NCBI RefSeq assembly: GCF_018598185.1
Contig: NZ_JAHESC010000021.1
Location: 1-64,000, forward strand
Length of the DNA: 64,000 bases
From: Dawidia soli
GTDB lineage: Bacteria > Bacteroidota > Bacteroidia > Cytophagales > Cyclobacteriaceae
Direction: 5' to 3'
Made by a program: the position numbers and the translations under genes
Shown: piece after piece, positions 1-64,000 of the stretch
Numbering within the stretch: the first letter of the stretch is position 1
How the letters are laid out: each line of letters starts with the position of its first letter
The notes under the pieces: generated by a model
Database searches by the model: none
The model's input: only the letters and a program-made list of their open reading frames with translations
What the model was told of the DNA's origin: nothing

Positions 1-648
1 GCCCACCAGGATCAACACCGGGCAGGTGACGGAGGGCAGCACGTGGCAGGTGTCCTTGCGGCCGGCCAGGGCCATGAGGGTCTTGGTGACGTTGTCGTCA
101 GACCCGCGGGCGATGGTGTGCCGGATGTGGTCGACGGCTTCCGGTCTGTCGATATGGGATGCCGGGGCGAAGAGGTTTTTAACGGACTCTTCGGCATACG
201 GTGCCAGACCTTTCTCGCGTATAGCGTCGATGGCTTTCTTGCGTTTCTCACGGGCGGCGTCGGTATCGGCAAAACACTGTGTGTCGCTCAGGATCAGCGC
301 GGCAAAACGTTCGGGGGCTTTTTCGATGGCGTGCAGGGCTATATATCCGCCCATGGACAATCCACACACCACGGCCTGGGGTATACGCAGAGCGTCGAGG
401 AAGAGTATAAAATCGTTGGCGAACTGGGAGATCGTAAACTCGGCCGTGCCGGCGCCGGAGCTGCCATGGCCCCGTACGTCGTAGGCGATCACGCGGTAGG
501 ATTCTTTAAGGGTTTCAAGCTGGGGTTCCCACATGTGCTTGTCGAAGGGGAAGCCGTGCAGGAATACCACGGGCAGGTCGCTGTGCCCCTCGTCAAAATA
601 GCTTACTTTATTTCCATTGATTTCGGTCTCTTTGGCAGTGAAGGGCAT
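1..648 (-). CDS. Alpha/beta-fold hydrolase (C-terminus cut by window edge)
   Basis: 216 codons of an alpha/beta hydrolase read leftward from an ATG at 646-648 and stay open at the window edge, so the C-terminal part is missing. Visible are the oxyanion-hole region VVFLHGFPFD (about residues 27-36), the strand-turn YDVRGHGSS (56-64) and the nucleophile elbow GLSMGG with Ser98. An acid or histidine of the triad would lie beyond the cut or near it. Family members hydrolyse esters, lactones or C-C bonds in the cytoplasm, often in aromatic catabolism, but nothing here fixes a substrate. The plus strand carries a long open frame over the same DNA, which is a shadow. Confidence 0.85.
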   Translation of the reverse strand, partial: MPFTAKETEINGNKVSYFDEGHSDLPVVFLHGFPFDKHMWEPQLETLKESYRVIAYDVRGHGSSGAGTAEFTISQFANDFILFLDALRIPQAVVCGLSMGGYIALHAIEKAPERFAALILSDTQCFADTDAAREKRKKAIDAIREKGLAPYAEESVKNLFAPASHIDRPEAVDHIRHTIARGSDDNVTKTLMALAGRKDTCHVLPSVTCPVLILVG

Positions 649-828
649 ATCGTTTCAGGGGTTTAGATGCGTTACCGGGACTAAAAATAGGTAAAAAACT
701 GTGCCTTCTGTCTGCCGGAAGTGTGGTACAGTATAGCATTTTGGCCGAAATGTCGAAATTCCCCGGAGCTTTTGCATTCTGGCCCGTACTTGGCTTTACA
801 TCCTCGCAGAAACAAAAACACGACGATC

Positions 829-1287
829 ATGAAAAAGTATGCAATGACATTTGTATGGTTGCTGGCCTGTACACTGGTGTTCGCCCAACATGGTGGCGAC
901 CGCAAAGACAAAGGACAGAAAGGCCCCCGCGACCCGAAAGCTGCCGCGGCCAAACACGCTGACAAGCTGAAGGCCGACCTGACGCTGAACGATACACAGT
1001 ATACAAAAGTGAAGGCCATCTACGAACAATACGAGCAGGATCAGGCCACTCTGCGTCGCGACACCTCGTTAACCAAAGGCCAGGAACACACCAAAATGAA
1101 GAAGCTACGCGATGACCGCGATGCAAACCTGAAAGGTGCCCTGACAGCCGAGCAGTGGACAAAATGGGAAGCACTCAAGCAGGAGAAAAAAGATGCGAAG
1201 GAGGCCAGAAAAGATGGAAAGAAGGGAAAAGACGGAAAGGAAGGCAAGGGCGGTAAGGACGGTGCCGCGAAGGATAAGAAAGAGTAA
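829..1287 (+). CDS. Secreted Spy/CpxP-like small basic protein
   Basis: A 152-residue protein starting with a clear signal peptide (MKKYAMTFVWLLACTLVFAQ, cleavage after about residue 20). The mature part has the LTLNDTQYTKVKAIYEQYEQ and LTAEQWTKWEAL pattern seen in Bacteroidota relatives of Spy/CpxP and DUF4890 periplasmic proteins: helical hairpins proposed to act as ATP-independent chaperones or metal-responsive sensors. The last 35 residues are almost only Lys, Gly, Asp and Glu (GKKGKDGKEGKGGKDG), a disordered, strongly charged tail. An earlier in-frame start at 721 exists, but it would put a long non-signal leader before the signal peptide, so ATG 829 is preferred. Chaperone function is inferred from resemblance only. 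Confidence 0.7.
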   Translation: MKKYAMTFVWLLACTLVFAQHGGDRKDKGQKGPRDPKAAAAKHADKLKADLTLNDTQYTKVKAIYEQYEQDQATLRRDTSLTKGQEHTKMKKLRDDRDANLKGALTAEQWTKWEALKQEKKDAKEARKDGKKGKDGKEGKGGKDGAAKDKKE

Positions 1288-1316
1288 TGCTTGCTTTGTG
1301 CTTGAATGGTTTTGCA

Positions 1317-1343
1317 GGGCTTGCGTTGGCAAGCCCTTTTTTC
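1317..1343 (+). terminator. Rho-independent terminator after the Spy-like gene
   Basis: Perfect 8-bp stem GGGCTTGC / GCAAGCCC with a GTTG loop, followed directly by a T-rich run (TTTTTTCTTTTT). It sits 29 bp after the stop codon of the Spy-like gene. Confidence 0.9.
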
Positions 1344-1388
1344 TTTTTGGCTGGCGCTTCAGGGGTGGGATCGTATTGGAATAACTTT

Positions 1389-1490
1389 GGGATGGCTTAT
1401 CCCTGGCTCAAGTATGGCTTTGGTATGGCTGAATATCGCTATAAGGTCGCTATAAGGTCACTGTAAGGTCGCTATATTGTCGCTGTAAGG
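1389..1490. repeat. Degenerate 11-bp tandem repeat array, nine units
   Basis: From 1389 the DNA can be written as nine consecutive 11-mers: GGGATGGCTTA, TCCCTGGCTCA, AGTATGGCTTT, GGTATGGCTGA, ATATCGCTATA, AGGTCGCTATA, AGGTCACTGTA, AGGTCGCTATA, TTGTCGCTGTA, then AGG. The shared core is T(G/C)GCT at a constant phase. The period equals about one helical turn. The right end of the array encodes the last five residues and stop codon of the FkbM methyltransferase, so repeat growth or loss would change that protein's C-terminus. No gene lies in 1344-1471. Confidence 0.8.
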
Positions 1491-2254
1491 TGGGCTTTTT
1501 GGGTGCTGGGCGTAGCTCTTACGGGAGATTCATTGATAAACAGGAGGTTATCGCCCTGGATGGTGAGGGAGAAGTCGTAGTCCAGGAGGGCTTTGAAAAC
1601 GGCGTGGGAACAGCCGTGCTTCATGCGGTCGTGCAGCTCGATGATGAGGCAGCGGGTGTAGGGCAGCCAGGTGTCATAGTTTTCGCTGAAGACCTCTTTT
1701 TCGCTGCCTTCGATGTCGAGCTTGAGGATGTCGATCTGGGTGATGTTGTGGGCTTGGAGCAGGTCGGAGAGGGATTGGGCCTCCAGCACGGTGCCGGTGG
1801 CGTTCTTTTCGATCATGAAGCCGCGGTCGCCATAGCCTTTGTCCACGACGTGGATCTGCTCTTTTTTATGCCAGATCGCGCTCTTTACGGGCGTGATCCG
1901 GGGGTAGGGGCGCACGTTGTCGGACAGGACGGCGAAGTTGTTCTCGTCGGGCTCTACGCTGATGATGCGGGCGTTGGGATAGCGGTTGGCAAAGAAGATG
2001 CTGGTCAGGCCGATGTTGGCGCCGCCGTCGATGATGACCTGGGGCTGCAGCGTTTTGGGGAGCGGCAGATCGTACAGGCGACGCAGAAAGATCTCGCGAA
2101 AGGAGATGCCGTCGGCGCGCTGCGGGCGCAGCCGGAAGGGATGTTTAATGCCCGGCAGCGAGACGCTGCGGGTCATGCGGGTCCGGACCTTCCAGTAGAT
2201 GATAAGGCCGCGCCAGCCGAAGGCTGTGAGGCAGTTGATCAGTAATCCGAACAT
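1472..2254 (-). CDS. FkbM family methyltransferase
   Basis: A 260-residue SAM-dependent methyltransferase. The SAM-binding motif I is DGGANIGLTSIFFAN (about residues 75-89), the acidic loop ISVEPD follows, and LDIEGSEKEVF is the FkbM-typical motif. Such enzymes O-methylate sugars or polyketides and in Bacteroidota are common in surface polysaccharide loci. The ATG at 2252-2254 was chosen because residues after it (MFGLLINCLTAFGWRG) fit a natural N-terminus; the frame stays open upstream to 2392. It is divergent from a glycosyltransferase at 2446, supporting a role in glycan decoration (inference). Its last codons come from the 11-bp repeat array. Confidence 0.8.
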   Translation of the reverse strand: MFGLLINCLTAFGWRGLIIYWKVRTRMTRSVSLPGIKHPFRLRPQRADGISFREIFLRRLYDLPLPKTLQPQVIIDGGANIGLTSIFFANRYPNARIISVEPDENNFAVLSDNVRPYPRITPVKSAIWHKKEQIHVVDKGYGDRGFMIEKNATGTVLEAQSLSDLLQAHNITQIDILKLDIEGSEKEVFSENYDTWLPYTRCLIIELHDRMKHGCSHAVFKALLDYDFSLTIQGDNLLFINESPVRATPSTQKAHLTATI

Positions 2255-2445
2255 AACGTCGTTGTTTTTATCGGCCACTCTAAACGCGCGTGCGGAATGT
2301 TGCACCCGTATTTTTACTTTTGCCGGAAACCGGTGCTGCAGGGTTTGCCTGGCTGCTTTGGCTGGAACAAAGAAAAGCATTTTGTAGCCCATTCGTAAAC
2401 TTAGGCGGCATTATCATAACCCTAATACGGTCAAACGTAAACTTT

Positions 2446-3576
2446 GTGAAGAGCAGATCGGCTGAACAGGAAAAAAGACCCATCGTGATGCTGGCCAACG
2501 GCCATCCTCCTTTTGATACCCGGATCTTTATAAAAGAAGCGCGGTCGCTGGTGCAGGCCGGCTACACCGTGTCGATGATCCTGCCGCACACGCAGGACAC
2601 CGAAAAAGACGGCGTGCACCTGTATGCGGTAAAGCCGCTCGGAGGTGGATTCGATAAGCTCTTTGTCAGCCCGTGGCGCATCCTGGGCAAAGCCCTGAAG
2701 CAACCTGCCCGGTCGGTGTTCTGTATCCACGACTCCGACATCCTGGGGGTGGGACTGATCCTTAAATTGTTCGGGCGCAAGGTGGTATACGATGCGCACG
2801 AAGATACTCCACTGCAGATCAGCTATCAGCATTGGTTGCCCCGCTGGCTGCGCGGGCCGTATGCGATGTTCTATTACCTGCTCGAGAAGATCTGCGGCTG
2901 GTCGTTCGATGCGATCATCGTAGCAGAGCCGGTCATTGCGCAATACTTTCCGAAACGTAAGACTTACCTGGTGCGCAACTTTCCCCTGGCGCATGCTTTT
3001 CGTACGCATGTGCCGGTGCCCTATGCTACCCGGCCCCAGGCATTAACGTCGGTAGGTACGCTGAGCAAGGTGCGGGGGCTGATCGAGATGCTGGAGGGCG
3101 CGCGGCTCGCAGCACCGCGTGCATCGTTCGAGTTTGTGCTGGGCGGTAAGTTTGCCCCGGCGTCGTTGCAGGAAGAGGTGCTGAAGAAGTATACGGTACG
3201 CTTTCTGGAGTGGCTCTCGTTTGATGCGATGGTAGAGGTGTTGTTCGCTTCGCGCGTCGGGATCATCATTCCCAATCCTATCGAACGCTATAAAACGAAC
3301 TATCCGGTAAAGATGTTTGAGTTCATGGCGGCGGGCTTGCCGGTGATCGCGTCGTCGGCAGGAGAGTCCGCGGCGTTTATCAAAGAAGCTGACGCGGGTA
3401 TCCTCGTCGATCCGCTCAATGTGCAGGAAGTGGCGGATGCCATTGTCTGGCTGTTCACGCATCCGGCAGAAGCCGAGGCGATGGGGCAACGCGGTCAGGC
3501 GCTGATCTTCAACAAATATCATTGGGAGAAGGAGAACGAGACGTTGCTGACGGTATACCGCAGCATTCCCGCGTAG
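2446..3576 (+). CDS. Glycosyltransferase, GT4/GT-B type
   Basis: A 376-residue GT-B glycosyltransferase that would transfer a sugar from a nucleotide donor to a surface glycan precursor in the cytoplasm. The N-terminal domain begins MLANGHPPFDTRIF, a motif typical of group-1 transferases. DAHEDTP occurs in the linker region. The donor-binding C-terminal domain carries MFEFMAAGLPVIASSAGE and DAGILVDP, the conserved nucleotide-sugar site. Start choice is uncertain: GTG 2446 gives a compact protein, ATG 2488 is possible, and the frame remains open upstream to 2290, where it would add an unconvincing 52 residues. Neighbouring FkbM methyltransferase supports a glycan-assembly role, but the acceptor cannot be told. 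Confidence 0.8.
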   Translation: MKSRSAEQEKRPIVMLANGHPPFDTRIFIKEARSLVQAGYTVSMILPHTQDTEKDGVHLYAVKPLGGGFDKLFVSPWRILGKALKQPARSVFCIHDSDILGVGLILKLFGRKVVYDAHEDTPLQISYQHWLPRWLRGPYAMFYYLLEKICGWSFDAIIVAEPVIAQYFPKRKTYLVRNFPLAHAFRTHVPVPYATRPQALTSVGTLSKVRGLIEMLEGARLAAPRASFEFVLGGKFAPASLQEEVLKKYTVRFLEWLSFDAMVEVLFASRVGIIIPNPIERYKTNYPVKMFEFMAAGLPVIASSAGESAAFIKEADAGILVDPLNVQEVADAIVWLFTHPAEAEAMGQRGQALIFNKYHWEKENETLLTVYRSIPA

Positions 3577-3619
3577 GCATAGCCCTGGCGTTACACTATG
3601 CGAAGCGGCCGGCCTGAGA

Positions 3620-4228
3620 TCAGGCAGGCTTGATTCGGTCGGGGTTCTCTTTTAGAAAGGACTCCCAGGAGCTGGCGGCACGGCGTGGTTTTGTCTGGGG
3701 GCGTTGGGCCGAGGCGCTTCCGGCGGTGAGCTCGGCTTTGCCGGCTTGAAAATGATGGCATACCGCGACGGCCAGCGCATCGGTGGCGTCCAGCAGTTTG
3801 GGGAGTTCCTGGATGGCAAACAGGCTCATGAGCATTTTAGCGACTTGCTCTTTGGACGCATTACCGTTGCCGGTCACCGATTGTTTGATCTTGCGGGGTG
3901 CATATTCGGCAATGGGAATGGACCGCGACAACGCGGCGGCCATCGCAACGCCCTGCGCACGGCCGAGCTTGAGCATGGACTGCACGTTCTTGCCGAAGAA
4001 GGGGGCCTCGAGGGCGACCTCGTCGGGGTTGTATTCGTCGATGAGGCCCGACACGCGCTCGAAGATCTTCTGGAGCTTGAGGGCGTGGTCGTTGTATTTG
4101 CTCAGGTGGATGACGCCGAACTGGATGAGCTCGACTTTGGGGCGGCGCACGGCGACCAGGCCATATCCCATAACGGTAGTGCCGGGGTCGACACCCAAAA
4201 TGACCTTGTCGGTGATAATATTTCCCAC
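3620..4228 (-). CDS. ruvC: Crossover junction endodeoxyribonuclease RuvC
   Basis: 202 residues with the RuvC fold. RuvC cuts Holliday junctions symmetrically during recombinational repair, working with RuvAB. Catalytic acids are visible: Asp14 in GVDPGTT, Glu74 in [11 protein letters not shown], and Asp147/Asp150 in [15 protein letters not shown]. The C-terminal 40 residues (from about 165) are low-complexity and basic, longer than in the usual protein of about 170-190 residues. The gene stands alone between two glycosyltransferase genes rather than beside ruvAB. It is divergent from the gene at 4272 with a 43-bp gap. Confidence 0.95.
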
Positions 4229-4271
4229 GGGAGCAAGATAGGCAGCATCTGGAAATTATTGAAATTGCATC

Positions 4272-5372
4272 ATGGTTTACCTACTGGCATTCCTCGCGGG
4301 AAGCTATGTCAGCTTTATCCTGGGGCTCAGCCTCGGGTGGCGGCGGCTGTTTTCGATCCCTCCGGGTCCCGACCGGCCGCGGATGCACCGGGTGTCGGTG
4401 GTCATTGCCGCCCGCAACGAGCAGGGCTGCCTGGAAATGCTGCTGCAGGACCTGACCCGCCAGACGGCCACGAACTTTGAGGTGATTGTGGTCGACGATC
4501 ATTCCGACGATGCCACGGCCGCCATTGCCGACAGTGTGGCGCAGGCCGACAGCCGCTTCCGGTGCATTCCGGCGGCGGGAGAGGGGAAGAAGTCGGCCCT
4601 GACGACCGGCATTCTGCATGCCACGGGCAGCATCATTGTGACCACCGATGCCGACTGTCGGGTGCAGCCGGGCTGGTTGCAGACGCTGACGGCGCGCTTT
4701 GCCGACTCGCATACACAACTGGTGTTTGGCGGTGTAGCCATACAGGCCGATACTTTTTTTGCCACCCTGCAGTCGCTGGAGTTCCTGAGCCTGATCGGTT
4801 CGGCGGGGGCGGCCATGGCGCTGGGCTTCCCGTTGATGTGCAACGGCGCCAACCTCGCCTTTCGCAAGAACGCCTTTCAGGAGGTGGGTGGCTATGCCGA
4901 CAACGTTCACGTGGCTTCGGGCGACGACGAATTCCTGTTGCGCAAGATTGCGGCACAATATCCCGGAGCGCTTTACTTTGTTACTCATCCTCAATCAGTT
5001 GTAACTACGCGGGCAGCGCGGACGCTCGGCGCATTTGCGCGTCAGCGGTTGCGGTGGGCAAGCAAGTGGCGGCACAACACGTCGGTGTATACGGTGCTGG
5101 TCGCGCTGTATGTATGGATCATTCAGGTGGCGACGTGTATCAGCCTGGTGTTGGCGCTGGCCGGTGGAACGCTGCAAGGTATTGCCGCTATCTTTCTGGC
5201 AGGCAAGGCGCTGGCGGATGCATGGTTCCTCTGGCCGGTAGCCCGGTTCGTGGGAGTACGTTGGCACTGGCCGGCGTTTTTATTGTTGCAGGTATTGTAT
5301 CCCTTGTATGTGATGGCCACAGGCTTGCTGTCGAACGTCCTACCGAACAACTGGAAGGGCAGAAAGATGTAA
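4272..5372 (+). CDS. Membrane glycosyltransferase family 2
   Basis: 366 residues. An N-terminal membrane segment (about 1-20) is followed by a GT-A domain with VVIAARNEQG, VVDDHSDDAT, the metal-binding TTDADC (DxD) and QRLRWASKW (QxxRW), the signature of processive GT2 enzymes such as those making cellulose, poly-GlcNAc or glycolipids. Two or three hydrophobic helices end the protein (about 275-355). It probably works at the inner-membrane face. The product is unknown. It precedes, with a 54-bp gap, a phosphatase, deacetylase and second glycosyltransferase on the same strand. Confidence 0.88.
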   Translation: MVYLLAFLAGSYVSFILGLSLGWRRLFSIPPGPDRPRMHRVSVVIAARNEQGCLEMLLQDLTRQTATNFEVIVVDDHSDDATAAIADSVAQADSRFRCIPAAGEGKKSALTTGILHATGSIIVTTDADCRVQPGWLQTLTARFADSHTQLVFGGVAIQADTFFATLQSLEFLSLIGSAGAAMALGFPLMCNGANLAFRKNAFQEVGGYADNVHVASGDDEFLLRKIAAQYPGALYFVTHPQSVVTTRAARTLGAFARQRLRWASKWRHNTSVYTVLVALYVWIIQVATCISLVLALAGGTLQGIAAIFLAGKALADAWFLWPVARFVGVRWHWPAFLLLQVLYPLYVMATGLLSNVLPNNWKGRKM

Positions 5373-5426
5373 AGTTTTTACAGGCATTGCTGAAGGGATT
5401 TTTTACCTTTACCTGTACAACACGTT

Positions 5427-6653
5427 ATGGAGGAACTCGAGATACGGAAGCAATTTGAGATCAAGGAGCTGGAGCTGAATGCTTTGCTCGAGATTACGCA
5501 GGCCATCAACAGCAACCTGCCCGAAGAATCGCTTTACAAGATCTACAACTTCACCCTCCGGTCGAACCTCAACATCACCAAGCTGGCATTGTTCGTGTTC
5601 GACGAAGACTGGCAATGCAAGGCCCACTTCGGTACCAAACATCCCTATCACAAGATCAAGCTGTTGCCGGAGTTCAAGACCATTCAGGACATTACGCACC
5701 TGCGTGAGTTCGAGAAATGCGAGTTTACCGAGTTCGATATCATCGTGCCCGTGGCGCACAAGACCACAACGCTTGCGCTGGTGTTTGTGGGCGGCCTGGA
5801 TCAGTACGACGTGCGGTATGAAAGCGAAGACGGCATCCGGTTTATCCAGGCGCTGAGCAATATCATTATCGTGGCCATCGAAAATAAAAAGCTGGCCCGT
5901 AAACAACTCGAGCAGGAAGCCCTGCGCAAGGAGCTGGAGATCGCACGAGACGTGCAGCAGTTCCTGTTCCCCAAGAAGCTGCCCAACACCGACCTGTTGA
6001 AAGTAGAAGCGAGCTATTTGCCGCACGACCGCATCGGTGGTGACTACTACGACTACATCCCCATGAACAAGAACCAGTTCCTGATCTGCGTGGCGGATGT
6101 GAGCGGGAAGGGGATTCCGGCGGCGTTGATGATGTCGAACTTTCAGGCATCGCTGCGTACACTGGTGCGGCAGACGCCCAACCTGACCGACATCGTGGAG
6201 GCGCTCAACTACCAGGTACTGGAAAGCACCAAGGGTGAAAGATTCATCACGTTCTTTGCCGCGATCTATGACATCCGGCTCAAGACGATGGTGTATGTCA
6301 ACGCCGGGCACAACCCGCCGATCCTGTGGGATCGTCAGCATGGCATTCGCCTGCTGGAAGACGGGTCGACGGTGCTGGGCGCCATGCACCCGCTTCCCTT
6401 CCTGAACGAAGGGTTCCTGACCGACATCGACGACTTCCTGATCTTCTGCTATACCGACGGCCTGACCGAGACGACCAACGAAGCGGGTCGCGAGTTCGGC
6501 GTCGATACGCTGCTGAAATATTTTCAGAGCGATCATACCTACACGCGTGATCTCAAGAAGATCCACGAAGACATTATCGTAGCGCTGGACGAGTTTAAGG
6601 GTAATAAAGGATACCACGACGACATCACGATCCTGTCGTGCCGCGTGGGGTAG
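5427..6653 (+). CDS. SpoIIE/RsbU-type PP2C serine phosphatase with N-terminal GAF-like domain
   Basis: 408 residues. Residues about 1-165 resemble a GAF sensory domain with no membrane segment. A short helical linker (about 165-190) leads to a SpoIIE-type PP2C domain with GGDYYDY, VADVSGKGIPAALMMS, GHNPPIL, YTDGLTETTN and the terminal DDITILSCRV, i.e. all metal-binding acids. Such phosphatases dephosphorylate anti-sigma-factor antagonists (STAS proteins) in partner-switching. No STAS or RsbW-like gene is nearby, so the target is unknown. The next gene starts 3 bp after the stop, which suggests co-transcription with envelope genes. Confidence 0.9.
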   Translation: MEELEIRKQFEIKELELNALLEITQAINSNLPEESLYKIYNFTLRSNLNITKLALFVFDEDWQCKAHFGTKHPYHKIKLLPEFKTIQDITHLREFEKCEFTEFDIIVPVAHKTTTLALVFVGGLDQYDVRYESEDGIRFIQALSNIIIVAIENKKLARKQLEQEALRKELEIARDVQQFLFPKKLPNTDLLKVEASYLPHDRIGGDYYDYIPMNKNQFLICVADVSGKGIPAALMMSNFQASLRTLVRQTPNLTDIVEALNYQVLESTKGERFITFFAAIYDIRLKTMVYVNAGHNPPILWDRQHGIRLLEDGSTVLGAMHPLPFLNEGFLTDIDDFLIFCYTDGLTETTNEAGREFGVDTLLKYFQSDHTYTRDLKKIHEDIIVALDEFKGNKGYHDDITILSCRVG

Positions 6654-6655
6654 TC

Positions 6656-7288
6656 ATGATACACCGCACACCGTTTATCCTGCCGATGTTATACCCCTCG
6701 CTGGAGTGGCGTGTGCCCACGGCGACAAAAGAGATATACCTCACCTTTGACGACGGCCCCGTGCCCGGCCCTACTGAGTTTGTGCTGGAGACGCTGGCGG
6801 CGGCCCGGGCCCGGGCTACATTCTTTTGCATTGGCGACAATGTTCGCCGTCATACATCGGTCTATGAACGCCTGGTCACGGCGGGACATGCCGTAGGCAA
6901 TCATACCTTCAATCATCTGAACGGTTGGAAAACGCCCACCGATCGCTACCTGCAGAACATACAGGCTTGCGCGGAGGCTATTGCAGCGCCCGCGGATACA
7001 CAACCCGCGCGGCGTTTGTTCCGGCCGCCCTACGGCCGCATTACCCGCAGCCAGATCCAGCACCTGCGCGATTATCGCATCATTATGTGGGATGTCCTGT
7101 CGGTGGACTATGACAAGTCGCTGCCTGCGGAGCGCTGCCTGCGCAATACATTGCGGGCGGTTCGCCCGGGCTCGATCGTGGTCTTTCACGATAGCCTGAA
7201 GGCTGAAAAGAACATGACGTATGCGTTGCCACGTGTGCTGGAACAACTGGCGGGAGAGGGTTATCGCTTTAAATCGTTGCACGAATGA
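6656..7288 (+). CDS. Polysaccharide deacetylase (NodB homology)
   Basis: A 210-residue carbohydrate esterase family 4 protein that removes N- or O-acetyl groups from glycans. All five NodB motifs are seen: TFDDGP, GNHTFNHLN (metal-binding His pair), RLFRPPYGR, MWDVLSVDYD and VVFHDS. No signal peptide is evident, so it may act in the cytoplasm or leave by an unrecognised route. ATG 6656 is preferred over an in-frame start at 6638, which would overlap the phosphatase gene. It overlaps the following glycosyltransferase by 4 bp (ATGA), implying translational coupling. Confidence 0.9.
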   Translation: MIHRTPFILPMLYPSLEWRVPTATKEIYLTFDDGPVPGPTEFVLETLAAARARATFFCIGDNVRRHTSVYERLVTAGHAVGNHTFNHLNGWKTPTDRYLQNIQACAEAIAAPADTQPARRLFRPPYGRITRSQIQHLRDYRIIMWDVLSVDYDKSLPAERCLRNTLRAVRPGSIVVFHDSLKAEKNMTYALPRVLEQLAGEGYRFKSLHE

Positions 7289-8367
7289 AGCGTGTGCTGG
7301 TGGCTCCGCTGGATTGGGGGCTGGGGCATGCCACACGTTGTATTCCCATCCTCCGGGCGCTGCAGGCCAGGGGTTGTACCATATTGCTGGCGGGCAGCGG
7401 CGATTCGCTGCAGTTGTTGCGGCAGGAATTTCCTTCTTTATTTTATGCGGTGCTGCCGGCGTACCAGCCGCGCTATCCTGCGAAAGGCGCTTCGATGGTG
7501 TGGGCCATGGCACGGCAGCTTCCGAAGTTTTTAACGGTGATACGTCGCGAGCACGTTGCGCTGGAACGCCTCGTGCGCGAGCAATCGGTAGACCTGGTCA
7601 TTGCCGACAACCGGTATGGATGCTGGTCGGCTTCGGTGCCTTGCATCTTTATTACGCATCAGTGTAACATTCTCATGCCGCGCCGTTTCGGTTGGCTTGC
7701 GTCGATGGTCGCGCGGATGAACCGGCGCAGCATGAAACGTTTTACACGCTGCTGGTTGCCCGATTATCCCGGCGAGGCAAGCCTGGCGGGGAAGCTAGCA
7801 GCATGTGGTGAACATACGCCGGGCGGCACGCATCGCTATATCGGCGCGCTGTCGCGATTGTCACCCGCGATGCCCCGGCAAAAACGATACGACTTGCTGT
7901 GCGTATTCTCGGGCCCGGAGCCGCAGCGTACGTTGCTGGAGCAGGCGGTCACCGCGCAGGTGAACCGCAGTGTGCTACGTGTACTGATTGTACGCGGGCT
8001 GCCGGGTGGAAGGACGGTGGCGCCGCTCGAAACGCGGGCGGAGGTGGTCGACTTCCTGGCCAGCGATGCTTTACAAGAGGCCCTGGAGGCGTCGCGCTGT
8101 GTGTTGGCGCGGAGTGGTTTTAGTACGGTGATGGACCTGGCACATGTGGGCGGGAATGCTATTTTTGTTCCCACACCCGGCCAGACGGAACAGGAATATC
8201 TGGCGGCCCGGTTGATGGAAAAGAAGATCGCCTACAGCACCGCGCAGCAAGACTTTGACCTGGAGATTGCCTGGCAGCACGTGCCGCTGTATACGGGTTT
8301 CACACCGGCCGCCGGTGCGCAGGATACATGGCTGCACCCGGCGATCGATGAAGCACTGACATTATGA
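7285..8367 (+). CDS. MurG/GT28-like glycosyltransferase
   Basis: A 360-residue GT-B type protein. The start KRVLVAPLDWGLGHATRC places a glycine-rich loop with His as in MurG and other GT28 enzymes, and the C-terminal half has LARSGFSTVMDLAHVGGNAIFVPTPGQTEQ-like donor-site sequence (Ser/Gly-rich loop, then a Pro-Gly-Gln turn). It is not MurG itself: the sequence is shorter in the acceptor part and the context is not a dcw cluster. ATGA overlaps link it to the deacetylase upstream and the DgkA-type kinase downstream, which suggests a lipid-linked glycan product (inference). Confidence 0.75.
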   Translation: MKRVLVAPLDWGLGHATRCIPILRALQARGCTILLAGSGDSLQLLRQEFPSLFYAVLPAYQPRYPAKGASMVWAMARQLPKFLTVIRREHVALERLVREQSVDLVIADNRYGCWSASVPCIFITHQCNILMPRRFGWLASMVARMNRRSMKRFTRCWLPDYPGEASLAGKLAACGEHTPGGTHRYIGALSRLSPAMPRQKRYDLLCVFSGPEPQRTLLEQAVTAQVNRSVLRVLIVRGLPGGRTVAPLETRAEVVDFLASDALQEALEASRCVLARSGFSTVMDLAHVGGNAIFVPTPGQTEQEYLAARLMEKKIAYSTAQQDFDLEIAWQHVPLYTGFTPAAGAQDTWLHPAIDEALTL

Positions 8368-8720
8368 AGACCTTCTTACAAAGTGTACAGTATGCGCTGC
8401 AAGGACTGCGGGCAGCCTTTGACGGCCGTAACTTCCGCATTCAGCTCGGCCTGGCGTCGCTGGTGCTGGCAGCGGGCTTTTATTTTTCGATTACGCGCCT
8501 GGAGTGGTGTGTGTTATTGTTCAACATGGCGCTTGTATTGAGTTTGGAGATCGTCAATTCATCCCTCGAAAACTTAGTAGATCTCGTAACGCGTGAGCGG
8601 CATCCGCTGGCGGGTAAGGTAAAGGACCTGGCGGCGGGAGCGGTGATCGTCGCATCGGGCTTGGCCATCGTGATGGGGGTGATCGTTTTCTGGCCGTATA
8701 TAGCGGCGGGGTTGCGCTAA
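8364..8720 (+). CDS. DgkA-family diacylglycerol/undecaprenol kinase
   Basis: 118 residues, the usual size of the family. Motifs are LEIVNSSLENLVDLV (catalytic Glu, Asn-Ser) and AGKVKDLAAGAV, with three hydrophobic helices. The enzyme phosphorylates diacylglycerol or undecaprenol in the inner membrane, recycling lipid carriers. The 4-bp overlap with the upstream glycosyltransferase points to lipid-carrier recycling for that pathway, though this is inferred. The last gene of the 5427-8720 run. Confidence 0.9.
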   Translation: MKTFLQSVQYALQGLRAAFDGRNFRIQLGLASLVLAAGFYFSITRLEWCVLLFNMALVLSLEIVNSSLENLVDLVTRERHPLAGKVKDLAAGAVIVASGLAIVMGVIVFWPYIAAGLR

Positions 8721-8833
8721 CCGCTGCGGCGGGCAAGCTCTGTCCCAAAGATTACCCATTTTGGGCGTGCGTGCTGTGTCTTTTGATCGTTTGACCGGAT
8801 GGCAGGGTATTTATCAATGTTACGCCGGCGAAA

Positions 8834-9319
8834 ATGATTATGCGCGAACGAAACCTCTCTGTAACAACCTCACCGGCCCTCTATCCGGAGCCGGCCGGCA
8901 AGAGCCGGAAAACAAAGATCCTGATTGCCGACGACGACCAGGATATGCTCTCGATCTTATGCAAGGTCTTGCAGGACAAAGGGTATGAAGTGCTGGGGCT
9001 GCCCAGCGCCACGGCCATTATCGACGGTCTGCACGAAGAACCCGATCTTTTTATACTCGATAAAACGATGGATGTCATCGACGGCATTGCCGTGAGCAAA
9101 TACCTGCGGTTGAAGTCGGGCGGGCGGCGGATACCGATCATCATGATCTCGGGCAGTGACAGTCAGGCGCGCGCGAAGGCCGCGGGGGTGGATTGCTACC
9201 TGGAAAAACCCGTCGATATAGGCCGGCTACTGGCCGCCATACAACACCACACCGGCGACACGCAGTCCATTGCCATCGATCGTAATGCCCTGCCGGACAG
9301 CGCGCGTCTGTGCGGATAA
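8834..9319 (+). CDS. Single-domain response regulator (CheY-like)
   Basis: 161 residues. After a 28-residue non-conserved leader comes a receiver domain: acidic triad in IADDDQDM, phospho-acceptor Asp in FILDKTM, Ser in IMISGSD and Lys in YLEKPVD. No output domain follows, only about 25 variable residues. Such orphan receivers pass phosphate to or from a histidine kinase encoded elsewhere. Two ATGs, 8834 and 8840, are equally possible starts. No kinase gene is adjacent. Confidence 0.88.
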   Translation: MIMRERNLSVTTSPALYPEPAGKSRKTKILIADDDQDMLSILCKVLQDKGYEVLGLPSATAIIDGLHEEPDLFILDKTMDVIDGIAVSKYLRLKSGGRRIPIIMISGSDSQARAKAAGVDCYLEKPVDIGRLLAAIQHHTGDTQSIAIDRNALPDSARLCG

Positions 9320-9394
9320 GGGTGGGGTATTTGCGTAACTGAATAGTTTCCTATATATTCGGGTCACGATCGAAGAACAAAACCATCGTGCCTT

Positions 9395-9826
9395 ATGGAA
9401 ACCGCACAACCCTTTGTGATCGAGCGTACGTATAACGCTCCGGTCGAAAAAGTCTGGAAGGCCATTACCGACAAGGATCAGATGAAGGAATGGTATTTCG
9501 ACTTAGACGAGTTCAAGCCCGTAGTAGGGTTTGAGTTCACCTTTGCCGGCAAGGGCCATAAAGGTGAGCAGTATATTCATCGCTGCAAGATCCTGGAAGT
9601 GATTCCGCAGAAGAAGCTGATGCATACGTGGACGTACGAGAACCACCCGGGGTACTCGACGGTCACGTTCGAGCTTTTTCCAGAGGGTGGCCGGACGCGC
9701 GTGAAGTTGACACATGCGGGCCTCGAAACATTTCCCCAAACCAACCCGGACTTTGCCAAAGAAAGCTTTGCCGGTGGATGGACGGAGCTTATCGGCAAGC
9801 TGCTGCAGCAATACGTGGAGAAATAG
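9395..9826 (+). CDS. SRPBCC (AHSA1-type) domain protein
   Basis: 143 residues with the START/Bet v 1-like pattern: IERTYNAPVEKVWKAITD at the N-terminus, MKEWYFDLDEF, then YSTVTFELFPEGGRTRVKLTH and a C-terminal helix GGWTELIGKL. The fold makes a hydrophobic ligand cavity; AHSA1-type bacterial members have mostly unknown ligands. It is preceded by its own 75-bp gap and followed by two inverted repeats. A distant paralogue lies at 51761-52216. Confidence 0.88.
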   Translation: METAQPFVIERTYNAPVEKVWKAITDKDQMKEWYFDLDEFKPVVGFEFTFAGKGHKGEQYIHRCKILEVIPQKKLMHTWTYENHPGYSTVTFELFPEGGRTRVKLTHAGLETFPQTNPDFAKESFAGGWTELIGKLLQQYVEK

Positions 9827-9836
9827 CGAGCGGATA

Positions 9837-9877
9837 CGATACCGGATATATACGGTATCGGTATCGTTGTCAACGAT
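9837..9877. promoter_or_regulatory. Two adjacent inverted repeats, operator- or hairpin-like
   Basis: CGATACCG (9837-9844) and CGGTATCG (9853-9860) form a perfect 8-bp inverted repeat around GATATATA. Immediately after, ATCGTTG-T-CAACGAT (9863-9877) is a second, nearly gapless 7-bp palindrome. No T-run follows, so it is not a classic terminator. It lies between an SRPBCC gene and a hydrolase gene 106 bp downstream and could bind a dimeric regulator. Confidence 0.45.
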
Positions 9878-9982
9878 TGAATAAAAAGAATTATGCACCG
9901 GTGATCTTGCTGTCGGTATAGCCTGTAGGAAAGAAAGGGATTAACTGCTTACATTTAGCAGAACCTAGCAAACCTACGTGTT

Positions 9983-10771
9983 ATGAATTTTGCTCACGCC
10001 AGAACCGTTGTTTTTATCACCGGTGCTTTTGTCTCTCATTTCGGATGGGACCCCTGGAAAGATCACTTTGAAAGCAAGGGCTTTATGTGCCTGGCCCCAC
10101 CGTGGCCTTTTAAAGATGCTTCGCCCGATGAGCTGCGGCAGCGACATCCACACGATCTCGAGCTGGCAACGCTGACGCTGGGCGAAGTGATCGATCACTA
10201 TGCCGCGATTGTGCAGAGCTTACAGGAAAGACCGATCGTGATCGGCCATTCGCTGGGCGGTCTGATCACGCAGGTGATCGTCAACCGGGGGCTCGCCGCG
10301 GCGGGCGTCGCGATACACTCCGTGCCTCCCTTCGGTGTGATCCCGTATGCGCTCTCTTTTTTGCGTGCGGGGTGGAAGGCGCTCGGGCTGTTCACGTCGT
10401 TGCGCGAGACGTACTTCATGTCATTCAAGGATTGGCAGTATGCTTTTGTCAACGGCATGCCGCTGGCCGGGCAACAGCAGGCGTATCAGCAGAACGTTAT
10501 TCCCGAGTCGAAAACGGTGGTTCGCGGCGGGTTGACGCGCGTGGCAAAAGTAGATTTTGAAAAGCCGCATGCACCGTTGTTGCTCACGTCGGGTTCGGAG
10601 GATAGGATCATACCGGCACGTCTCAACTACCGCAACTTCAAACGCTATCCGCAAAACGGGTCGGTGACGGAGTATAAAGAATTTACGGGACGCAATCACT
10701 TTGTGTTAGGACAGTCTACCTGGAAGGAGGATGCGGATTATATTCTGGAATGGCTCGCGCGGCTGCGATAA
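9983..10771 (+). CDS. Alpha/beta hydrolase
   Basis: 262 residues. FITGAFVSHFGWDPW supplies the first strand and oxyanion region, IVIGHSLGGLITQV the nucleophile elbow (Ser about 88), LLLTSGSEDRIIP the acid-bearing turn, and GRNHFVLGQ the catalytic His. This resembles the lipase/esterase branch of the superfamily. No signal peptide, so cytoplasmic. It stands alone and faces the SnoaL-like gene across a terminator. The substrate is unknown. Confidence 0.88.
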   Translation: MNFAHARTVVFITGAFVSHFGWDPWKDHFESKGFMCLAPPWPFKDASPDELRQRHPHDLELATLTLGEVIDHYAAIVQSLQERPIVIGHSLGGLITQVIVNRGLAAAGVAIHSVPPFGVIPYALSFLRAGWKALGLFTSLRETYFMSFKDWQYAFVNGMPLAGQQQAYQQNVIPESKTVVRGGLTRVAKVDFEKPHAPLLLTSGSEDRIIPARLNYRNFKRYPQNGSVTEYKEFTGRNHFVLGQSTWKEDADYILEWLARLR

Positions 10772-10775
10772 AACA

Positions 10776-10815
10776 GAAGCGCTTCCCGATCTGCGGAAGG
10801 GGGAAGCGCTTCTTG
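10776..10815. terminator. Bidirectional terminator between convergent genes
   Basis: GAAGCGCTTCCC (10776-10787) and GGGAAGCGCTTC (10801-10812) form a perfect 12-bp stem with a 13-nt loop, located 4 bp after the hydrolase stop and 16 bp before the end of the convergent SnoaL-like gene. A short TTGTT follows on the plus strand. Confidence 0.75.
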
Positions 10816-10828
10816 TTCCATGAAGAAA

Positions 10829-11188
10829 CTATACAAAGAATTCTTCGGATACGATCTTTCCATCCTTCACCTGGTACACGCACAATTCAGGGGTGGTCAT
10901 GCGCGGCTGGTTTTTCATGGTGACATCCATCGCCAGGGTAAAGGCAATGGTGTTGCCCGCGATGAGTGGCTCAGAGACATCGATCTTGTGCATCTGGTCG
11001 ACCATGCCATCAAACTTTTTGCCCTTCTCCTGGATGGCTTTCAGGCCGACCGTTTCCTGGTCAAAAGCAGGTGTGGCATAAGGCTCGATGCTTTTGGCAT
11101 TGTTGGCGTATAGCTCTTTGTGGGCGCTGTCCCAATCGCCTTTCCGACAGTAGTCGACGAGGCGTTTTGCGATTTCCTGTGTTTCCAT
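10829..11188 (-). CDS. SnoaL-like / NTF2-fold protein
   Basis: 119 residues with the NTF2-like pattern: a helical start (EIAKRLVDYCRKGDWDSAHKELYA), GLKAIQEKGKKF, and three C-terminal strands ending PELCVYQVKDGKIVSEEFF. Members are small polyketide cyclases, dehydratases or stress proteins. The gene is monocistronic, with ATG at 11186-11188 and no signal peptide. No catalytic assignment is possible. Confidence 0.8.
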   Translation of the reverse strand: METQEIAKRLVDYCRKGDWDSAHKELYANNAKSIEPYATPAFDQETVGLKAIQEKGKKFDGMVDQMHKIDVSEPLIAGNTIAFTLAMDVTMKNQPRMTTPELCVYQVKDGKIVSEEFFV

Positions 11189-11270
11189 GATACTTGATTT
11201 TCGGGTTTAATTCCGAAGGTCAAATAACATGCCCGGGGTGACAACCGTGTGTCAGCAGCCTTTGTAGTTT

Positions 11271-11930
11271 TCAGGAAATGGCGCGCCAGTTGGCGGGGTC
11301 TACGCGCCAGGCCTTCAGGGAGATGAGCTGGTCGGCGGAGATGAGATCGTGGGAGGAGGCATAGGTGATCAGGCTACTGTAGTCGCTGAGGCTGACCAGT
11401 GGCACATTGGCATCCTGGAAGTTGCGTACGGCCACTTCAAACCCGTAGGTGAAGATGGACACCATACCCAGTACCTCAAAGCCGGCATCGCGGAGGGCTT
11501 GTACGGCTTTGAGCGAGCTGCCGCCGGTGGAGATCAGGTCTTCGATCACGACGACACGTTGGCCTTTGACCACTTTCCCTTCAATGAGATTTTCCATGCC
11601 GTGGTCTTTGGGTTTGGGACGCACATACACGAATGGCAGTTGCAGCACATCGGCCACGAGGGCACCTTGCGGCACGCCGGCGGTGGCTACCCCGGCTACG
11701 GATTCGGCGCCGGGAAAGTTGGCACGGATGGCCTGTACAAGGCCGTCGCGGATGGCGGTGCGGATGGCCGGAAAGGAGAGCGACAGACGGTTGTCACAAT
11801 AGATCGGCGATTTCCACCCCGATGCCCAGGTAAAGGGTTTTTCGGTGTTGAGCTTAATGGCCTGGATTTCCAGCAGCATAGACGCTACCGAAGCGGCGGT
11901 CTGCTCTTGTACGAGTGTGGTCGATGGCAT
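11271..11930 (-). CDS. pyrE: Orotate phosphoribosyltransferase
   Basis: 219 residues. PyrE joins orotate to PRPP, giving OMP in pyrimidine synthesis. The PRPP-binding motif VVVIEDLISTGGSS lies at about residues 126-139, and the flexible catalytic loop RPKPKDHG at 104-111. FTWASGWKSPIYCDNR is the conserved N-terminal region. It is a single gene, divergent from a NUDIX gene 101 bp away. Confidence 0.96.
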   Translation of the reverse strand: MPSTTLVQEQTAASVASMLLEIQAIKLNTEKPFTWASGWKSPIYCDNRLSLSFPAIRTAIRDGLVQAIRANFPGAESVAGVATAGVPQGALVADVLQLPFVYVRPKPKDHGMENLIEGKVVKGQRVVVIEDLISTGGSSLKAVQALRDAGFEVLGMVSIFTYGFEVAVRNFQDANVPLVSLSDYSSLITYASSHDLISADQLISLKAWRVDPANWRAIS

Positions 11931-12031
11931 GGGCGCGAAGGTACGGCCAAAAATCTTTTCCGCAACCGCTTGTCTCCTTACGAATATTTTATTCTTTTGC
12001 GCTGAATGGAAGGTGTAAAAAGGAAACGGCC

Positions 12032-12721
12032 ATGATCATTTTTATTAACGACATTCCCGTCAGAATACTCAAAAACGACGAAATGCCGGATGCCGGCCGG
12101 ATCAACTCCATTGTCGATGCTGCCGCCAAACCCCTGGCGCAAGCCGACCTGATCCACCATGTATGGATCAAGAACGTGACCGACCGCGACTTTGACGCGA
12201 TCATCGGCTTTCTCGACTCCAAGGTCCCGACCAACGTGCTTTCGCTGGTCCTTTCGGTGACCGACTATCCGGGCATCAAGGATTACCTGCGCAGCCGCTT
12301 TAAAGTGGTAAAAGCCGCCGGGGGGCTGATCCGGAAAAAAGAGAAGTTCCTGATGATCTACCGCACGAAAAAGTGGGATCTGCCGAAGGGCAAAAAGGAA
12401 AAAGGAGAACGCAACCGCACGACGGCCGTGCGCGAAGTGGAGGAGGAGTGCAACGTATCGGTGAAGCTCGGCTCCAAGATCTGCACCACGTGGCATACGT
12501 ATACCATGAACAAGAACGCTTACCTGAAAAAGACGCGTTGGTTCGTCATGGACATCGTCGACGACTCGCGTATGCGCCCGGCCATGGATGAGGATATCGA
12601 GGAAGTGCGCTGGATGAACAGCAAGGAAGTATACCATGCGCTGGAGCATTCGTATAAATCCATCCGCTACGTTTTTGAACAATACTATGCCTCGCTCGAG
12701 GTAAAATCGGCGCCCCGGTGA
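12032..12721 (+). CDS. NUDIX hydrolase with N-terminal extension
   Basis: 229 residues. The first about 95 residues (MIIFINDIPVRILKNDEMP...) form a separate domain of unknown function. The NUDIX domain follows with WDLPKGKKEKGERNRTTAVR then EVEEECNV, which matches the Nudix box GX5EX7REUXEEXGU except that the final Gly is Cys-Asn, a variation. NUDIX enzymes cleave nucleoside diphosphates linked to other groups. ATG 12032 fits an MIIFIND start; the frame is open upstream to 11915 but that part overlaps the pyrE start. Confidence 0.85.
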   Translation: MIIFINDIPVRILKNDEMPDAGRINSIVDAAAKPLAQADLIHHVWIKNVTDRDFDAIIGFLDSKVPTNVLSLVLSVTDYPGIKDYLRSRFKVVKAAGGLIRKKEKFLMIYRTKKWDLPKGKKEKGERNRTTAVREVEEECNVSVKLGSKICTTWHTYTMNKNAYLKKTRWFVMDIVDDSRMRPAMDEDIEEVRWMNSKEVYHALEHSYKSIRYVFEQYYASLEVKSAPR

Positions 12722-12746
12722 TCTGCGGGGCGACAGCAGAACAGAA

Positions 12747-13205
12747 TTATAATTTATAGGGAAGGAACTGCGATACATCGCCGCCGTACTTGTGTACTTC
12801 GCGGATGATGGAAGAGCTGATCCATGCCAGCTGCGGCGTGGTGATGAGGAACACCGATTCAAGCTCTTCATACAGCTTGCGGTTCACCTGCGAAATGCTG
12901 TTTTCGTATTCGAAGTCCGTGGTGTTGCGCAGGCCGCGCAGCAGGAAACGCGCGCCGTGCTTGCGTGCGAGCTCGGCCGTCAGCTCGGAGTATGTCAGTA
13001 CCTTGATATTCGAATGGTGCCGGAACGCCTCGTCGATGCAGGCGATCATTTTTTCGATCGGGAAATACCGGTTGCTCTTCTGGCTGTTGTAGCCGATGGC
13101 GATGATGATCTCATCGAACATTTGCAGACCGCGAAGGACAATGTCTTCGTGACCTTTGGTAAAGGGATCGAAAGAGCCCGGGAAAAGCGCAATACGTTTG
13201 CTCAT
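12747..13205 (-). CDS. coaD: Phosphopantetheine adenylyltransferase
   Basis: 152 residues, normal length. CoaD makes dephospho-CoA from ATP and 4'-phosphopantetheine. The nucleotidyltransferase motif TKGH is at residues 16-19 after ALFPGSFDPF, and ISSSIIREV near residue 130 is the second signature. It is cotranscribed with the DUF3822 gene whose stop is 10 bp upstream. In many Bacteroidota rsmD sits in this place between them; here it is absent. Confidence 0.96.
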   Translation of the reverse strand: MSKRIALFPGSFDPFTKGHEDIVLRGLQMFDEIIIAIGYNSQKSNRYFPIEKMIACIDEAFRHHSNIKVLTYSELTAELARKHGARFLLRGLRNTTDFEYENSISQVNRKLYEELESVFLITTPQLAWISSSIIREVHKYGGDVSQFLPYKL

Positions 13206-13215
13206 AAGAACGGAA

Positions 13216-14139
13216 TTACGGCATCAGGTGCACGCTGTAAAGATCGAAGAAATGATGGTCCTGGATATCGTCGAACATATAGCTGAACTGCAGGTTGGCC
13301 GGCCGGCTTCCAAACCACACGTTGCTGATATATTTGTAGAACTCGTGGTAATGCGGTGAGTTTTTGCCGATGTAGCCCCAGAGGATCACCTGGCTGGTCT
13401 GCTGGTTGAGGTTGAGGGACTTCATGACCAGCATGATGTATTTGATATAGTCGGAAAACTCCTTGATGGCAAACTGATTGTAGTACAGCAGCTTTCCGTC
13501 GCGGCAGACGAGGATGTGGAGCTTGAACCGGTCTACGTAAATGTATAGCGGTGTATCTGCGCGGTCTTGTGACGACCGGAGTGTACCCTCGATGAGGGCG
13601 GCCGATTGGTGCGTGAATTCCGGCGGATTGCTGGGGTACATGTTGAGCAGCCAGCGGTGCAGATCTTTGTTGATGGCGAAGACGGTCACGGCCTGCGCCG
13701 CGGGGTTGAGCGTTGCCAGAAAGTCTTCCCGGTCGGGGTCGACGTGGGCGTTGAACTTCAGGTAATCTTCCAGGGATTCTTCGGCAAACAACGCCAGCGG
13801 TACTTGTACGAATTTCTGGTTCTTGATCGAGATCTTAATCTTTTTCCAGAACCCCGCCTTGAGCAGCGCGTGTGAGTCGAAGAGTTGGTCGAGGAGCTGC
13901 AGCAGTGCCTCGTGCGAGGTGAGGTTGGGGAGGACAAAGTCTTCCAGCAACAGGGCGCGGTTATCGGTCGGATCGATCACCAGGAGCTGAAAGTCACGGG
14001 TGCCCAGTTGGATCAGCAGATGATATTGATGAATATATTCCTCATCGAAACGCTCGTCTCTGACCTTTTTAATGAGCTTATAGTGAAGTGTGGATGGTTG
14101 CAATGTCTTCCTGTTTTCAAAGGGGTAAAACCTGCCCAA
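13216..14139 (-). CDS. DUF3822 family protein
   Basis: About 300 residues resembling the DUF3822 proteins found next to coaD in Bacteroidota. The N-terminal half has strands with LLIQLGTRDFQLLVIDPTD, and the second half INKDLHRWLLNMYP and YIYVDRFKLHILVCRDGKL, an actin-like ATPase-type pattern with two similar halves. The start is uncertain: only TTG codons are available (14139, or 14103 before LQPSTLHYKLIKK). The function of the family is unknown. The gene is followed after 10 bp by coaD. Confidence 0.75.
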   Translation of the reverse strand: MGRFYPFENRKTLQPSTLHYKLIKKVRDERFDEEYIHQYHLLIQLGTRDFQLLVIDPTDNRALLLEDFVLPNLTSHEALLQLLDQLFDSHALLKAGFWKKIKISIKNQKFVQVPLALFAEESLEDYLKFNAHVDPDREDFLATLNPAAQAVTVFAINKDLHRWLLNMYPSNPPEFTHQSAALIEGTLRSSQDRADTPLYIYVDRFKLHILVCRDGKLLYYNQFAIKEFSDYIKYIMLVMKSLNLNQQTSQVILWGYIGKNSPHYHEFYKYISNVWFGSRPANLQFSYMFDDIQDHHFFDLYSVHLMP

Positions 14140-14209
14140 ACAGCGTGGTTCTCTGCAATAATAAAGATTTTAGCGGGGAAATCACAAGTCGGGGCGCGCG
14201 GCTCGCCGA

Positions 14210-14674
14210 TTAAATCCTGTAAAAACCACACAGTTGGCGCACTTCGGCGGCGGTGGACGCGAGACGAAAAATGCCGTGTGCGTCCGGTTCGGCTTTGGCG
14301 GCAAGTGTTGCCACGGGCAGGAAAGCCGCGTCGGTCAGCAGGGGCAGCTCGGGGTCGTCTCCTGCCTGCAGAACGCCGCCCGTGATGGTGGCTTCAAAAA
14401 AAAGCTCGAGGGCGTGCAGCGGAGGGTGCAGGAACTCGCAACCGAAGAGGAAACGGCCGGCGCGCACGTGCAGGCCGGTCTCTTCCAGAAACTCGCGCAC
14501 GAGGGCATTTTCCAGTGTTTCGCCGGTTTCGAGGCCGCCCCCGGGCGGAGCCCAGAAGCCGTTGGGCGACAGGGCACGGTGGCGCACCACCAGCAGGTCG
14601 TCGTCCTGCCAGCACAGGCCACAGACCCGCACACGTAGCCGGTTTCCGTAGACCCGGGCTATTTCTCCGTCCAT
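14210..14674 (-). CDS. NUDIX hydrolase, MutT-like
   Basis: 154 residues. The complete Nudix box GGGLETGETLENALVREF-LEETGL sits at about residues 44-67 with the metal-binding Glu residues intact. Size and layout fit MutT/NudE-type pyrophosphohydrolases acting on damaged or alarmone nucleotides, but the substrate is not determinable. ATG at 14672-14674. It is divergent from the DUF1573 gene and precedes the DUF3822 gene by about 70 bp. Confidence 0.9.
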   Translation of the reverse strand: MDGEIARVYGNRLRVRVCGLCWQDDDLLVVRHRALSPNGFWAPPGGGLETGETLENALVREFLEETGLHVRAGRFLFGCEFLHPPLHALELFFEATITGGVLQAGDDPELPLLTDAAFLPVATLAAKAEPDAHGIFRLASTAAEVRQLCGFYRI

Positions 14675-14770
14675 AACAATTCGCTCAAGGTTTTCTGCTA
14701 CCGCGTGGTTATGCGCGGCAGAAAGTCAGAAATTTCGATCATTCTGGCAGCATTGTTGGTATGAACTCGT

Positions 14771-14778
14771 TAAATTTG
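14771..14778 (+). promoter_or_regulatory. Bacteroidota-type -7 box upstream of the DUF1573 gene
   Basis: TAAATTTG matches the TAnnTTTG consensus exactly and lies 15 bp before the ATG at 14793, implying a very short leader. A convincing -33 TTTG at the right distance is not seen. Confidence 0.5.
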
Positions 14779-14792
14779 AAAAAAAATAGCGT

Positions 14793-15209
14793 ATGAAGAA
14801 GTATCTGTTTCTGATAGTGATGGTGGCCTTTGCCGCCGGTGCCTATGCGCAACAGGCAAGCACTAAAAAAGTAAGCGGTCCCGTGATCACGTTTGAAAAG
14901 AAAACGCATGATTTCGGCGAGATCGTACAAGGCGACAAGGTGGAAGAAACCTTTAAGTTCACCAACACCGGAACCGAGCCGTTGCTTATTACAAACGTAC
15001 AAGTAACATGCGGTTGCACCACGCCGAAAGGCTGGCCCCGCGATCCCATCCAACCGGGTGGCAAAGGCGAGATTGTCGTAGCGTTTAACAGCGCGGGCAA
15101 GATCGGCCGCCAGGACAAGGTTGTTACGGTTGTATCAAACGCCGCGAACCCGGATGAAGCGAAGATTTCCTTTACCGCACAGGTATCGGAAAAGAAACAG
15201 CCTCAATAA
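14793..15209 (+). CDS. Secreted DUF1573 protein
   Basis: 138 residues. A signal peptide (MKKYLFLIVMVAFAAGAYAQ) precedes a DUF1573 (ASH/MSP-like, immunoglobulin-fold) domain: HDFGEIVQGDKVEETFKFTN, the paired TCGCTTP cysteines, and IQPGGKGEIVVAFNSAGKIG. The family is abundant in Bacteroidota periplasm and of unknown function, often a stress-linked or binding module. It has its own -7 box and terminator and thus is a single-gene unit. Confidence 0.92.
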   Translation: MKKYLFLIVMVAFAAGAYAQQASTKKVSGPVITFEKKTHDFGEIVQGDKVEETFKFTNTGTEPLLITNVQVTCGCTTPKGWPRDPIQPGGKGEIVVAFNSAGKIGRQDKVVTVVSNAANPDEAKISFTAQVSEKKQPQ

Positions 15210-15237
15210 GCGGCCGTTTCTGAAAAGCATTCAAAAC

Positions 15238-15268
15238 AAAGGCTCCCGACGGGAGCCTTTGTTGTTTT
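15238..15268. terminator. Terminator between convergent DUF1573 and DUF423 genes
   Basis: AAAGGCTCCC / GGGAGCCTTT form a 10-bp stem around a GAC loop, followed by TGTTGTTTTT on the plus strand. It starts 28 bp after the DUF1573 stop and abuts the end of the DUF423 gene. Confidence 0.88.
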
Positions 15269-15657
15269 TAGCGGTTTTGCCCGTCGCGGGTGTAAACGGC
15301 CAGAAAGACAAACACCCAGCCGGTGATGAGCAGGATGCCGCCGACCGGAGTGATGGGGCCGAACATGCCGAGCTGCGAGAAGCACAGCATGTACAGGCTG
15401 CCGCTGAAGAGCAGTACGCCCACCAGCAGGAAGAGTGCCGCCTGGCGCAGCTTCTTGCCGGGATAGGTCAGCTGCAGAATGCCTACACCCAGCAGGGCCA
15501 GTGCATGGTAAAACTGGTAGCGCGTGGCCAGCTCGAACGTGTCGAAGCGGCCGGCCTGGAGCAGAAAGGGTTTTAGCGCGTGCGCCCCGAAGGCGCCCAG
15601 GCTGACGCCGGCAACGCCCAGCAGGGCGGCGGCAAGTAACGTTGTGCGATGGTTCAT
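15268..15657 (-). CDS. DUF423 membrane protein
   Basis: 129 residues with four hydrophobic helices. The start MNHRTTLLAAALLGVAGVSL-GAFGAHAL is the diagnostic DUF423 (YwdK/YgdD) N-terminus, and TRYQFYHALALL, FSGSLYML and GPITPVGG are conserved family motifs. The protein sits in the inner membrane; function is unknown. ATG 15657 was chosen over an upstream in-frame start at 15732 because it fits family N-termini. It follows the yggS-type gene by 75 bp on the same strand. Confidence 0.92.
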   Translation of the reverse strand: MNHRTTLLAAALLGVAGVSLGAFGAHALKPFLLQAGRFDTFELATRYQFYHALALLGVGILQLTYPGKKLRQAALFLLVGVLLFSGSLYMLCFSQLGMFGPITPVGGILLITGWVFVFLAVYTRDGQNR

Positions 15658-15731
15658 ATACAGTAGGGATAAACGTAAAAAGTATACGGCTTCGCGGCGG
15701 TTAGCGCCCGCGTTGCCGGCGTAAAGATACA

Positions 15732-16394
15732 TCAGGTTGTTTTGAAGAGCGATGTGCCAATGCGGATCATGGTACTTCCTTCTTCGATCGCAATTTTATA
15801 GTCGCTGCTCATGCCCATGGACAAGATCGTCATGGCGGTGTTGGGAGGCAGGTTTTCCTGCTGGAGGCGATCGAAGAAAGCCTTCAGCGAGCGGAACTCC
15901 CGGCGTACCTGCCCGGTGTTGTCGGTGAGCGAGCCCATGCCCATGAGTCCCTGGATGCGGATATGTCGGTAGTTGCGCACGGCGGGCGAGGCGATCAGTG
16001 TGCGGGCTTCCTCTTCGGTCAGACCGTACTTGGTCTCTTCCTGGGCGACGTGCAGCTGCAACAGGCAGTCGATGACACGCCCCGTTTTGCCGGCCTGGTG
16101 ATCGATCTCTTCGAGCAGACGCGGGCTGTCTACGGAGTGTATAAGCGATACGAAGGGGGCTATGTATTTTACCTTGTTGGTTTGCAGGTGGCCGATCATG
16201 TGCCAGGTGATGTCCTGCGGCAGCTGTTCATACTTGCTGGTCAGTTCTTGCACGCGGTTCTCGCCAAAGTCCCGTTGTCCGGAAGCGTACGCCTCCTGGA
16301 TCTTGTCCAGGGGTTGGGTTTTGCTGACCGCCACCAAACGACAGCCCGGCGGTAAAGTTTGCCGGAGATTCGTGATGTTATTCTTGATATTCAT
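15732..16394 (-). CDS. yggS: YggS/PLPBP-family pyridoxal phosphate protein
   Basis: 220 residues. The PLP-binding Lys is in LVAVSKTQP (about residue 25), followed by GENRVQEL, WHMIGHLQTNK, IHSVDS, GLMGMGS and LSMGMSSDYKIAIEEGSTMIR-type phosphate-binding sequence. YggS proteins have no known catalytic activity and maintain B6 and amino-acid balance. Divergent from the GH3-family gene; the two starts are 43 bp apart. Confidence 0.95.
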   Translation of the reverse strand: MNIKNNITNLRQTLPPGCRLVAVSKTQPLDKIQEAYASGQRDFGENRVQELTSKYEQLPQDITWHMIGHLQTNKVKYIAPFVSLIHSVDSPRLLEEIDHQAGKTGRVIDCLLQLHVAQEETKYGLTEEEARTLIASPAVRNYRHIRIQGLMGMGSLTDNTGQVRREFRSLKAFFDRLQQENLPPNTAMTILSMGMSSDYKIAIEEGSTMIRIGTSLFKTT

Positions 16395-16397
16395 GCC

Positions 16398-16405
16398 TAT
16401 TTTTG
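16398..16405 (+). promoter_or_regulatory. Bacteroidota-type -7 box upstream of the GH3-family gene
   Basis: TATTTTTG matches TAnnTTTG and sits 32 bp before ATG 16438, in the short divergent gap next to the yggS-type start. A matching -33 box is not clear. Confidence 0.5.
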
Positions 16406-16437
16406 CCCGTTAGATCCATCAAAGCTAAAGCAAAAAT

Positions 16438-17994
16438 ATGGCGATCCTGGGAACCTTGCTGAAAAAAGGAATACGCATTCGGGAAATGCTTGAACAGGAA
16501 TATACGTCTCCGTTCGACTTGCAAAAGAAAGAGCTCAAAGAGCTGCTGATCGCCGCCAGCCAGACCGAGTTTGGTAAATATTACAACTTTGCCGATACGC
16601 TGAACAGCTTCCGCAAGGGGGACAAGGAGTTTTACCGGCGCTACAAGGCACACGTGCCGATCCATAGCTATAACAAAATACACGGCGACTGGTGGAAGCT
16701 GGCGCTGAAAGGTGTCAAGAACGTATGCTGGCCCGGCCGTGTGAAATATTTTGCGTTGAGCTCGGGCACGTCCGAAGCCTCGTCGAAATACATACCCGTG
16801 ACGAAGGATATGACCAAGGCGATGCAAAAGACGAGCATCCGGCAGATCCTGACGTTATCGAAATACGATCTGCCGCCGGCGATCTTCGAGTCGGGCATTC
16901 TCATGCTCGGGGGCAGCACGCACCTGAACCACAAGGGCAGCTATTTCGAAGGCGACCTGAGTGGCATTCAAGCCGCGAAGATCCCTTTCTGGTTCCAGCA
17001 TTTTTACAAACCGGGCAAACAGATCGCCAAGACCCGCGACTGGGATGCCAAGCTGTATGAGATCGCCCGCAAGGCGAAGGACTGGGACATCGGCATCATC
17101 GTGGGGGTACCGGCGTGGATCCAGATCCTGATGGAAAAGATCATCAAGTATCACCGGTTGCAGAACATACACGAGATATGGCCCAACCTGATGGTATATG
17201 TGCACGGCGGTGTTTCGTTCGACCCCTATCGCAAGGGTTTTGAGAAACTGCTGGAGCGTCCGATCTATTACATCGAGACATACCTCGCGTCGGAAGGTTT
17301 TCTGGCGTTCCAGGCGTTCCCGAACCGGCGCACGATGCGTCTGGTATTGAACAACGGGATCTTCTACGAGTTCGTGCCGTTTGAAGCGCGTAACTTCGAT
17401 GCGAACGGCGAGATCTCGCCCGACGCCGAGACGTTCATGATCGACGAGGTGGAGGAAGGCAAGGAGTATGCCATCCTGTTGTCTTCGTGCGCAGGGGCCT
17501 GGCGTTACCTGATCGGCGATGTGATCAAGTTTACGTCGCTGGAAGAAGCCGAGATCGTCATTACCGGCCGCACCAAACACTTCCTGAGCTTGTGCGGCGA
17601 GCACTTGTCGGTAGACAACATGAACAAGGCGATCGAGCTGGTGTCTGATGATTTTAATATCGTGATCCCCGAGTTTACCGTGGCGGGTATACCGCACGGG
17701 TCGCTCTTTGCGCACCACTGGTTCGTGGGGACCGACGACCACGTGGATACAAAAGCTTTAAAAGAGAAGATCGACCTGCACTTGAAAGAACTGAACGACG
17801 ACTATGCCGTCGAGCGCAGCGCCGCATTGAAAGAGATCATTGTCGATGTCTTGCCTGTAAAGACATTTTACGACTGGATGGAATCAAAAGGGAAAGTAGG
17901 AGGGCAGAATAAATTTCCGAGGGTGATGAAAAATGCACAGCTCGATGATTGGAAAATGTTCCTCCAAACCCAGGTGAATGGAAATCGTCATTAA
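16438..17994 (+). CDS. GH3-family acyl-adenylate/amido synthetase
   Basis: 518 residues. The protein belongs to the ANL-related GH3 family, best known from plants, where it adenylates a carboxylic acid and couples it to an amino acid. Seen here: ALSSGTSEASSKYIPVT (ATP-binding P-loop-like motif), ETYLASEGFLAFQ, SSCAGAWRYLIGDVIKFT and ITGRTKHFLSLCGEHLS (hinge and C-terminal domain). Bacterial members have few known substrates. Its 3' end overlaps the LysE-type exporter gene by 17 bp, so the product may be exported (inference). Overall length fits a complete two-domain enzyme. Confidence 0.9.
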   Translation: MAILGTLLKKGIRIREMLEQEYTSPFDLQKKELKELLIAASQTEFGKYYNFADTLNSFRKGDKEFYRRYKAHVPIHSYNKIHGDWWKLALKGVKNVCWPGRVKYFALSSGTSEASSKYIPVTKDMTKAMQKTSIRQILTLSKYDLPPAIFESGILMLGGSTHLNHKGSYFEGDLSGIQAAKIPFWFQHFYKPGKQIAKTRDWDAKLYEIARKAKDWDIGIIVGVPAWIQILMEKIIKYHRLQNIHEIWPNLMVYVHGGVSFDPYRKGFEKLLERPIYYIETYLASEGFLAFQAFPNRRTMRLVLNNGIFYEFVPFEARNFDANGEISPDAETFMIDEVEEGKEYAILLSSCAGAWRYLIGDVIKFTSLEEAEIVITGRTKHFLSLCGEHLSVDNMNKAIELVSDDFNIVIPEFTVAGIPHGSLFAHHWFVGTDDHVDTKALKEKIDLHLKELNDDYAVERSAALKEIIVDVLPVKTFYDWMESKGKVGGQNKFPRVMKNAQLDDWKMFLQTQVNGNRH

Positions 17995-18607
17995 TGGAGT
18001 CGTGTCCGGCATCGTGCTGGCATTTCTGATCGGTCCTGTATTTTTTACTATCATTCAAACCAGTATCGAGCGCGGGTTTAGCAGCGGTGTGCTGGTGGCC
18101 GTAGGGGTATCGTTCAGCGACGCCTGCTATATTTTCTTCTCGTACCTGGGCCTGGTGCAGTTTATGGAAGCAGAGAAGTTCCGGCACTACCTTTCCTATG
18201 CGGGGGGCATTGTGCTGCTGCTTTTTGGATTGTACTATCTGCTTATTAAAAGCCGCAAGCTGGTTCGCGCCGAGGGTGGTCATATCCGCTCACGCGGCTG
18301 GCTGAGCCTGGTGGCCAAAGGTTTTATTATCAACGGACTGAGTCCGATGGTGCTGTTCTTCTGGATCGCCACGGTAGGGGTAGCCACTACCCAGCTGGCC
18401 TATCACTCCAACCAGCAGGTGTTCGTTTTCTTTGCTTCGATCGTGAGCACCGTATTCCTGACCGATGTGATCAAGGCGAAACTGGCCGACCGGTTGCGCC
18501 TGCTGATGACGCCGCGGGTGATACAGATCATGAATATGATCCTCGGCGTTGTGCTGGTGATCTTTGCCGGCCGCCTGATCTTCTTTCCCGACAACCTGCC
18601 GCATTAG
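17978..18607 (+). CDS. LysE/RhtB-family exporter
   Basis: 209 residues with about six hydrophobic helices. GIVLAFLIGPVFFTIIQTS is the LysE-family N-terminal signature with the conserved GP pair, and GLSPMVLFFWIA resembles the second repeat. The family exports amino acids and derivatives such as lysine, threonine or homoserine lactones across the inner membrane. The ATG at 17978 overlaps the end of the GH3-family gene by 17 bp, giving strong coupling to it. Confidence 0.9.
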   Translation: MEIVINGVVSGIVLAFLIGPVFFTIIQTSIERGFSSGVLVAVGVSFSDACYIFFSYLGLVQFMEAEKFRHYLSYAGGIVLLLFGLYYLLIKSRKLVRAEGGHIRSRGWLSLVAKGFIINGLSPMVLFFWIATVGVATTQLAYHSNQQVFVFFASIVSTVFLTDVIKAKLADRLRLLMTPRVIQIMNMILGVVLVIFAGRLIFFPDNLPH

Positions 18608-18621
18608 CAGCGCGCAGGGAG

Positions 18622-19665
18622 CTAGTCCTGCAGGATGTTGCTGATAAAGGTCGACTTCAGCAGCAGCCACAGCAGGAAGAACGCCACCGCCCAGCTCACG
18701 TAGACGAAATAATAGTCTGAGGTGTCTTTGAAGCGGGTCTCTTTGATCTCTGCCTTTTCGTATTGGTTGATCCGGGCAAAGACCTGTTCCAGGGCGCGGT
18801 TGTCGGTCGCGCGGAAGAACTCGCCTCCGCCGATGCTCGCCATCTTGCGCATGGTGCTTTCGTCGATGGTATTCTCTACCATGTTAGGCCGGCCAAAGAA
18901 ATCTTTACCGTACGGCACAAGCCCTTCTTTTCCCACGACAATGGTATAGATCTTAATGCCATAAGCTGTCGCCAGCTCGGCGGCCGTGATAGGATCGATG
19001 TTGCCGGCGGTGTTGTCGCCGTCGCTCAGGAGGATACATACTTTGGATTTCGCGCTCGACTCGCTCATGCGGTTTGTCACCACGGCCATGGCGCTGCCGA
19101 TGGCCGTGCCTTTGCTTTCGATCATCTCGTAGGTAATGTCCTTGAGGTATGCGCGCAGCAGGTCGTAGTCGGTGGTGAGCGGCGCCATGGAGAAGGCGTC
19201 GCCGGAGAAGACGACCAGACCGATGCGGTCTTGTACACGGCCGTCGATGAAGTTCTTGGCTACCTCCTTGGCGGCTTCGAGCCGGTTCGGAACAAAGTCT
19301 TCGATCAGCATGGACTGCGAGATGTCGAGGGCGATCATGATGTCGATGCCTTCGGTCCATTGCTCTACCTTCTCGTTACTTTTTTGCGGGCGTGCCAGCG
19401 CGGTCACGAGCAATACCAGCGTGAGGAACATGAGCACGTCGGGTATCAGGCGCAGCAGCGCGAGGGGCGAGGCATGCAGGTCCTGCCGCGTTACCGCCAC
19501 GGAGAGCTTCTGGTTGGTGGTTTGCCGGATGAACCAGCGCGCTACGAATACGACGGGCACGGCCAGCAGGAGCCAGAGCATCCAACTGTTCTCCCACGTG
19601 AAGGAACGAAGGGTGGAGGGGAAGAACCACTCCGGTGAGTACCACGGTGTGAGATCCTTATCCAT
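18622..19665 (-). CDS. batA: BatA-like VWA domain membrane protein
   Basis: 347 residues. Two N-terminal membrane segments (about 25-50 and 70-90) are followed by a von Willebrand A domain with an intact MIDAS: DISQS, TDYD region and LSDGDNTAGN. A C-terminal membrane helix (about 320-340) completes the BatA layout. Bat proteins form a membrane complex with MoxR ATPases linked to stress tolerance and envelope integrity. It overlaps the BatD-like gene by 8 bp and is preceded by a strong Shine-Dalgarno-like AGGAGGT, uncommon in Bacteroidota. A BatB gene is not present downstream. Confidence 0.9.
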   Translation of the reverse strand: MDKDLTPWYSPEWFFPSTLRSFTWENSWMLWLLLAVPVVFVARWFIRQTTNQKLSVAVTRQDLHASPLALLRLIPDVLMFLTLVLLVTALARPQKSNEKVEQWTEGIDIMIALDISQSMLIEDFVPNRLEAAKEVAKNFIDGRVQDRIGLVVFSGDAFSMAPLTTDYDLLRAYLKDITYEMIESKGTAIGSAMAVVTNRMSESSAKSKVCILLSDGDNTAGNIDPITAAELATAYGIKIYTIVVGKEGLVPYGKDFFGRPNMVENTIDESTMRKMASIGGGEFFRATDNRALEQVFARINQYEKAEIKETRFKDTSDYYFVYVSWAVAFFLLWLLLKSTFISNILQD

Positions 19666-20572
19666 TTTTCACCTCCTGTAGTTTTAACGCGAAGCGCTGG
19701 TCGGCCATGTCGCGCAGGTTGGCGAGCTGCTCGGTTGCCGCCTGTGTGCTATGGCCATAGATCGCGCCGTCGATGGCCTTGAGGGTACGTGTGACGGCGT
19801 CGTCTTTCAAAGCGGCTTGTATTTCGCGCGTTGTCATTTTTGTATACGGGCGGATCTCCAACTGTTCCATATAACGCTTCCATTGGGCCAAAACGTGTTC
19901 GGCATTGGCGGCCGAGAAATTATCGCGGATCGCCGCCACCGCGCCGCCGTACGACGCCATGAATTGCTGGTGCATCTTCAGCATGCGACGGACGCGGAAG
20001 TACCGGCGGATCCGCCGGCCAAAGAAGATCCATGCCAGGACGACGATCAGCAGGACGACCCCGAGTATGATCAGGGCGATGACGTAATTAAATGCCTGGG
20101 GGACGTCGTGGTATGCGACGTTTTCGCGCAGGGGTAATTTGTCGATGGTAATGCTGTCCAGGCCGGGCATGGGTGACAAGGCCAGCCGGATACTGTCGCG
20201 CGGCGACTCGAAGACCGTACAATCCTGCGGGGTCAATAAATATACCGGCAGACTGAGCGACGGATGTTCGTCGAGCTCGAAGGTTGTGACATGATACACC
20301 ACGCTGTCGTAGCTCATGCCGTCGCGGGTGTCGGTGGGCGTGTAGCTACGATGGTCGAGCTCGAAGGGAGCATAGGCAAAGGTGGAGTCGGGGAACAGCA
20401 CCTGCTGGCCCTGGGCATAGCGCGCCGTCAGGTAAAAGCGTACGGGGTCGCCTACACGCAGGCTGTCTTCGATAAAGCCGGCGCGCACGGTAACGTTGGT
20501 GTCCTGCGCGTGGGCGGCGAACGGGAGGAGTACTAGTATACAGGCGGCTACACCGATCGTTTTCATCCTCAT
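19658..20572 (-). CDS. BatD-like secreted/membrane protein of the bat operon
   Basis: 304 residues: signal peptide (MRMKTIGVAACILVLLPF, cut near residue 22), a beta-rich periplasmic part to about residue 160 beginning VTVRAGFIEDSLRVGDPVRFYL, one membrane helix (about 165-190) and a basic then helical cytoplasmic tail. This layout matches the DUF4381/BatD-like proteins between DUF58 and BatA genes. It overlaps both neighbours (4 bp and 8 bp). Family assignment rests on position and topology rather than clear motifs. Confidence 0.65.
   Translation of the reverse strand: MRMKTIGVAACILVLLPFAAHAQDTNVTVRAGFIEDSLRVGDPVRFYLTARYAQGQQVLFPDSTFAYAPFELDHRSYTPTDTRDGMSYDSVVYHVTTFELDEHPSLSLPVYLLTPQDCTVFESPRDSIRLALSPMPGLDSITIDKLPLRENVAYHDVPQAFNYVIALIILGVVLLIVVLAWIFFGRRIRRYFRVRRMLKMHQQFMASYGGAVAAIRDNFSAANAEHVLAQWKRYMEQLEIRPYTKMTTREIQAALKDDAVTRTLKAIDGAIYGHSTQAATEQLANLRDMADQRFALKLQEVKNG
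19671..19677 (-). promoter_or_regulatory. Shine-Dalgarno-like sequence before the batA-like start
   Basis: On the minus strand AGGAGGT lies 5 nt before the ATG at 19663-19665, inside the last codons of the upstream gene. Bacteroidota genes rarely carry such a site, though here it may simply be the codons for Gln-Glu-Val. Confidence 0.45.
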
Positions 20573-21447
20573 GTCGTCTTCATCGATTTGTTCCGCACTT
20601 TGAATAAACGCAGCAATTTAGGCACATAGTCTTCGTCCGTATCGAGCGTGATGAAATTGATCTCGTGTTTGCGGCTGAACTTCTCCAGGGTGGCTTTCCG
20701 CTCGGTGTGGTGGCGGATGATCTTTTCGCGGAAGTCGCCAAACGATGTATTGATCCACACGGTACGTTGTGTCTCTTTGTCCAGCACGGGGATGATGCCC
20801 AGTTTGGGCAGGCCGGTTTCGCGTTTGTCGCTGATGTGGATCACGACCAGGTCGTGACGGCGGGCCAGTGCCTTGAGGTTGTCTTCATATCCTTCGTCGA
20901 TGAAGTCGGAGATGAGTATGACCACGCTGCGGCGGCGGATGGCGTTCAGCGCAAACGAGATGGCTTTCGACAAGTTGGTACCGGTGGAGAGCGGCTTGAG
21001 GTTGGACAGGGCCGAGATGATCTCGTAGGCTTGCGACTGGCCTTTGGTGGGCTTGATGAAACGCTCCTTGATGTCGGAGTAGCAGATCAATCCCACGTGG
21101 CCGGACTCTTTTACGGCCGACAGCGCCAATACGCCGCAGATCTCTTTACCGATGTCTACCTTGGTGCGTCCGGGGCTTCCAATGTCTTCGGAAGCCGATA
21201 CGTCGAGGATGAAGAATACGGTTTGCTCTTTTTCTTCCTTGAAGGTTTTGACGAAGGTGCCGTGGCCTTTGGCCGATACGCTCCAGTCGATGGTTCGAAT
21301 GTCGTCGCCATACTGGTAAGGGCGCACATCGTCAAATTCCAGCCCTGATCCTTTAAAGACGGAGTGGAAGTCACCCTTCATCTGGCTGTTGATCGCCTTG
21401 CGTATCTGTATCTCGTACCTCCGTAACTTTTTTAGAAGATCCTTCAT
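20569..21447 (-). CDS. DUF58 domain protein
   Basis: 292 residues. Signature DUF58 sequence SGLEFDDVRPYQYGDDIRTI then DWSVSAKGHGTFVKTFKEEKE, followed by a VWA-like FFILDVSASEDIGS. It lacks membrane helices, unlike larger DUF58 proteins. It is the first gene of the bat-like set at 18622-21447. The moxR ATPase gene normally found just upstream is not here; instead, a divergent DUF4296 gene begins 137 bp away. Confidence 0.92.
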   Translation of the reverse strand: MKDLLKKLRRYEIQIRKAINSQMKGDFHSVFKGSGLEFDDVRPYQYGDDIRTIDWSVSAKGHGTFVKTFKEEKEQTVFFILDVSASEDIGSPGRTKVDIGKEICGVLALSAVKESGHVGLICYSDIKERFIKPTKGQSQAYEIISALSNLKPLSTGTNLSKAISFALNAIRRRSVVILISDFIDEGYEDNLKALARRHDLVVIHISDKRETGLPKLGIIPVLDKETQRTVWINTSFGDFREKIIRHHTERKATLEKFSRKHEINFITLDTDEDYVPKLLRLFKVRNKSMKTT

Positions 21448-21583
21448 ATATACGGTAGCCGTTCGTTAAAAATCGCCGTTAATACCCAGCCTGGGCGGCG
21501 TACACAGACGCTGAAAAATCAGGCCTGCGGTTTGCTTGATCCCGGATGGTTTGCCAGGGGTCAACGCCAAAAATAGAACAATT

Positions 21584-21970
21584 ATGATTATTTTGCCGGT
21601 GGTTATGAATGAAATGATGCGGAAATGGTGCCCGGCGGTAGCCGTCCTTGTGCTGCTCTCGTGTGGTGGCCGGCAGGAGGTGCCGCCCGGGGTGCTGAAC
21701 CGGGATGAAATGGTGAAGGTGCTCGCCGAGATCCTGATCACGGAAGACAAAGTCAGCAAGCTGGGCGTCGCCAGTGATTCGGCCTATAAAGTGTCGGACC
21801 TGTTCCGGGCGCGGCTCTTTGAAAAGGAAGGTATGACGGACTCGCTCTTCCGACAGTCTATGAACTACTATATTGAACATCCGAAGGAGATGCAACAAAT
21901 CTATACGATCCTCGTTGACTCCCTGAATTTACGTGAGCAGCGTGCCTCGGTGGCCGCTGAAAAGAAATGA
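21584..21970 (+). CDS. DUF4296 lipoprotein
   Basis: 128 residues. The lipobox VLLSCGG near residue 28 marks a lipoprotein signal. The mature part has MVKVLAEILITEDKVSKLG, FEKEGMTDSLFRQSMNYY and EMQQIYTILVDSL, typical of the small DUF4296 family of Bacteroidota. Function is unknown. ATG 21584 gives a hydrophobic signal sequence; ATG 21605 (MNEMMRKW) is another option. It overlaps mutS2 by 4 bp. Confidence 0.85.
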   Translation: MIILPVVMNEMMRKWCPAVAVLVLLSCGGRQEVPPGVLNRDEMVKVLAEILITEDKVSKLGVASDSAYKVSDLFRARLFEKEGMTDSLFRQSMNYYIEHPKEMQQIYTILVDSLNLREQRASVAAEKK

Positions 21971-24330
21971 TTTACCCTGAGACATTTGAAGATAAACTTG
22001 GATTTGGTCAGATACGTCAGAAGCTAAAAGGCTACTGCCTGTCGGCGGCCGGGGCAGCCTGGGTGGACGATATGCGCTTTAGCCGCGAGGTGGAGGTGAT
22101 CCGCACGCAGCTGAAACAGAACCTGGAGTTTCGTCAGATACTGGAGAAAAGCGAGGCGTTCCCGTCCCGCTATTTTTTTGACCCGACCGAGTGGCTGCAG
22201 AAGATCGCCCTGGAGGGCAACTGGCTGGAAGCCGATGAGTTTTTAAACCTGGCCTATTCGCTGGAGACGGTCATGGCGGCCCGCCAGTTCCTGAGCAAGG
22301 CGCACGATATTTACCCGGAGCTATACCGGCTGGCACAGCCCGTGATGATCACGGGCACGTTGGTACAGTCCATTACCAGCCGCATCGACGACAAGGCCGT
22401 GGTACGCGACAGCGCCAGCCCCGAGCTGGGCCGGATCCGCAAGCGCCTGCGCGATGAGCAAGGGCGTCTGCGCAAGCTGGCGGACCAGATATACCGCACG
22501 GCGGTGGAGCAGAAATGGGTGCCCGAAGGCGCGCTGCCCACGATTCGCGAGGGGCGGGTGGTGATCCCCATCCAGGCCGAACACAAACGCAAGCTGAAGG
22601 GCTTTATTCTCGACGAGTCGGCCACCGGTCACACGGTGTTCCTCGAGCCGACCGAGATGCTCGACGCCAACAACGAGATACGCGATCTGGAGCACGCCGA
22701 GAAGCGCGAGGTAGTACGTATCCTGCGCGAGCTGACAGACGAGTTCCGGCAGCAGCTGCCGGTGTTGCGCGTAGCCTATCAGTTCCTTTCACAAATAGAC
22801 TTTATACGGGCCAAGGCCCGTTTTTCGGTAGAGATCGGCGCCGACCTGCCCCTGCTTGAAAAGCAACCGGAGCTGGTGTGGTATAACGCCCGCCATCCGC
22901 TATTATACCTCAGCCTGAAAGGCAAACGCGATATTGTGCCGCTGAATATCGAGCTGGACCGGCAGGACCGGTTGCTGCTGGTGTCGGGACCCAACGCGGG
23001 GGGTAAATCGGTTTGTCTCAAGACCGTGGGCTTGCTGCAGTACATGCTGCAATGCGGGTTGCTCATACCGGTGTCGGACCGGTCGCGGGTGGGGATCTTC
23101 AACGATATCCTGCTCGACATCGGCGACCAGCAGTCGATCGAGAACGACTTGAGCACCTATAGCAGCCACCTGCGCAACATGGATACCTTCATTCGTTCGG
23201 CTTCGGATAAGTCGTTGGTGCTGATGGACGAGCTTGGCTCGGGCACCGACCCCGATTTTGGCGGCGCCATCGCGCAAGCGATCCTCGAGGCGCTGCTCCG
23301 GAAGCGTGTATGGGGCGTGGCCACGACGCACTACTATAACCTGAAGCTCTTTGCGGGCCAACGGCAGGGTATACGCAATGCGGCCATGCGCTTTGATGAC
23401 CAGCATCTCATGCCCCTCTATGTGCTCGACATCGGCAAGCCGGGTAGCTCGTTTGCGCTGGAGATTGCCCGCAAGATCGGACTGCCGCAAGAGACCTTGC
23501 AGGAGGCGGAAAAACTTGTCGGGAAAGACCTGGCCGGGTTTGAGAAGCTGGTGCGTTCGTTGGAGCGCGAACGTCAGGAGCTGAGCGAGCGACTGAAGAA
23601 AACGGAACGTCAGGAGAGTGACCTCAAGCAATCGCTGGCGAAATATCAAACCCTGTCGAGCGAGCTGGAAAACCGACGCAAGGAAATCATCAACAAGGCA
23701 AAAGAAGAGGCGTCGAGCTTATTGCGCGACACGAACCGTGAGATCGAAAAGACGATCCGCCACATCCGCGAGAACCAGGCGCACAAACGGGAGACACAAA
23801 AGGTGCGCAAGAACCTGCAGGACATCACGCAACGCGTCGAGCCGGAGGTAAAACCGCAGAAGCGTGCGCCCGAAGAGTTGAAGGAAGGTGACCGCGTACG
23901 CATCATCGGCCAGGACGGCAACGGCCGGGTGTTATCCATTCAGGGTAAAAATGCCACGGTGCAGTTCGGCGAGCTGAAGTCTGTTACGAAAATCGATAAG
24001 CTGGAAAAGATCACGGCGGCGGTAGAAAAGGAAATTGCCACGCGTTTGCGTTCGGTGGGTGTGGACGTATTTCAGAAGCGATCGACCTTTAACGATACAC
24101 TGGACATACGCGGCAAGCGGGTGGAAGAAGTGATCCCGCTGCTGGATCAGTTTATGGATACGGCTATTTTGCTGGGACAGGGCGAACTGAAAGTACTGCA
24201 CGGCAAGGGCGAGGGAGTGCTACGCAAGGTAGTCCGTGACCACCTGAAACGGTATAAAGAAGTGGCGTCGATGAACGACGAGCACGTTGAGCGTGGAGGC
24301 GACGGCATTACCGTTGTCGTACTGAAGTAA
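21967..24330 (+). CDS. mutS2: MutS2 endonuclease
   Basis: 787 residues, full length. The N-terminal lever and clamp region is followed by the ATPase domain with Walker A VSGPNAGGKS near residue 340, Walker B region LVLMDELGSGTDP and ATTHYYNLK. A coiled coil spans about 520-630. The C-terminal Smr nuclease domain shows LDIRGKRVEEVIPLL and LHGKGEGVLRKVVRDHL. MutS2 suppresses recombination and rescues collided ribosomes in studied species. Coupled by a 4-bp overlap to the DUF4296 gene; a strong terminator follows. Confidence 0.96.
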   Translation: MIYPETFEDKLGFGQIRQKLKGYCLSAAGAAWVDDMRFSREVEVIRTQLKQNLEFRQILEKSEAFPSRYFFDPTEWLQKIALEGNWLEADEFLNLAYSLETVMAARQFLSKAHDIYPELYRLAQPVMITGTLVQSITSRIDDKAVVRDSASPELGRIRKRLRDEQGRLRKLADQIYRTAVEQKWVPEGALPTIREGRVVIPIQAEHKRKLKGFILDESATGHTVFLEPTEMLDANNEIRDLEHAEKREVVRILRELTDEFRQQLPVLRVAYQFLSQIDFIRAKARFSVEIGADLPLLEKQPELVWYNARHPLLYLSLKGKRDIVPLNIELDRQDRLLLVSGPNAGGKSVCLKTVGLLQYMLQCGLLIPVSDRSRVGIFNDILLDIGDQQSIENDLSTYSSHLRNMDTFIRSASDKSLVLMDELGSGTDPDFGGAIAQAILEALLRKRVWGVATTHYYNLKLFAGQRQGIRNAAMRFDDQHLMPLYVLDIGKPGSSFALEIARKIGLPQETLQEAEKLVGKDLAGFEKLVRSLERERQELSERLKKTERQESDLKQSLAKYQTLSSELENRRKEIINKAKEEASSLLRDTNREIEKTIRHIRENQAHKRETQKVRKNLQDITQRVEPEVKPQKRAPEELKEGDRVRIIGQDGNGRVLSIQGKNATVQFGELKSVTKIDKLEKITAAVEKEIATRLRSVGVDVFQKRSTFNDTLDIRGKRVEEVIPLLDQFMDTAILLGQGELKVLHGKGEGVLRKVVRDHLKRYKEVASMNDEHVERGGDGITVVVLK

Positions 24331-24366
24331 CGACGGCTGCGCGCAACGCCAGGCCTGGAACAATAA

Positions 24367-24410
24367 AAGAACGGCTGTCGCGATAGGATCGGGACAGCCG
24401 TTCTTTTTAT
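24367..24410. terminator. Terminator between mutS2 and the convergent lipoprotein gene
   Basis: AAGAACGGCTGTC (24367-24379) pairs perfectly with GACAGCCGTTCTT (24393-24405) around a 13-nt loop, followed by TTTAT. The symmetric A and T flanks allow action in both directions, serving both convergent genes. Confidence 0.9.
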
Positions 24411-24426
24411 ACTATCGACTATTCGA

Positions 24427-24954
24427 CTACGGGCGTGTGAAGGTGAATTTCCAGTGGCCGGATACAGAACCTGTTCTGCCGCCGATGCTGTAGTTGACTC
24501 CTTCCGGCAGGTCGAATTCGAGGATCAGGGTTTTATCGCCGCTTTCCAGCGAGTAGGACATCGGAACGTCTGCGTTGTTGCTGCCTCCACCACTGAGTTT
24601 CGAATCCAGGCGGGTAACGCTGCTGGTGGCGCTGGAGCCAAATTTCCAGAGGCCGTTTGCGGGCCAGGGGCTTGTCACTACACCATCCGGTACAGTGAAC
24701 GTGTATGCGAACTCTCCGTTTTCCGAGAAGCTATTTCCGGCAGCCAGGCTCAATACCCCGCCGCTGAATTCATCGTTCCAATCCGGGCCGCCGGGTGTAC
24801 CGGTTACGCTGGATACAGTCCAATCGGCCTGAAGTTTTGTAAACTGCGTTTGCTGTACAGATGTGCCTCCGCCGTCATCGCTTCCACAGTTGGATGCCAC
24901 AAAACCCGCAGTTATGAGCAACAGGAGAGATAAAAATCTTGCTGAATGTTTCAT
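24427..24954 (-). CDS. Surface-type lipoprotein of unknown function
   Basis: 175 residues. Signal peptide with lipobox-like ASNC at about residues 20-23, then SDDGGG, which resembles the acid-rich Bacteroidota lipoprotein export signal that sends lipoproteins to the outer face of the outer membrane. The mature region is rich in Gly, Ser, Thr and Trp, with strand-like segments ending SGHWKFTFTRP, likely an all-beta domain. No family is recognised. It is monocistronic, with ATG at 24952-24954. Confidence 0.75.
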   Translation of the reverse strand: MKHSARFLSLLLLITAGFVASNCGSDDGGGTSVQQTQFTKLQADWTVSSVTGTPGGPDWNDEFSGGVLSLAAGNSFSENGEFAYTFTVPDGVVTSPWPANGLWKFGSSATSSVTRLDSKLSGGGSNNADVPMSYSLESGDKTLILEFDLPEGVNYSIGGRTGSVSGHWKFTFTRP

Positions 24955-25072
24955 GTTTAAACTAAAATTATAGGATACGAATATGAAAGTAAATATTCAA
25001 AAATCAAATTCCTGCCATCTCCGGCCGTAATTATCATTCTGTTAATTACGGCGTTACGACATCAAGTAACCG

Positions 25073-25720
25073 CTATTTATAGCGCATTATATCGACTTTA
25101 TGGGCTTCGGCCGGATATTCTGCCGGTTCATTGCTGGCCACCCATACGGTACAGCCGGTGGTGAGCAGCTGGCGCAACCCGTCCAGGTACCAGGTGAAGG
25201 CGCGGTCGTCCAGATTGGTGCCGGGTTCATCCAGGAATACCAGGTCGGCCTGCGTATAAAAGGCCAGGGCTAGTTTGACCCGTTGGCGCATGCCCGACGA
25301 GAAATTGCCGATGACCTTGTGGCGCGCATCGGCCAGGTACATACGCTCGAGCATATCGGCGGGGCTGAGGCCATAACGGGCCTTTTTAAGGGAAAAATGG
25401 AATCGGAGCTGTTCTTCGAGGGTAAACTCTTCGATGAGGTCCATGTATGGGGTCGCAACGGCCACATGGCGGTATACGTCCTCGCCGGATAACGCTGTGC
25501 CGCCACGGGCATAAGTAACAACGCCTTTGCTAGGCGGCATCTGGCCCCACAGTACTTGCAGCAAGGTGGATTTTCCCGACCCGTTGGGTCCTGTGACGGC
25601 GTAGATCGCTCCCGGAATGAACGTAGTGTCCAGGTTGCGGAAGATCCACTCGCGGTTAAAACGCTTGCCCAGTCCTTCGGTGGTGATCGTAATGCCGGTA
25701 GCGGAGGAAGGAGTGCTCAC
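25073..25720 (-). CDS. ABC transporter ATP-binding protein
   Basis: 215 residues. Walker A TGPNGSGKST, signature FSSGMRQRVKLALAF, Walker B LVFLDEPGTNLDD and the switch region SNEPAEY (His replaced) are seen. The single-domain ATPase resembles CcmA-like exporters. No permease gene is next to it. It begins with GTG 8 bp after lpxA and is the last gene of the lipid A operon, a position where a similar gene often occurs in Bacteroidota; a role in envelope lipid transport is inferred. Confidence 0.88.
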   Translation of the reverse strand: MSTPSSATGITITTEGLGKRFNREWIFRNLDTTFIPGAIYAVTGPNGSGKSTLLQVLWGQMPPSKGVVTYARGGTALSGEDVYRHVAVATPYMDLIEEFTLEEQLRFHFSLKKARYGLSPADMLERMYLADARHKVIGNFSSGMRQRVKLALAFYTQADLVFLDEPGTNLDDRAFTWYLDGLRQLLTTGCTVWVASNEPAEYPAEAHKVDIMRYK

Positions 25721-25728
25721 CCGTGCGA

Positions 25729-26517
25729 TCAGTCGATTCCGCCGTAGCCTTTCATGATACCGCGCTCGGAGTTACGGATGAAATCCAGGATGTAATCACG
25801 CTCCTGGCTACCCGAAATTTCCTTCTCGATCAGGTCGATGGCCTTCGAGTTGTTGAGGCCCTTCAAAAAGATGAAGCGGTATATTTCCTGGATCTCGTTG
25901 ATCTTCTCGGATGTAAAGCCCCGGCGTCGCAGACCCACGGTGTTGATACCGGCATACGACAGTGGCTCGCGGGCGGCTTTGGTAAAAGGCGGCACATCTT
26001 TGCGCACCAGCGACCCGCCGCCGATGTAGGCGTGGGAACCGATCTTGGAGAATTGCTGCACGGCGCAGGCGCCGCCGAAGATGGCGTAGTCGTCTATGAG
26101 CACGTGGCCCGCCAGCTGCACCGAGTTGCCCAGGATGCAGTGGTTACCGACAATGCAATCGTGCCCCAGGTGGGCATACGCCATGATGAGGCAGTCGGTA
26201 CCGACTACCGTTTTATACTTGTCGACCGTACCCCGGTTGATCGTGACGCACTCGCGGATGGTGCTGCGGTCGCCGATTTCCGTGGTCGTCTTTTCGCCTT
26301 TGAATTTCAGGTCTTGCGGAATACCGGAGATCACGGCACCGGGGAAGATCTTGCAATCTTTGCCGATGCGTGCGCCATCCATGATGACCGCGTTAGGGCC
26401 GATCCAGCAGTTGTCGCCGATGACGACGTCTTGCTGTACGGTGGCAAATGGCTCGATGGTAACATTATTACCAATCTGTGCCTCGGGGTGTACGTTGGCT
26501 AGGGGGAAGCGGCTCAT
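25729..26517 (-). CDS. lpxA: UDP-N-acetylglucosamine acyltransferase LpxA
   Basis: 262 residues. The first step of lipid A synthesis: 3-O-acylation of UDP-GlcNAc with acyl-ACP. The protein is a left-handed beta-helix of hexapeptide repeats, from IGNNVTIEPFATVQQDVVIG onward, with the catalytic His in YAHLGHDCIVGNHC (about residues 115-128). The C-terminal helical part FTSEKINEIQEIYRFIF is typical of LpxA and separates it from LpxD. It overlaps lpxC/fabZ by 4 bp. Confidence 0.96.
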   Translation of the reverse strand: MSRFPLANVHPEAQIGNNVTIEPFATVQQDVVIGDNCWIGPNAVIMDGARIGKDCKIFPGAVISGIPQDLKFKGEKTTTEIGDRSTIRECVTINRGTVDKYKTVVGTDCLIMAYAHLGHDCIVGNHCILGNSVQLAGHVLIDDYAIFGGACAVQQFSKIGSHAYIGGGSLVRKDVPPFTKAAREPLSYAGINTVGLRRRGFTSEKINEIQEIYRFIFLKGLNNSKAIDLIEKEISGSQERDYILDFIRNSERGIMKGYGGID

Positions 26518-27911
26518 GAATCTTTACGGACTATACTAGCGGTCATTGTTCCTTCGCAGACGAGCGTGTTGCCGACATAGGCGCGGCCGGTCATCTTGGC
26601 GATACCTCTTTTAATGGGGGCCAGCAGGTCACACTGGATGACCAGCGTGTCGCCTGGCAATACCATTTTACGGAATCTGAAGTTTTCAATTCCCATGAAA
26701 TAGGTCCAATAGTTTTCGGGGTCGGGTACCGTGTTCAGCACCAGGATGCCACCGGTCTGTACCATGGCCTCTACCTGCATAACACCGGGCATGACCGGGT
26801 TGCCAGGGAAGTGTCCCTGGAAGTGAGGCTCGTTCATGGTCACGTTCTTTACGCACGCTACGCTTTCGTTGTCGAGGTAGATGACCTTGTCGATCATCAG
26901 GAACGGGTAGCGGTGCGGCAGAATGCTGGCGATCTTGTTGATATCCATCACCGGCGGCAGTGAGGGGTTGTATTTCGGGCGGCCCGACTTATCGGCCTGC
27001 TCCATGGCTTTCTTCAGCTTCTTGGCAAACGCTACGTTGGCGGCATGGCCCGGGCGTGCGGCCAGGATCTGCGCCTTCAGCGGGCGGCCGGCCAGTGTCA
27101 GGTCACCGACAATGTCCAGCAGTTTGTGGCGGGCCGGCTCGTTCTTGTAGCGCAGCTCGATGTTATTGAGGATGCCCTCCTGCTTCACCGCGACTTTCGG
27201 CTTGCCCAGCATTTTGGCGATGTTGTCGAGCTCATCGTCTTGTACGACGCGGTCTACGATCACGATGGCGTTGTTCAGGTCGCCACCACGGATGAGGTTG
27301 TTTTTGTAGAGCATTTCCAGCTCATGCAGAAAGCAGAACGTACGGCAGGACGCAATCTCTTTCTCGAACTGACGAATGTCGGTAATCGATGCATGCTGGC
27401 TGCCCAGTACCGGCGAGTTGTAGTCTACCATGACCGTTACGCGGTAGTCGTCGAGCGGCAACGCCGCGATCTCTACGTTGCGGGCGGTCTCACGGTAGAA
27501 GAGGGGGGCTTGCACTTCAAAGAAATCGCGCAGCGCGTTCTGCTCTTCCATGCCGGCTTCCTTGAGGATCTCCACAAACTGGATGGAGCTGCCGTCCATA
27601 ATAGCGCATTCGGGGCCGTCGAGCTGGATCAGGACGTTGTCGATCTCCAGACCGGTCAGTGCCGCCAGGGTATGTTCGATGGTGCTCACCTTGGCACCGC
27701 TTTGTTCAATGGTTGTGCCGCGCGAAACGTCGGTTACGTTATCACAGTCAGCGTCGATGATGGGCGACCCCGGAATATCAATGCGTTGGAACTTGATACC
27801 GTGGTTCGGTTTGGCCGGCAGGAAGGTCATATTGGTTTGAACCCCTGTGTGCAGGCCGACCCCGGAAAGGGTCACGGACTTTTGTATGGTTTGCTGTTTT
27901 ATATTAAGCAT
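26514..27911 (-). CDS. lpxC/fabZ: Bifunctional LpxC deacetylase / FabZ dehydratase
   Basis: 465 residues, a fusion characteristic of Bacteroidota. Residues about 1-310 are LpxC, the zinc-dependent deacetylase committing UDP-acyl-GlcNAc to lipid A, with zinc-ligand motifs in STIEHTLAAL and ARHKLLDIVGDLTL and catalytic His in PGHAAN. Residues about 325-465 are FabZ, the 3-hydroxyacyl-ACP dehydratase, with ILPHRYPFLMIDKV and GHFPGNPVMPGVMQVE. The fusion ties lipid A and fatty acid synthesis. ATG 27909-27911; overlap of 4 bp with lpxA. Confidence 0.97.
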   Translation of the reverse strand: MLNIKQQTIQKSVTLSGVGLHTGVQTNMTFLPAKPNHGIKFQRIDIPGSPIIDADCDNVTDVSRGTTIEQSGAKVSTIEHTLAALTGLEIDNVLIQLDGPECAIMDGSSIQFVEILKEAGMEEQNALRDFFEVQAPLFYRETARNVEIAALPLDDYRVTVMVDYNSPVLGSQHASITDIRQFEKEIASCRTFCFLHELEMLYKNNLIRGGDLNNAIVIVDRVVQDDELDNIAKMLGKPKVAVKQEGILNNIELRYKNEPARHKLLDIVGDLTLAGRPLKAQILAARPGHAANVAFAKKLKKAMEQADKSGRPKYNPSLPPVMDINKIASILPHRYPFLMIDKVIYLDNESVACVKNVTMNEPHFQGHFPGNPVMPGVMQVEAMVQTGGILVLNTVPDPENYWTYFMGIENFRFRKMVLPGDTLVIQCDLLAPIKRGIAKMTGRAYVGNTLVCEGTMTASIVRKDS

Positions 27912-28008
27912 GGTCTGGAAAAGTGGGCAAAGTTAAGCCCATTATCCAGATTATGCAATTCTGCATTTTTATCGCGAATATGTGCTGTATATCAGTGCTT
28001 TATACGTA

Positions 28009-29064
28009 TCAGGCACCTGCCGGGAGGTCCTGGCCCGCAACCTTTTTTTCCAGTTCGCGCAGGCGGTAGTTCAGGTCCGGCAATTTTTTGAACACGGCAT
28101 ACGAGCGGAAATATTCTTTGATATCGATGGCGGGATATCCTAACAGACGCTGACCTTCTTCGGTGATAGATTTGGGGATACCGGCTTGTGCCCCGACACT
28201 GGTGTTGTTGGCGATGACCAGGTGCCCGGCGATGCCCACCTGTCCGGCGAAGATACAGTTCTCGCCGATCCTGGTCGATCCCGAGATGCCCGCTTGCGCG
28301 GCGATGACGGTGTTCTTGCCGATCTCGACGTTGTGCGCGATCTGGATGAGATTATCGAGCTTGACCCCCTGTCGCACCAGAGTAGCGTCGCCAAACATAG
28401 TCGCGCAATCAATCACGGTGTTGGCGCCAATGGCCACGTTGTCTTCGATAATGACGTTGCCCAGCTGAGGAATAGTTTTGTAGGTGCCGTCTTCCTGCGG
28501 CGCGAAACCGAAGCCGTCGCTACCGATGACGGTACCGGCATGGATCACACAGTTGTTGCCGATGCGGGTGTCGGCATAGATCTTCACGCCCGCGTGAAGA
28601 ATGGTATTGTCGCCGATCACCACATTGTCGCCAATGTACACGTGGGGATGGATCTTGACGTTGTCACCGATCCTGGCGCCGTTGCCCACGTAGGAGAAGG
28701 CACCGCGGTATATATTCTGGCCGATGGACGTTCCTTCGCCGACGTAGCTGGGTTGCTCGATGCCCGTTTTCTGGAAGCTCACCATTTTGTGGTACTCTTC
28801 CAGCAATGCCGTGAAGCTGCTATACGGATCGTCTACCAGTATCAGCGAGCTGCTTACTTCCTTGCGCGGCACGAAGTCCTTCTTGACGATCACCGCCGTC
28901 GCCTGCGTGGTATAGATATACTGCTCGTACTTCGGATTCGATAAAAAAGCAAGCTGGCCTTTCTTGGCATCCTGTATCTTAGCCAACATGTTGATCTTCT
29001 CCTGACCATCTCCCCGCACTTCACCGCTTAGCATGGCGGCTATTTGATTGATCGTAAATTCCAT
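28009..29064 (-). CDS. lpxD: UDP-3-O-acylglucosamine N-acyltransferase LpxD
   Basis: 351 residues. The third lipid A step, N-acylation of the glucosamine. An N-terminal uridine-binding domain ([32 protein letters not shown]) is followed by the hexapeptide beta-helix with catalytic His in [19 protein letters not shown] and the carboxy-terminal helices. ATG 29064 was chosen because it matches family N-termini; the frame is open 30 bp upstream. It lies between the HD gene and lpxC/fabZ. Confidence 0.95.
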
Positions 29065-29137
29065 AGGCGCTTGTTTGTTAACGGCTCGTGACAAAAAATC
29101 TTCCGTAGCAGTCCGTCATTCTAACAGTTAAAAAATC

Positions 29138-30364
29138 TCACAAAGATACATTTTTAGGCCAGCAGAGGTAGTTTTTTTTGACGATTTTGCTAATGGCCTT
29201 AATGTTAGGAAGATCAGACGCGTCGGCAATGTCGAGGAGTTTGCCGCTGCGCATGAGAATGTTGATGTGCTGTCCTTCGGCATAGGCCTCGTTGGTCACG
29301 GTGCCATAGGAGTACAGGTAAGACGTCTCGGCGCGCAGGGTCTTATACTCGCGGGCGATCGCCTCGCGGATGCGGTCTACCGACGTCCGGCCGATGGGCT
29401 CCTGGCTGAGGCGGATCTGGAACAGTTTCCGCGTCAATAGCATGTCCGTGAGCAGCGACAGGATGGGGTCGGGGTGGGTACGCCAAAACTTCATGGCCCC
29501 CCACAGGTCGTGGTCGTCGAGCTGGCCGAAGGCGGCCAGCAACGAAGGGTCGTCGGTAAAATCGGAAAGGGCGTAGTCATGGGCCAGGAAGCGGCGCAGG
29601 CTGTCGCTGGCCGTAACGTCATGCCCCGCGTGTACCAGGGCCTGGGCCCTTCGTACGATGTTGACCAGCATGCGCTCGGCACTGACCGCCGTTTTGTGCA
29701 AATACACCTGCCAATACATAAAGCGCCGGGAATTGAGGAAGTTCTCGATGTTGAGAATGCCTTTCTCCTCCACGACCAACTGCTCCTGGTATACATTCAG
29801 CATCGAGACGATCCGGTCGACGCCGATGGCGCCTTCTTGCACGCCTGTGAAAAAGCAGTCGCGTTTGAGGTAATCCAGCCGGTCGACGTCGAGCTGGCTG
29901 GAGACCAGCTGATGAAAGAATTTTCGTGCATAGCTATTGCGGAAGATCTGGATGGCCAGGCTCAGGGCGCCGTTAAATTCTTTGTTGAGCTGTTCCATGA
30001 ACAGGTAGGAGAGACTTTCGTGCTTGACGCCGGGCAGCAGAACATGCTCCAGCGCGTGTGAGAACGGTCCGTGGCCCATGTCGTGCAGGAGTACGGCCAG
30101 GCGCGCGGCCTCTTCTTCTTCCGGTGAAATGTCGGTTCCTTTCTGGCGCAGCGTGCCCAGCACGCGTCCCATCAGGTGTTGCGCGCCGAGGGCATGTTGA
30201 AATCGCGAGTGAAGCGCGGCAGGATACACCAGGTCGGACAGGCCCAGCTGGCGGATGTGTCGAAGCCGCTGGAAGGCGGGGTGGGAGATGACGTCGAAGA
30301 GAAGGTCTGAAGGAAGCTGAACAAACCCGTATATGGGGTCGTTAATGATCTTTTTTTTATTCAC
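29138..30364 (-). CDS. HD domain phosphohydrolase
   Basis: 408 residues. The HD metal-binding motif is LLHDMGHGPFSHALEH (about residues 90-105), after the family-typical start INDPIYGFVQLP and HSRFQHALGAQHL. It belongs to the dGTPase-like HD superfamily group found in front of lpxD in Bacteroidota. Nucleotide or nucleoside phosphate hydrolysis is likely, but the substrate is unknown. The start is GTG at 30362-30364. Confidence 0.9.
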   Translation of the reverse strand: MNKKKIINDPIYGFVQLPSDLLFDVISHPAFQRLRHIRQLGLSDLVYPAALHSRFQHALGAQHLMGRVLGTLRQKGTDISPEEEEAARLAVLLHDMGHGPFSHALEHVLLPGVKHESLSYLFMEQLNKEFNGALSLAIQIFRNSYARKFFHQLVSSQLDVDRLDYLKRDCFFTGVQEGAIGVDRIVSMLNVYQEQLVVEEKGILNIENFLNSRRFMYWQVYLHKTAVSAERMLVNIVRRAQALVHAGHDVTASDSLRRFLAHDYALSDFTDDPSLLAAFGQLDDHDLWGAMKFWRTHPDPILSLLTDMLLTRKLFQIRLSQEPIGRTSVDRIREAIAREYKTLRAETSYLYSYGTVTNEAYAEGQHINILMRSGKLLDIADASDLPNIKAISKIVKKNYLCWPKNVSL

Positions 30365-30403
30365 AGCATACAGTTTAACGCCCCAGCACTCACACTGTTG
30401 TCG

Positions 30404-30583
30404 TCAATACAAGGTCTCCTCCAACGTGAGAATTTCCTTCTTGAGTGTCACCAGTTCCTGTTCCAGATTTTTATAGACGGTGCTTTGGTGTAGCTGATCA
30501 AGTTTCATTTGACGGATAAGTCGCTGGAGCTCCAGTTCGCGTTTAAGCAAGGAAGCCCGCAAGGCCTTGGGGTCAGGGTTCAT
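30404..30583 (-). CDS. Small coiled-coil protein, 59 residues
   Basis: An open frame from ATG 30581-30583 to TGA, 60 codons. The protein is rich in Leu, Glu, Lys and Gln (LRASLLKRELELQRLIRQ, YKNLEQELVTLKKEILTLEE) with heptad spacing, so it is probably a helical coiled coil without membrane segment or signal. It lies 39 bp upstream of the HD gene on the same strand and would be the first gene of the lipid A operon. I do not recognise it. Codon use (GAC, CTG, CAG, AAG) resembles the neighbours, which supports coding. Confidence 0.55.
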   Translation of the reverse strand: MNPDPKALRASLLKRELELQRLIRQMKLDQLHQSTVYKNLEQELVTLKKEILTLEETLY

Positions 30584-30859
30584 GGGTCTTTTAGAGACAG
30601 GTTAGGTCGGTCGGGCGAAGATCACATAAAATGCGCTAGTGTAAAAGCCTGCGGCCGTCTTTTTTTAGCCTTCCCGCCGGCATGTTGGTCGGTAATTCAT
30701 CCGGCCGGCATATTTTTTTAGCTAAAAAACCGTTTCTCTGAAATAAAAAAACGCTAACTACCGTTAACATAGTTACCGTTTCATATCATCGGACTGGTAT
30801 TTTATATTTAAATTATTGTATTCAAGTAATTAACGCTGCGAGGATATACATTTACGTCC

Positions 30860-33805
30860 ATGAAGGCTCTTCTACGTTCCCGGATTAGATTCCTACGCTA
30901 CCTGCTTGCGTTGGTCTTTCTCCTGCCGGAGGTTGTGCAGGCCACCCACCTGCGTGCCGGCAATATCTTAATGACGTTGATCGACTGCGAAACGCGCCGC
31001 TACAGAATACGCGTGGAGGTTTATACCAATACGACAAACACCAACGTGCTGTTTGGGGGGGAGCAAGATTACCTGGATTTCGGCGACCGTACGGGGCGCA
31101 TCCTGGTGCCCGAGATCGGCCCGGGTGACCCGCGGTACTCTACCGACGGTCTGCCTGCCGGTACGGCCCGTGCCTACTTCGAAATAGACCACACATTTGC
31201 CGGACCCGGCACCTATACCGTAAGCTATGTCGAACCCAACCGGAATGCCGGCGTGGTGAACATGGATCAATCGGTAAATACCACGTTTTATCTTGAGACC
31301 CAAGTTGTTATCGATCCTTTTTACGGTTGCAGCTCGCCGGCCATCCTGGAAGTGCCGCCCATCGACCGCGCTTGTACGACCGTGGCGTGGTTCCATAACC
31401 CCGGTGCCAAAGACCTTGACGGTGACCGCCTGAGCTATCAGATGGTAATTCCTTTCCGCGACCGTGCGACAACGGTATTGAACTACAGAGAGCCTAACGA
31501 CGGAAAATTTTATACAAACTTCAATAATGGACAAGAGCCTAACGGCAACGATCCAACCGGTCCTCCGCAGTTTAATATCCATCCCGCCGATGGTACCGTG
31601 ACCTGGAATGCTCCCGGCACGGCGGGTGAATACAACATCGCCTTTATCGTCATCGACTGGCGTCTGATCAAAGGGCAATGGCGACAGATGGGGTATGTGC
31701 GACGGGATATGCAGATCCTCGTAGAAGAGTGCGATAACAAACGACCGGAATTGATCATCCCCGAGGACATCTGTGTCACGGCGGGAGCAACGATAGAGGA
31801 GACGATCAAGGGCACAGACCCGGATGGCGACAGGATCAGGATCACGGCGTTTTCCGAAACGTTCGACTTTCCGGCGCAGCAGTCGCCGGCTACGCTGACA
31901 CCAGCCAGTGCATTTCAGCCCTCGCCGGGACAGGTTGCATTCCGTTGGGTAACAGACTGTGAGCACGTTCGTCAGCAGCCGTATACAGTGAACTTTAAAG
32001 TAGAGGACGAGAAAGGTCTTGTGAACTATAAAACGTGGCGGATCACCGTGGTGGGGCCGGCCCCCGTATGGGTAGATGCCCAGCTAAACACCGCCATCCG
32101 AACGGCTACGCTTACCTGGGAGCGCTACCAATGTCAAAACGCTGAATTTATCCAGGTCTGGCGAAAGGTAGACAGTACCAGTTTCCGCCCCGATACCTGT
32201 CAAACCGGTATGCCACCGGGGCTCGGGTATGAATTAATCAAAGACGACGTGCCCGCCCGTATTCCGCCTTCGCAGGCGACGTGGCAATTTGTCGATAACA
32301 ATGGTGGCAAGGGGCTCGCGCCGGGGGCCATGTACTGCTATCGGCTGGTGGCCGTGTTTCCGCTGCCGCAGGGCGGCGAAAGCTATGTGACCGAGGACAT
32401 CTGCGTGGGGCCTATACCGGCCGATGTGCCGATCATTACCAACGTATCGATAGAAAGAACCAGTGTGCAGGATGGTTTGATTCGGATAAGCTGGAAGCGA
32501 CCGTTCGACCTCGATCCGGTGGTATATCCACCGGGGGACCTGAAATATGAAGTATATCGCGCGGACGGGTTTGAACGTATCCGTGAAGGTAATAATGCGT
32601 CCGACTCGACGCTTGTTGCGTCGTTGCTAGACGGAGATACAACCTACCTTGACGGAGGTATGAATACAGAGGCTAGTGTTTATAACTATAGTGTCGTAGC
32701 CTACAACGGTCACGCGACAGGCTCGCCGATTATCGGGGCCTCGGAGGTCGCGTCGTCGGTACGATTGGGGTCGTCGTCGCAAAAAGATCAGATTACGCTC
32801 GATTGGACAGCAGAGGTTCCCTGGTCAAACCAGATCGAGGCGCATCCTTATCATTATATTTACCGCGGAGATGAAGACGATGCCGAAGACCAACTGGTGC
32901 TCATAGATTCCGTCCAGGTAACGGCGAGCGGATTTCAATATGTAGATGCCGGGTTAGAGACGGGCACCACCTATTGTTACCGGATCCTGACCAATGGAGG
33001 ATATGGTAACCCGACTAAGATACCCGAGCCGTTGGAGAACTTTTCCCAACGCATCTGCGTGCAACCGGGTGACAGTATTCCGCCGTGCAAACCGATACTG
33101 ACGATTGCAAGAACCAACTGTGATAGTCTGCAAGCGTCAAATTTGTGTAGACCCTCGGTCGGAGGCTTTTTAAATACCGTTTATTTGTCCAGCAGCAATG
33201 CAGGAGAATGTCAAACAGACGTTGTACGTTATTATGTGTACCGAGGTGACTATAAGGGTAATTATGTCCGAATCGACACGTTGGATGCGACAGCCATCAA
33301 GTTTGAGGACAAGGGTTTATCGTCGCTTGCATATTGTTACCGCATATCGGCAGTTGACTTCTCAGGCAATGAAAGCGAGATGAGTGATGCAGTCTGTAAC
33401 GACAACTGCCCGGCGTATGGCTTACCAAACGTCTTCAGCCCGAACGGCGACGAGTTCAATCCTGTATTTAAGGCGTTTAGCTATGAAGACTGTGAAGGAG
33501 GAGAAGGGGGAGGAGAAGGCGGCCTGACGTGCCCCGATTATGTTCTTGAGCAGTGTGCACGGTTTGTGAAGAGCGTTCGGTTTAATGTATACAACCGCTG
33601 GGGACGTGAGGTATATACCTATACGGCCAGTGTATCAAATGATGAGTCAATCTTAATCAATTGGGATGGAAAAGATAAAAATGGTCGCATGCTTGACCCC
33701 GCCGTCTATTACTATGTCGCTGAAGTGACCTTTGATGTGCTAAATCCCAACGATGCGGTAAAGACCTTTAAAGGGTGGGTACACCTGCTCAACGACCGGC
33801 AATAG
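30860..33805 (+). CDS. Large secreted protein with gliding-motility-associated C-terminal domain
   Basis: 981 residues. A signal peptide (about 1-28, ending EVVQA) starts the protein. Next come Ig/cadherin-like beta domains with Asp-rich loops (KDLDGDRLSYQM, GTDPDGDRIRI), then fibronectin-III-like repeats (for example LTWERYQCQNAEF, ISWKRPFDLDP). The C-terminus from LPNVFSPNGDEFNP (about 853) to the end is the gliding-motility-associated domain linked to type IX secretion. A Gly/Glu stretch (about 879-889) interrupts it. Surface adhesin or motility roles are likely by family, not shown. TACATTTA near 30847 could be a -7 box. Confidence 0.88.
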   Translation: MKALLRSRIRFLRYLLALVFLLPEVVQATHLRAGNILMTLIDCETRRYRIRVEVYTNTTNTNVLFGGEQDYLDFGDRTGRILVPEIGPGDPRYSTDGLPAGTARAYFEIDHTFAGPGTYTVSYVEPNRNAGVVNMDQSVNTTFYLETQVVIDPFYGCSSPAILEVPPIDRACTTVAWFHNPGAKDLDGDRLSYQMVIPFRDRATTVLNYREPNDGKFYTNFNNGQEPNGNDPTGPPQFNIHPADGTVTWNAPGTAGEYNIAFIVIDWRLIKGQWRQMGYVRRDMQILVEECDNKRPELIIPEDICVTAGATIEETIKGTDPDGDRIRITAFSETFDFPAQQSPATLTPASAFQPSPGQVAFRWVTDCEHVRQQPYTVNFKVEDEKGLVNYKTWRITVVGPAPVWVDAQLNTAIRTATLTWERYQCQNAEFIQVWRKVDSTSFRPDTCQTGMPPGLGYELIKDDVPARIPPSQATWQFVDNNGGKGLAPGAMYCYRLVAVFPLPQGGESYVTEDICVGPIPADVPIITNVSIERTSVQDGLIRISWKRPFDLDPVVYPPGDLKYEVYRADGFERIREGNNASDSTLVASLLDGDTTYLDGGMNTEASVYNYSVVAYNGHATGSPIIGASEVASSVRLGSSSQKDQITLDWTAEVPWSNQIEAHPYHYIYRGDEDDAEDQLVLIDSVQVTASGFQYVDAGLETGTTYCYRILTNGGYGNPTKIPEPLENFSQRICVQPGDSIPPCKPILTIARTNCDSLQASNLCRPSVGGFLNTVYLSSSNAGECQTDVVRYYVYRGDYKGNYVRIDTLDATAIKFEDKGLSSLAYCYRISAVDFSGNESEMSDAVCNDNCPAYGLPNVFSPNGDEFNPVFKAFSYEDCEGGEGGGEGGLTCPDYVLEQCARFVKSVRFNVYNRWGREVYTYTASVSNDESILINWDGKDKNGRMLDPAVYYYVAEVTFDVLNPNDAVKTFKGWVHLLNDRQ

Positions 33806-33860
33806 GCCGGTCGTGGGGCAAGCCATCCGGGCCGTGGAAACGGCCCCTCTTTCATCTGTT
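33792..33860 (+). terminator. Two hairpins after the gliding-type gene
   Basis: ACGACCGG / CCGGTCGT (33792-33814) overlaps the stop codon. A second stem, GGGCCGT / ACGGCCC (33829-33846), is followed by CTCTTTCATCTGTTTACTTTTT. The second, followed by T-rich DNA, is the more likely terminator. Confidence 0.75.
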
Positions 33861-33958
33861 TACTTTTTCACTATTTTTGGCGGCTGATTAACCAGGGGTA
33901 TCCCGTTGCAATCGTTGTTTTGACACGATTGTGCTGGTTTCCCGCTAAAAAACACAAC

Positions 33959-34834
33959 ATGAAGGCATACGTATTCCCCGGACAGGGCGCGCAATTCACC
34001 GGCATGGGCAAGGATCTATATGAGACCAACCCGGCGGCCAAAGCCCTGTTTGACCGCGCCGATGAAATCCTCGGCTTCAAACTTTCGCAGGTCATGTTCG
34101 AAGGAACGGCCGACGAGCAAAAGCAAACGAACGTAACACAACCTGCGATCTTTCTGCATTCAGTAGCGATCGCGTTAACGAGCGACGCCTTTCACCCCGA
34201 CATGGTGGCCGGCCATTCGCTGGGCGAGTTTTCAGCCCTGGTGGCCAACAAGGCGCTGTCGTTCGAAGATGGCTTACAACTGGTGTCAAAACGCGCTGCT
34301 GCGATGCAGCATGCTTGCGAGCTGAAGCCTTCCACGATGGCTGCTATTCTCGCCCTGGAAGACAAGGTAGTGGAAGACATCTGTGCGTCGATCGAAGGAG
34401 AGATCGTCGTCGCCGCCAACTATAACTGCCCCGGACAGCTGGTCATTTCCGGTTCGTCTAAAGGCATCGACCTGGCGTGCGAGAAACTTCGCGCTGCCGG
34501 TGCGAAGCACGCCATGCACCTGCAGGTAGGCGGGGCGTTCCACTCGCCGTTGATGGAGCCTGCCCGCGAAGAGCTGGCAGCCGCGATCGAAGCGACGACC
34601 TTCAACAAGCCTATTTGCCCGGTATACCAGAATGCCACCGCGGCGCCCGCCATCGAGATCGCCGAGATTAAAAAGAATCTGATCGCCCAACTGACGGCTC
34701 CTGTTCGCTGGACCCAATCGGTGCAGCACATGGTGAAGGACGGTGCGACAAGCTTTATCGAATGCGGCCCGAAGAAAGTACTGCAAGGGCTGGTAAAAAA
34801 GATCAACCCCGGCGTGGAAGCACGGAGCCTCTAG
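33959..34834 (+). CDS. fabD: Malonyl-CoA:ACP transacylase FabD
   Basis: 291 residues. FabD loads malonyl groups on acyl carrier protein for fatty acid synthesis. The start MKAYVFPGQGAQFTGMG and nucleophile elbow VVAGHSLGEFSAL (Ser about 91 region) are conserved, followed by Arg/His region GGAFHSPLMEPA and the terminal ECGPKKVLQGLVKK. ATG 33959 fits family starts; the frame extends 39 bp upstream. The gene stands alone, convergent with folK. Confidence 0.96.
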   Translation: MKAYVFPGQGAQFTGMGKDLYETNPAAKALFDRADEILGFKLSQVMFEGTADEQKQTNVTQPAIFLHSVAIALTSDAFHPDMVAGHSLGEFSALVANKALSFEDGLQLVSKRAAAMQHACELKPSTMAAILALEDKVVEDICASIEGEIVVAANYNCPGQLVISGSSKGIDLACEKLRAAGAKHAMHLQVGGAFHSPLMEPAREELAAAIEATTFNKPICPVYQNATAAPAIEIAEIKKNLIAQLTAPVRWTQSVQHMVKDGATSFIECGPKKVLQGLVKKINPGVEARSL

Positions 34835-34848
34835 GCCCGGCGTTTACG

Positions 34849-35331
34849 CTACAGTTTTTTAACAGCGAGCTGGTCCGGGCATTCCGTGAGCAGCTCGCTG
34901 ATTGTTTTATGGAGTACCGGGTGCACCACGTCGCCGGCGATCTCCGCCAGCGGCATGAGCGCAAAACGCCGCACGGGCATGCGGGGATGTGGTACCTGCA
35001 GGGAAGGGGTATCGATAATCAGGTCGTTATATAATAGCAGGTCGATGTCGATTACGCGCGGCCCCCAGTGTTCGCGGCGTTCGCGGCCCAGCGACAGCTC
35101 AATTTCCAGTATGATTTTTAGCAGTGTTTGTGCCTCCGGGGCTGACGATAACGCGATGGCCTGGTTTAAAAAGGCGGGCTGGCCGGTGCGCCCCCAGGCC
35201 TCGGTCTCGTATAGCGCCGAGGCGTTGACTACGTGTCCGGCCCTGGCAGCCAGTGCTGTACGGGCCGCGGCGAGGTAGCCGGCACGGTCTCCCAGGTTAG
35301 TGCCCAACAAAAGGAAAATATCGTGTGTCAT
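34849..35331 (-). CDS. folK: HPPK pyrophosphokinase FolK
   Basis: 160 residues. FolK activates 6-hydroxymethyl-dihydropterin with ATP in folate synthesis. It opens with FLLLGTNLGDRAGYL, carries the ASALYETEAWG signature, and has VIDIDLLLYND and LQVPHPRMPVRRFAL, the conserved catalytic acids and Arg/His pair. Divergent from sppA with an 83-bp gap. Confidence 0.95.
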   Translation of the reverse strand: MTHDIFLLLGTNLGDRAGYLAAARTALAARAGHVVNASALYETEAWGRTGQPAFLNQAIALSSAPEAQTLLKIILEIELSLGRERREHWGPRVIDIDLLLYNDLIIDTPSLQVPHPRMPVRRFALMPLAEIAGDVVHPVLHKTISELLTECPDQLAVKKL

Positions 35332-35414
35332 GCAGGATGGGGCGCAAAGGCCCCCGCAAACATACTTTTTTATTCGGAGGGGTATTGCTTAATTTCGGGC
35401 CTTAAAGGAATGGT

Positions 35415-37178
35415 ATGAACTTTTGGAAAAGCCTGTTGGCCGCCTTTCTGGCGCTCGTCATTTTCTCGTTTTTGTCGTTTATTCTTTTTATCGCCGTACT
35501 GGCCGGTTTGTCGGGTGGTGACGAGGTCGTTATTCATCCCCATACCGTGCTGCACCTCAAGCTCGATGCAGAGATCACGGAAAAAGAATATAGCAACCCG
35601 CTGGCCGGTGTACCGATCGTGGGGCAGGCTGACGTGCCCCGGATCGGCCTGATCGAATTAAAGGAGACTATCCGCCACGCGCAGGAGGATGATAACATAC
35701 AAGGCATTTATCTCGACATCAGCCATCCCCGCGCCGGGTTCTCGTCACTGGAAGAGATACGGCAGTCGTTGCTCGAGTTCCGCGAAAGCGGCAAGTGGGT
35801 GGTTGCCTATACCGAGACCATGACGGAAGGAGCGTATTACCTGGCGTCTGCGGCCGACAAGATATACCTTAATCCGGAAGGGGAGATCGAGTTCAACGGC
35901 CTGACGGTAGAGATCATGTTTTTCAAGAAGCTGTTTGATAAACTGGAAATACGCCCCGAGATCTTCCGTGTGGGCGCATTCAAAAGTGCTGTCGAGCCGT
36001 TCATTCTCGAGAAGATGAGTCCCGAGAACAAACTACAGCTGACGGAGCTGATGAACTCGGTATATGGCCATATGCTGAACCGCATGGCGGATGCACGTCA
36101 CATGCCAGTAGCGCGTCTGAAAGAGATCTCCGATAAAATGTTAGTGCGCAATGCAACGCTGGCCCGTGAGCTTGGCCTGGTGGACAGCTTGTTATACCGC
36201 GACCAGTTCCGTGACCATCTTAAAACACGTCTGGGTTTGGGCGCAAGTGATTCGGTAACATTTGTGAAGTACAGCAAATACCGCCGCAGCTTCTCTGATT
36301 ATAAAAAAGCTTCGCACGAGATCGCAGTGATCGTTGCCGACGGTTCCATCATGCCGGGAAAAGCGGAGGCAGAACAACGCATCATTGGCGCGGATACCTT
36401 TGTCGAGGCCATTCGCCGTGCCCGCGAAGACGATGATGTAAAAGCTATCGTGCTGCGCATTAATTCACCCGGCGGCGAGTTCCGCGCATCGGATATGATG
36501 TGGCGTGAAATCACATTGGCCCGTGCGCAGAAACCGGTTATCGCTTCCATGTCGGACTATGCGGCATCGGGTGGTTATTATCTGGCGATGGCCTGCGACA
36601 CCATTGTAGCACAACCACATACTATTACCGGTTCCATCGGTATCTTCGGAATGATGTTCGACATGAGCCAGTTCCTGTCAAATAAAGTGGGCATCACCTT
36701 TGACGAGGTGCGTACGGGCGAGTTTGGCGACATGTATACCTTGTCACGGCCGCTGACGGAGGCCGAACGCAACTTCTGGCAAACCAACCTGAATGATCAC
36801 TACGCTTCGTTTACACGCAAGGCGGCCGAGGGTCGGAACATGCCTGTGGCGGAAATTGAGAAAGTAGCTTCCGGCCGCGTGTGGTCCGGCGCGCAGGCCC
36901 TCGATCATAAGCTCGTGGACGTACTGGGCGGCTTTGACGATGCTATTCACATCGCTGCTGCCAAGGCGGGTATCGCTGCAGACTACAAGCTTCGTTATTA
37001 CCCGGAACAGGAGCTGAGCGTCTTCGAGCAATTGATGTCGCAATGGGAAGAAGACGCCCGTGCCGAAGCGCTGAAGGCCGAGCTGGGCGATCTGTACGGC
37101 TGGTATCAGCAAGTACACAACCTTAAAAGCTATCAGGGCGTACAGGCGCGCATGCCGTTTGAACTTCGCCTTCACTAA
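35415..37178 (+). CDS. sppA: Signal peptide peptidase SppA, 67K type
   Basis: 587 residues, the long double-domain form. An N-terminal membrane anchor (about 5-35) is followed by two ClpP-like halves. The catalytic Lys is in RVGAFKSAVEPF of the first half and the nucleophile Ser in SDYAASGGYYLAMACD of the second. It degrades cleaved signal peptides in the inner membrane. TAATTTCG upstream (near 35391) resembles a -7 box. Signal-peptide remnants of the lipopeptide genes at 39113-39612 could in principle be its substrates (inference). Confidence 0.95.
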   Translation: MNFWKSLLAAFLALVIFSFLSFILFIAVLAGLSGGDEVVIHPHTVLHLKLDAEITEKEYSNPLAGVPIVGQADVPRIGLIELKETIRHAQEDDNIQGIYLDISHPRAGFSSLEEIRQSLLEFRESGKWVVAYTETMTEGAYYLASAADKIYLNPEGEIEFNGLTVEIMFFKKLFDKLEIRPEIFRVGAFKSAVEPFILEKMSPENKLQLTELMNSVYGHMLNRMADARHMPVARLKEISDKMLVRNATLARELGLVDSLLYRDQFRDHLKTRLGLGASDSVTFVKYSKYRRSFSDYKKASHEIAVIVADGSIMPGKAEAEQRIIGADTFVEAIRRAREDDDVKAIVLRINSPGGEFRASDMMWREITLARAQKPVIASMSDYAASGGYYLAMACDTIVAQPHTITGSIGIFGMMFDMSQFLSNKVGITFDEVRTGEFGDMYTLSRPLTEAERNFWQTNLNDHYASFTRKAAEGRNMPVAEIEKVASGRVWSGAQALDHKLVDVLGGFDDAIHIAAAKAGIAADYKLRYYPEQELSVFEQLMSQWEEDARAEALKAELGDLYGWYQQVHNLKSYQGVQARMPFELRLH

Positions 37179-37188
37179 CCTATTTTTG
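37158..37188 (+). promoter_or_regulatory. Bacteroidota-type promoter of bioB
   Basis: TTTG at 37158-37161 and TATTTTTG at 37181-37188 are separated by 19 bp, close to the described -33 TTTG and -7 TAnnTTTG architecture. ATG of bioB follows 30 bp downstream. The -33 box lies in the end of sppA. Confidence 0.65.
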
Positions 37189-37218
37189 TCTATTCATTTA
37201 TCCTCTAACTGAGAAAAC

Positions 37219-38187
37219 ATGACGATACGCAATAACTGGACGCGGGAAGAGATCGCCGCCATTTACAACAAGCCCGTACTCGACCTGATGTACGAAGCGG
37301 CGACAGTGCACCGGCAGTATCACCAGGCCGGCGAGGTGCAAGTGTGTACACTGCTGTCGGTAAAGACCGGTGGCTGTCCGGAAGATTGTGCCTACTGCCC
37401 GCAGGCGGCCCGGTATAACACCGGCGTGACGGCGCACAAGCTCATGGAAGTGGGCGAAGTATTGCAGAAAGCCGTAGAGGCCAGGGAAGCCGGCAGCACA
37501 CGTTTTTGTATGGGCGCTGCGTGGCGTGAGGTGCGCGACAACCGCGACTTTGACAAGGTCATCGAAATGGTGAAGGGTGTGAATACCCTGGGCCTGGAAG
37601 TGTGCTGTACGCTGGGAATGCTCAGCCCGGAGCAGGCACAGAAGCTGAAGGATGCCGGGTTGTATGCCTACAACCACAACCTCGATACAAGCGAGAACTT
37701 CTACGACGACATCATCACCACGCGCACATACCAGGACCGCCTCGACACACTTGAGAACGTCCGCAAGGCAAACATCTCGGTTTGCTCAGGGGGTATCATC
37801 GGCATGGGTGAAGGCGAAGAAGATCGCATCGGCATGCTCCATACGCTTGCCACATTGCCGCAGCACCCAGAATCGGTGCCGGTCAACGCGCTGGTGCCCG
37901 TAGAGGGCACACCGCTGGAAGATCAACCGAAAGTGTCTGTGTGGGAGATGGTACGGATGATCGCCACCGCACGGATCATCATGCCGCATGCCATGGTGCG
38001 CCTGTCGGCCGGCCGTGTGCGTATGAACCTGGAAGAGCAAGCGCTTTGCTTTATGGCCGGTGCCAACAGCATCTTTGCGGGTGACAAGTTGCTGACCACG
38101 CCGAACCCGGGCTATATCAAAGATCAGGAAATGTTTCAGATGCTTCAGTTACGGCCGCGTCAGGCGTACAAGGAGCAGCTGGTATAA
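37219..38187 (+). CDS. bioB: Biotin synthase
   Basis: 322 residues. BioB inserts sulfur into dethiobiotin with radical SAM chemistry. The iron-sulfur motif is CPEDCAYC (CxxxCxxC, about residues 52-59), and conserved segments [48 protein letters not shown] and RLSAGR hold the second cluster ligands and substrate contacts. Own promoter and strong terminator indicate a single-gene unit. Confidence 0.97.
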
Positions 38188-38213
38188 ACCGGTAGGTCTA
38201 CCCGCCGTTAATC

Positions 38214-38260
38214 ACGCGGGAGGCTAGTTCTACGGAACCGGCCTCCCGCGTTTTCTTTTT
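38214..38260 (+). terminator. Terminator after bioB
   Basis: ACGCGGGAGGC (38214-38224) pairs with GCCTCCCGCGT (38241-38251), with a small inner stem in the loop, followed by TTTCTTTTT. It lies 27 bp past the stop codon. Confidence 0.92.
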
Positions 38261-38852
38261 ACAACGCTACGGGCACCGGTCGGGCCTGACAAGGGCTTTT
38301 TTCAGGCTGCGCACGTCTGACGGCGATTCCGGCAGCTTGCCGGCAACTGTGGCAAAAACTCCCCACAATGCTCGCCGAATGCACTGATTTACGCTTAAAA
38401 TCTGGAGATGTGTTGTTTCCCTGCAAAATTTCCGGTTACCAAAACAACCCCGCTGGATAGGGTGAAAACAGGGATTATTGAGCGTTAAAAAGACACTAAA
38501 ACCATTGTAATATTACGATTTAGTCATGTAATAAATGGCCTGTTTTTTACAAAAGACGGTGTTAAAGTATTAGTTTAAGTATCTCCTATTACACGGATGC
38601 CCGGCTGGTTGGTTGCCGAAAAAAGAAAAAATAAGTGACCGGAGTCCTGAAAAGGGCCGGATAGGGAGGATGAATTCAAAAAGGTGGAACCAGATATCGA
38701 CGGAAAATGCAGGAGATGGCGGGAATGCCGGTTAGATAGCGACCAACGGATCAGCGGGCATTCACCTCTTCACGAGTCCTTCAGGAGGCTCAGCAAAGGG
38801 GTGAATGCGGGCTGAGACAATAGCGTAGCTTGGGGGTTGCTGGAATACAGAT
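38261..38852. other. Non-coding stretch of about 590 bp with structured DNA
   Basis: No credible gene is seen on either strand. The left half is A/T-richer and includes GTAATATTACGATTTAGTC and AGTTTAAGTATC, possible promoter-like sequence. The right half contains an imperfect hairpin at 38758-38808. A 21-codon frame at 38670-38735 (MNSKRWNQ...) after GGGAGG is too short to call. No match to the common structured RNAs I can recognise. Confidence 0.6.
38758..38808. other. Extended imperfect hairpin
   Basis: GCATTCACC (38758-38766) pairs with GGTGAATGC (38800-38808). The pairing continues inward through TCTT/AAGG with one G-U, and the apex GAG-TCC-TTCA-GGA-GG-CTC forms a second stem with a 2-nt bulge. 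The whole resembles an RNA domain or a palindromic repeat element. No poly-T follows. Confidence 0.45.
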
Positions 38853-38901
38853 AGGCATAACGGATATGGATTTTAAGCGCTTAAAACCCATTAGTATGCC
38901 T
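38853..38901. other. Long imperfect inverted repeat over the end of the 57-residue gene
   Basis: The centre TTTTAAGCGCTTAAAA (38871-38886) is a perfect 16-bp palindrome. Flanks ATGG/CCAT-type pairs and the outer arms AGGCATA (38853-38859) and TATGCCT (38895-38901) extend it to 49 bp with interruptions. It overlaps the stop codon of the minus-strand small gene, so it could be a terminator or a mRNA-stabilising stem. Confidence 0.5.
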
Positions 38902-39064
38902 GGTCTTCCATTGCAAAGCCGCCTGCGGGAGCTAAGCCAGCAGCTCTTGTGTGCGTTTCGGTTTTGACAGTCTGAGGGGCTTCCTTGCCGCGCACAGTCA
39001 CGAAGGTGAAAGAAAGGGTAATAACAGCTGAAACGGCGAGGAGGATTATAATTTTAGTTTTCAT
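38891..39064 (-). CDS. Small exported or membrane-anchored peptide, 57 residues
   Basis: ATG 39062-39064 to TAA, 57 residues. A hydrophobic segment (KIIILLAVSAVITLSFTF, about 4-21) serves as signal or anchor, followed by a short hydrophilic part. It has no Cys, so is not a lipoprotein. Its tail AGGFAMEDQAY aligns with the GGGRGSADGPY tail of the three upstream lipopeptides: Gly2, Gly3, Asp8 and the final Tyr coincide. It is the last of four small genes in one direction, 48 bp after the third. I do not recognise the family. Confidence 0.6.
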   Translation of the reverse strand: MKTKIIILLAVSAVITLSFTFVTVRGKEAPQTVKTETHTRAAGLAPAGGFAMEDQAY

Positions 39065-39112
39065 AGTGTTGATAATCAAAATATTGAGGACTGTTTTAAA
39101 GATAGGGGTGGG

Positions 39113-39247
39113 CTAGTACGGGCCGTCTGCCGATCCGCGGCCGCCACCATTGAGGCCCTGCTGGGGTGTTACTTCGTCTTCGGTGCAGGCGGTGATGGTT
39201 ACGCTTGAAACCAGGGCAAAAAGGAGGATATAGATGATTTTTTTCAT
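39113..39247 (-). CDS. 44-residue lipopeptide, tandem copy A
   Basis: ATG 39245-39247 to TAG, 45 codons. N-terminus MKK, hydrophobic core IIYILLFALVSSV, then the lipobox ITAC with Cys21. After processing, 24 residues remain: CTEDEVTPQQGLN followed by the tail GGGRGSADGPY. The acids right after the lipidated Cys fit the Bacteroidota surface-export signal. It differs from copy B at five positions only (Ile/Val7, Ala/Ser11, Val/Leu16, Leu/Phe32 and nearby), and both proteins keep exactly the same length, which indicates purifying selection. I know no described family with this tail. Confidence 0.75.
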   Translation of the reverse strand: MKKIIYILLFALVSSVTITACTEDEVTPQQGLNGGGRGSADGPY

Positions 39248-39296
39248 GGGAGTAGATCGTTTGGGTATAGGTTCAATAGGGTTGTTTAAGGGGGGA

Positions 39297-39431
39297 TTAG
39301 TAGGGGCCGTCTGCCGATCCGCGACCGCCGCCGTTAAAGCCCTGCTGGGGTGTTACTTCGTCTTCGGTGCAGGCGGTGATGGTCAGGCTTGAAACCAGCG
39401 AGAAAAGGAGTACGTAGATAATTTTTTTCAT
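39297..39431 (-). CDS. 44-residue lipopeptide, tandem copy B
   Basis: ATG 39429-39431 to TAA, 45 codons. MKKIIYVLLFSLVSSLTITAC is the signal with lipobox ITAC; mature residues are CTEDEVTPQQGFN plus GGGRGSADGPY. The DNA of copies A and B stays alike, with mostly silent or conservative changes, over the whole gene, and the spacers (49 and 46 bp) are poorly conserved. This suggests an old tandem duplication with the peptide kept under selection. Position: second of the four-gene run, counted in the transcribed direction. Confidence 0.75.
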   Translation of the reverse strand: MKKIIYVLLFSLVSSLTITACTEDEVTPQQGFNGGGRGSADGPY

Positions 39432-39477
39432 AGGGATAATTCGTTTAGAAATAGGTCAGTAGGTTTACTTTAGGGGA

Positions 39478-39612
39478 TTAGTACGGGCCATCAGCCGATC
39501 CACGGCCCCCACCGTTGTCGTCGCAAGCCGGTGTGATCTCTTCTTCGGTACAGGCTGAAATGGCCATGCTTGAAACGAAGGCAAACAACAGTATATAAAT
39601 GGCTTTTCTCAT
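39478..39612 (-). CDS. 44-residue lipopeptide, tandem copy C
   Basis: ATG 39610-39612 to TAA, 45 codons. The most divergent copy: MRKAIYILLFAFVSSMAI then lipobox ISAC, mature start CTEEEITPACDDN and the same tail GGGRGSADGPY. The middle carries an additional Cys (CTEEEITPAC), so the mature form could make a disulfide or dimer. All changes are in the signal and middle part, none in the final 11 residues. It is the first gene in the transcribed direction, facing the divergent histidine kinase across about 210-260 bp. Confidence 0.75.
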   Translation of the reverse strand: MRKAIYILLFAFVSSMAISACTEEEITPACDDNGGGRGSADGPY

Positions 39613-39824
39613 AGTAGGTAGTTTTAGATATGTTCGATAATAGTTTCCTTTTGTTCAGCCCGGGAGACCCTGATTTATGCGGCGGTCGCTTGCGAGACCG
39701 TAGCGTCTGTGTGGCGGGGTCGCCGACCATGCAAGAAGCCGTGTGTGGCAGGCTACTTTTTCATGAGTTTGTCGGGTTTATGTTTTTGTAATAGGTTTAT
39801 TAGAATTAAATTGATACCTCAAAA
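39613..39824. promoter_or_regulatory. Divergent regulatory region between lipopeptide genes and histidine kinase
   Basis: About 210 bp without a gene. TTTG at 39785-39788 and TAAATTGA at 39807-39814, 18 bp apart, resemble the -33 and -7 elements for the kinase gene. For the lipopeptide genes no good -7 match is visible on the minus strand. The middle includes GCGGCGGTCGCTTGCGAGACCG and GGCGGGGTCGCCGACC, GC-rich sequence with partial dyad symmetry that could bind a regulator. Confidence 0.4.
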
Positions 39825-39875
39825 TTGGCTGGTTTAGTTGAAACTTTTCCCGTATTAAAATTTGTAACCGCACCC

Positions 39876-42026
39876 GTGTACCTAAATTTTTTAAACTTTC
39901 GTAAGCTAGCCGCCATTGTTCTTCTTCTGATTGTAGCGGGAAATGTGAGTGGACAAGAGCAACGATCAACGACGATCGACTCGCTGAAAAATCTGTTACC
40001 GGGCAAGAGTGATAGTGAGAAATTTAATATACTATTCGACTTGTCTCGTGCGCTTATCCTGGACTCACGGCAGCGTGAAGCGTTGTCGTATGCGACAGAG
40101 GCTGCGCGCATCGGCTGGGACCAGGGTGACAGCCTTCGCATCATCAAAGCCACGATGCTCGAAGCTTCGGCGCTGCGGCGCCTGGAGCGACTCGACGAAG
40201 CACTGAAGAAGTCGGAGCAGGTGCTGGGCATCGCCCGCAGAAACGGCTATGCTGCCGAGAATAAGATCCTGCTAAACTCCATTGCCCTGATATATACCTT
40301 GAAGGCGGATTACGGAAAGGCACTGGAGTATAATTTCGAGACGCTCATCGCGCGTGAGAAGGACGGCGTCAAAAGCGAGATCAGCATTGCGCTCAACAAC
40401 ATTGGCCTGGTGTATTTCAAGATGAGGCACTATTCGAAGGCAATTGAGTTTTATACCAAGGCATTGAATCTCAAGCGTGAATCCAACGACACGTACGATC
40501 TCGACCGGCTTCTCATCAATCTCGGCTTGTGTTATAACCAGATAGCGGGCGCAGACGCCGACGATTTTAACCAGGCGCAAAAATACATCAGCGAGGCGTT
40601 AAAGACCTGTGCCGACAATTGCAGCCCCAGCATCCTCATCGAAGCTCATTTTGGATTAGGAGTGTCCAACATTCATTTGGGTGAGCTTAGCGAGGCTCGC
40701 CGGCATTTTGAACGCTCGCTGGAAATCGCCCGACAGGACAACGACAAACGCTTTCAGTGCGAAAACATGGTGTACCTGGGGCAGGTAGCGCGCGAAGAGA
40801 ACGATATCAAGGGTGCAGAGCTGTATCTGCGACGCGCCGAAGCGCTCTCTTCCGAATTGGGATATGGCCAGCTGCTCATGGATACCTACAGACAATTTGC
40901 GGTGCTGTATACGAGCAGGAACGATTTTCAGAATGCGTCTTTTTACCAGTCCCGATACATTCAGTTGAAAGACAGCGTCATCAGCGAAGAGCTCGTCAAG
41001 AACGTGGCCAAGATCCAGACCGATTACGAGGAGCGCGAGAACATCAGTATCATTGCCGCAAAGGAGCAGGTCATCAAACAACAAAGCGACCTCAACTTCG
41101 CCATTGCCATCATCGCCATGCTGGCCGGTATGCTGGTGTTGGTGCTTCAGCGAAGCAACCGTACCATTAAGCGTGTCAACGCCCAGCTCTCGGAGGCGAA
41201 GGAAACCATTCAGGCGCAGAACGAGCTGCTGGAGAGTAAAAATAAATACCTCGACAAAGAGGTGGAGGCCAAGACCATCGATCTCGAGCGTGCCAACCAG
41301 TCGCTGAAACAGGTGAACGACGAGCTCGATAATTTCATTTACAAGACCTCGCACGACATTCGCGGGCCGCTGGCCAGTCTCAAAGGTATGTGCAACGTAG
41401 CGCTGCTGGATGTAAAAGATCCTGTGGCGCTCGACTACCTGCGCAAGCTTGACACGACGGCGGAGCGGCTCAACACTATCCTGACGCGGTTGTTGATCAT
41501 CAACCAGATCAACAACTCAAAGTTGTCGATCAGCCAGGTCGACTTCGAGTCGATCGTCAACGACGTGCTCATGCTGGAAAAGAAAAAGGGACTGCCACAA
41601 AAGCTGGTGATCCGCAAGCAGATCGACGAGCGTGCCGTGATCCGCTCCGACCGCGAGCTGATCCGCATTGTATTGGAAAACCTGATCGACAACGCCATCA
41701 AATTTTACAACGAGGCAGCCACTGTCGAGTCGTTTGTGGAGATATATATCCTGCCCATGGACAAAGGGTATGTAAAGATGCGCGTGGTGGACAATGGGAT
41801 CGGCATCAGTGAAGAAAATCCCGGCAAGCTGTTCCGGATGTTCTTCCGGGCGTCCGAGCGTTCGGAGACGGGGGGCATCGGCTTGTACATTGTGAAAACG
41901 GCTACCGCCAAGCTCGGAGGCAGGGTAGGGTTGCAAACGACACCAGAGGGATACACAGAGTTCTACGTGATCTTCCCGGCCTATCCGCCCAATCTGGACG
42001 AAGGCATTGAAAAGCCGTCGATCTGA
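39876..42026 (+). CDS. Sensor histidine kinase with periplasmic TPR domain
   Basis: About 716 residues from GTG 39876; no ATG is available, and TTG 39825 is another possible start. A signal sequence ([19 protein letters not shown]) is followed by TPR repeats (about 40-390, e.g. [33 protein letters not shown]). One membrane helix (about 405-427) and a coiled coil lead to the HisKA domain with SHDIRGPL (His about 491), and to the HATPase with [18 protein letters not shown] and [10 protein letters not shown]. There is no receiver or regulator gene beside it. TPR domains commonly bind peptides, so the small divergent genes may be ligands (inference). Confidence 0.88.
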
Positions 42027-42079
42027 TACCCCCTCCGGGAATTTTTTTACGTCCTTTACTATTATCATCTTTGCACGCC

Positions 42080-44179
42080 ATGAGTCAATTCAAACGTCAT
42101 ACCATCACGGCCGCGTTGCCTTACGCAAACGGCCCCCTTCATATCGGCCATATTGCCGGCGCCTACCTGCCGGCCGACACCTACGTGCGCTACCTGCGCC
42201 TGCGGGGTGAAGACGTGGTCTTTATCTGTGGTTCTGACGAGCACGGCGTGGCGATTACCCTCGGCGCCAAGAAAGAAGGGGTGTCACCGCGTGTCTTTGT
42301 CGACAAGTACCACCACCTGATGAAAAAGGCGTTTGAAGACTTCGGTATAGGCTTTGACATATACTCCCGCACGTCCAACCCGGTGCATTATGAGACCGCC
42401 CAGGAGTTCTTCAAGAAGATCTATGACCAGAACCTCTTCATCGAAGAGACCTCCGACCAATACTATGACGAGCAGGAAGGGATCTTCCTGGCCGACCGCT
42501 ACATCATCGGTACCTGTCCGAACTGCGGCAATCCGAACGCCTACGGCGATCAGTGCGAAAAATGCGGTACGAGCCTTAGTCCGCGCCAGCTGATCAATCC
42601 ACGCTCTACGGTGTCGGGCAATACACCGGTGCTGAAGCCGACGCGGCACTGGTACTTCCCGCTGGACAAGTTTGAAAACTGGCTGCGCGAGTGGCTCGTG
42701 GAAGGCCATCAGGACTGGAAGACCAACGTGTACGGGCAGTGCAAGTCGTGGCTCGACCAGGGGCTGCAGCCGCGGTCCATTACACGCGATCTGGAGTGGG
42801 GGATCCCGGTGCCGCTGCCCGATGCCAAAGGGAAAGTGCTGTATGTGTGGTTCGATGCCCCCATCGGCTATATATCGGCGACCAAAGAATTAAAGCCTAA
42901 CGATTGGGAAAAATACTGGAAGGATCCTGAAACCCGCCTGATCCACTTCATTGGAAAGGACAACATCGTGTTTCACTGCATTATCTTCCCCTCGATGCTG
43001 AAGGCCGCGGGCGACTTTATTTTGCCCGACAACGTACCGGCTAATGAGTTCCTGAACCTGGAGGGCGAGAAGCTGTCAACCTCGCGTAATCACGCGGTAT
43101 GGTTGCATGAATATCTGCTCGACTTCCCCGGTCGTCGCGACGAGCTGCGGTATGTGCTCACGTCGATATCACCCGAGACGAAGGACGCTGATTTTACGTG
43201 GAAGGATTATCAGCAAAAGGTCGACAGCGAGATGGTGTCGATCCTGGGTAACTTCGTAAACCGCGTGATGGTGCTGACAGGTAAATACTTCGACGGCAAG
43301 GTGCCGGCCGAACAAGAGCTGCCGGGTACGGACGACCGTCGCAAGAAAATAGTCGCTCACTACCACCAGGCGCATAACGACCTGAACCAGGCTGTAAAAG
43401 AAATGGCTGCCTGCCTGAAAGATTTCCGCTTCCGCGAGGCACAGTTCCAGATGATGAACCTGGCGCGCATCGGCAATAAATTCCTGGCGGACACCGAGCC
43501 CTGGAAGTTGGCAAAAGAGGATATGGAGGCCGTTGCGGCCATCCTGAACTATGCCCTGACGATCGTCGGCAACATTGGCCTGGCGTGCGAGCCGTTCCTG
43601 CCGGACGGTGCCGCGTCGATTCGCCGTCAGCTCAACAGCGACCTGTTTGACACCGCGCGCAAGCAGTTCTGGCAGAAGGAAGAACTGGTACACGTCGTGC
43701 GCCAGGGGGCGGCCTTAGGCACGCCGGAGCTGATGTATAAGAAGGTAGAGGATGCCGACATCGAAAAACAAATGGAGCGCCTGCGCAAGACGCCGGCAGT
43801 CGCACCAGAAGGAGCCGGTGCCGCTGCCGTGACGGCGACGAAGCCCCTTAAACCCGAGATCGCCTTTGACGACTTTGCCAAGCTCGACATTCGCATCGGC
43901 GAAGTGGTAGCGGCTGAAAAAATGGAGAAGTCCGATAAGTTGCTCAAGCTTACCGTGGACGATGGCCTGGGCCGTCGCACGATCCTGAGCGGCATAGCCA
44001 AACACTACAGCGCTGAAGAAATGGTCGGCCGGCAGGTGACGTTTATCGCGAACCTGGCCCCGCGTAAAATGATGGGTACCGAGTCGCAGGGCATGATCCT
44101 GATGGCCGAGGACAATGACGGCAAGCTGCGTCTGATCCGCCCCACCGAGGACGTGGCGCCTGGCTCTACCGTGAGCTAG
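42080..44179 (+). CDS. metG: Methionyl-tRNA synthetase with C-terminal tRNA-binding domain
   Basis: 699 residues. It attaches methionine to tRNA-Met. The HIGH motif is [13 protein letters not shown] at about 17-29, zinc ligands [18 protein letters not shown] near 150-167, and the KMSKS equivalent reads KLSTS in [15 protein letters not shown]-terminal EMAP/OB-fold domain (about 595-699, [31 protein letters not shown]) strengthens tRNA binding. ATG 42080 fits the family start [18 protein letters not shown]. Confidence 0.97.
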
Positions 44180-44193
44180 CGCCCCGCGTTTAT

Positions 44194-44472
44194 TTATTCC
44201 TTTTCCTCCCAGGTGATGTCGCCCTGGCGGCGCGCATGCACCTTCATGGTCACTACAACGTCATCGGCACCCGCCGCCAGGCAGGCTTCCTGTGCACGTT
44301 TGGCTACGTCCATCAATACGTCATACGGGCCTTGCATGACCGTTTCCATCGCGCCGACGCGATGGTCTATACCCGACTGTGCAATCACATCCAATGCCTT
44401 GTCGATAATGGGGTAGGGGTGACCGCCGCCGATGGGGACGATCTGTATGGCTACGTGTACCTGGTGTTTCAT
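44194..44472 (-). CDS. MTH1187-family thiamine-binding-type protein
   Basis: 92 residues, normal for the MTH1187/YkoF-like family. Conserved features: VAIQIVPIGGG, HPYPIIDKALDVI, HRVGAMETVMQGPYD and VVVTMKVHARR. Structures in the family bind thiamine or its pyrimidine, so a cytoplasmic thiamine-linked role is possible. The gene follows pth by 10 bp on the same strand, presumably cotranscribed. Confidence 0.78.
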   Translation of the reverse strand: MKHQVHVAIQIVPIGGGHPYPIIDKALDVIAQSGIDHRVGAMETVMQGPYDVLMDVAKRAQEACLAAGADDVVVTMKVHARRQGDITWEEKE

Positions 44473-44482
44473 GGACGAAGTG

Positions 44483-45043
44483 TTAGTTGTTGAATTGACT
44501 CATGGTTTTGGCTGCGCCGATCAGACAGAACGAGAGGACCATATCGTTGGCCTTCTTCATGACCTCGGGCAGCTGCGTCATCTCTTCCGGGGCGAAGTTG
44601 CTGAGCACAAAATCTACCTGCTGACCCTTACCAAAGTCACTGCCGATACCGAACCGCAGGCGCGAATAATCCTGACCATTTAATAACAGCTCGATATTCT
44701 TGAGGCCGTTATGACCGGCTGAACTGCCCTGCGTGCGCATGCGCAGGCTACCAAACGGCAGCGCCAGATCGTCGACAATGACCAGAAGATTCTCCTTGGG
44801 AATCTTCAGCTCCTGCAGCCAATATGCAATAGCCTTGCCGCTGAGGTTCATGAACGTGGTGGGCTTGATGAGGTGGATCGTTTTACCTTTGTGTCTGAAC
44901 TCGGCCTTCTCGGCCAGGCGGCCTATGGTAAAGTCAGTCTGATGTGCATCGGCCAACTGATCGAGTACGAGGAAACCAATATTGTGGCGTGTCAGCTCAT
45001 ATTCTGGTCCGGGGTTGCCGAGTCCGGCGATAAGGTATTTCAT
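44483..45043 (-). CDS. pth: Peptidyl-tRNA hydrolase
   Basis: 186 residues. Pth frees peptides from tRNAs dropped by ribosomes. The signature [18 protein letters not shown] with catalytic His is at about 7-24, then [24 protein letters not shown] and [12 protein letters not shown]. It precedes the MTH1187-type gene. In many bacteria pth follows rplY, as here on the same strand, though a strong terminator lies between the two. Confidence 0.97.
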
Positions 45044-45151
45044 GCGTCTTAAAGCTACTGAGTCCTAAAGCTAGTGAAGCAGGATTAAATAATAATCCCA
45101 TGATCAACAAACAATGAAGGGACCGGTTAGGCCTGTGCGTGGATACAAACA

Positions 45152-45182
45152 AAAATCCCTCCGACGAAGTCGGAGGGATTTT
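45152..45182 (-). terminator. Terminator after rplY
   Basis: AAAATCCCTCCGAC (45152-45165) and GTCGGAGGGATTTT (45169-45182) form a perfect 14-bp stem with a GAA loop. Read on the minus strand it ends in a U-run, 23 bp after the rplY stop and before pth. Confidence 0.92.
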
Positions 45183-45205
45183 GTATTGCCTGGCTTTGAA
45201 GTGAA

Positions 45206-45847
45206 TTACTTCTTGCCTTCTTCTTTCTTGGGAGCTTCCGCTTTCTTCGCATCGGCAGCGCCGGCAGCAGGAGCTGCGGCAGCTTCGTCAGCAGCCATTT
45301 TAGCCGCGCGCGGTACTTCTACGGCCGCGATGGTAGCCTGGTGCGGATCGAGGAACTCAAGACCTTCTACGGCCATGTCGCCGATCTTGACAGCGTGGTG
45401 GAAGTCAAGACCTGAAACATCTACGTCGATGTGATCAGGCATATCTTTCGGGAAGCCGTATACTTTCAGGGCAGCGCGCTTGCGAACCAGTGTACCACCT
45501 TTTGATACGCCGGGGGCCTGACCAACCAGACGAACCGGAATATTCATCTTGATCTTGCGATCTTCTGAGATGCGCAGGAAGTCAGCATGCAGGATCACTT
45601 CGCTCACCGGGTGGAATTGAACCTCCTGGAGGATCGCCTGACACTCTTCGCCTTCGATGTTCACGTGTACAAAGTGCGCGTCCTGTGTATATACCAGGTC
45701 GCGGAACAGGATCATCGGTGAGTAGAAGTGAATTTGGTTGTCGCCTCCGTACAATACACACGGCACGCTACCCTCATCGCGCAGACGCTGAGAGTCCGTC
45801 TTGCCGAGATTTGCTCTTCGATACCCTATAATCTCAACAGTTTTCAT
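45206..45847 (-). CDS. rplY: Ribosomal protein bL25 (Ctc/TL5 form)
   Basis: 213 residues. The N-terminal L25 domain binds 5S rRNA (MKTVEIIGYRRANLGKTDSQ), followed by the Ctc/TL5 C-terminal domain (IPVRLVGQAPGVSKGGTLV), and an alanine-rich, charged tail (AAPAAGAADAKKAEAPKKEE). ATG 45847 gives the family N-terminus; the frame is open upstream. It follows prs by 31 bp and is probably cotranscribed with it. Confidence 0.95.
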   Translation of the reverse strand: MKTVEIIGYRRANLGKTDSQRLRDEGSVPCVLYGGDNQIHFYSPMILFRDLVYTQDAHFVHVNIEGEECQAILQEVQFHPVSEVILHADFLRISEDRKIKMNIPVRLVGQAPGVSKGGTLVRKRAALKVYGFPKDMPDHIDVDVSGLDFHHAVKIGDMAVEGLEFLDPHQATIAAVEVPRAAKMAADEAAAAPAAGAADAKKAEAPKKEEGKK

Positions 45848-45878
45848 AATAGTTATATAGTTTAATTGAAAATTCGTT

Positions 45879-46808
45879 TTACAGTTTGATAAAGAGCGAG
45901 CTGATCGACTCGTTATCGTGGATCTTGCGGATTGCCTTGGCAAACAGGGTCGATACCGACAATACTTTGATCTTCTTGCTCTCTTGCTTCAGCGGAATGG
46001 TATCGGTTACCACCAGCTCTTCCAGCAGGGAACCGTCGATGTTTGCGTATGCCTTGCCCGACAGCACGCCGTGCGTACATACCGCCCGTACAGAGCTGGC
46101 GCCTTTTTCTTTCAGCAGCGCCGCGGCCTTACAAATGGTACCGGCAGTGTCTACCAGGTCGTCCACCAGGATCACGTCTTTACCTTCCACTTCACCGATC
46201 AGGCGCATGGAGTCTACTTTGTTGGCTTCTTTCCGGTGCTTGTCGCAGACGGCCAGGTCGGCGTCAAAGAACTTGGCAAAGCTGCGGGCACGTTTTATAC
46301 CGCCTACGTCAGGCGATGCGAACATGATGTTCGGCAAGTTCAGCGACTTGAGGTAGGGAACGAAGATATAGGAACCATCCAGGTGGTCTACCGGGATGTC
46401 AAAGAATCCCTGGATCTGGTCGGCGTGCAGGTCGCACGTCATGATGCGGGTGGCACCGGCAGCGGAGATCAGGTTGGCGTGCAGCTTGGCGGCAATGGCC
46501 ACCCGGGGTTTGTCTTTCCGGTCCTGGCGTGCGTAGCCAAAGTAGGGGATCACCACGTTTACGCTGGAGGCGCTGGCGCGCTTGGCGGCGTCGACCATCA
46601 GGAGAAGCTCCATGAGGTTGTCGGCCGGGGGAAAGGTTGACTGGATCAGGAAGACTTCATGTCCACGTACCGACTCGGTAATGAACGGCGACATCTCGCC
46701 ATCGCTGAACTGCTGGTAGTTGACTTCACCCAGGCGTTCGCCGTAGGCGCTGGCGATCTTCTCGGCCAGGTAGATAGTGGCTCTTCCACTGAAAATTTTA
46801 ACTGCCAT
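45879..46808 (-). CDS. prs: Ribose-phosphate pyrophosphokinase
   Basis: 309 residues. Prs forms PRPP from ribose-5-phosphate and ATP for nucleotides, His and Trp. Motifs: IFSGRATIYLAEKIA, PYFGYARQDRKDKPR (ATP loop), DLHADQIQGFFDIP, and the ribose-5-phosphate loop VILVDDLVDTAGT. It supports the nearby purL and pyrE functions. Followed by rplY, a common arrangement. Confidence 0.97.
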   Translation of the reverse strand: MAVKIFSGRATIYLAEKIASAYGERLGEVNYQQFSDGEMSPFITESVRGHEVFLIQSTFPPADNLMELLLMVDAAKRASASSVNVVIPYFGYARQDRKDKPRVAIAAKLHANLISAAGATRIMTCDLHADQIQGFFDIPVDHLDGSYIFVPYLKSLNLPNIMFASPDVGGIKRARSFAKFFDADLAVCDKHRKEANKVDSMRLIGEVEGKDVILVDDLVDTAGTICKAAALLKEKGASSVRAVCTHGVLSGKAYANIDGSLLEELVVTDTIPLKQESKKIKVLSVSTLFAKAIRKIHDNESISSLFIKL

Positions 46809-46883
46809 GGGCTATGCCATTTTTCGTTAACCGTTCCACCTTCTGGTTGCCACAGGGGACTTAGGCAACACTTAAACTTAAAA

Positions 46884-46913
46884 AAGAATCCCGCCAGTGC
46901 GGGATCCTTTTTT
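46884..46913 (-). terminator. Terminator after tRNA-Gln
   Basis: On the minus strand a GGATCCCGC / GCGGGATTC-type stem (7 perfect pairs ATCCCGC/GCGGGAT plus flanks) is followed by TTTTTT, just downstream of the tRNA 3' end. Confidence 0.85.
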
Positions 46914-46918
46914 GTCGT

Positions 46919-46990
46919 TGTCCGACCAGGGCTCGAACCTGGACTTTCCTGAATCAAAATCAGGCGTGTTGCCAGTTACACCATCGGACA
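46919..46990 (-). tRNA. tRNA-Gln (anticodon TTG)
   Basis: 72 nt folding as a tRNA on the minus strand: acceptor TGTCCGA / TCGGACA, anticodon stem CCTGA / TCAGG around TTTTGAT (anticodon TTG), and the T-arm CCAGGTTCGAGCCCTGG. CCA is not encoded. A terminator follows. Confidence 0.95.
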
Positions 46991-47087
46991 ATCCTCACCG
47001 AAACCACTTCCGTAAGCTTCAGCCCCTTGAATTTGGGATTGCAAAGGTAGAATTATTTTTGACAAATGTAACTCCTGAGCGAAAAAA

Positions 47088-47663
47088 TTAGAGATCATTT
47101 TCCTGATTCGAGGCGGTCGTACCTTCGATGAAGCCTTCGGCCCAGAAACGGTATTTATCCAGGATGGAAATCACGGCGTTTCGCAGGTGGCGGCTGTTGT
47201 TAAAGTCGATGCTTCCATACATGGTTGTAGCATAGCCTTGCCAGATGGAGCGGTTCTGCCGGCGATCGTAAAACTGGATCAGCAACGTGCCGGTATTGAG
47301 ATTGAACTTCTGCGGATTATAGTCGATGTTATCGTTCTGCGATTTTACCCACTCTTCTATGTCGGGTTGGTTATACCCATTGAAGCGCAGACTGTCATTG
47401 AACATTTTGAAACCGATGATGAGATGGGGCTTGCTGGCAGACTGTCGATAGCCCAGGAATTTCATGCGGGCGACGATCGACTTTTCGATGATCTCGTTCA
47501 TCATCGTCGAGTCGGTGGGACCCGCGGGCTTCATAATGTCAAACGTGCGATAGCGTTTGAAATTACCTTTGTAGCTGTAATCGTATTCTACGGGAAGTTC
47601 TTTGTATCCCAGACAGGATGAAAGAAACAGCACCAACAGTAGCGGAGCGAAATTTTTCTTCAT
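47088..47663 (-). CDS. DUF4136 lipoprotein
   Basis: 191 residues from ATG 47663 (ATG 47675 is also in frame). Lipobox LSSC at about residues 15-18, then a DUF4136 domain: YDYSYKGNFKRYRTFDI, SKPHLIIGFKMFND and FYDRRQNRSIWQGYATT. Members are outer-membrane-associated lipoproteins of unknown function, common in Bacteroidota and Proteobacteria. Monocistronic and 75 bp from the end of purL. Confidence 0.88.
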   Translation of the reverse strand: MKKNFAPLLLVLFLSSCLGYKELPVEYDYSYKGNFKRYRTFDIMKPAGPTDSTMMNEIIEKSIVARMKFLGYRQSASKPHLIIGFKMFNDSLRFNGYNQPDIEEWVKSQNDNIDYNPQKFNLNTGTLLIQFYDRRQNRSIWQGYATTMYGSIDFNNSRHLRNAVISILDKYRFWAEGFIEGTTASNQENDL

Positions 47664-47741
47664 AAAGCCATCCATTATTCGTGACGTTGAATATAAGGCT
47701 AAACAAGCGTCAGAACAACAGATGGCTTTAACCTTTTAGGT

Positions 47742-50700
47742 TCACTTTATATTATTTTTTTCCACCCACGTACGGGCGTTGGTGAATGCCTCAATCCAGG
47801 GAGAAATCTGGTCAGCTTTACGTTCCGCCGGATAGTGCGGCCAGTTCCAGGGGAACAGCGTACGTTCCAGGTGGGGCATGATCGCCAGGTGGCGCCCGTC
47901 GGCCGAGCAGAGGGCCGCCACGGCGTTGTCTGACCCGTTGGGGTTACCCGGGTACTCGGCGTACGAGTAGGCGGCGGCAACATGATAGGATGAGCGGTCG
48001 CCCGGTAATACAAAGCGGCCTTCACCGTGTGCCACCCAGATCCCCAACCGATGGCCTGCAAACGATTTTAGCATCACGGAGTTATTCTCCGGAATGGTCA
48101 CGTTCACAAACGTCGACTCGAACCGGCCTGAGCTGTTGTGATGCATTTTGGGATGTTCTGCGCCGAGCGAAGGGTACAGCAGGCCCAATTCCATTACCAG
48201 CTGGCAGCCGTTACAGACGCCCAGGCTGAGCGTGTCGGGGCGTGCAAAGAAGTTATCCAGTACCTGTTTGGCTTTGGGATTGTATAGAAAGGCTCCCGCC
48301 CAACCTTTGGCAGAGCCCAGTACGTCTGAGTTGGAGAAGCCACCGATAAAGGCGATCATGTTGACATCCGTCAGGTCTTCACGGCCCGAAATGAGGTCGG
48401 TCATGTGGATGTCCTTCACGTCAAATCCCGCGAGGTAGAGTGCGTAGGCCATTTCGCGGTCGCCGTTGCCACCTTTCTCACGCATAATGGCGGCTTTGAG
48501 TCCGGTCGGCTTACGGCGCTTCGGATCGATGCCATACGTTTTGTACAGTCCATCGAACTGCTCCGGGAAGGTATAGTACAGGGGTTGATCTTTATACCGT
48601 GTAAAGCGCTGCTCTGCAAAGTTGGCCGGGCGCTGTTTGCTATCGAGCAGGTATGACGTTTTAAACCAAACGTCGCGCAGCGCATCGATAGGCCATTCCA
48701 GCGTAGCGGCGCCGTGGGTCAGCGTAATCGTGCGTGTGTGTGTGATCTGACCCAAGACAACGTACCGGACGCCCAGCTTGTCCAGGGCGGCTGTTGCCTG
48801 CCCGTTGCTGGCCACTTGTACCAGTATACCGGGATTTTCGGCAAATAATGTTTTTACGAGGTCGTCGCCCGTGCCCAGCGTGAGCGCGAGGCCCGTCTGC
48901 GGCACCGGGAAACACATCTCCAGGGCGGCGGTGATCAAACCACCTTCCGAGATGTCGTGCCCGGCGAGGATGAGCCCCTGGGCGATCAGTTGTTGCACCG
49001 CCTCGAATGCACGGGCGAAGTAGGTGTCGTCGCCGACGGTAGGGGCGTCGTTACCGAGCAGGTTCAGCACCTGTGCCAGGCTGCTGCCGCCGAGGGTGCG
49101 GGCGCTCGACGAGAAGTCGATGTGAAGAAGCGATGTACCCGCCAGCGGTTGCAGCGCCGGCGTGACCGTACGGGTAATGTCAGAGACCTCGGCCGTGGCC
49201 GAAATGATCACTGTGCCCGGCGAGTACACGACATCGCCATCGGGATATTTCTGTGTCATCGACAGCGAGTCTTTACCGGTCGGGATGTTGATTCCCAGGT
49301 TGATGGCAAACGCGCTCACCGCTTCTACCGCTTCGTAGAGGCGCGCGTTTTCACCCGCTTGTTTGGCGGGCCACATCCAGTTGGCGCTGAGGGAAACGCC
49401 CTTCAGTCCGTATGTAAGCGGAGCCCACACGATGTTCGTCAACGACTCGGCGATCGCCAGCTTGCTGCCGGCCGCGGCGTCTACCAGGGCGGCACCGGGC
49501 GCGTGGCCGATGGCCGTGGCTATGCCTCTGTTATTCTGATAATCGAGCGCCATGACGCCCAGGTTGTTCAACGGCAGCTGGATCGGGCCACAGGTTTGCT
49601 GTGTCGCTACCTTGCCGGTAACAGAGCGGTCGACTTTGTTGGTCAACCAGTCTTTGCAGGCAACGGCTTCCAGTTGCAGTACCTGCTCCAGGTATTCGCG
49701 CACGCGTGCGGCGTCGTACTGCACCGGTGCATACTGCGTCGTTTGTGTCTCGTCGCGCAGAATGGTTTTCGGCGATGAGCCGAGCAGGTGCTTCACGGCA
49801 AAGTCGATCGGCTTTTGTGCCTGGCCGTTCTTTTCGAAGTGCAGGCGGTTGTCGCCCGTAGCCTCTCCGATAACATACATCGGCGAGCGCTCACGCTCGG
49901 CTACGCGTTGCAGCAGGTCGATGTCGGCCGCCTTCATGGCCAGGCCCATACGTTCCTGCGATTCGTTGCTGATGATCTCTTTGTCGGAAAGGGTAGGGTC
50001 GCCGATGGGCAATTTGTCGATGTGAATGGTGCCCCCGGTTTCCTCCAGCAGCTCGGACAGACAGTTGAAATGTCCGCCGGCACCGTGGTCGTGAATGGAC
50101 ACCACCGGGTTGATATTCGATTCCACCATCGCGCGAATGGCGTTCATCACACGCTTCTGCATTTCGGGGTTTGAACGCTGAATAGCGTTCAGCTCGATGG
50201 CGTTGCCATACTCACCCGTCGCGACTGACGACACTGCGCTGCCGCCCATGCCGATGCGGTAATTGTCACCGCCCAACAATACGATCTTGTCGCCCGCGGC
50301 GAGGTGTTCTTTCTTGCTGTCTTTCTCTTTGCCAAAGCCGACGCCGCCCGCCAGCATGATCACTTTGTCGAAACCGAATTTTTTGTCGCCCTCGAAGTGC
50401 TCGAAGGTCAATACGCTGCCTACGATGAGCGGCTGGCCAAACTTGTTACCAAAGTCGGATGCGCCGTCCGAGGCTTTGATGAGGATCTCTTCGGGTGTTT
50501 GATACAACCAGGGGCGAGCCTGGAATTTTTTCTCCCACGGCCGGCCGTTCTGCAGGCGCGGGTAGGAAGTGATATATACCGCCGTGCCGGCCAGGGGCAG
50601 GGCACCTTTGCCACCGGCCAGGCGGTCGCGGATCTCGCCGCCCGCCCCGGTAGCCGCACCGTTAAACGGTTCGACAGTAGTGGGGAAGTTGTGCGTCTCC

Positions 50701-51437
50701 GCCTTGAGGGAGATCACTGATTTGATATCTTCTACAGCAAAGAAGTCTGCCACATCGTGACGTGCCGGGGCAAACTGCTCGATGGTCGGGCCTTGAATAA
50801 AGGCCACGTTATCCTTGTACGCCGACACGATATAGTTCGGGTGGGCTTGTGATGTTTTTTTGATGAGTTGAAAAAGGGTCGAGGGCTTTTCCTGGCCGTC
50901 GATAATAAAGGTACCGTTGAAGATCTTGTGGCGGCAGTGCTCGGAGTTCACCTGTGAGAAACCGAACACTTCGCTGTCGGTCAGCGGTCGGCCAAGCTCG
51001 CGGCGTACGCCTTCCAGGTATTCGATTTCTTCGGCACTCAGGGCCAGGCCTTCGCGCTCACTGTAGGCACGGATGTCGTGTACTTCCTGGACGGCCTCGG
51101 GGGTATGATGAATGGTGAACAGGTCCTGGTCAAGCCGGGGGTAGAGTACCTGCAGCATGCGGTCGTACGCCGGTGTGGCTTCGGTCACCACGCCAAACTC
51201 CTCGATCCGTTGAATGCCGACGATGCCCATGGTTTGCGTGATCTCCACGGCGTTGGTGCTCCAGGGGGTGATCATTTCTTTGCGGGGGCCGAGAAAGCGT
51301 CCCTCGAGAACTTGCTCCGCCATGGGTTCGGCACCGCCAAAAAGCCACGTAAGTTTCTGAACATCAGTTTTTTGCAAAGGCTGCGCCGTGCCCACCGCGT
51401 AACGCGTGTCGGCCTTCGTACGGAAGAATAAGATCAT
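47742..51437 (-). CDS. purL: Phosphoribosylformylglycinamidine synthase, single-chain
   Basis: 1231 residues from ATG 51435-51437, the long form uniting PurS-like, PurL and PurQ domains. It converts FGAR to FGAM with ATP and glutamine. Seen: TEHCRHKIFNG-like SEHCRHKIF, ETHNFPTTVEPFNGAATG, GGDNYRIGMGGSAVSS and VSIHDHGAGGHFNCLSELLE. The C-terminal glutaminase has nucleophile Cys in LGVCNGCQLVMELG (about residue 1070) and the His/Glu region MPHLERTLFPWNWP. The gene lies between a DUF4136 gene and a 320-bp gap. Confidence 0.97.
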   Translation of the reverse strand: MILFFRTKADTRYAVGTAQPLQKTDVQKLTWLFGGAEPMAEQVLEGRFLGPRKEMITPWSTNAVEITQTMGIVGIQRIEEFGVVTEATPAYDRMLQVLYPRLDQDLFTIHHTPEAVQEVHDIRAYSEREGLALSAEEIEYLEGVRRELGRPLTDSEVFGFSQVNSEHCRHKIFNGTFIIDGQEKPSTLFQLIKKTSQAHPNYIVSAYKDNVAFIQGPTIEQFAPARHDVADFFAVEDIKSVISLKAETHNFPTTVEPFNGAATGAGGEIRDRLAGGKGALPLAGTAVYITSYPRLQNGRPWEKKFQARPWLYQTPEEILIKASDGASDFGNKFGQPLIVGSVLTFEHFEGDKKFGFDKVIMLAGGVGFGKEKDSKKEHLAAGDKIVLLGGDNYRIGMGGSAVSSVATGEYGNAIELNAIQRSNPEMQKRVMNAIRAMVESNINPVVSIHDHGAGGHFNCLSELLEETGGTIHIDKLPIGDPTLSDKEIISNESQERMGLAMKAADIDLLQRVAERERSPMYVIGEATGDNRLHFEKNGQAQKPIDFAVKHLLGSSPKTILRDETQTTQYAPVQYDAARVREYLEQVLQLEAVACKDWLTNKVDRSVTGKVATQQTCGPIQLPLNNLGVMALDYQNNRGIATAIGHAPGAALVDAAAGSKLAIAESLTNIVWAPLTYGLKGVSLSANWMWPAKQAGENARLYEAVEAVSAFAINLGINIPTGKDSLSMTQKYPDGDVVYSPGTVIISATAEVSDITRTVTPALQPLAGTSLLHIDFSSSARTLGGSSLAQVLNLLGNDAPTVGDDTYFARAFEAVQQLIAQGLILAGHDISEGGLITAALEMCFPVPQTGLALTLGTGDDLVKTLFAENPGILVQVASNGQATAALDKLGVRYVVLGQITHTRTITLTHGAATLEWPIDALRDVWFKTSYLLDSKQRPANFAEQRFTRYKDQPLYYTFPEQFDGLYKTYGIDPKRRKPTGLKAAIMREKGGNGDREMAYALYLAGFDVKDIHMTDLISGREDLTDVNMIAFIGGFSNSDVLGSAKGWAGAFLYNPKAKQVLDNFFARPDTLSLGVCNGCQLVMELGLLYPSLGAEHPKMHHNSSGRFESTFVNVTIPENNSVMLKSFAGHRLGIWVAHGEGRFVLPGDRSSYHVAAAYSYAEYPGNPNGSDNAVAALCSADGRHLAIMPHLERTLFPWNWPHYPAERKADQISPWIEAFTNARTWVEKNNIK

Positions 51438-51625
51438 TGCGGATGTTTGAGATTTGAGCCGCAAAATTACGGAACCCGGCTGTCAGGAGCAAACTAAATC
51501 CCCATCCCGTTGGATGGATAGAGCAGGGCAGGAAGCCTTTTGCCCGGAAATTTCAGCGCAGGGGCCGCATCCTGCGGAGGGCATTTTTTTCCAAAAGTTT
51601 CCCCAAAACTACACGCTGATAGCAC

Positions 51626-51669
51626 TGGTATAGGGGTGGTATAGGGGTGGTCCCGCCGTGGTATAGGGA
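51626..51669. repeat. 11-bp tandem repeat array, four units
   Basis: Units TGGTATAGGGG, TGGTATAGGGG, TGGTCCCGCCG (degenerate) and TGGTATAGGGA follow each other exactly. The array ends 31 bp before a TACCTTTG -7 box. The 11-bp period equals that of the 1389-1490 array. Confidence 0.75.
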
Positions 51670-51700
51670 AAAGCCCGGGGTGGACGATGGGCTGCTGACA

Positions 51701-51708
51701 TACCTTTG
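51701..51708 (+). promoter_or_regulatory. Bacteroidota-type -7 box of the SRPBCC gene
   Basis: TACCTTTG matches TAnnTTTG exactly, 52 bp before ATG 51761. There is no clear -33 TTTG; the repeat array covers the region upstream, suggesting activator-dependent control (inference). Confidence 0.5.
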
Positions 51709-51760
51709 TCAGTACCCGCGTTTTACTTTGGATGATTCTCAACCCTTTAATCATCAACAC

Positions 51761-52216
51761 ATGAAAGCACCGCTCATCGTTAAAAACACCATCACCATCC
51801 AGGCGCCGGCCGCCGAGGTATGGGACGCACTCGTGAATCCTGCTAAAACCAGGCAGTATATGTTTGGTTGTGAGACTGTTTCGGACTGGAAAGCAGGCAG
51901 CCCGCTGTTGTGGAAGGGCGTATTCGACGGCAAGGAACTGATCGCCGTCAAGGGTGAGATCCTCGAGATCCAGCCGGGCAAACGCCTGGTTTACACCACC
52001 ATCGATCCAAATTCGAATATTGACGATACCTCTGAAAATTACCTGCGCGTGACGTATGAATTAACCCCGGAGGATGGCCATACCGTGCTACACGTAGAAC
52101 AGGGTGACTATGCCACCGTGGCCGAAGGCGAACGGCGTTACCAGGAGGCCTTTAACGGCGGCGAGGGTTGGAACCCGATCCTCGTGGAGATCAAGAAGTT
52201 GGTGGAGGCGCAATAG
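51761..52216 (+). CDS. SRPBCC (AHSA1-type) protein
   Basis: 151 residues. KNTITIQAPAAEVWDALVNP, KTRQYMFGCETVSDWKAGSP and YLRVTYELTPEDGHTVLHV show the Bet v 1-like fold with its ligand pocket. Ligand and function are unknown. ATG 51761 is preferred; the frame is open upstream but covers repeat DNA. Its last 26 bp overlap the convergent hydrolase gene. A distant paralogue is at 9395-9826. Confidence 0.88.
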   Translation: MKAPLIVKNTITIQAPAAEVWDALVNPAKTRQYMFGCETVSDWKAGSPLLWKGVFDGKELIAVKGEILEIQPGKRLVYTTIDPNSNIDDTSENYLRVTYELTPEDGHTVLHVEQGDYATVAEGERRYQEAFNGGEGWNPILVEIKKLVEAQ

Positions 52217-53006
52217 GCGGCTGTTGCAGCAGGGGCAGGCTGTGTGCGATGAGCCCGGAATGACCGGCATCGAGCGTCGCGAGGTGATGACGTTGCACCA
52301 GCCGTAAAAATCGGGGCATGCCTTCAGCGCGAATCACCGGGTCATGCTTGCCCACGATCATCACGACGCCGACGCGGTGCATGTTTAACGCTGCTGCCAG
52401 TGCCCGGCGCGAAAACGTGAGTCGCCGAAATACCACCCAGGCAGCGTATACCCGGCGGCGGCGTTCTTCCGTGCTCATGTGGTAGCTGGCGAACTTCACC
52501 TGGTTGGGTGTTACCAGCCGCAACGACTGCAGCGCCTGTGCTGCCGACAGGAAACGGCCGTGGTGTGCGATCATACCGTGAAAGATCCGGCGGGCGGGGA
52601 CAGTGCCGGTTGCCAACGCATACCAGGTGTTGCCTGTGATGCCGTCGGGGGCGATCAAAAACACCGTGGTAGTGCGCTCGGGAAAGGCTTCGGCGGTGGC
52701 CAGCGCAAAGCGGGCGCCAATGCTGTAGCCGGCCAGTGAAAAATGCTCCAGCGCGTGCCCGGCCAGGAGCAATTCCAGGATGGCACGCCAGTCGGCCTTT
52801 TCGATGGGGCTGTCAGCGGTGGGCCAGGTGCTCTGACCATGATAATACAGGTCTACTATATAGAGTGTGTGGGTATTGGCGAGTGCGGCCACCCAGGTAT
52901 CAAAGGCACGATGGTCCTGGCCAAAACCGTGGAAAAGCAGCATGTTTTCGGGGCCGTGTCCCTGGCGGGTGTAAAAAAGGGTAGAACCATTGTAGCGAAT
53001 GAACAT
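52191..53006 (-). CDS. Alpha/beta hydrolase
   Basis: 271 residues. MLLFHGFGQDHRAFD is the oxyanion strand region, SLAGYSIGARFALATAE the nucleophile elbow (GYSIG), VGKHDPVI the acid turn and LDAGHSGLI the catalytic His. No signal peptide. ATG 53006 starts the conserved part (MFIRYNGSTLFYTRQG); the frame continues upstream. The C-terminus overlaps the convergent SRPBCC gene by 26 bp. Confidence 0.87.
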   Translation of the reverse strand: MFIRYNGSTLFYTRQGHGPENMLLFHGFGQDHRAFDTWVAALANTHTLYIVDLYYHGQSTWPTADSPIEKADWRAILELLLAGHALEHFSLAGYSIGARFALATAEAFPERTTTVFLIAPDGITGNTWYALATGTVPARRIFHGMIAHHGRFLSAAQALQSLRLVTPNQVKFASYHMSTEERRRRVYAAWVVFRRLTFSRRALAAALNMHRVGVVMIVGKHDPVIRAEGMPRFLRLVQRHHLATLDAGHSGLIAHSLPLLQQPPIAPPPTS

Positions 53007-53217
53007 GGGTGCCGGCCGGGGTGTTAGGGAACAAAGATAACGAAGCGGCTGGCTGTGGAGCATTGTTCTTTGCCCCAAAAACGCTGTTCGGCACAAAAAT
53101 GCCAGCCTCTGGCCACAGATATATGCAGTCTGCCCCAGGGCTTTATTTCTATTTTCGTAAAATAATTACTATTGATGCCGCGTCTCTCCCGGTAAGAATC
53201 CAAATTAGGGAAGCGCG

Positions 53218-53775
53218 ATGGACCTGGCGATGGAACAAGTAAAAGAACAGACCTTTCTCAAGGAAAAGGACCGGCTATTGAGTTTTATCCGGAACCGGGT
53301 TTCTTCTCTGGAAGAAGCCGAGGATATTCTCCAGGACGTGTTCTACCAGTTTGTGGCCGGTTATGAGACCATCGAGTCCATCGACCGCGTTACTTCCTGG
53401 CTGTTTTCGGTTGCCCGCAACAAGATCATTGACCGCTACCGGCGCGACGCGGCCCGACCGCAGCGTGCCGACCTCCGGGGCCAGGCAGGTGTCGAAGAAG
53501 ACGCCCCCCTTACGTTACAGGAAATCCTGCCCGATCTGGGCAACACCCCGGAAGACTCCTACCTGCGTGAAGCGATCTGGGAGGCCATCATGGAAGCACT
53601 CGACGAGTTACCTCGCGAACAGCGTGAGATATTTATTCAAAACGAGATCGAAGAACGAAGCTTCCGTGAGATAGCCGAGCAAACGGGTGTTTCCATCAAC
53701 ACGTTGCTATCACGCAAACGCTATGCGATCTTAGCGCTGCGAAAAAAACTGCAGCGATTGTATGACGATATTTAA
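53218..53775 (+). CDS. ECF-type RNA polymerase sigma factor
   Basis: 185 residues. Region 2 (EEAEDILQDVFYQF, WLFSVARNKIIDRYRR) and region 4 (LDELPREQREIFIQNEIEER then SFREIAEQTGVSINTLLSRK) are intact. ECF factors direct transcription of stress or envelope genes and are usually held by a membrane anti-sigma factor. The next gene, 12 bp downstream, codes for a small membrane protein that may play this part. ATG 53230 is a second possible start. Confidence 0.93.
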   Translation: MDLAMEQVKEQTFLKEKDRLLSFIRNRVSSLEEAEDILQDVFYQFVAGYETIESIDRVTSWLFSVARNKIIDRYRRDAARPQRADLRGQAGVEEDAPLTLQEILPDLGNTPEDSYLREAIWEAIMEALDELPREQREIFIQNEIEERSFREIAEQTGVSINTLLSRKRYAILALRKKLQRLYDDI

Positions 53776-53787
53776 GGGACAGACGCT

Positions 53788-54159
53788 ATGAACAAGGGAG
53801 CCTATTTTTTGAAATGTGCGGTGGGCATGCTACTACTGGTATTGGTGGTAGGGTGGGTGGTACAGATACTTTGGAACTGGCTGGTGCCGGTGCTGTTCCA
53901 CGGACCGTTTATTACCTACGCCCAGGCGTTGGGTCTGCTGGTGCTTAGCAAGATCCTGTTTTCAGGTATCGGTGGCAAGCGCTATGCCGACGAGTGCAAG
54001 CCTTCGAACGGGGCACCGTACTGGAAGCAACGCTTCTACGAAAAGTTTTCTACGATGAAGCCGGAAGACCGCGAAGCCTTTAAACAAAAAATGAAGGAGA
54101 AGTGGTGCCGCTGGGAACAGAACCCAGCAGAAGGCGAACATACCCGTTCAAACGATTGA
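53788..54159 (+). CDS. Small membrane protein next to the ECF sigma factor
   Basis: 123 residues. Two hydrophobic segments (about 9-35 and 42-60) are followed by a hydrophilic, basic and acidic C-terminal half (RADECKPSNG-type sequence then KPEDREAFKQKMKEKWCRWEQ). No zinc anti-sigma (HxxxCxxC) motif is present. Position directly after the sigma gene suggests an unusual anti-sigma factor or a sigma-controlled product. The family is unknown to me. Confidence 0.7.
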   Translation: MNKGAYFLKCAVGMLLLVLVVGWVVQILWNWLVPVLFHGPFITYAQALGLLVLSKILFSGIGGKRYADECKPSNGAPYWKQRFYEKFSTMKPEDREAFKQKMKEKWCRWEQNPAEGEHTRSND

Positions 54160-54628
54160 AGTAGCTTTCCTTGAATTTTTAGGAAAAAGAATCATAGACT
54201 ATGGAACTGTCCAGCTAGTTTTTCGTTTATGAATGAAAACCAAGGAAACCCCAGATGAAACAAAAGTTTCCTGGCTTTGTATCCATCGGGGAAGTACTCG
54301 AATCTAGAATTTAGAGAAGTTGATTTGCAGGGGAGGGGTACCGGCTCGGGCGTAAGTCCGGGCCGGTTTTGTTTTAAGGCTTACCGTTGTTAAAACACCT
54401 TGCTGAGCCTTAAAACATGTTCAAACAGACGAATAAACAAAGAAAAAGCGCCCGGTCCGGGCAATATTCCGGCATGCTTACCGACTCAGAGGTTATAAAA
54501 GGCGCTTCTGCCGAGATAACAGGCGCATCACCCGGATTTCATGAAAAAATATCTCAAAAACTTGAACCTGGACGCCTTTCAGGCGTTGAAGGAAACAATG
54601 GAAACTTTTTTTAGTAATAACGTTTCCG
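54160..54628. other. Intergenic region upstream of the TetR operon
   Basis: About 470 bp. It contains a terminator-like stem (54340-54367), a GCCCGGTCCGGGC palindrome near 54451 and a possible 37-residue frame from ATG 54541 that runs into the TetR start. No well-supported gene is seen. Confidence 0.55.
54340..54375 (+). terminator. Terminator-like hairpin after the sigma/membrane gene pair
   Basis: ACCGGC (54340-54345) pairs with GCCGGT (54362-54367), with additional CGG/CCG pairs inside, followed by TTTGTTTT. It lies about 180 bp after the last stop, so a long 3' region or another unit may precede it. Confidence 0.6.
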
Positions 54629-54636
54629 TAGTTTTG
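54629..54636 (+). promoter_or_regulatory. -7 box directly before the TetR gene
   Basis: TAGTTTTG matches TAnnTTTG and ends only 4 bp before ATG 54641. If it is used, the transcript would begin at or next to the start codon, i.e. be leaderless. The -33 region is a T-run (near 54606-54612). Confidence 0.4.
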
Positions 54637-54640
54637 TTGC

Positions 54641-55273
54641 ATGGAAGAATCTGAACAACGGGAAAAACTGCTGAAAGGGGCCACGGAGCTTTTTATGCGC
54701 TACGGCTTGCGGAGTGTCTCCATGGACGACATTGCGCGGCAGCTGGGGGTATCGAAAAAGACGATCTACCAATATTTTACCGATAAGGACGATATGGTAG
54801 CCACCGTGGTGAAGACACACATGGAGCGACAGCAACAGCAGTTCGATGAGATCACGCGTGTAGCGAAAGACGCCGTGGACGAGATGGTTCGCCTGTCATA
54901 CTGTTTGAAAGAGAGTATGCGGGAAACAAACCCGACCGTGCTGTACGACATGCAGAAGTACCATCCGCGGGCGTGGGGTGAGTGGCTGGCTTTTAAGAAC
55001 AAGGTGATCCGCGAGAGCATTGTCCGCAATCTCCGGTCGGGCATGGCCGAAGGCTATTTCCGTGCAGACCTGCATATAGACACTATCGCCAACATGCGGC
55101 TGGAAGCGGTGCAGATGGGCTTCGACCAAAGCATCTTCCCGCGCGATAAGTATAGCCTGCCCGATGTACAGGTACAGCTCTTTGAACATTTCGTCCAGGG
55201 AGTCCTGACCGACAAAGGCCGTACGCTATACCAGCAATACAAAGAGAAAACCGTAGAAATATCAAACCCTTAA
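54641..55273 (+). CDS. TetR/AcrR-family regulator
   Basis: 210 residues. The N-terminal helix-turn-helix is LRSVSMDDIARQLGVSKKTI then YQYFTDKDDMV (about 23-55). The C-terminal helical domain binds a ligand and dimerises. It is followed after 8 bp by a TolC-adaptor-RND operon, so it probably represses these genes until an efflux substrate binds (inference from the standard arrangement). Confidence 0.92.
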   Translation: MEESEQREKLLKGATELFMRYGLRSVSMDDIARQLGVSKKTIYQYFTDKDDMVATVVKTHMERQQQQFDEITRVAKDAVDEMVRLSYCLKESMRETNPTVLYDMQKYHPRAWGEWLAFKNKVIRESIVRNLRSGMAEGYFRADLHIDTIANMRLEAVQMGFDQSIFPRDKYSLPDVQVQLFEHFVQGVLTDKGRTLYQQYKEKTVEISNP

Positions 55274-55281
55274 TAACCGCT

Positions 55282-56760
55282 ATGAAACGCTTGTATCAAA
55301 CACTTTTACTCACACTTGTCATACCGTTGTGGACGCACGCGCAACAACAGGATACGACTTCTGGCCTATCGCTAGACGATTGTATCAAGTACGCGCTAGA
55401 AAACGCTGTAGACGCTAAGAACGTTCGCGTAGATGAGCGGATCGCGGAGGCGAAAGTTAAGGAGACTGTAGGGCAAGGACTACCACAGATCAGCGGCGAT
55501 GTGCAACTGGCACACAATCAAAAGCTGCAACGATTCTTTAATCAGTATTCCGTGGTGCAGGGATTTGCCGGCGTCGACCCAGAAACGGGGCTGCCGCTGT
55601 TAAATGTTCCGGGCGTTGAAGGCACTGATATCGTGGCCATGAACAGCCCTTTTCAGTTGAAGAGCACGGGTGACGCGAAGCTCACGATTACGCAACTGCT
55701 GTTCAGTGGCTCGTACCTAGTGGGATTAAAGGCGGCATCTACCTATAAGGAACTGGCATATAAAACTACAGAGCAAACGGAAATCGAGTTGATTCAAGCC
55801 GTAACGAAGGCTTATTACTCAGTGCTGATTGCCAATGAACGCATCGCTTTATTTGATAACAACATCGCGCGCGTAGACTCGTTGCTGCGCAGCACGAGTG
55901 CCATGAATAAGAACGGTTTTTCGGAAGAGATCGATGTAGACCGCATTCGGGTGCAACTCAACAACCTGAAAATCGACCGGATCAAGGGACTCAATGCTCA
56001 GGCGCTAAGTTTGGCATTGTTGAAATTTCAAATGAATTACCCCATGGCTGAACCGCTACAGGTGAAGGGCAGCATCCAATCGGTGAAGATCGATGACAGT
56101 GTTTTGGCCGGTCTTCAGGAGGGCTTTGATCCCAAGAATCGCATAGATTACAAGGTGCTTGAAGTGCAACGTGAGCTGCAACGCCTGGATATCAAGAACA
56201 AGTATGCCGCGGGCATGCCCAAGTTGTCGGCCTTTGCCAACTTAGGGTACTCGACACAGTCACCCAACATTGGCGGATTGTTTAAGACAGAAACAAACCT
56301 GAAAGACAACGGTATATTAGGGCCGGATAAATGGTATAGTTACAGCATGTTTGGCGTAACGTTAAATGTACCCATCTTCAGCGGTCTGCAACGCACTTAC
56401 CAGGTGCAACAAGCGAAACTTTCAATGTTGAAGATCGAAAACAACTTTACGAAATTGAACCGCACTATCGAGCGAGACATTGAGCAGAATAGTATCACGT
56501 TCCGTAATTCGCTGGAATCACTTAAGGCGCAGGAGGAGAATATGCGGTTAGCCGCAAAGGTAGCGCGTGTAACGAAGATCAAATATGAGCAAGGTGTGGG
56601 CTCGAACATCGAGGTGACCGACGCAGAGAGTAGCCTCCGCGAATCGCAGGTAAATTACTATAATGCGCTGTTCGACGCTATCGTAGCCAAGATCGATATG
56701 GAAAGAACCTATGGCAAGATTGATCCGGCCAACTATACCACTACAACCAACCAAAAGTAA
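55282..56760 (+). CDS. TolC-family outer membrane efflux protein
   Basis: 492 residues. Signal peptide (about 1-21, ending WTHA). Two TolC-like repeats: the first with LSLDDCIKYALENAVDAKN, the second ending VTDAESSLRESQVNYYNALF. The protein forms the outer membrane channel of the pump encoded downstream. Gap to the adaptor gene is 12 bp. Confidence 0.92.
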   Translation: MKRLYQTLLLTLVIPLWTHAQQQDTTSGLSLDDCIKYALENAVDAKNVRVDERIAEAKVKETVGQGLPQISGDVQLAHNQKLQRFFNQYSVVQGFAGVDPETGLPLLNVPGVEGTDIVAMNSPFQLKSTGDAKLTITQLLFSGSYLVGLKAASTYKELAYKTTEQTEIELIQAVTKAYYSVLIANERIALFDNNIARVDSLLRSTSAMNKNGFSEEIDVDRIRVQLNNLKIDRIKGLNAQALSLALLKFQMNYPMAEPLQVKGSIQSVKIDDSVLAGLQEGFDPKNRIDYKVLEVQRELQRLDIKNKYAAGMPKLSAFANLGYSTQSPNIGGLFKTETNLKDNGILGPDKWYSYSMFGVTLNVPIFSGLQRTYQVQQAKLSMLKIENNFTKLNRTIERDIEQNSITFRNSLESLKAQEENMRLAAKVARVTKIKYEQGVGSNIEVTDAESSLRESQVNYYNALFDAIVAKIDMERTYGKIDPANYTTTTNQK

Positions 56761-56772
56761 GAACCAATCCGT

Positions 56773-57933
56773 ATGAAAAATATCCGTACTATGAAACCGA
56801 ATGTATATACTTCCCTGGGAGCCCTTACAATCGCCGCGTTTATGGCAGCTTGTGGTGGCGGTGGCGGTACCAAGGACCTCACCAAAAAGCAAGACGAGCT
56901 GAAGAAGAAAAAAGCCCAACAGGTCGAGCTGACAAAAGAGATCAAGGATCTGGAAGCCGAAATCGCGAAGCTGAGCCCCGATTCCTCCAAAGTGAAGGCG
57001 AAAGACATCGAGGTGAAGGAACTCGCGCCGCGCGCGTTCGAGCACTATGTGAAAACACAAGGGCAGATCGAAGCCGAGGATAATATTCTGGTCAGCGCCA
57101 AATCCGCCGGCGTAGTAACACAGGTATTTGTAAAAGAAGGTCAGCAGGTATCGAAAGGGCAGGTGCTCGCCCAGATCGAAAATTCGGTCATACAGCGCAA
57201 CATCGAGGCGCAACGCTCGGAACTCGACCTGGCTGTTACGATGTACGAACGTCAGAAAAATCTATGGGATCAAAAGATCGGCACCGAGGTGCAGTATTTG
57301 CAGGCCAAAACTAAGAAAGAAGGGCTGGAGCGTCAGATCGCATCCCTTCAGGAGCAGCTCGACATGAGCCGCATCAAGGCGCCCATCAGCGGTACTGTCG
57401 ATGAGGTTACCGTAAAGGTAGGCGAGAACATCGCCCCCGGCATGCCGGCCGTGCGCGTGGTAAACGCGTCGGACCTTAAAGTAAAGGCCAACGTGTCAGA
57501 GGCGTATGTAACGGCCATCAAGAAAAACAATAAAGTGCGCGTGGTGCTGCCGGACCTCAACAACCGTGAGATCGAAGCCACTGTCACTTTTGTGGGCAAG
57601 AACATCGATCCGCTGTCGCGTACCTTCCCGGTGGAAGTGAAACTGAAGCCGCAAGCCGACCTGCGTCCCAATATGACCGCCGTAATCAAAGTGATCTACC
57701 ACACAGAAGCGTCCACACTCGTGATCCCGGCCAACATTGTGCAGTCGATCAATGATGAGAAAGTGGTATATATCGCCGAGGCGGCCGGTAAAGACACCGT
57801 GGCACGTCGCAAGGTTGTGAAAGTGGCCGGTGTGTTCGACAATCTCGCCCAGGTAGAAGGCCTTAAGCCGGGTGACAAAGTCATCACGACCGGCTACCAG
57901 GGCCTCAACGACGGCGAGCCGGTAAAACTGTAA
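56773..57933 (+). CDS. RND periplasmic adaptor lipoprotein
   Basis: 386 residues. A lipobox (AFMAACGGGGG, Cys about residue 27) anchors it in the membrane. A lysine-rich coiled coil (KKQDELKKKKAQQVELTKEI) precedes the lipoyl/barrel-sandwich domain (VSAKSAGVVTQVFVKEGQQV), the hairpin (VTMYERQKNLWDQKIGTEVQ), and beta-barrel and membrane-proximal domains. It joins the RND pump to the TolC channel. ATG 56794 is also possible. Confidence 0.93.
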   Translation: MKNIRTMKPNVYTSLGALTIAAFMAACGGGGGTKDLTKKQDELKKKKAQQVELTKEIKDLEAEIAKLSPDSSKVKAKDIEVKELAPRAFEHYVKTQGQIEAEDNILVSAKSAGVVTQVFVKEGQQVSKGQVLAQIENSVIQRNIEAQRSELDLAVTMYERQKNLWDQKIGTEVQYLQAKTKKEGLERQIASLQEQLDMSRIKAPISGTVDEVTVKVGENIAPGMPAVRVVNASDLKVKANVSEAYVTAIKKNNKVRVVLPDLNNREIEATVTFVGKNIDPLSRTFPVEVKLKPQADLRPNMTAVIKVIYHTEASTLVIPANIVQSINDEKVVYIAEAAGKDTVARRKVVKVAGVFDNLAQVEGLKPGDKVITTGYQGLNDGEPVKL

Positions 57934-57964
57934 TCGTGAAGACCTATCTCAACCCGAAGCTGAT

Positions 57965-60900
57965 ATGCAAGATTTAGAAAAAGAATTCAAACCCACCAGT
58001 TGGTCGATCGATAACAAGGTGAGCATTTATATTGCTACCGTGTTTATCTGTCTGGCAGGTATTATGACCTACCTGGCCCTGCCAAAGGAACAGTTCCCTG
58101 AAGTCGTGTTCCCGCAGATCTATGTGGCCACGGTATACCCGGGTGCTCCGTCGGATGTGGAGAACCTCATCACCAAGCAGCTCGAAAAGGAAATGAAGTC
58201 CATTTCGGGTGTGAAGAAAATGACCAGCAACTCGCTGCAGAACTTTTCGAACGTCATCATCGAGTTCCAGACGGACGTTTCGCTCGACAAGGCCAAGCAG
58301 GATGTAAAGGATGCCGTGGACCGCGCCAAGCAAGACCTGCCCAACGACCTGGAAGACGATCCGCAGGTAATTGATATCGACATTTCCGAAGTGCCGATCA
58401 TGAACGTAAACATCGCCGGTGACTATGACCTGGAGACGCTGCGCGAATATGCCGAGGACATGCAAGACAAGATCGAGTCGGTGAGCGAGATCCGTCGCGT
58501 GGATATCATCGGTGCGCTGGAGCGTGAGATCCAGATCAACGTCGACATGTACAAGCTTTCGCTGGCCGGCGTGGCATTTTCCGACATCGAGCAAGCGATC
58601 TCCGGCGAGAACCGCATCATCTCGGGGGGTGAGCTTTCCATGGATGGTGTAAAACGCTCGCTGACAGTAAACGGTGAATACGATGCGGCCGATCAGATCG
58701 GCAACACGGTGATCACCTCTGTCAAAGGTGGCAAAGTGTACCTCAAGGATCTGGCGGAAGTGATCGACTCGAACGAAGAGCAGGAGAGCTTTGCCCGTCT
58801 GGATGGAAAAAACGTAATCACGCTGAACGTCATCAAACGCGGTGGTGAAAACCTGATCAACGCGTCGGATAAGATCAACGAGATCGTCAAAGATTTCGAA
58901 GACAACATTCTGCCCAAAGGTGTAGACATCACCATCACGGCAGACCAGTCGGAAAACACGCGCATGACGCTGCACGACCTGATCAACACGATCATCATCG
59001 GTTTTGTGCTTGTAACCCTCATCCTCATGTTCTTCATGGGTGTGACCAACGCTATTTTCGTAGGCCTTTCCGTGCCGATCTCCAGCTTCATTGCCTTCAT
59101 CATCATGCCGACCCTCGGCTTTACGCTGAACATGATGACGCTGTTCTCGTTCCTGCTGGCCCTGGGTATCGTGGTGGACGACGCCATCGTGGTCATTGAA
59201 AATACGCACCGTATTTTCGACAACGGTAGAGTGCCTATCAAGCGCGCTGCAAAGATCGCTGCCGGCGAAGTGTTCCTGCCCGTCTTGACGGGTACCATGG
59301 TGGTACTGGCTCCGTTCGTGCCGCTGATGTTCTGGCCGGGTGTGATCGGCAGTTTCATGTTCTACCTGCCCGTAACCCTGATCATTGCGTTGTTGGCATC
59401 GCTGCTGGTGGCCTATATCATGAACCCGGTATTTGCCGTGGACTTCATGGGCGAGCACGAGCACGACCACAGCGACTCTAAATTTACACGTGGCTTTAAG
59501 ATCACCTCCATCGTGATGGGTTCGATCGCGCTTGTGTCATACATAACCGGTATTATCGGGTTGGGTAACTTCACCGTTTTCATGTACCTGCTGTACTGCT
59601 CGTATCACTTCCTGCTGGTACGTGTCATTAGTTCTTTCCAGACAAATGCCTGGCCCGGCGTGCAATCGTGGTATAAAGCCCGTATCAGCTGGCTGCTGCA
59701 GGGCAGACGTCCCTGGGGAGTGGTAGGCTTCGTGCTCTTCCTGTTCGTCTTCTCGTTCTGGTTCACCGGCGTGCGGAATCCTCCGGTGGTGTTCTTCCCG
59801 CAGGGCGATCCGAACTTTATCTTTGCGTACATCCGCATGCCCATCGGCACGCACCAGGATGTGACCGACTCTGTTACACGTGTGGTGGAACAACGCATCA
59901 CGAAAGTAGTGCAGGAGGACTCGGCACTCGTAAAGTCGATCATCTCCAACGTCGCCATCGGTGCCAGCGAAGATCCGTTTGAAAGCGGCCAGCAAGCGAG
60001 CCCGCACCTGGGTAAAGTAACGATCGCGTTCGTCGATTTTGCGAAGCGCGACAGCCGCAGCACGCGTGTGTACCTGCAAAAGATCCGCGAGGTGGTGAAA
60101 GGTATCAAAGGTGCGGAAGTATCGGTGGACCAGGAGCAGAACGGTCCGCCTACGGGCAAACCCATCAACATCGAGTTTTCCGCCGACGACTTCGACGCGC
60201 TCGTAGAGACTTCCATCAAAGCAAAGCGTTACCTCGACGGTCTGCAGATACCCGGTGTAGAAGAATTAAAATCCGACTTCCAGGCCGACAAGCCGGAAGT
60301 TGTGATCAAGATCGATCGGGAGAAGGCAAACCGCGAAGGCATCTCGACCGGCCAGATCGGTATGGCCCTGCGTACGGCGATCTACGGTGTGGAAGTGTCT
60401 AAATTCCGCGATGAGAACGATGACTATCCTATTCAGCTGCGCATTCGTCGCAGCCAGCGCAACGACCTGAATACACTCATGAACCTGCCGATCACCTATC
60501 GGGACATGGCAAGTGGTGGCGCTGTGCGAGAAATACCGCTGTCGGCGATTGCTACGGCAGAGTATTCCAACAGCTACGCCGGCATTCGCCGCATCGACCA
60601 GAAGCGGGTGGTTACGTTGTCGTCAAACGTATTGAGCGACTACAACGCCAACGAAGTAGTGGCATCGATCCAGGCGGCCCTGGCAGACTTCCCCAAACCC
60701 GACGGCGTGGATGTACGCATGACGGGTGAACAGGAAGACCAGGCCGAAACCGGTACATTCCTCGTGGTGGCGTTGTTCGTAGCCCTGGGGTTGATCTTTA
60801 TGATCCTCGTGATCCAGTTCAACTCGGTAGCGAAACCTTTGATCATTATGTCGGAGATCTTCCTGAGTATCATCGGTGTGTTGCTCGGCTTCTCGTTGTT

Positions 60901-61372
60901 CCGCATGGAGATCTCGATCGTTATGACTGGTGTAGGGGTTCTGGCACTTGCCGGTATCGTCGTACGAAACGGTATCCTGCTGGTCGAATTTACCGATCTG
61001 CTCATTTCACAAGGGATGGAGGTCAAAGCCGCCGTTATCGAAGCTGCACAGACCCGTATGACGCCCGTGTTGTTGACCGCGATGGCTGCTACCCTGGGTC
61101 TTATTCCGCTCGCGGTCGGTTTTAACATCGACTTTGTGACGATGTTCACCGAGCTCAACCCGCACATCTTCTTTGGCGGTGACAACGTGTCGTTCTGGGG
61201 CCCGCTGTCCTGGACAATGATCTTCGGTCTGATCTTCGGTACGTTCCTGACACTGATCTTTGTGCCGGTGCTTTACCTGCTTTCCGCACCCAAAAAAGTG
61301 CACGTAGCCGATACGCATCAAAACACTGCGCACGAAGAAGGCAACGCCCCTTCACCGCTGCCGAGCATATAA
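57965..61372 (+). CDS. RND efflux permease
   Basis: 1135 residues. A proton-driven inner-membrane pump of the HAE/AcrB type. The N-terminal start IATVFICLAGIMTYLALPKEQFP, two periplasmic porter domains and the helix IVVDDAIVVIENTHRIF (proton-relay acids) are recognised. After the sixth helix, an acidic/histidine stretch MGEHEHDHSD and two extra hydrophobic segments appear before the second half. The second half ends with VRNGILLVEFTDLLISQG. The gene is 31 bp after the adaptor gene, and a hairpin follows. Substrate unknown. Confidence 0.94.
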   Translation: MQDLEKEFKPTSWSIDNKVSIYIATVFICLAGIMTYLALPKEQFPEVVFPQIYVATVYPGAPSDVENLITKQLEKEMKSISGVKKMTSNSLQNFSNVIIEFQTDVSLDKAKQDVKDAVDRAKQDLPNDLEDDPQVIDIDISEVPIMNVNIAGDYDLETLREYAEDMQDKIESVSEIRRVDIIGALEREIQINVDMYKLSLAGVAFSDIEQAISGENRIISGGELSMDGVKRSLTVNGEYDAADQIGNTVITSVKGGKVYLKDLAEVIDSNEEQESFARLDGKNVITLNVIKRGGENLINASDKINEIVKDFEDNILPKGVDITITADQSENTRMTLHDLINTIIIGFVLVTLILMFFMGVTNAIFVGLSVPISSFIAFIIMPTLGFTLNMMTLFSFLLALGIVVDDAIVVIENTHRIFDNGRVPIKRAAKIAAGEVFLPVLTGTMVVLAPFVPLMFWPGVIGSFMFYLPVTLIIALLASLLVAYIMNPVFAVDFMGEHEHDHSDSKFTRGFKITSIVMGSIALVSYITGIIGLGNFTVFMYLLYCSYHFLLVRVISSFQTNAWPGVQSWYKARISWLLQGRRPWGVVGFVLFLFVFSFWFTGVRNPPVVFFPQGDPNFIFAYIRMPIGTHQDVTDSVTRVVEQRITKVVQEDSALVKSIISNVAIGASEDPFESGQQASPHLGKVTIAFVDFAKRDSRSTRVYLQKIREVVKGIKGAEVSVDQEQNGPPTGKPINIEFSADDFDALVETSIKAKRYLDGLQIPGVEELKSDFQADKPEVVIKIDREKANREGISTGQIGMALRTAIYGVEVSKFRDENDDYPIQLRIRRSQRNDLNTLMNLPITYRDMASGGAVREIPLSAIATAEYSNSYAGIRRIDQKRVVTLSSNVLSDYNANEVVASIQAALADFPKPDGVDVRMTGEQEDQAETGTFLVVALFVALGLIFMILVIQFNSVAKPLIIMSEIFLSIIGVLLGFSLFRMEISIVMTGVGVLALAGIVVRNGILLVEFTDLLISQGMEVKAAVIEAAQTRMTPVLLTAMAATLGLIPLAVGFNIDFVTMFTELNPHIFFGGDNVSFWGPLSWTMIFGLIFGTFLTLIFVPVLYLLSAPKKVHVADTHQNTAHEEGNAPSPLPSI

Positions 61373-61397
61373 GCTTCCGTCAATAAACTATTTTTCC

Positions 61398-61434
61398 GCA
61401 AAAGTCGTCTTACATACCGTGGGACGACTTTTGC
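61398..61434. terminator. Hairpin between the RND permease and metallophosphoesterase genes
   Basis: GCAAAAGTCGTC (61398-61409) and GACGACTTTTGC (61423-61434) form a perfect 12-bp stem with a 13-nt loop, only 4 bp before ATG 61439. The right arm contains TTTT. It may end the efflux operon, or fold in the leader of the phosphoesterase mRNA. Confidence 0.7.
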
Positions 61435-61438
61435 ATTT

Positions 61439-62692
61439 ATGAAGCAACGCATTATGACGCTGATATTGTTCTTTACGCTTTTCCTCCTGATCGATTACTA
61501 TGTGTTTCAGGCGGTCGTGACGGTGAGCCGTGACTGGACGCCGTTGTGGAAAAACGGTATCCGCTACGGATTCTGGGTGCCGACGGTGCTCGCGGGCATC
61601 GCGCTGGTGTGGTGGCTGTTCGCGGATCCGTATCAATACAGCGCTACCGTGCGTACGCTGATCTTCACGGGCCTTGCCGGCGCGTATATCTCCAAGCTAT
61701 TCGCGGTGCTGGTGCTGTTCATGGACGACATACAACGCGGTGTGCGCTGGGCGGTGGCTTATTTTCAGAAGGGAGATCATGCCAGCGCCGCACCCGGCGA
61801 GGGCATCACGCGCTCGGAGTTTCTTGCCAAAACGGCCCTGGTAGCAGGCACGCTGCCGTTTGCGGGTATTGCGTACGGCATTATATCGGGTGCACACGAC
61901 TATCGCGTCAAGCGCACCACGGTGTACCTGCCTAACCTGCCGAAGGCTTTTGACGGTATCAGGATCGGGCAAGTATCGGACATCCATTCGGGGAGCTTTT
62001 TCAACAAAACCGCCGTGCAGGGCGGAGTCGATATGATGCTCGGCGAAAAGCCGGATGTGATCTTTTTTACCGGCGACCTGGTAAACAACGAATCTTCCGA
62101 GGTAAAGGACTACATCGATATTTTCAACAAGTTTAAGGCGCCGCTGGGTGTCTACTCCGTTACCGGCAACCACGACTATGGCGACTACAAGGCGTGGGCG
62201 TCGGCAAAAGATAAACAACGCAATTTCCAGGATTTGCTCGAAGCGCACCGGCTCATGGGCTTTAACCTGCTTATGAATGAACATCGCTTTATCGAACTGA
62301 ACGGCGAGCGCATGGCCGTGCTGGGTATCGAGAACTGGGGCGCCGGCCGCTTCACGCGCTATGGTAAATTGGACAAAGCCTATCAAGGCACGGAAGAAGC
62401 CGCGGTCAAATTACTGCTCTCGCACGACCCCAGCCACTGGGATGCACAGGTGCGTCCGTTGTATCCTGACATCAACATGGCCTTCGCCGGCCATACGCAC
62501 GGCTTTCAAATGGGCGTAGAGATCGGCAACATACGGTGGAGTCCCTCGCAGTATATCTACAAGCAGTGGGGCGGGCTTTACCAGGAAGGTTCGCAGTACC
62601 TGTATGTAAACCGCGGTTTCGGCTACCTCGGTTATCCCGGGCGTATCGGCATGCCGCCCGAGCTCACGATCGTGCAATTGAAACGCGCATAA
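61439..62692 (+). CDS. Membrane-anchored metallophosphoesterase, copy 1
   Basis: 417 residues. Three N-terminal hydrophobic segments (about 5-25, 40-60, 70-97) form a membrane anchor. A segment TRSEFLAKTALVAGTLPFAG (about 122-141) resembles a Tat signal with one Arg lost. The calcineurin-like domain follows: IGQVSDIHSG, FFTGDLVNN, VTGNHDYGD, LLSHDPSHW and FAGHTHGFQMG, all metal-binding motifs. The active domain is probably outside the cytoplasm. A tandem paralogue follows after 44 bp. Substrate unknown. Confidence 0.92.
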   Translation: MKQRIMTLILFFTLFLLIDYYVFQAVVTVSRDWTPLWKNGIRYGFWVPTVLAGIALVWWLFADPYQYSATVRTLIFTGLAGAYISKLFAVLVLFMDDIQRGVRWAVAYFQKGDHASAAPGEGITRSEFLAKTALVAGTLPFAGIAYGIISGAHDYRVKRTTVYLPNLPKAFDGIRIGQVSDIHSGSFFNKTAVQGGVDMMLGEKPDVIFFTGDLVNNESSEVKDYIDIFNKFKAPLGVYSVTGNHDYGDYKAWASAKDKQRNFQDLLEAHRLMGFNLLMNEHRFIELNGERMAVLGIENWGAGRFTRYGKLDKAYQGTEEAAVKLLLSHDPSHWDAQVRPLYPDINMAFAGHTHGFQMGVEIGNIRWSPSQYIYKQWGGLYQEGSQYLYVNRGFGYLGYPGRIGMPPELTIVQLKRA

Positions 62693-62736
62693 ACCAAAGA
62701 AAGTAGTACCTTCCGGCTTACATTGTCTGGTAAGCG

Positions 62737-64000
62737 ATGGATGGATTGGCACTTTTCAGGTTAGATACCGCGCTGGTCGCGACCCTCATCATCGTTATCG
62801 TCGATGTATACATCTTCCGCGCCCTGCGGGGTGTATCGCAGTTTGCCTCGCGCGCGATACGAATCATGGGCTACACGCTGCACTGGGCGATCATGACGGC
62901 CGCCATTGCTGCGGCGGCCTGGTATTATGTAGCCGACCCCCTGAATTTTTATTCCATCACCCGCGAGTGGATCGTCGGTATCTTTTCCACCGTATATCTC
63001 TCCAAGATCACGGCATTGGGCATATTGCTTCTCGATGACATACGTCGCCTGGCGGCGCGTATACGTAACAGGCTGCGGCCAGTCGCTATGGAAACATCCG
63101 GCACGGATATGGCACGCTCGGAGTTTCTGAACAAAGCCGCAGTTATCGCCGCCTCCGTGCCGCTCACGACGCTCACCCTGGGGATCATCTCCGGCGCGCA
63201 CGACTACCGCGTAGTACGTCGCGCTATATACCTGCCCAACCTGCCCAAAGCTTTTGACGGTCTGCGCATCGGTCAGATCTCAGATATCCATGCCGGCACG
63301 TTGTTCAATCGCACCGCGGTGCAAGGGGGCGTTGACCTGCTCATGGCCGAAAGAACCGACCTCATCTTTTTCACGGGTGACCTGGTGAACTATTATTCAC
63401 GTGAAATACAACCCTATATATCCCTCTTCGGCCGGTTGCGCGCACCGCTGGGGGTATTCTCTGTTACCGGCAATCATGACTATGGCGATTACAACTGGTG
63501 GCCGGGCGACGAGGCCAAGCGAGCGAACTTCCGGTCACTGCAAGCGGCACACCGCGCGATGGGCTACCAACTGCTGCTGAACGAAAGCCGTGTGATAACC
63601 GTAGGCCGTGAACCGTTGGCCATTCTGGGCACCGAAAATTGGAGTTTACGGCGTAATCAGAAATATGGCGATGTGGCCAAAGCGCTGCAAGGCACACAAG
63701 ACGCGGATCTTCGTCTGCTGTTGGCCCACGACCCCACGCACTGGGATGCCGTTGTACGGCAGCAATACCCCATGATCGACGTAACGTTCTCGGGTCATAC
63801 GCACGGTTATCAGTGCGGTGTGGAGGTTGGCGGTTTCCGGTGGAGCCCCGCCCAGTATCGCTATCGTCAGTGGGCGGATCTGTACCAGGAAGGGCAGCAA
63901 TATATTTACGTCAACCGTGGCTTTGGCTGCATCGGCTATCCGGGGCGGTTGGGCATGGCTCCCGAGCTTACCGTGTTGACGCTCCGGGCAGGCTATCCGC
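62737..64000 (+). CDS. Membrane-anchored metallophosphoesterase, copy 2 (cut by window edge)
   Basis: 421 codons from ATG 62737 and still open at the right edge; comparison with copy 1 suggests only a few residues are missing. Same plan: N-terminal membrane segments, ARSEFLNKAAVIAASVPL as the Tat-like segment, then IGQISDIHAG, FFTGDLVNY, VTGNHDYGD, LLAHDPTHW and SGHTHGYQCG. The two copies share most metal-site motifs but differ in many other residues, so the duplication is not recent. Confidence 0.9.
   Translation, partial: MDGLALFRLDTALVATLIIVIVDVYIFRALRGVSQFASRAIRIMGYTLHWAIMTAAIAAAAWYYVADPLNFYSITREWIVGIFSTVYLSKITALGILLLDDIRRLAARIRNRLRPVAMETSGTDMARSEFLNKAAVIAASVPLTTLTLGIISGAHDYRVVRRAIYLPNLPKAFDGLRIGQISDIHAGTLFNRTAVQGGVDLLMAERTDLIFFTGDLVNYYSREIQPYISLFGRLRAPLGVFSVTGNHDYGDYNWWPGDEAKRANFRSLQAAHRAMGYQLLLNESRVITVGREPLAILGTENWSLRRNQKYGDVAKALQGTQDADLRLLLAHDPTHWDAVVRQQYPMIDVTFSGHTHGYQCGVEVGGFRWSPAQYRYRQWADLYQEGQQYIYVNRGFGCIGYPGRLGMAPELTVLTLRAGYP

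Follow-up and report, generated by a model that had tools for sequence, protein, structure and literature searches.

In Dawidia soli, three tandem genes for predicted lipopeptides (lp1, lp2 and lp3) and a fourth small gene (p57) lie beside a gene for a TPR sensor histidine kinase, and we put at about even chances the reading that the lp and p57 peptides are tiny membrane-tethered, self-encoded ligands of this kinase. The genes lie in a window of 64,000 nucleotides, the whole stretch of contig NZ_JAHESC010000021.1 (assembly GCF_018598185.1) that was analyzed. The gene set, its conservation, the selection on the peptide tails and the statistical co-variation described below were obtained directly. 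A first-pass annotation of the window had guessed at signals or surface ligands; a ligand is also the role favored by the sequence comparisons, but the reader that we propose, the adjacent kinase, was absent from that annotation. Its further guess, a substrate of a sorting or modification system, gained no support in our comparisons. The kinase and p57, neither of which it mentioned, are the best clue to function.

Three tandem genes encode predicted lipopeptide precursors

The three lp genes are on the minus strand at positions 39478 to 39612 (lp1), 39297 to 39431 (lp2) and 39113 to 39247 (lp3), and each is an open reading frame of 45 codons (44 residues plus a stop), as first described. All three also have the lipobox Cys noted earlier, at residue 21 after a lipoprotein-type signal, and the acidic mature start, which reads CTEEE in lp1 and CTEDE in lp2 and lp3. 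Lipidation at Cys21 is predicted and would leave mature peptides of about 24 residues, namely CTEEEITPACDDNGGGRGSADGPY for lp1, CTEDEVTPQQGFNGGGRGSADGPY for lp2 and CTEDEVTPQQGLNGGGRGSADGPY for lp3; we agree with the first-pass annotation that these are too small for enzymes. The last 11 residues had been given as the same in the three peptides; the shared end was confirmed, but the identical stretch is 12 residues long, NGGGRGSADGPY. The array is not a chance occurrence, because homologs of the same size and layout are present in relatives (genome G002 has a counterpart of lp1, and lp2 and lp3 likewise have homologs) and because the tail differences among the three copies are synonymous only.

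Among 136 distinct lp sequences, the residue preceding the Cys is S, A or G in all 136, as expected of lipoproteins processed by SPase II. Pro occupies position +8 in 133/136, and two or three acidic residues lie at +2 to +6 in 133/136, with one in the other 3. In these sequences, the part of lp that is constant across species is the start of the mature peptide. The LES export signal of Bacteroidetes, which consists of a polar residue followed by acidic residues right after the Cys, was assayed in Capnocytophaga using sequences from Bacteroides and Flavobacterium (PMC5080379). The lp sequences have the same arrangement, a polar residue and then acidic residues at +2 to +6, and with this acidic start lp may reach the surface.

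The view that the peptides belong to no known family held up: lp1 to lp3 had no Pfam match at E ≤ 0.1, and neither did p57, while the best NCBIfam match of the four had an E value of 0.026, below the cut-off. Their best PHROGs match was 0.0021, over residues 1 to 29. PADLOC returned nothing for lp3 and p57, the two of the four that were scanned there.

Tails are conserved within arrays and diverge between species

We compared the copies within tandem arrays codon by codon. Over the last nine codons of the window array (L034), the three copy pairs sum to 10 synonymous and 0 nonsynonymous differences. Tails with synonymous but no amino acid differences were found in 17/24 tandem arrays; one array had no tail differences, and six were counted as having some (L035, L099, L101, L104, L110 and L132), although the L132 tails are identical as protein and were counted as differing only through multistep codon paths. 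Over all arrays, the signal had a pN/pS of 0.40, against 0.18 in the last nine residues and 0.10 between the Cys and +8. The proposal that selection acts on the tail is therefore borne out within arrays. Gene conversion or very recent copying is unlikely as the cause of the identical tails in those 17 arrays, given their synonymous differences.

The tails had also been called invariant while signals and middles differ, and this is correct for the array of the window genome but not across species, where the tail diverges. Species have lp tails such as DGPY, DPK, DKGF, SERI and PIKEG, among others, and the copies within one genome usually agree. We rejected the idea of the tail as a universal motif on this variation between species. 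Broken frames or unconserved tails at homologous loci had been named as evidence against the genes; frames were intact in the units compared, except at L146, and tails were conserved within genomes but not between species. At L146 (7361 to 8224, minus strand, genome G370), four lp repeats and p57 run together in one frame of 287 residues, which could reflect assembly indels or a real fusion.

A second small peptide and a TPR sensor kinase adjoin the array

Directly downstream of lp3, and part of the lp set, is the fourth small gene, p57 (38891 to 39064, minus strand), an open reading frame of 57 residues with a counterpart after lp in most relatives. The start is an ATG; a TTG at 39079 could instead begin a longer frame. 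The peptide lacks a lipobox, carries a hydrophobic segment at its N terminus and ends in GGFAMEDQAY; in 11/99 sequences, an AxA-type site occurs close to where the hydrophobic stretch ends. It is probably a membrane-anchored peptide.

On the other side of the array, a divergent intergenic region (39613 to 39824) separates lp1 from the kinase ORF. No sigma-70-like site was found in this region, simple promoter and terminator scans at the locus gave no more matches than chance, and a Bacteroidetes-type promoter pattern matched four times in the window and never at the lp locus. The kinase ORF (39825 to 42026, plus strand) encodes 733 residues with Pfam TPR_12, HisKA and HATPase_c matches; the real start is perhaps the GTG at 39876, judging from the consensus start of homologs. 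From its hydrophobic segments and an AF2 model, the protein has a hydrophobic N terminus, a TPR superhelix at about residues 60 to 385, a transmembrane segment at about 423 to 441, and then the HisKA and HATPase domains. A simple scan detected the N-terminal hydrophobic segment in only 68/96 kinases, so placing the TPRs in the periplasm is an inference. Sensor residues 262 and 266 form a CxxxC that is invariant in 24/24 aligned kinases and is perhaps a periplasmic disulfide. The best NCBIfam match of the kinase is FimS of Porphyromonas (E value of 2.6e-42, 144.9 bits), a score far below the model cut-off of 600 bits, so the kinase was not filed there. No response regulator lies between the kinase and its immediate neighbors, lp and metG.

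Flanking genes were compared at loci with enough flank. The methionyl-tRNA synthetase gene metG (42071 to 44179, plus strand) is conserved as a neighbor in 63/64 loci and the biotin synthase gene bioB (37219 to 38187, plus strand) in 28/66, while sppA, encoding an S49 signal peptide peptidase (35415 to 37178, plus strand), lies beyond p57 in 58/66 loci and is absent in the other 8/66. A peptidase gene of this type would suit a diffusible pheromone, a tail cut from lp (and p57) that leaves the cell and is sensed by the kinase of neighboring cells; arrays with identical tails would then raise the dose, and species-specific tails would serve as private channels. That idea also fits the tandem arrays in which identical tails go with diverged signals, and the variation of tails by species. 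We nonetheless regard the pheromone, with its dose and private-channel corollaries, as improbable: lp has a predicted lipid anchor, SppA is missing from those eight loci, and a Gly pair does not strictly precede the tail in p57 of the Fulvivirga type.

The cassette was found in one family and is tied to the kinase

A search with lp2 gave matches at E ≤ 1 in 36/59 relatives; many of the weak matches fall within long frames, probably as signal peptides of larger proteins, and clear matches came from the six other genomes of the genus and from G021, G023 and G030 of the family, by which we mean Cyclobacteriaceae in the wide sense. An lp profile at E ≤ 0.01 matched 277/390 family genomes, many of the matches being weak. 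Among 390 genomes sampled from the order Cytophagales, every match better than 1e-8 belonged to the family; no clear member was found outside it in these 390 genomes, matches there having E values of 7e-8 or worse, and the weak ones, among the matches listed, were in open frames of 86 to 504 residues. Named relatives include Parachryseolinea, Pseudochryseolinea, Ohtaekwangia, Chryseolinea, Chryseosolibacter, Chryseotalea and Fulvivirga, along with many MAGs labelled Cyclobacteriaceae or Flammeovirgaceae.

For comparisons across genomes, we used a set of 72 lp/p57 units from 68 genomes. Eight loci had been excluded in advance: five whose matches were distant or false (L044 to L047 and L049), one with p57 past the contig end (L128), the run-together frame (L146) and a stub (L152). 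One to five lp copies were present in 48, 11, 6, 5 and 2 units, respectively. In 71/72 units, the first lp and the kinase ORF are no more than 324 bp apart, and the 72nd is at a contig end; the distances are absolute and taken from mechanical starts, with a median of 107 bp.

Retrieval by the kinase alone avoids selecting on lp, and the best 80 of 187 matches gave 79 distinct loci, many of them from the same genomes as the 72-unit set. At these 79 best loci, lp is divergently upstream in 76, and p57 was recognized in 70; the three without lp have 0, 297 and 327 bases of upstream contig. A further 40 regions came mostly from kinase-positive genomes in which lp was weak or not yet examined, some genomes being repeated. 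Among the 39 of these with a kinase (L318 has none), 33 have lp, two of them in distant forms (L283 and L296), five do not (L282, L284, L294, L319 and L320), and one more is cut by the contig end; p57 was recognized in 26. A kinase match at E ≤ 1e-120 was present in 107/380 family genomes. The genetic tie to a kinase that is expected of a small regulator was thus found at these loci, with exceptions, and the pairing of lp/p57 with the kinase is well supported.

Several loci depart from the usual layout. In genus g85, more distant lp-like peptides lie beside more distant TPR kinases (L283, 2969 to 3145, plus strand, with a charged repeat RRGEDIRG; L296, 1 to 149, minus strand). Two p57 genes rather than one follow lp at L297, L298, L300, L301 and L302 (Fulvivirga type). 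Four or five tandem kinase-profile ORFs of about 150 to 530 residues, with no lp matches between them, lie beside the cassette at L043 (10130 to 18235), L112 (9681 to 14552) and L134 (2282 to 7015).

Second kinases carry lp genes of their own

At L114, L126, L137 and L151, a second kinase of the same type has its own lp and p57, with tails unlike those of the first pair. The window genome has a second lp on contig C39 (L234, 4166 to 4381, minus strand), CTEELVRPNNEDKPIVIPPPKP, with the tail IPPPKP; it is immediately upstream of another TPR kinase (2195 to 4165, minus strand) on the same strand, in operon order, and no p57 match was found beside it. The same-strand arrangement also occurs in G002 (L235), G001 (L236) and G004 (L044). 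The kinase profile has 117 matches in the window genome, though most of those examined are without lp: at 15 other kinase loci, in 14 of which the match reaches the TPR part (L251 being the exception), there was no lp match at E ≤ 0.01.

These second pairings bear on the view that lp and p57 are no more than small surface lipoproteins or peptides active on membranes, of a type I toxin-like or structural sort, placed beside the kinase by old synteny alone. The block SppA-bioB-lp-kinase-metG is indeed widely conserved, and tiny hydrophobic tandem genes are similar in size to toxin arrays. That view is very unlikely, however, in light of the lp-kinase pair elsewhere in the same genome in operon order, the paralogous kinases with their own lp and p57, the strong constraint on mature lp and the lack of any Rfam match at 38000 to 40500.

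Peptide tails track the TPR sensor

In the AF2 model of the kinase, the sensor consists of eight helical hairpins (residues 60 to 385, pLDDT mostly about 90; overall pTM of 0.50), followed by a helix over the predicted transmembrane segment and by the kinase domains. In structure, the modelled sensor is best matched by LGN/Pins TPR domains that were solved together with peptides (TM-score of at most 0.77, by target length), and LGN/Pins is matched by sequence too (GPSM2, E value of 2e-10). As modelled, the sensor resembles peptide-binding TPR superhelices.

We correlated distances between 9-residue tails with distances between sensors in 62 units with an adjacent metG (53 units for the SppA comparison). 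With kinase-domain and metG distances removed, the correlation with the sensor was 0.375 for lp tails and 0.471 for p57 tails (permutation p = 0.001 for both). With the sensor removed, the values for lp and p57 tails were −0.04 and −0.07 for metG, 0.01 and −0.15 for the kinase domain, and 0.05 and 0.02 for SppA. Within the sensor, groove-lining positions, in a register based on TPR numbering, associate with the tails more than other sensor helix positions do (p = 0.0010 for lp and 0.0007 for p57), and also more than other positions of the same helices (p = 0.0003 and 0.042). Both peptides favored the true TPR register over six shifted ones, p57 by a narrow margin.

Other stretches served as controls. 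The lp signal, the p57 N terminus and p57 positions −14 to −10 also correlated with the sensor (r = 0.224, 0.389 and 0.364) and showed smaller groove effects (p = 0.011, 0.017 and 0.026), and the kinase transmembrane segment and linker track the tails as well (r = 0.12 to 0.21; 0.18 and 0.21 given the kinase domain and metG). Since these other segments show such tracking too, part of the tail-sensor signal may be residual phylogeny. The tails track the TPR sensor better than they track the kinase domain or metG, and the other peptide segments do so more weakly.

Tails of lp and p57 tend to change together

The two kinds of tail often resemble each other within a genome. In the window genome, lp DGPY occurs with p57 EDQAY; Parachryseolinea has DGPF or DDAF with ADQAF, and other pairs are FERI with LERI, SDRL with SETRL and, in G134, TKDDGTF with VKEDASF. 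The match exceeded that obtained by shuffling within genera (p of about 1e-4), in a test that ignores relatedness. We therefore also drew phylogenetically independent pairs on the kinase tree. For the last five residues, a first set had 18 positive and 2 negative pairs, with 15 ties (p = 2e-4). Enlargement to 97 units, drawn from 92 genomes and yielding 48 independent pairs, gave 20 positive, 8 negative and 20 ties (sign test p = 0.018, Wilcoxon p = 0.0005), which weakened the sign test from 18:2 to 20:8. Sign tests gave 13:5, 17:5 and 18:7 for the last 2, 3 and 4 residues (p = 0.048, 0.008 and 0.022) and 19:13 and 21:10 for the last 6 and 8 (p = 0.19 and 0.035). None of five control comparisons of other stretches was significant (best p = 0.076). 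On these comparisons, change in the lp tail tends to be accompanied by change in the p57 tail.

The match is not general, since Cys-rich lp tails (GGPGCK type) are unlike those of their p57. Lp tails of the CQFGGPGCK type occur with p57 ends such as DRNQFD at L184, L199, L308, L114, L126, L137 and L151. Gene conversion between lp and p57 is an unlikely source of the resemblance, as matched residues often differ in codon (nine loci).

A divergent shared upstream region, such as that between lp1 and the kinase, is what would be expected if lp and p57 were outputs, that is, envelope peptides under two-component control by the kinase that make no direct contact with its sensor. Tight linkage would then need no binding, and the tracking of the sensor by other peptide segments is also in keeping with such a role. 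We consider it unlikely, because the tails follow the sensor more closely than the kinase domain and have their strongest association with the groove register, because the co-variation of lp and p57 tails suggests a common reader, and because the lp and kinase of the second window-genome locus are on one strand and not divergent. Tails acting as ligands of the TPR groove would be the best single explanation of the selection on tails, the lp-p57 co-variation and the tracking of the sensor.

Discussion

On the tethered-ligand reading that we favor, lipidation of lp at Cys21 would give a lipopeptide of 24 residues that starts with an acidic stretch like an export signal, continues through a Gly-rich hinge and ends in a free C-terminal tail. 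The N-terminal hydrophobic segment of p57 would anchor this peptide so that its tail lies on the outer face of the inner membrane. The two tails would be read in the groove of the periplasmic TPR superhelix and would set the phosphorylation state of the kinase, which would thereby report the amount or location of the peptides (the state of lipoprotein export, or peptide from neighbors). We infer the sign of this effect and its output, as we do lipidation, location and binding. A more specific proposal, which we consider unlikely, is a two-peptide switch in which the similar lp and p57 tails compete for one TPR groove and the kinase measures the location of lp; an lp destined for the outer membrane or surface could be retained at the inner membrane, be exported or come from a neighbor. 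Under such a switch, every species and every kinase paralog would use a matched tail code of its own, amounting to a peptide-kinase code in Bacteroidota.

To our knowledge, peptide signaling has hardly been described in Bacteroidota. Among the open PMC texts listed, titles and abstract openings contained no description of the lp/p57/kinase cassette, and the lp gene family is apparently not yet described. Very small, easily missed genes are here tied to one kinase lineage in 92 genomes, and the tail is short enough to be synthesized as a 9-mer, so that this class of sensor kinases becomes directly testable for a ligand.

Several known systems invite comparison. Pheromone systems of the Agr/Com type also have a small self-encoded peptide beside a kinase that varies between species. 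The present cassette differs in its predicted lipid anchor, its two peptides with related tails and its Gram-negative Bacteroidota host, and no exporter was identified among the neighbor families tracked. In RRNPP receptors, a TPR domain reads peptide pheromones, but these receptors are cytoplasmic regulators, whereas the TPRs here are fused to a transmembrane histidine kinase and are probably periplasmic. NlpE and RcsF act by a lipoprotein-to-kinase mechanism and are both larger folded proteins; the mature part of lp, in contrast, would have about 24 residues, and its gene adjoins that of its kinase. NlpE-CpxA and RcsF-Rcs are lipoprotein inputs to envelope-stress kinases (PMC6153362, PMC5651002), and in MgrB-PhoQ a small inner-membrane protein inhibits a sensor kinase (PMC8404706, PMC10576120). 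By description rather than sequence comparison, p57 is similar to MgrB in size and layout; unlike in MgrB-PhoQ, the gene is beside that of the kinase, arrays of the lipoprotein type accompany it, and a TPR superhelix serves as the sensor. By analogy, the tethered-ligand working that we favor would be close to that of MgrB-PhoQ and NlpE-CpxA.
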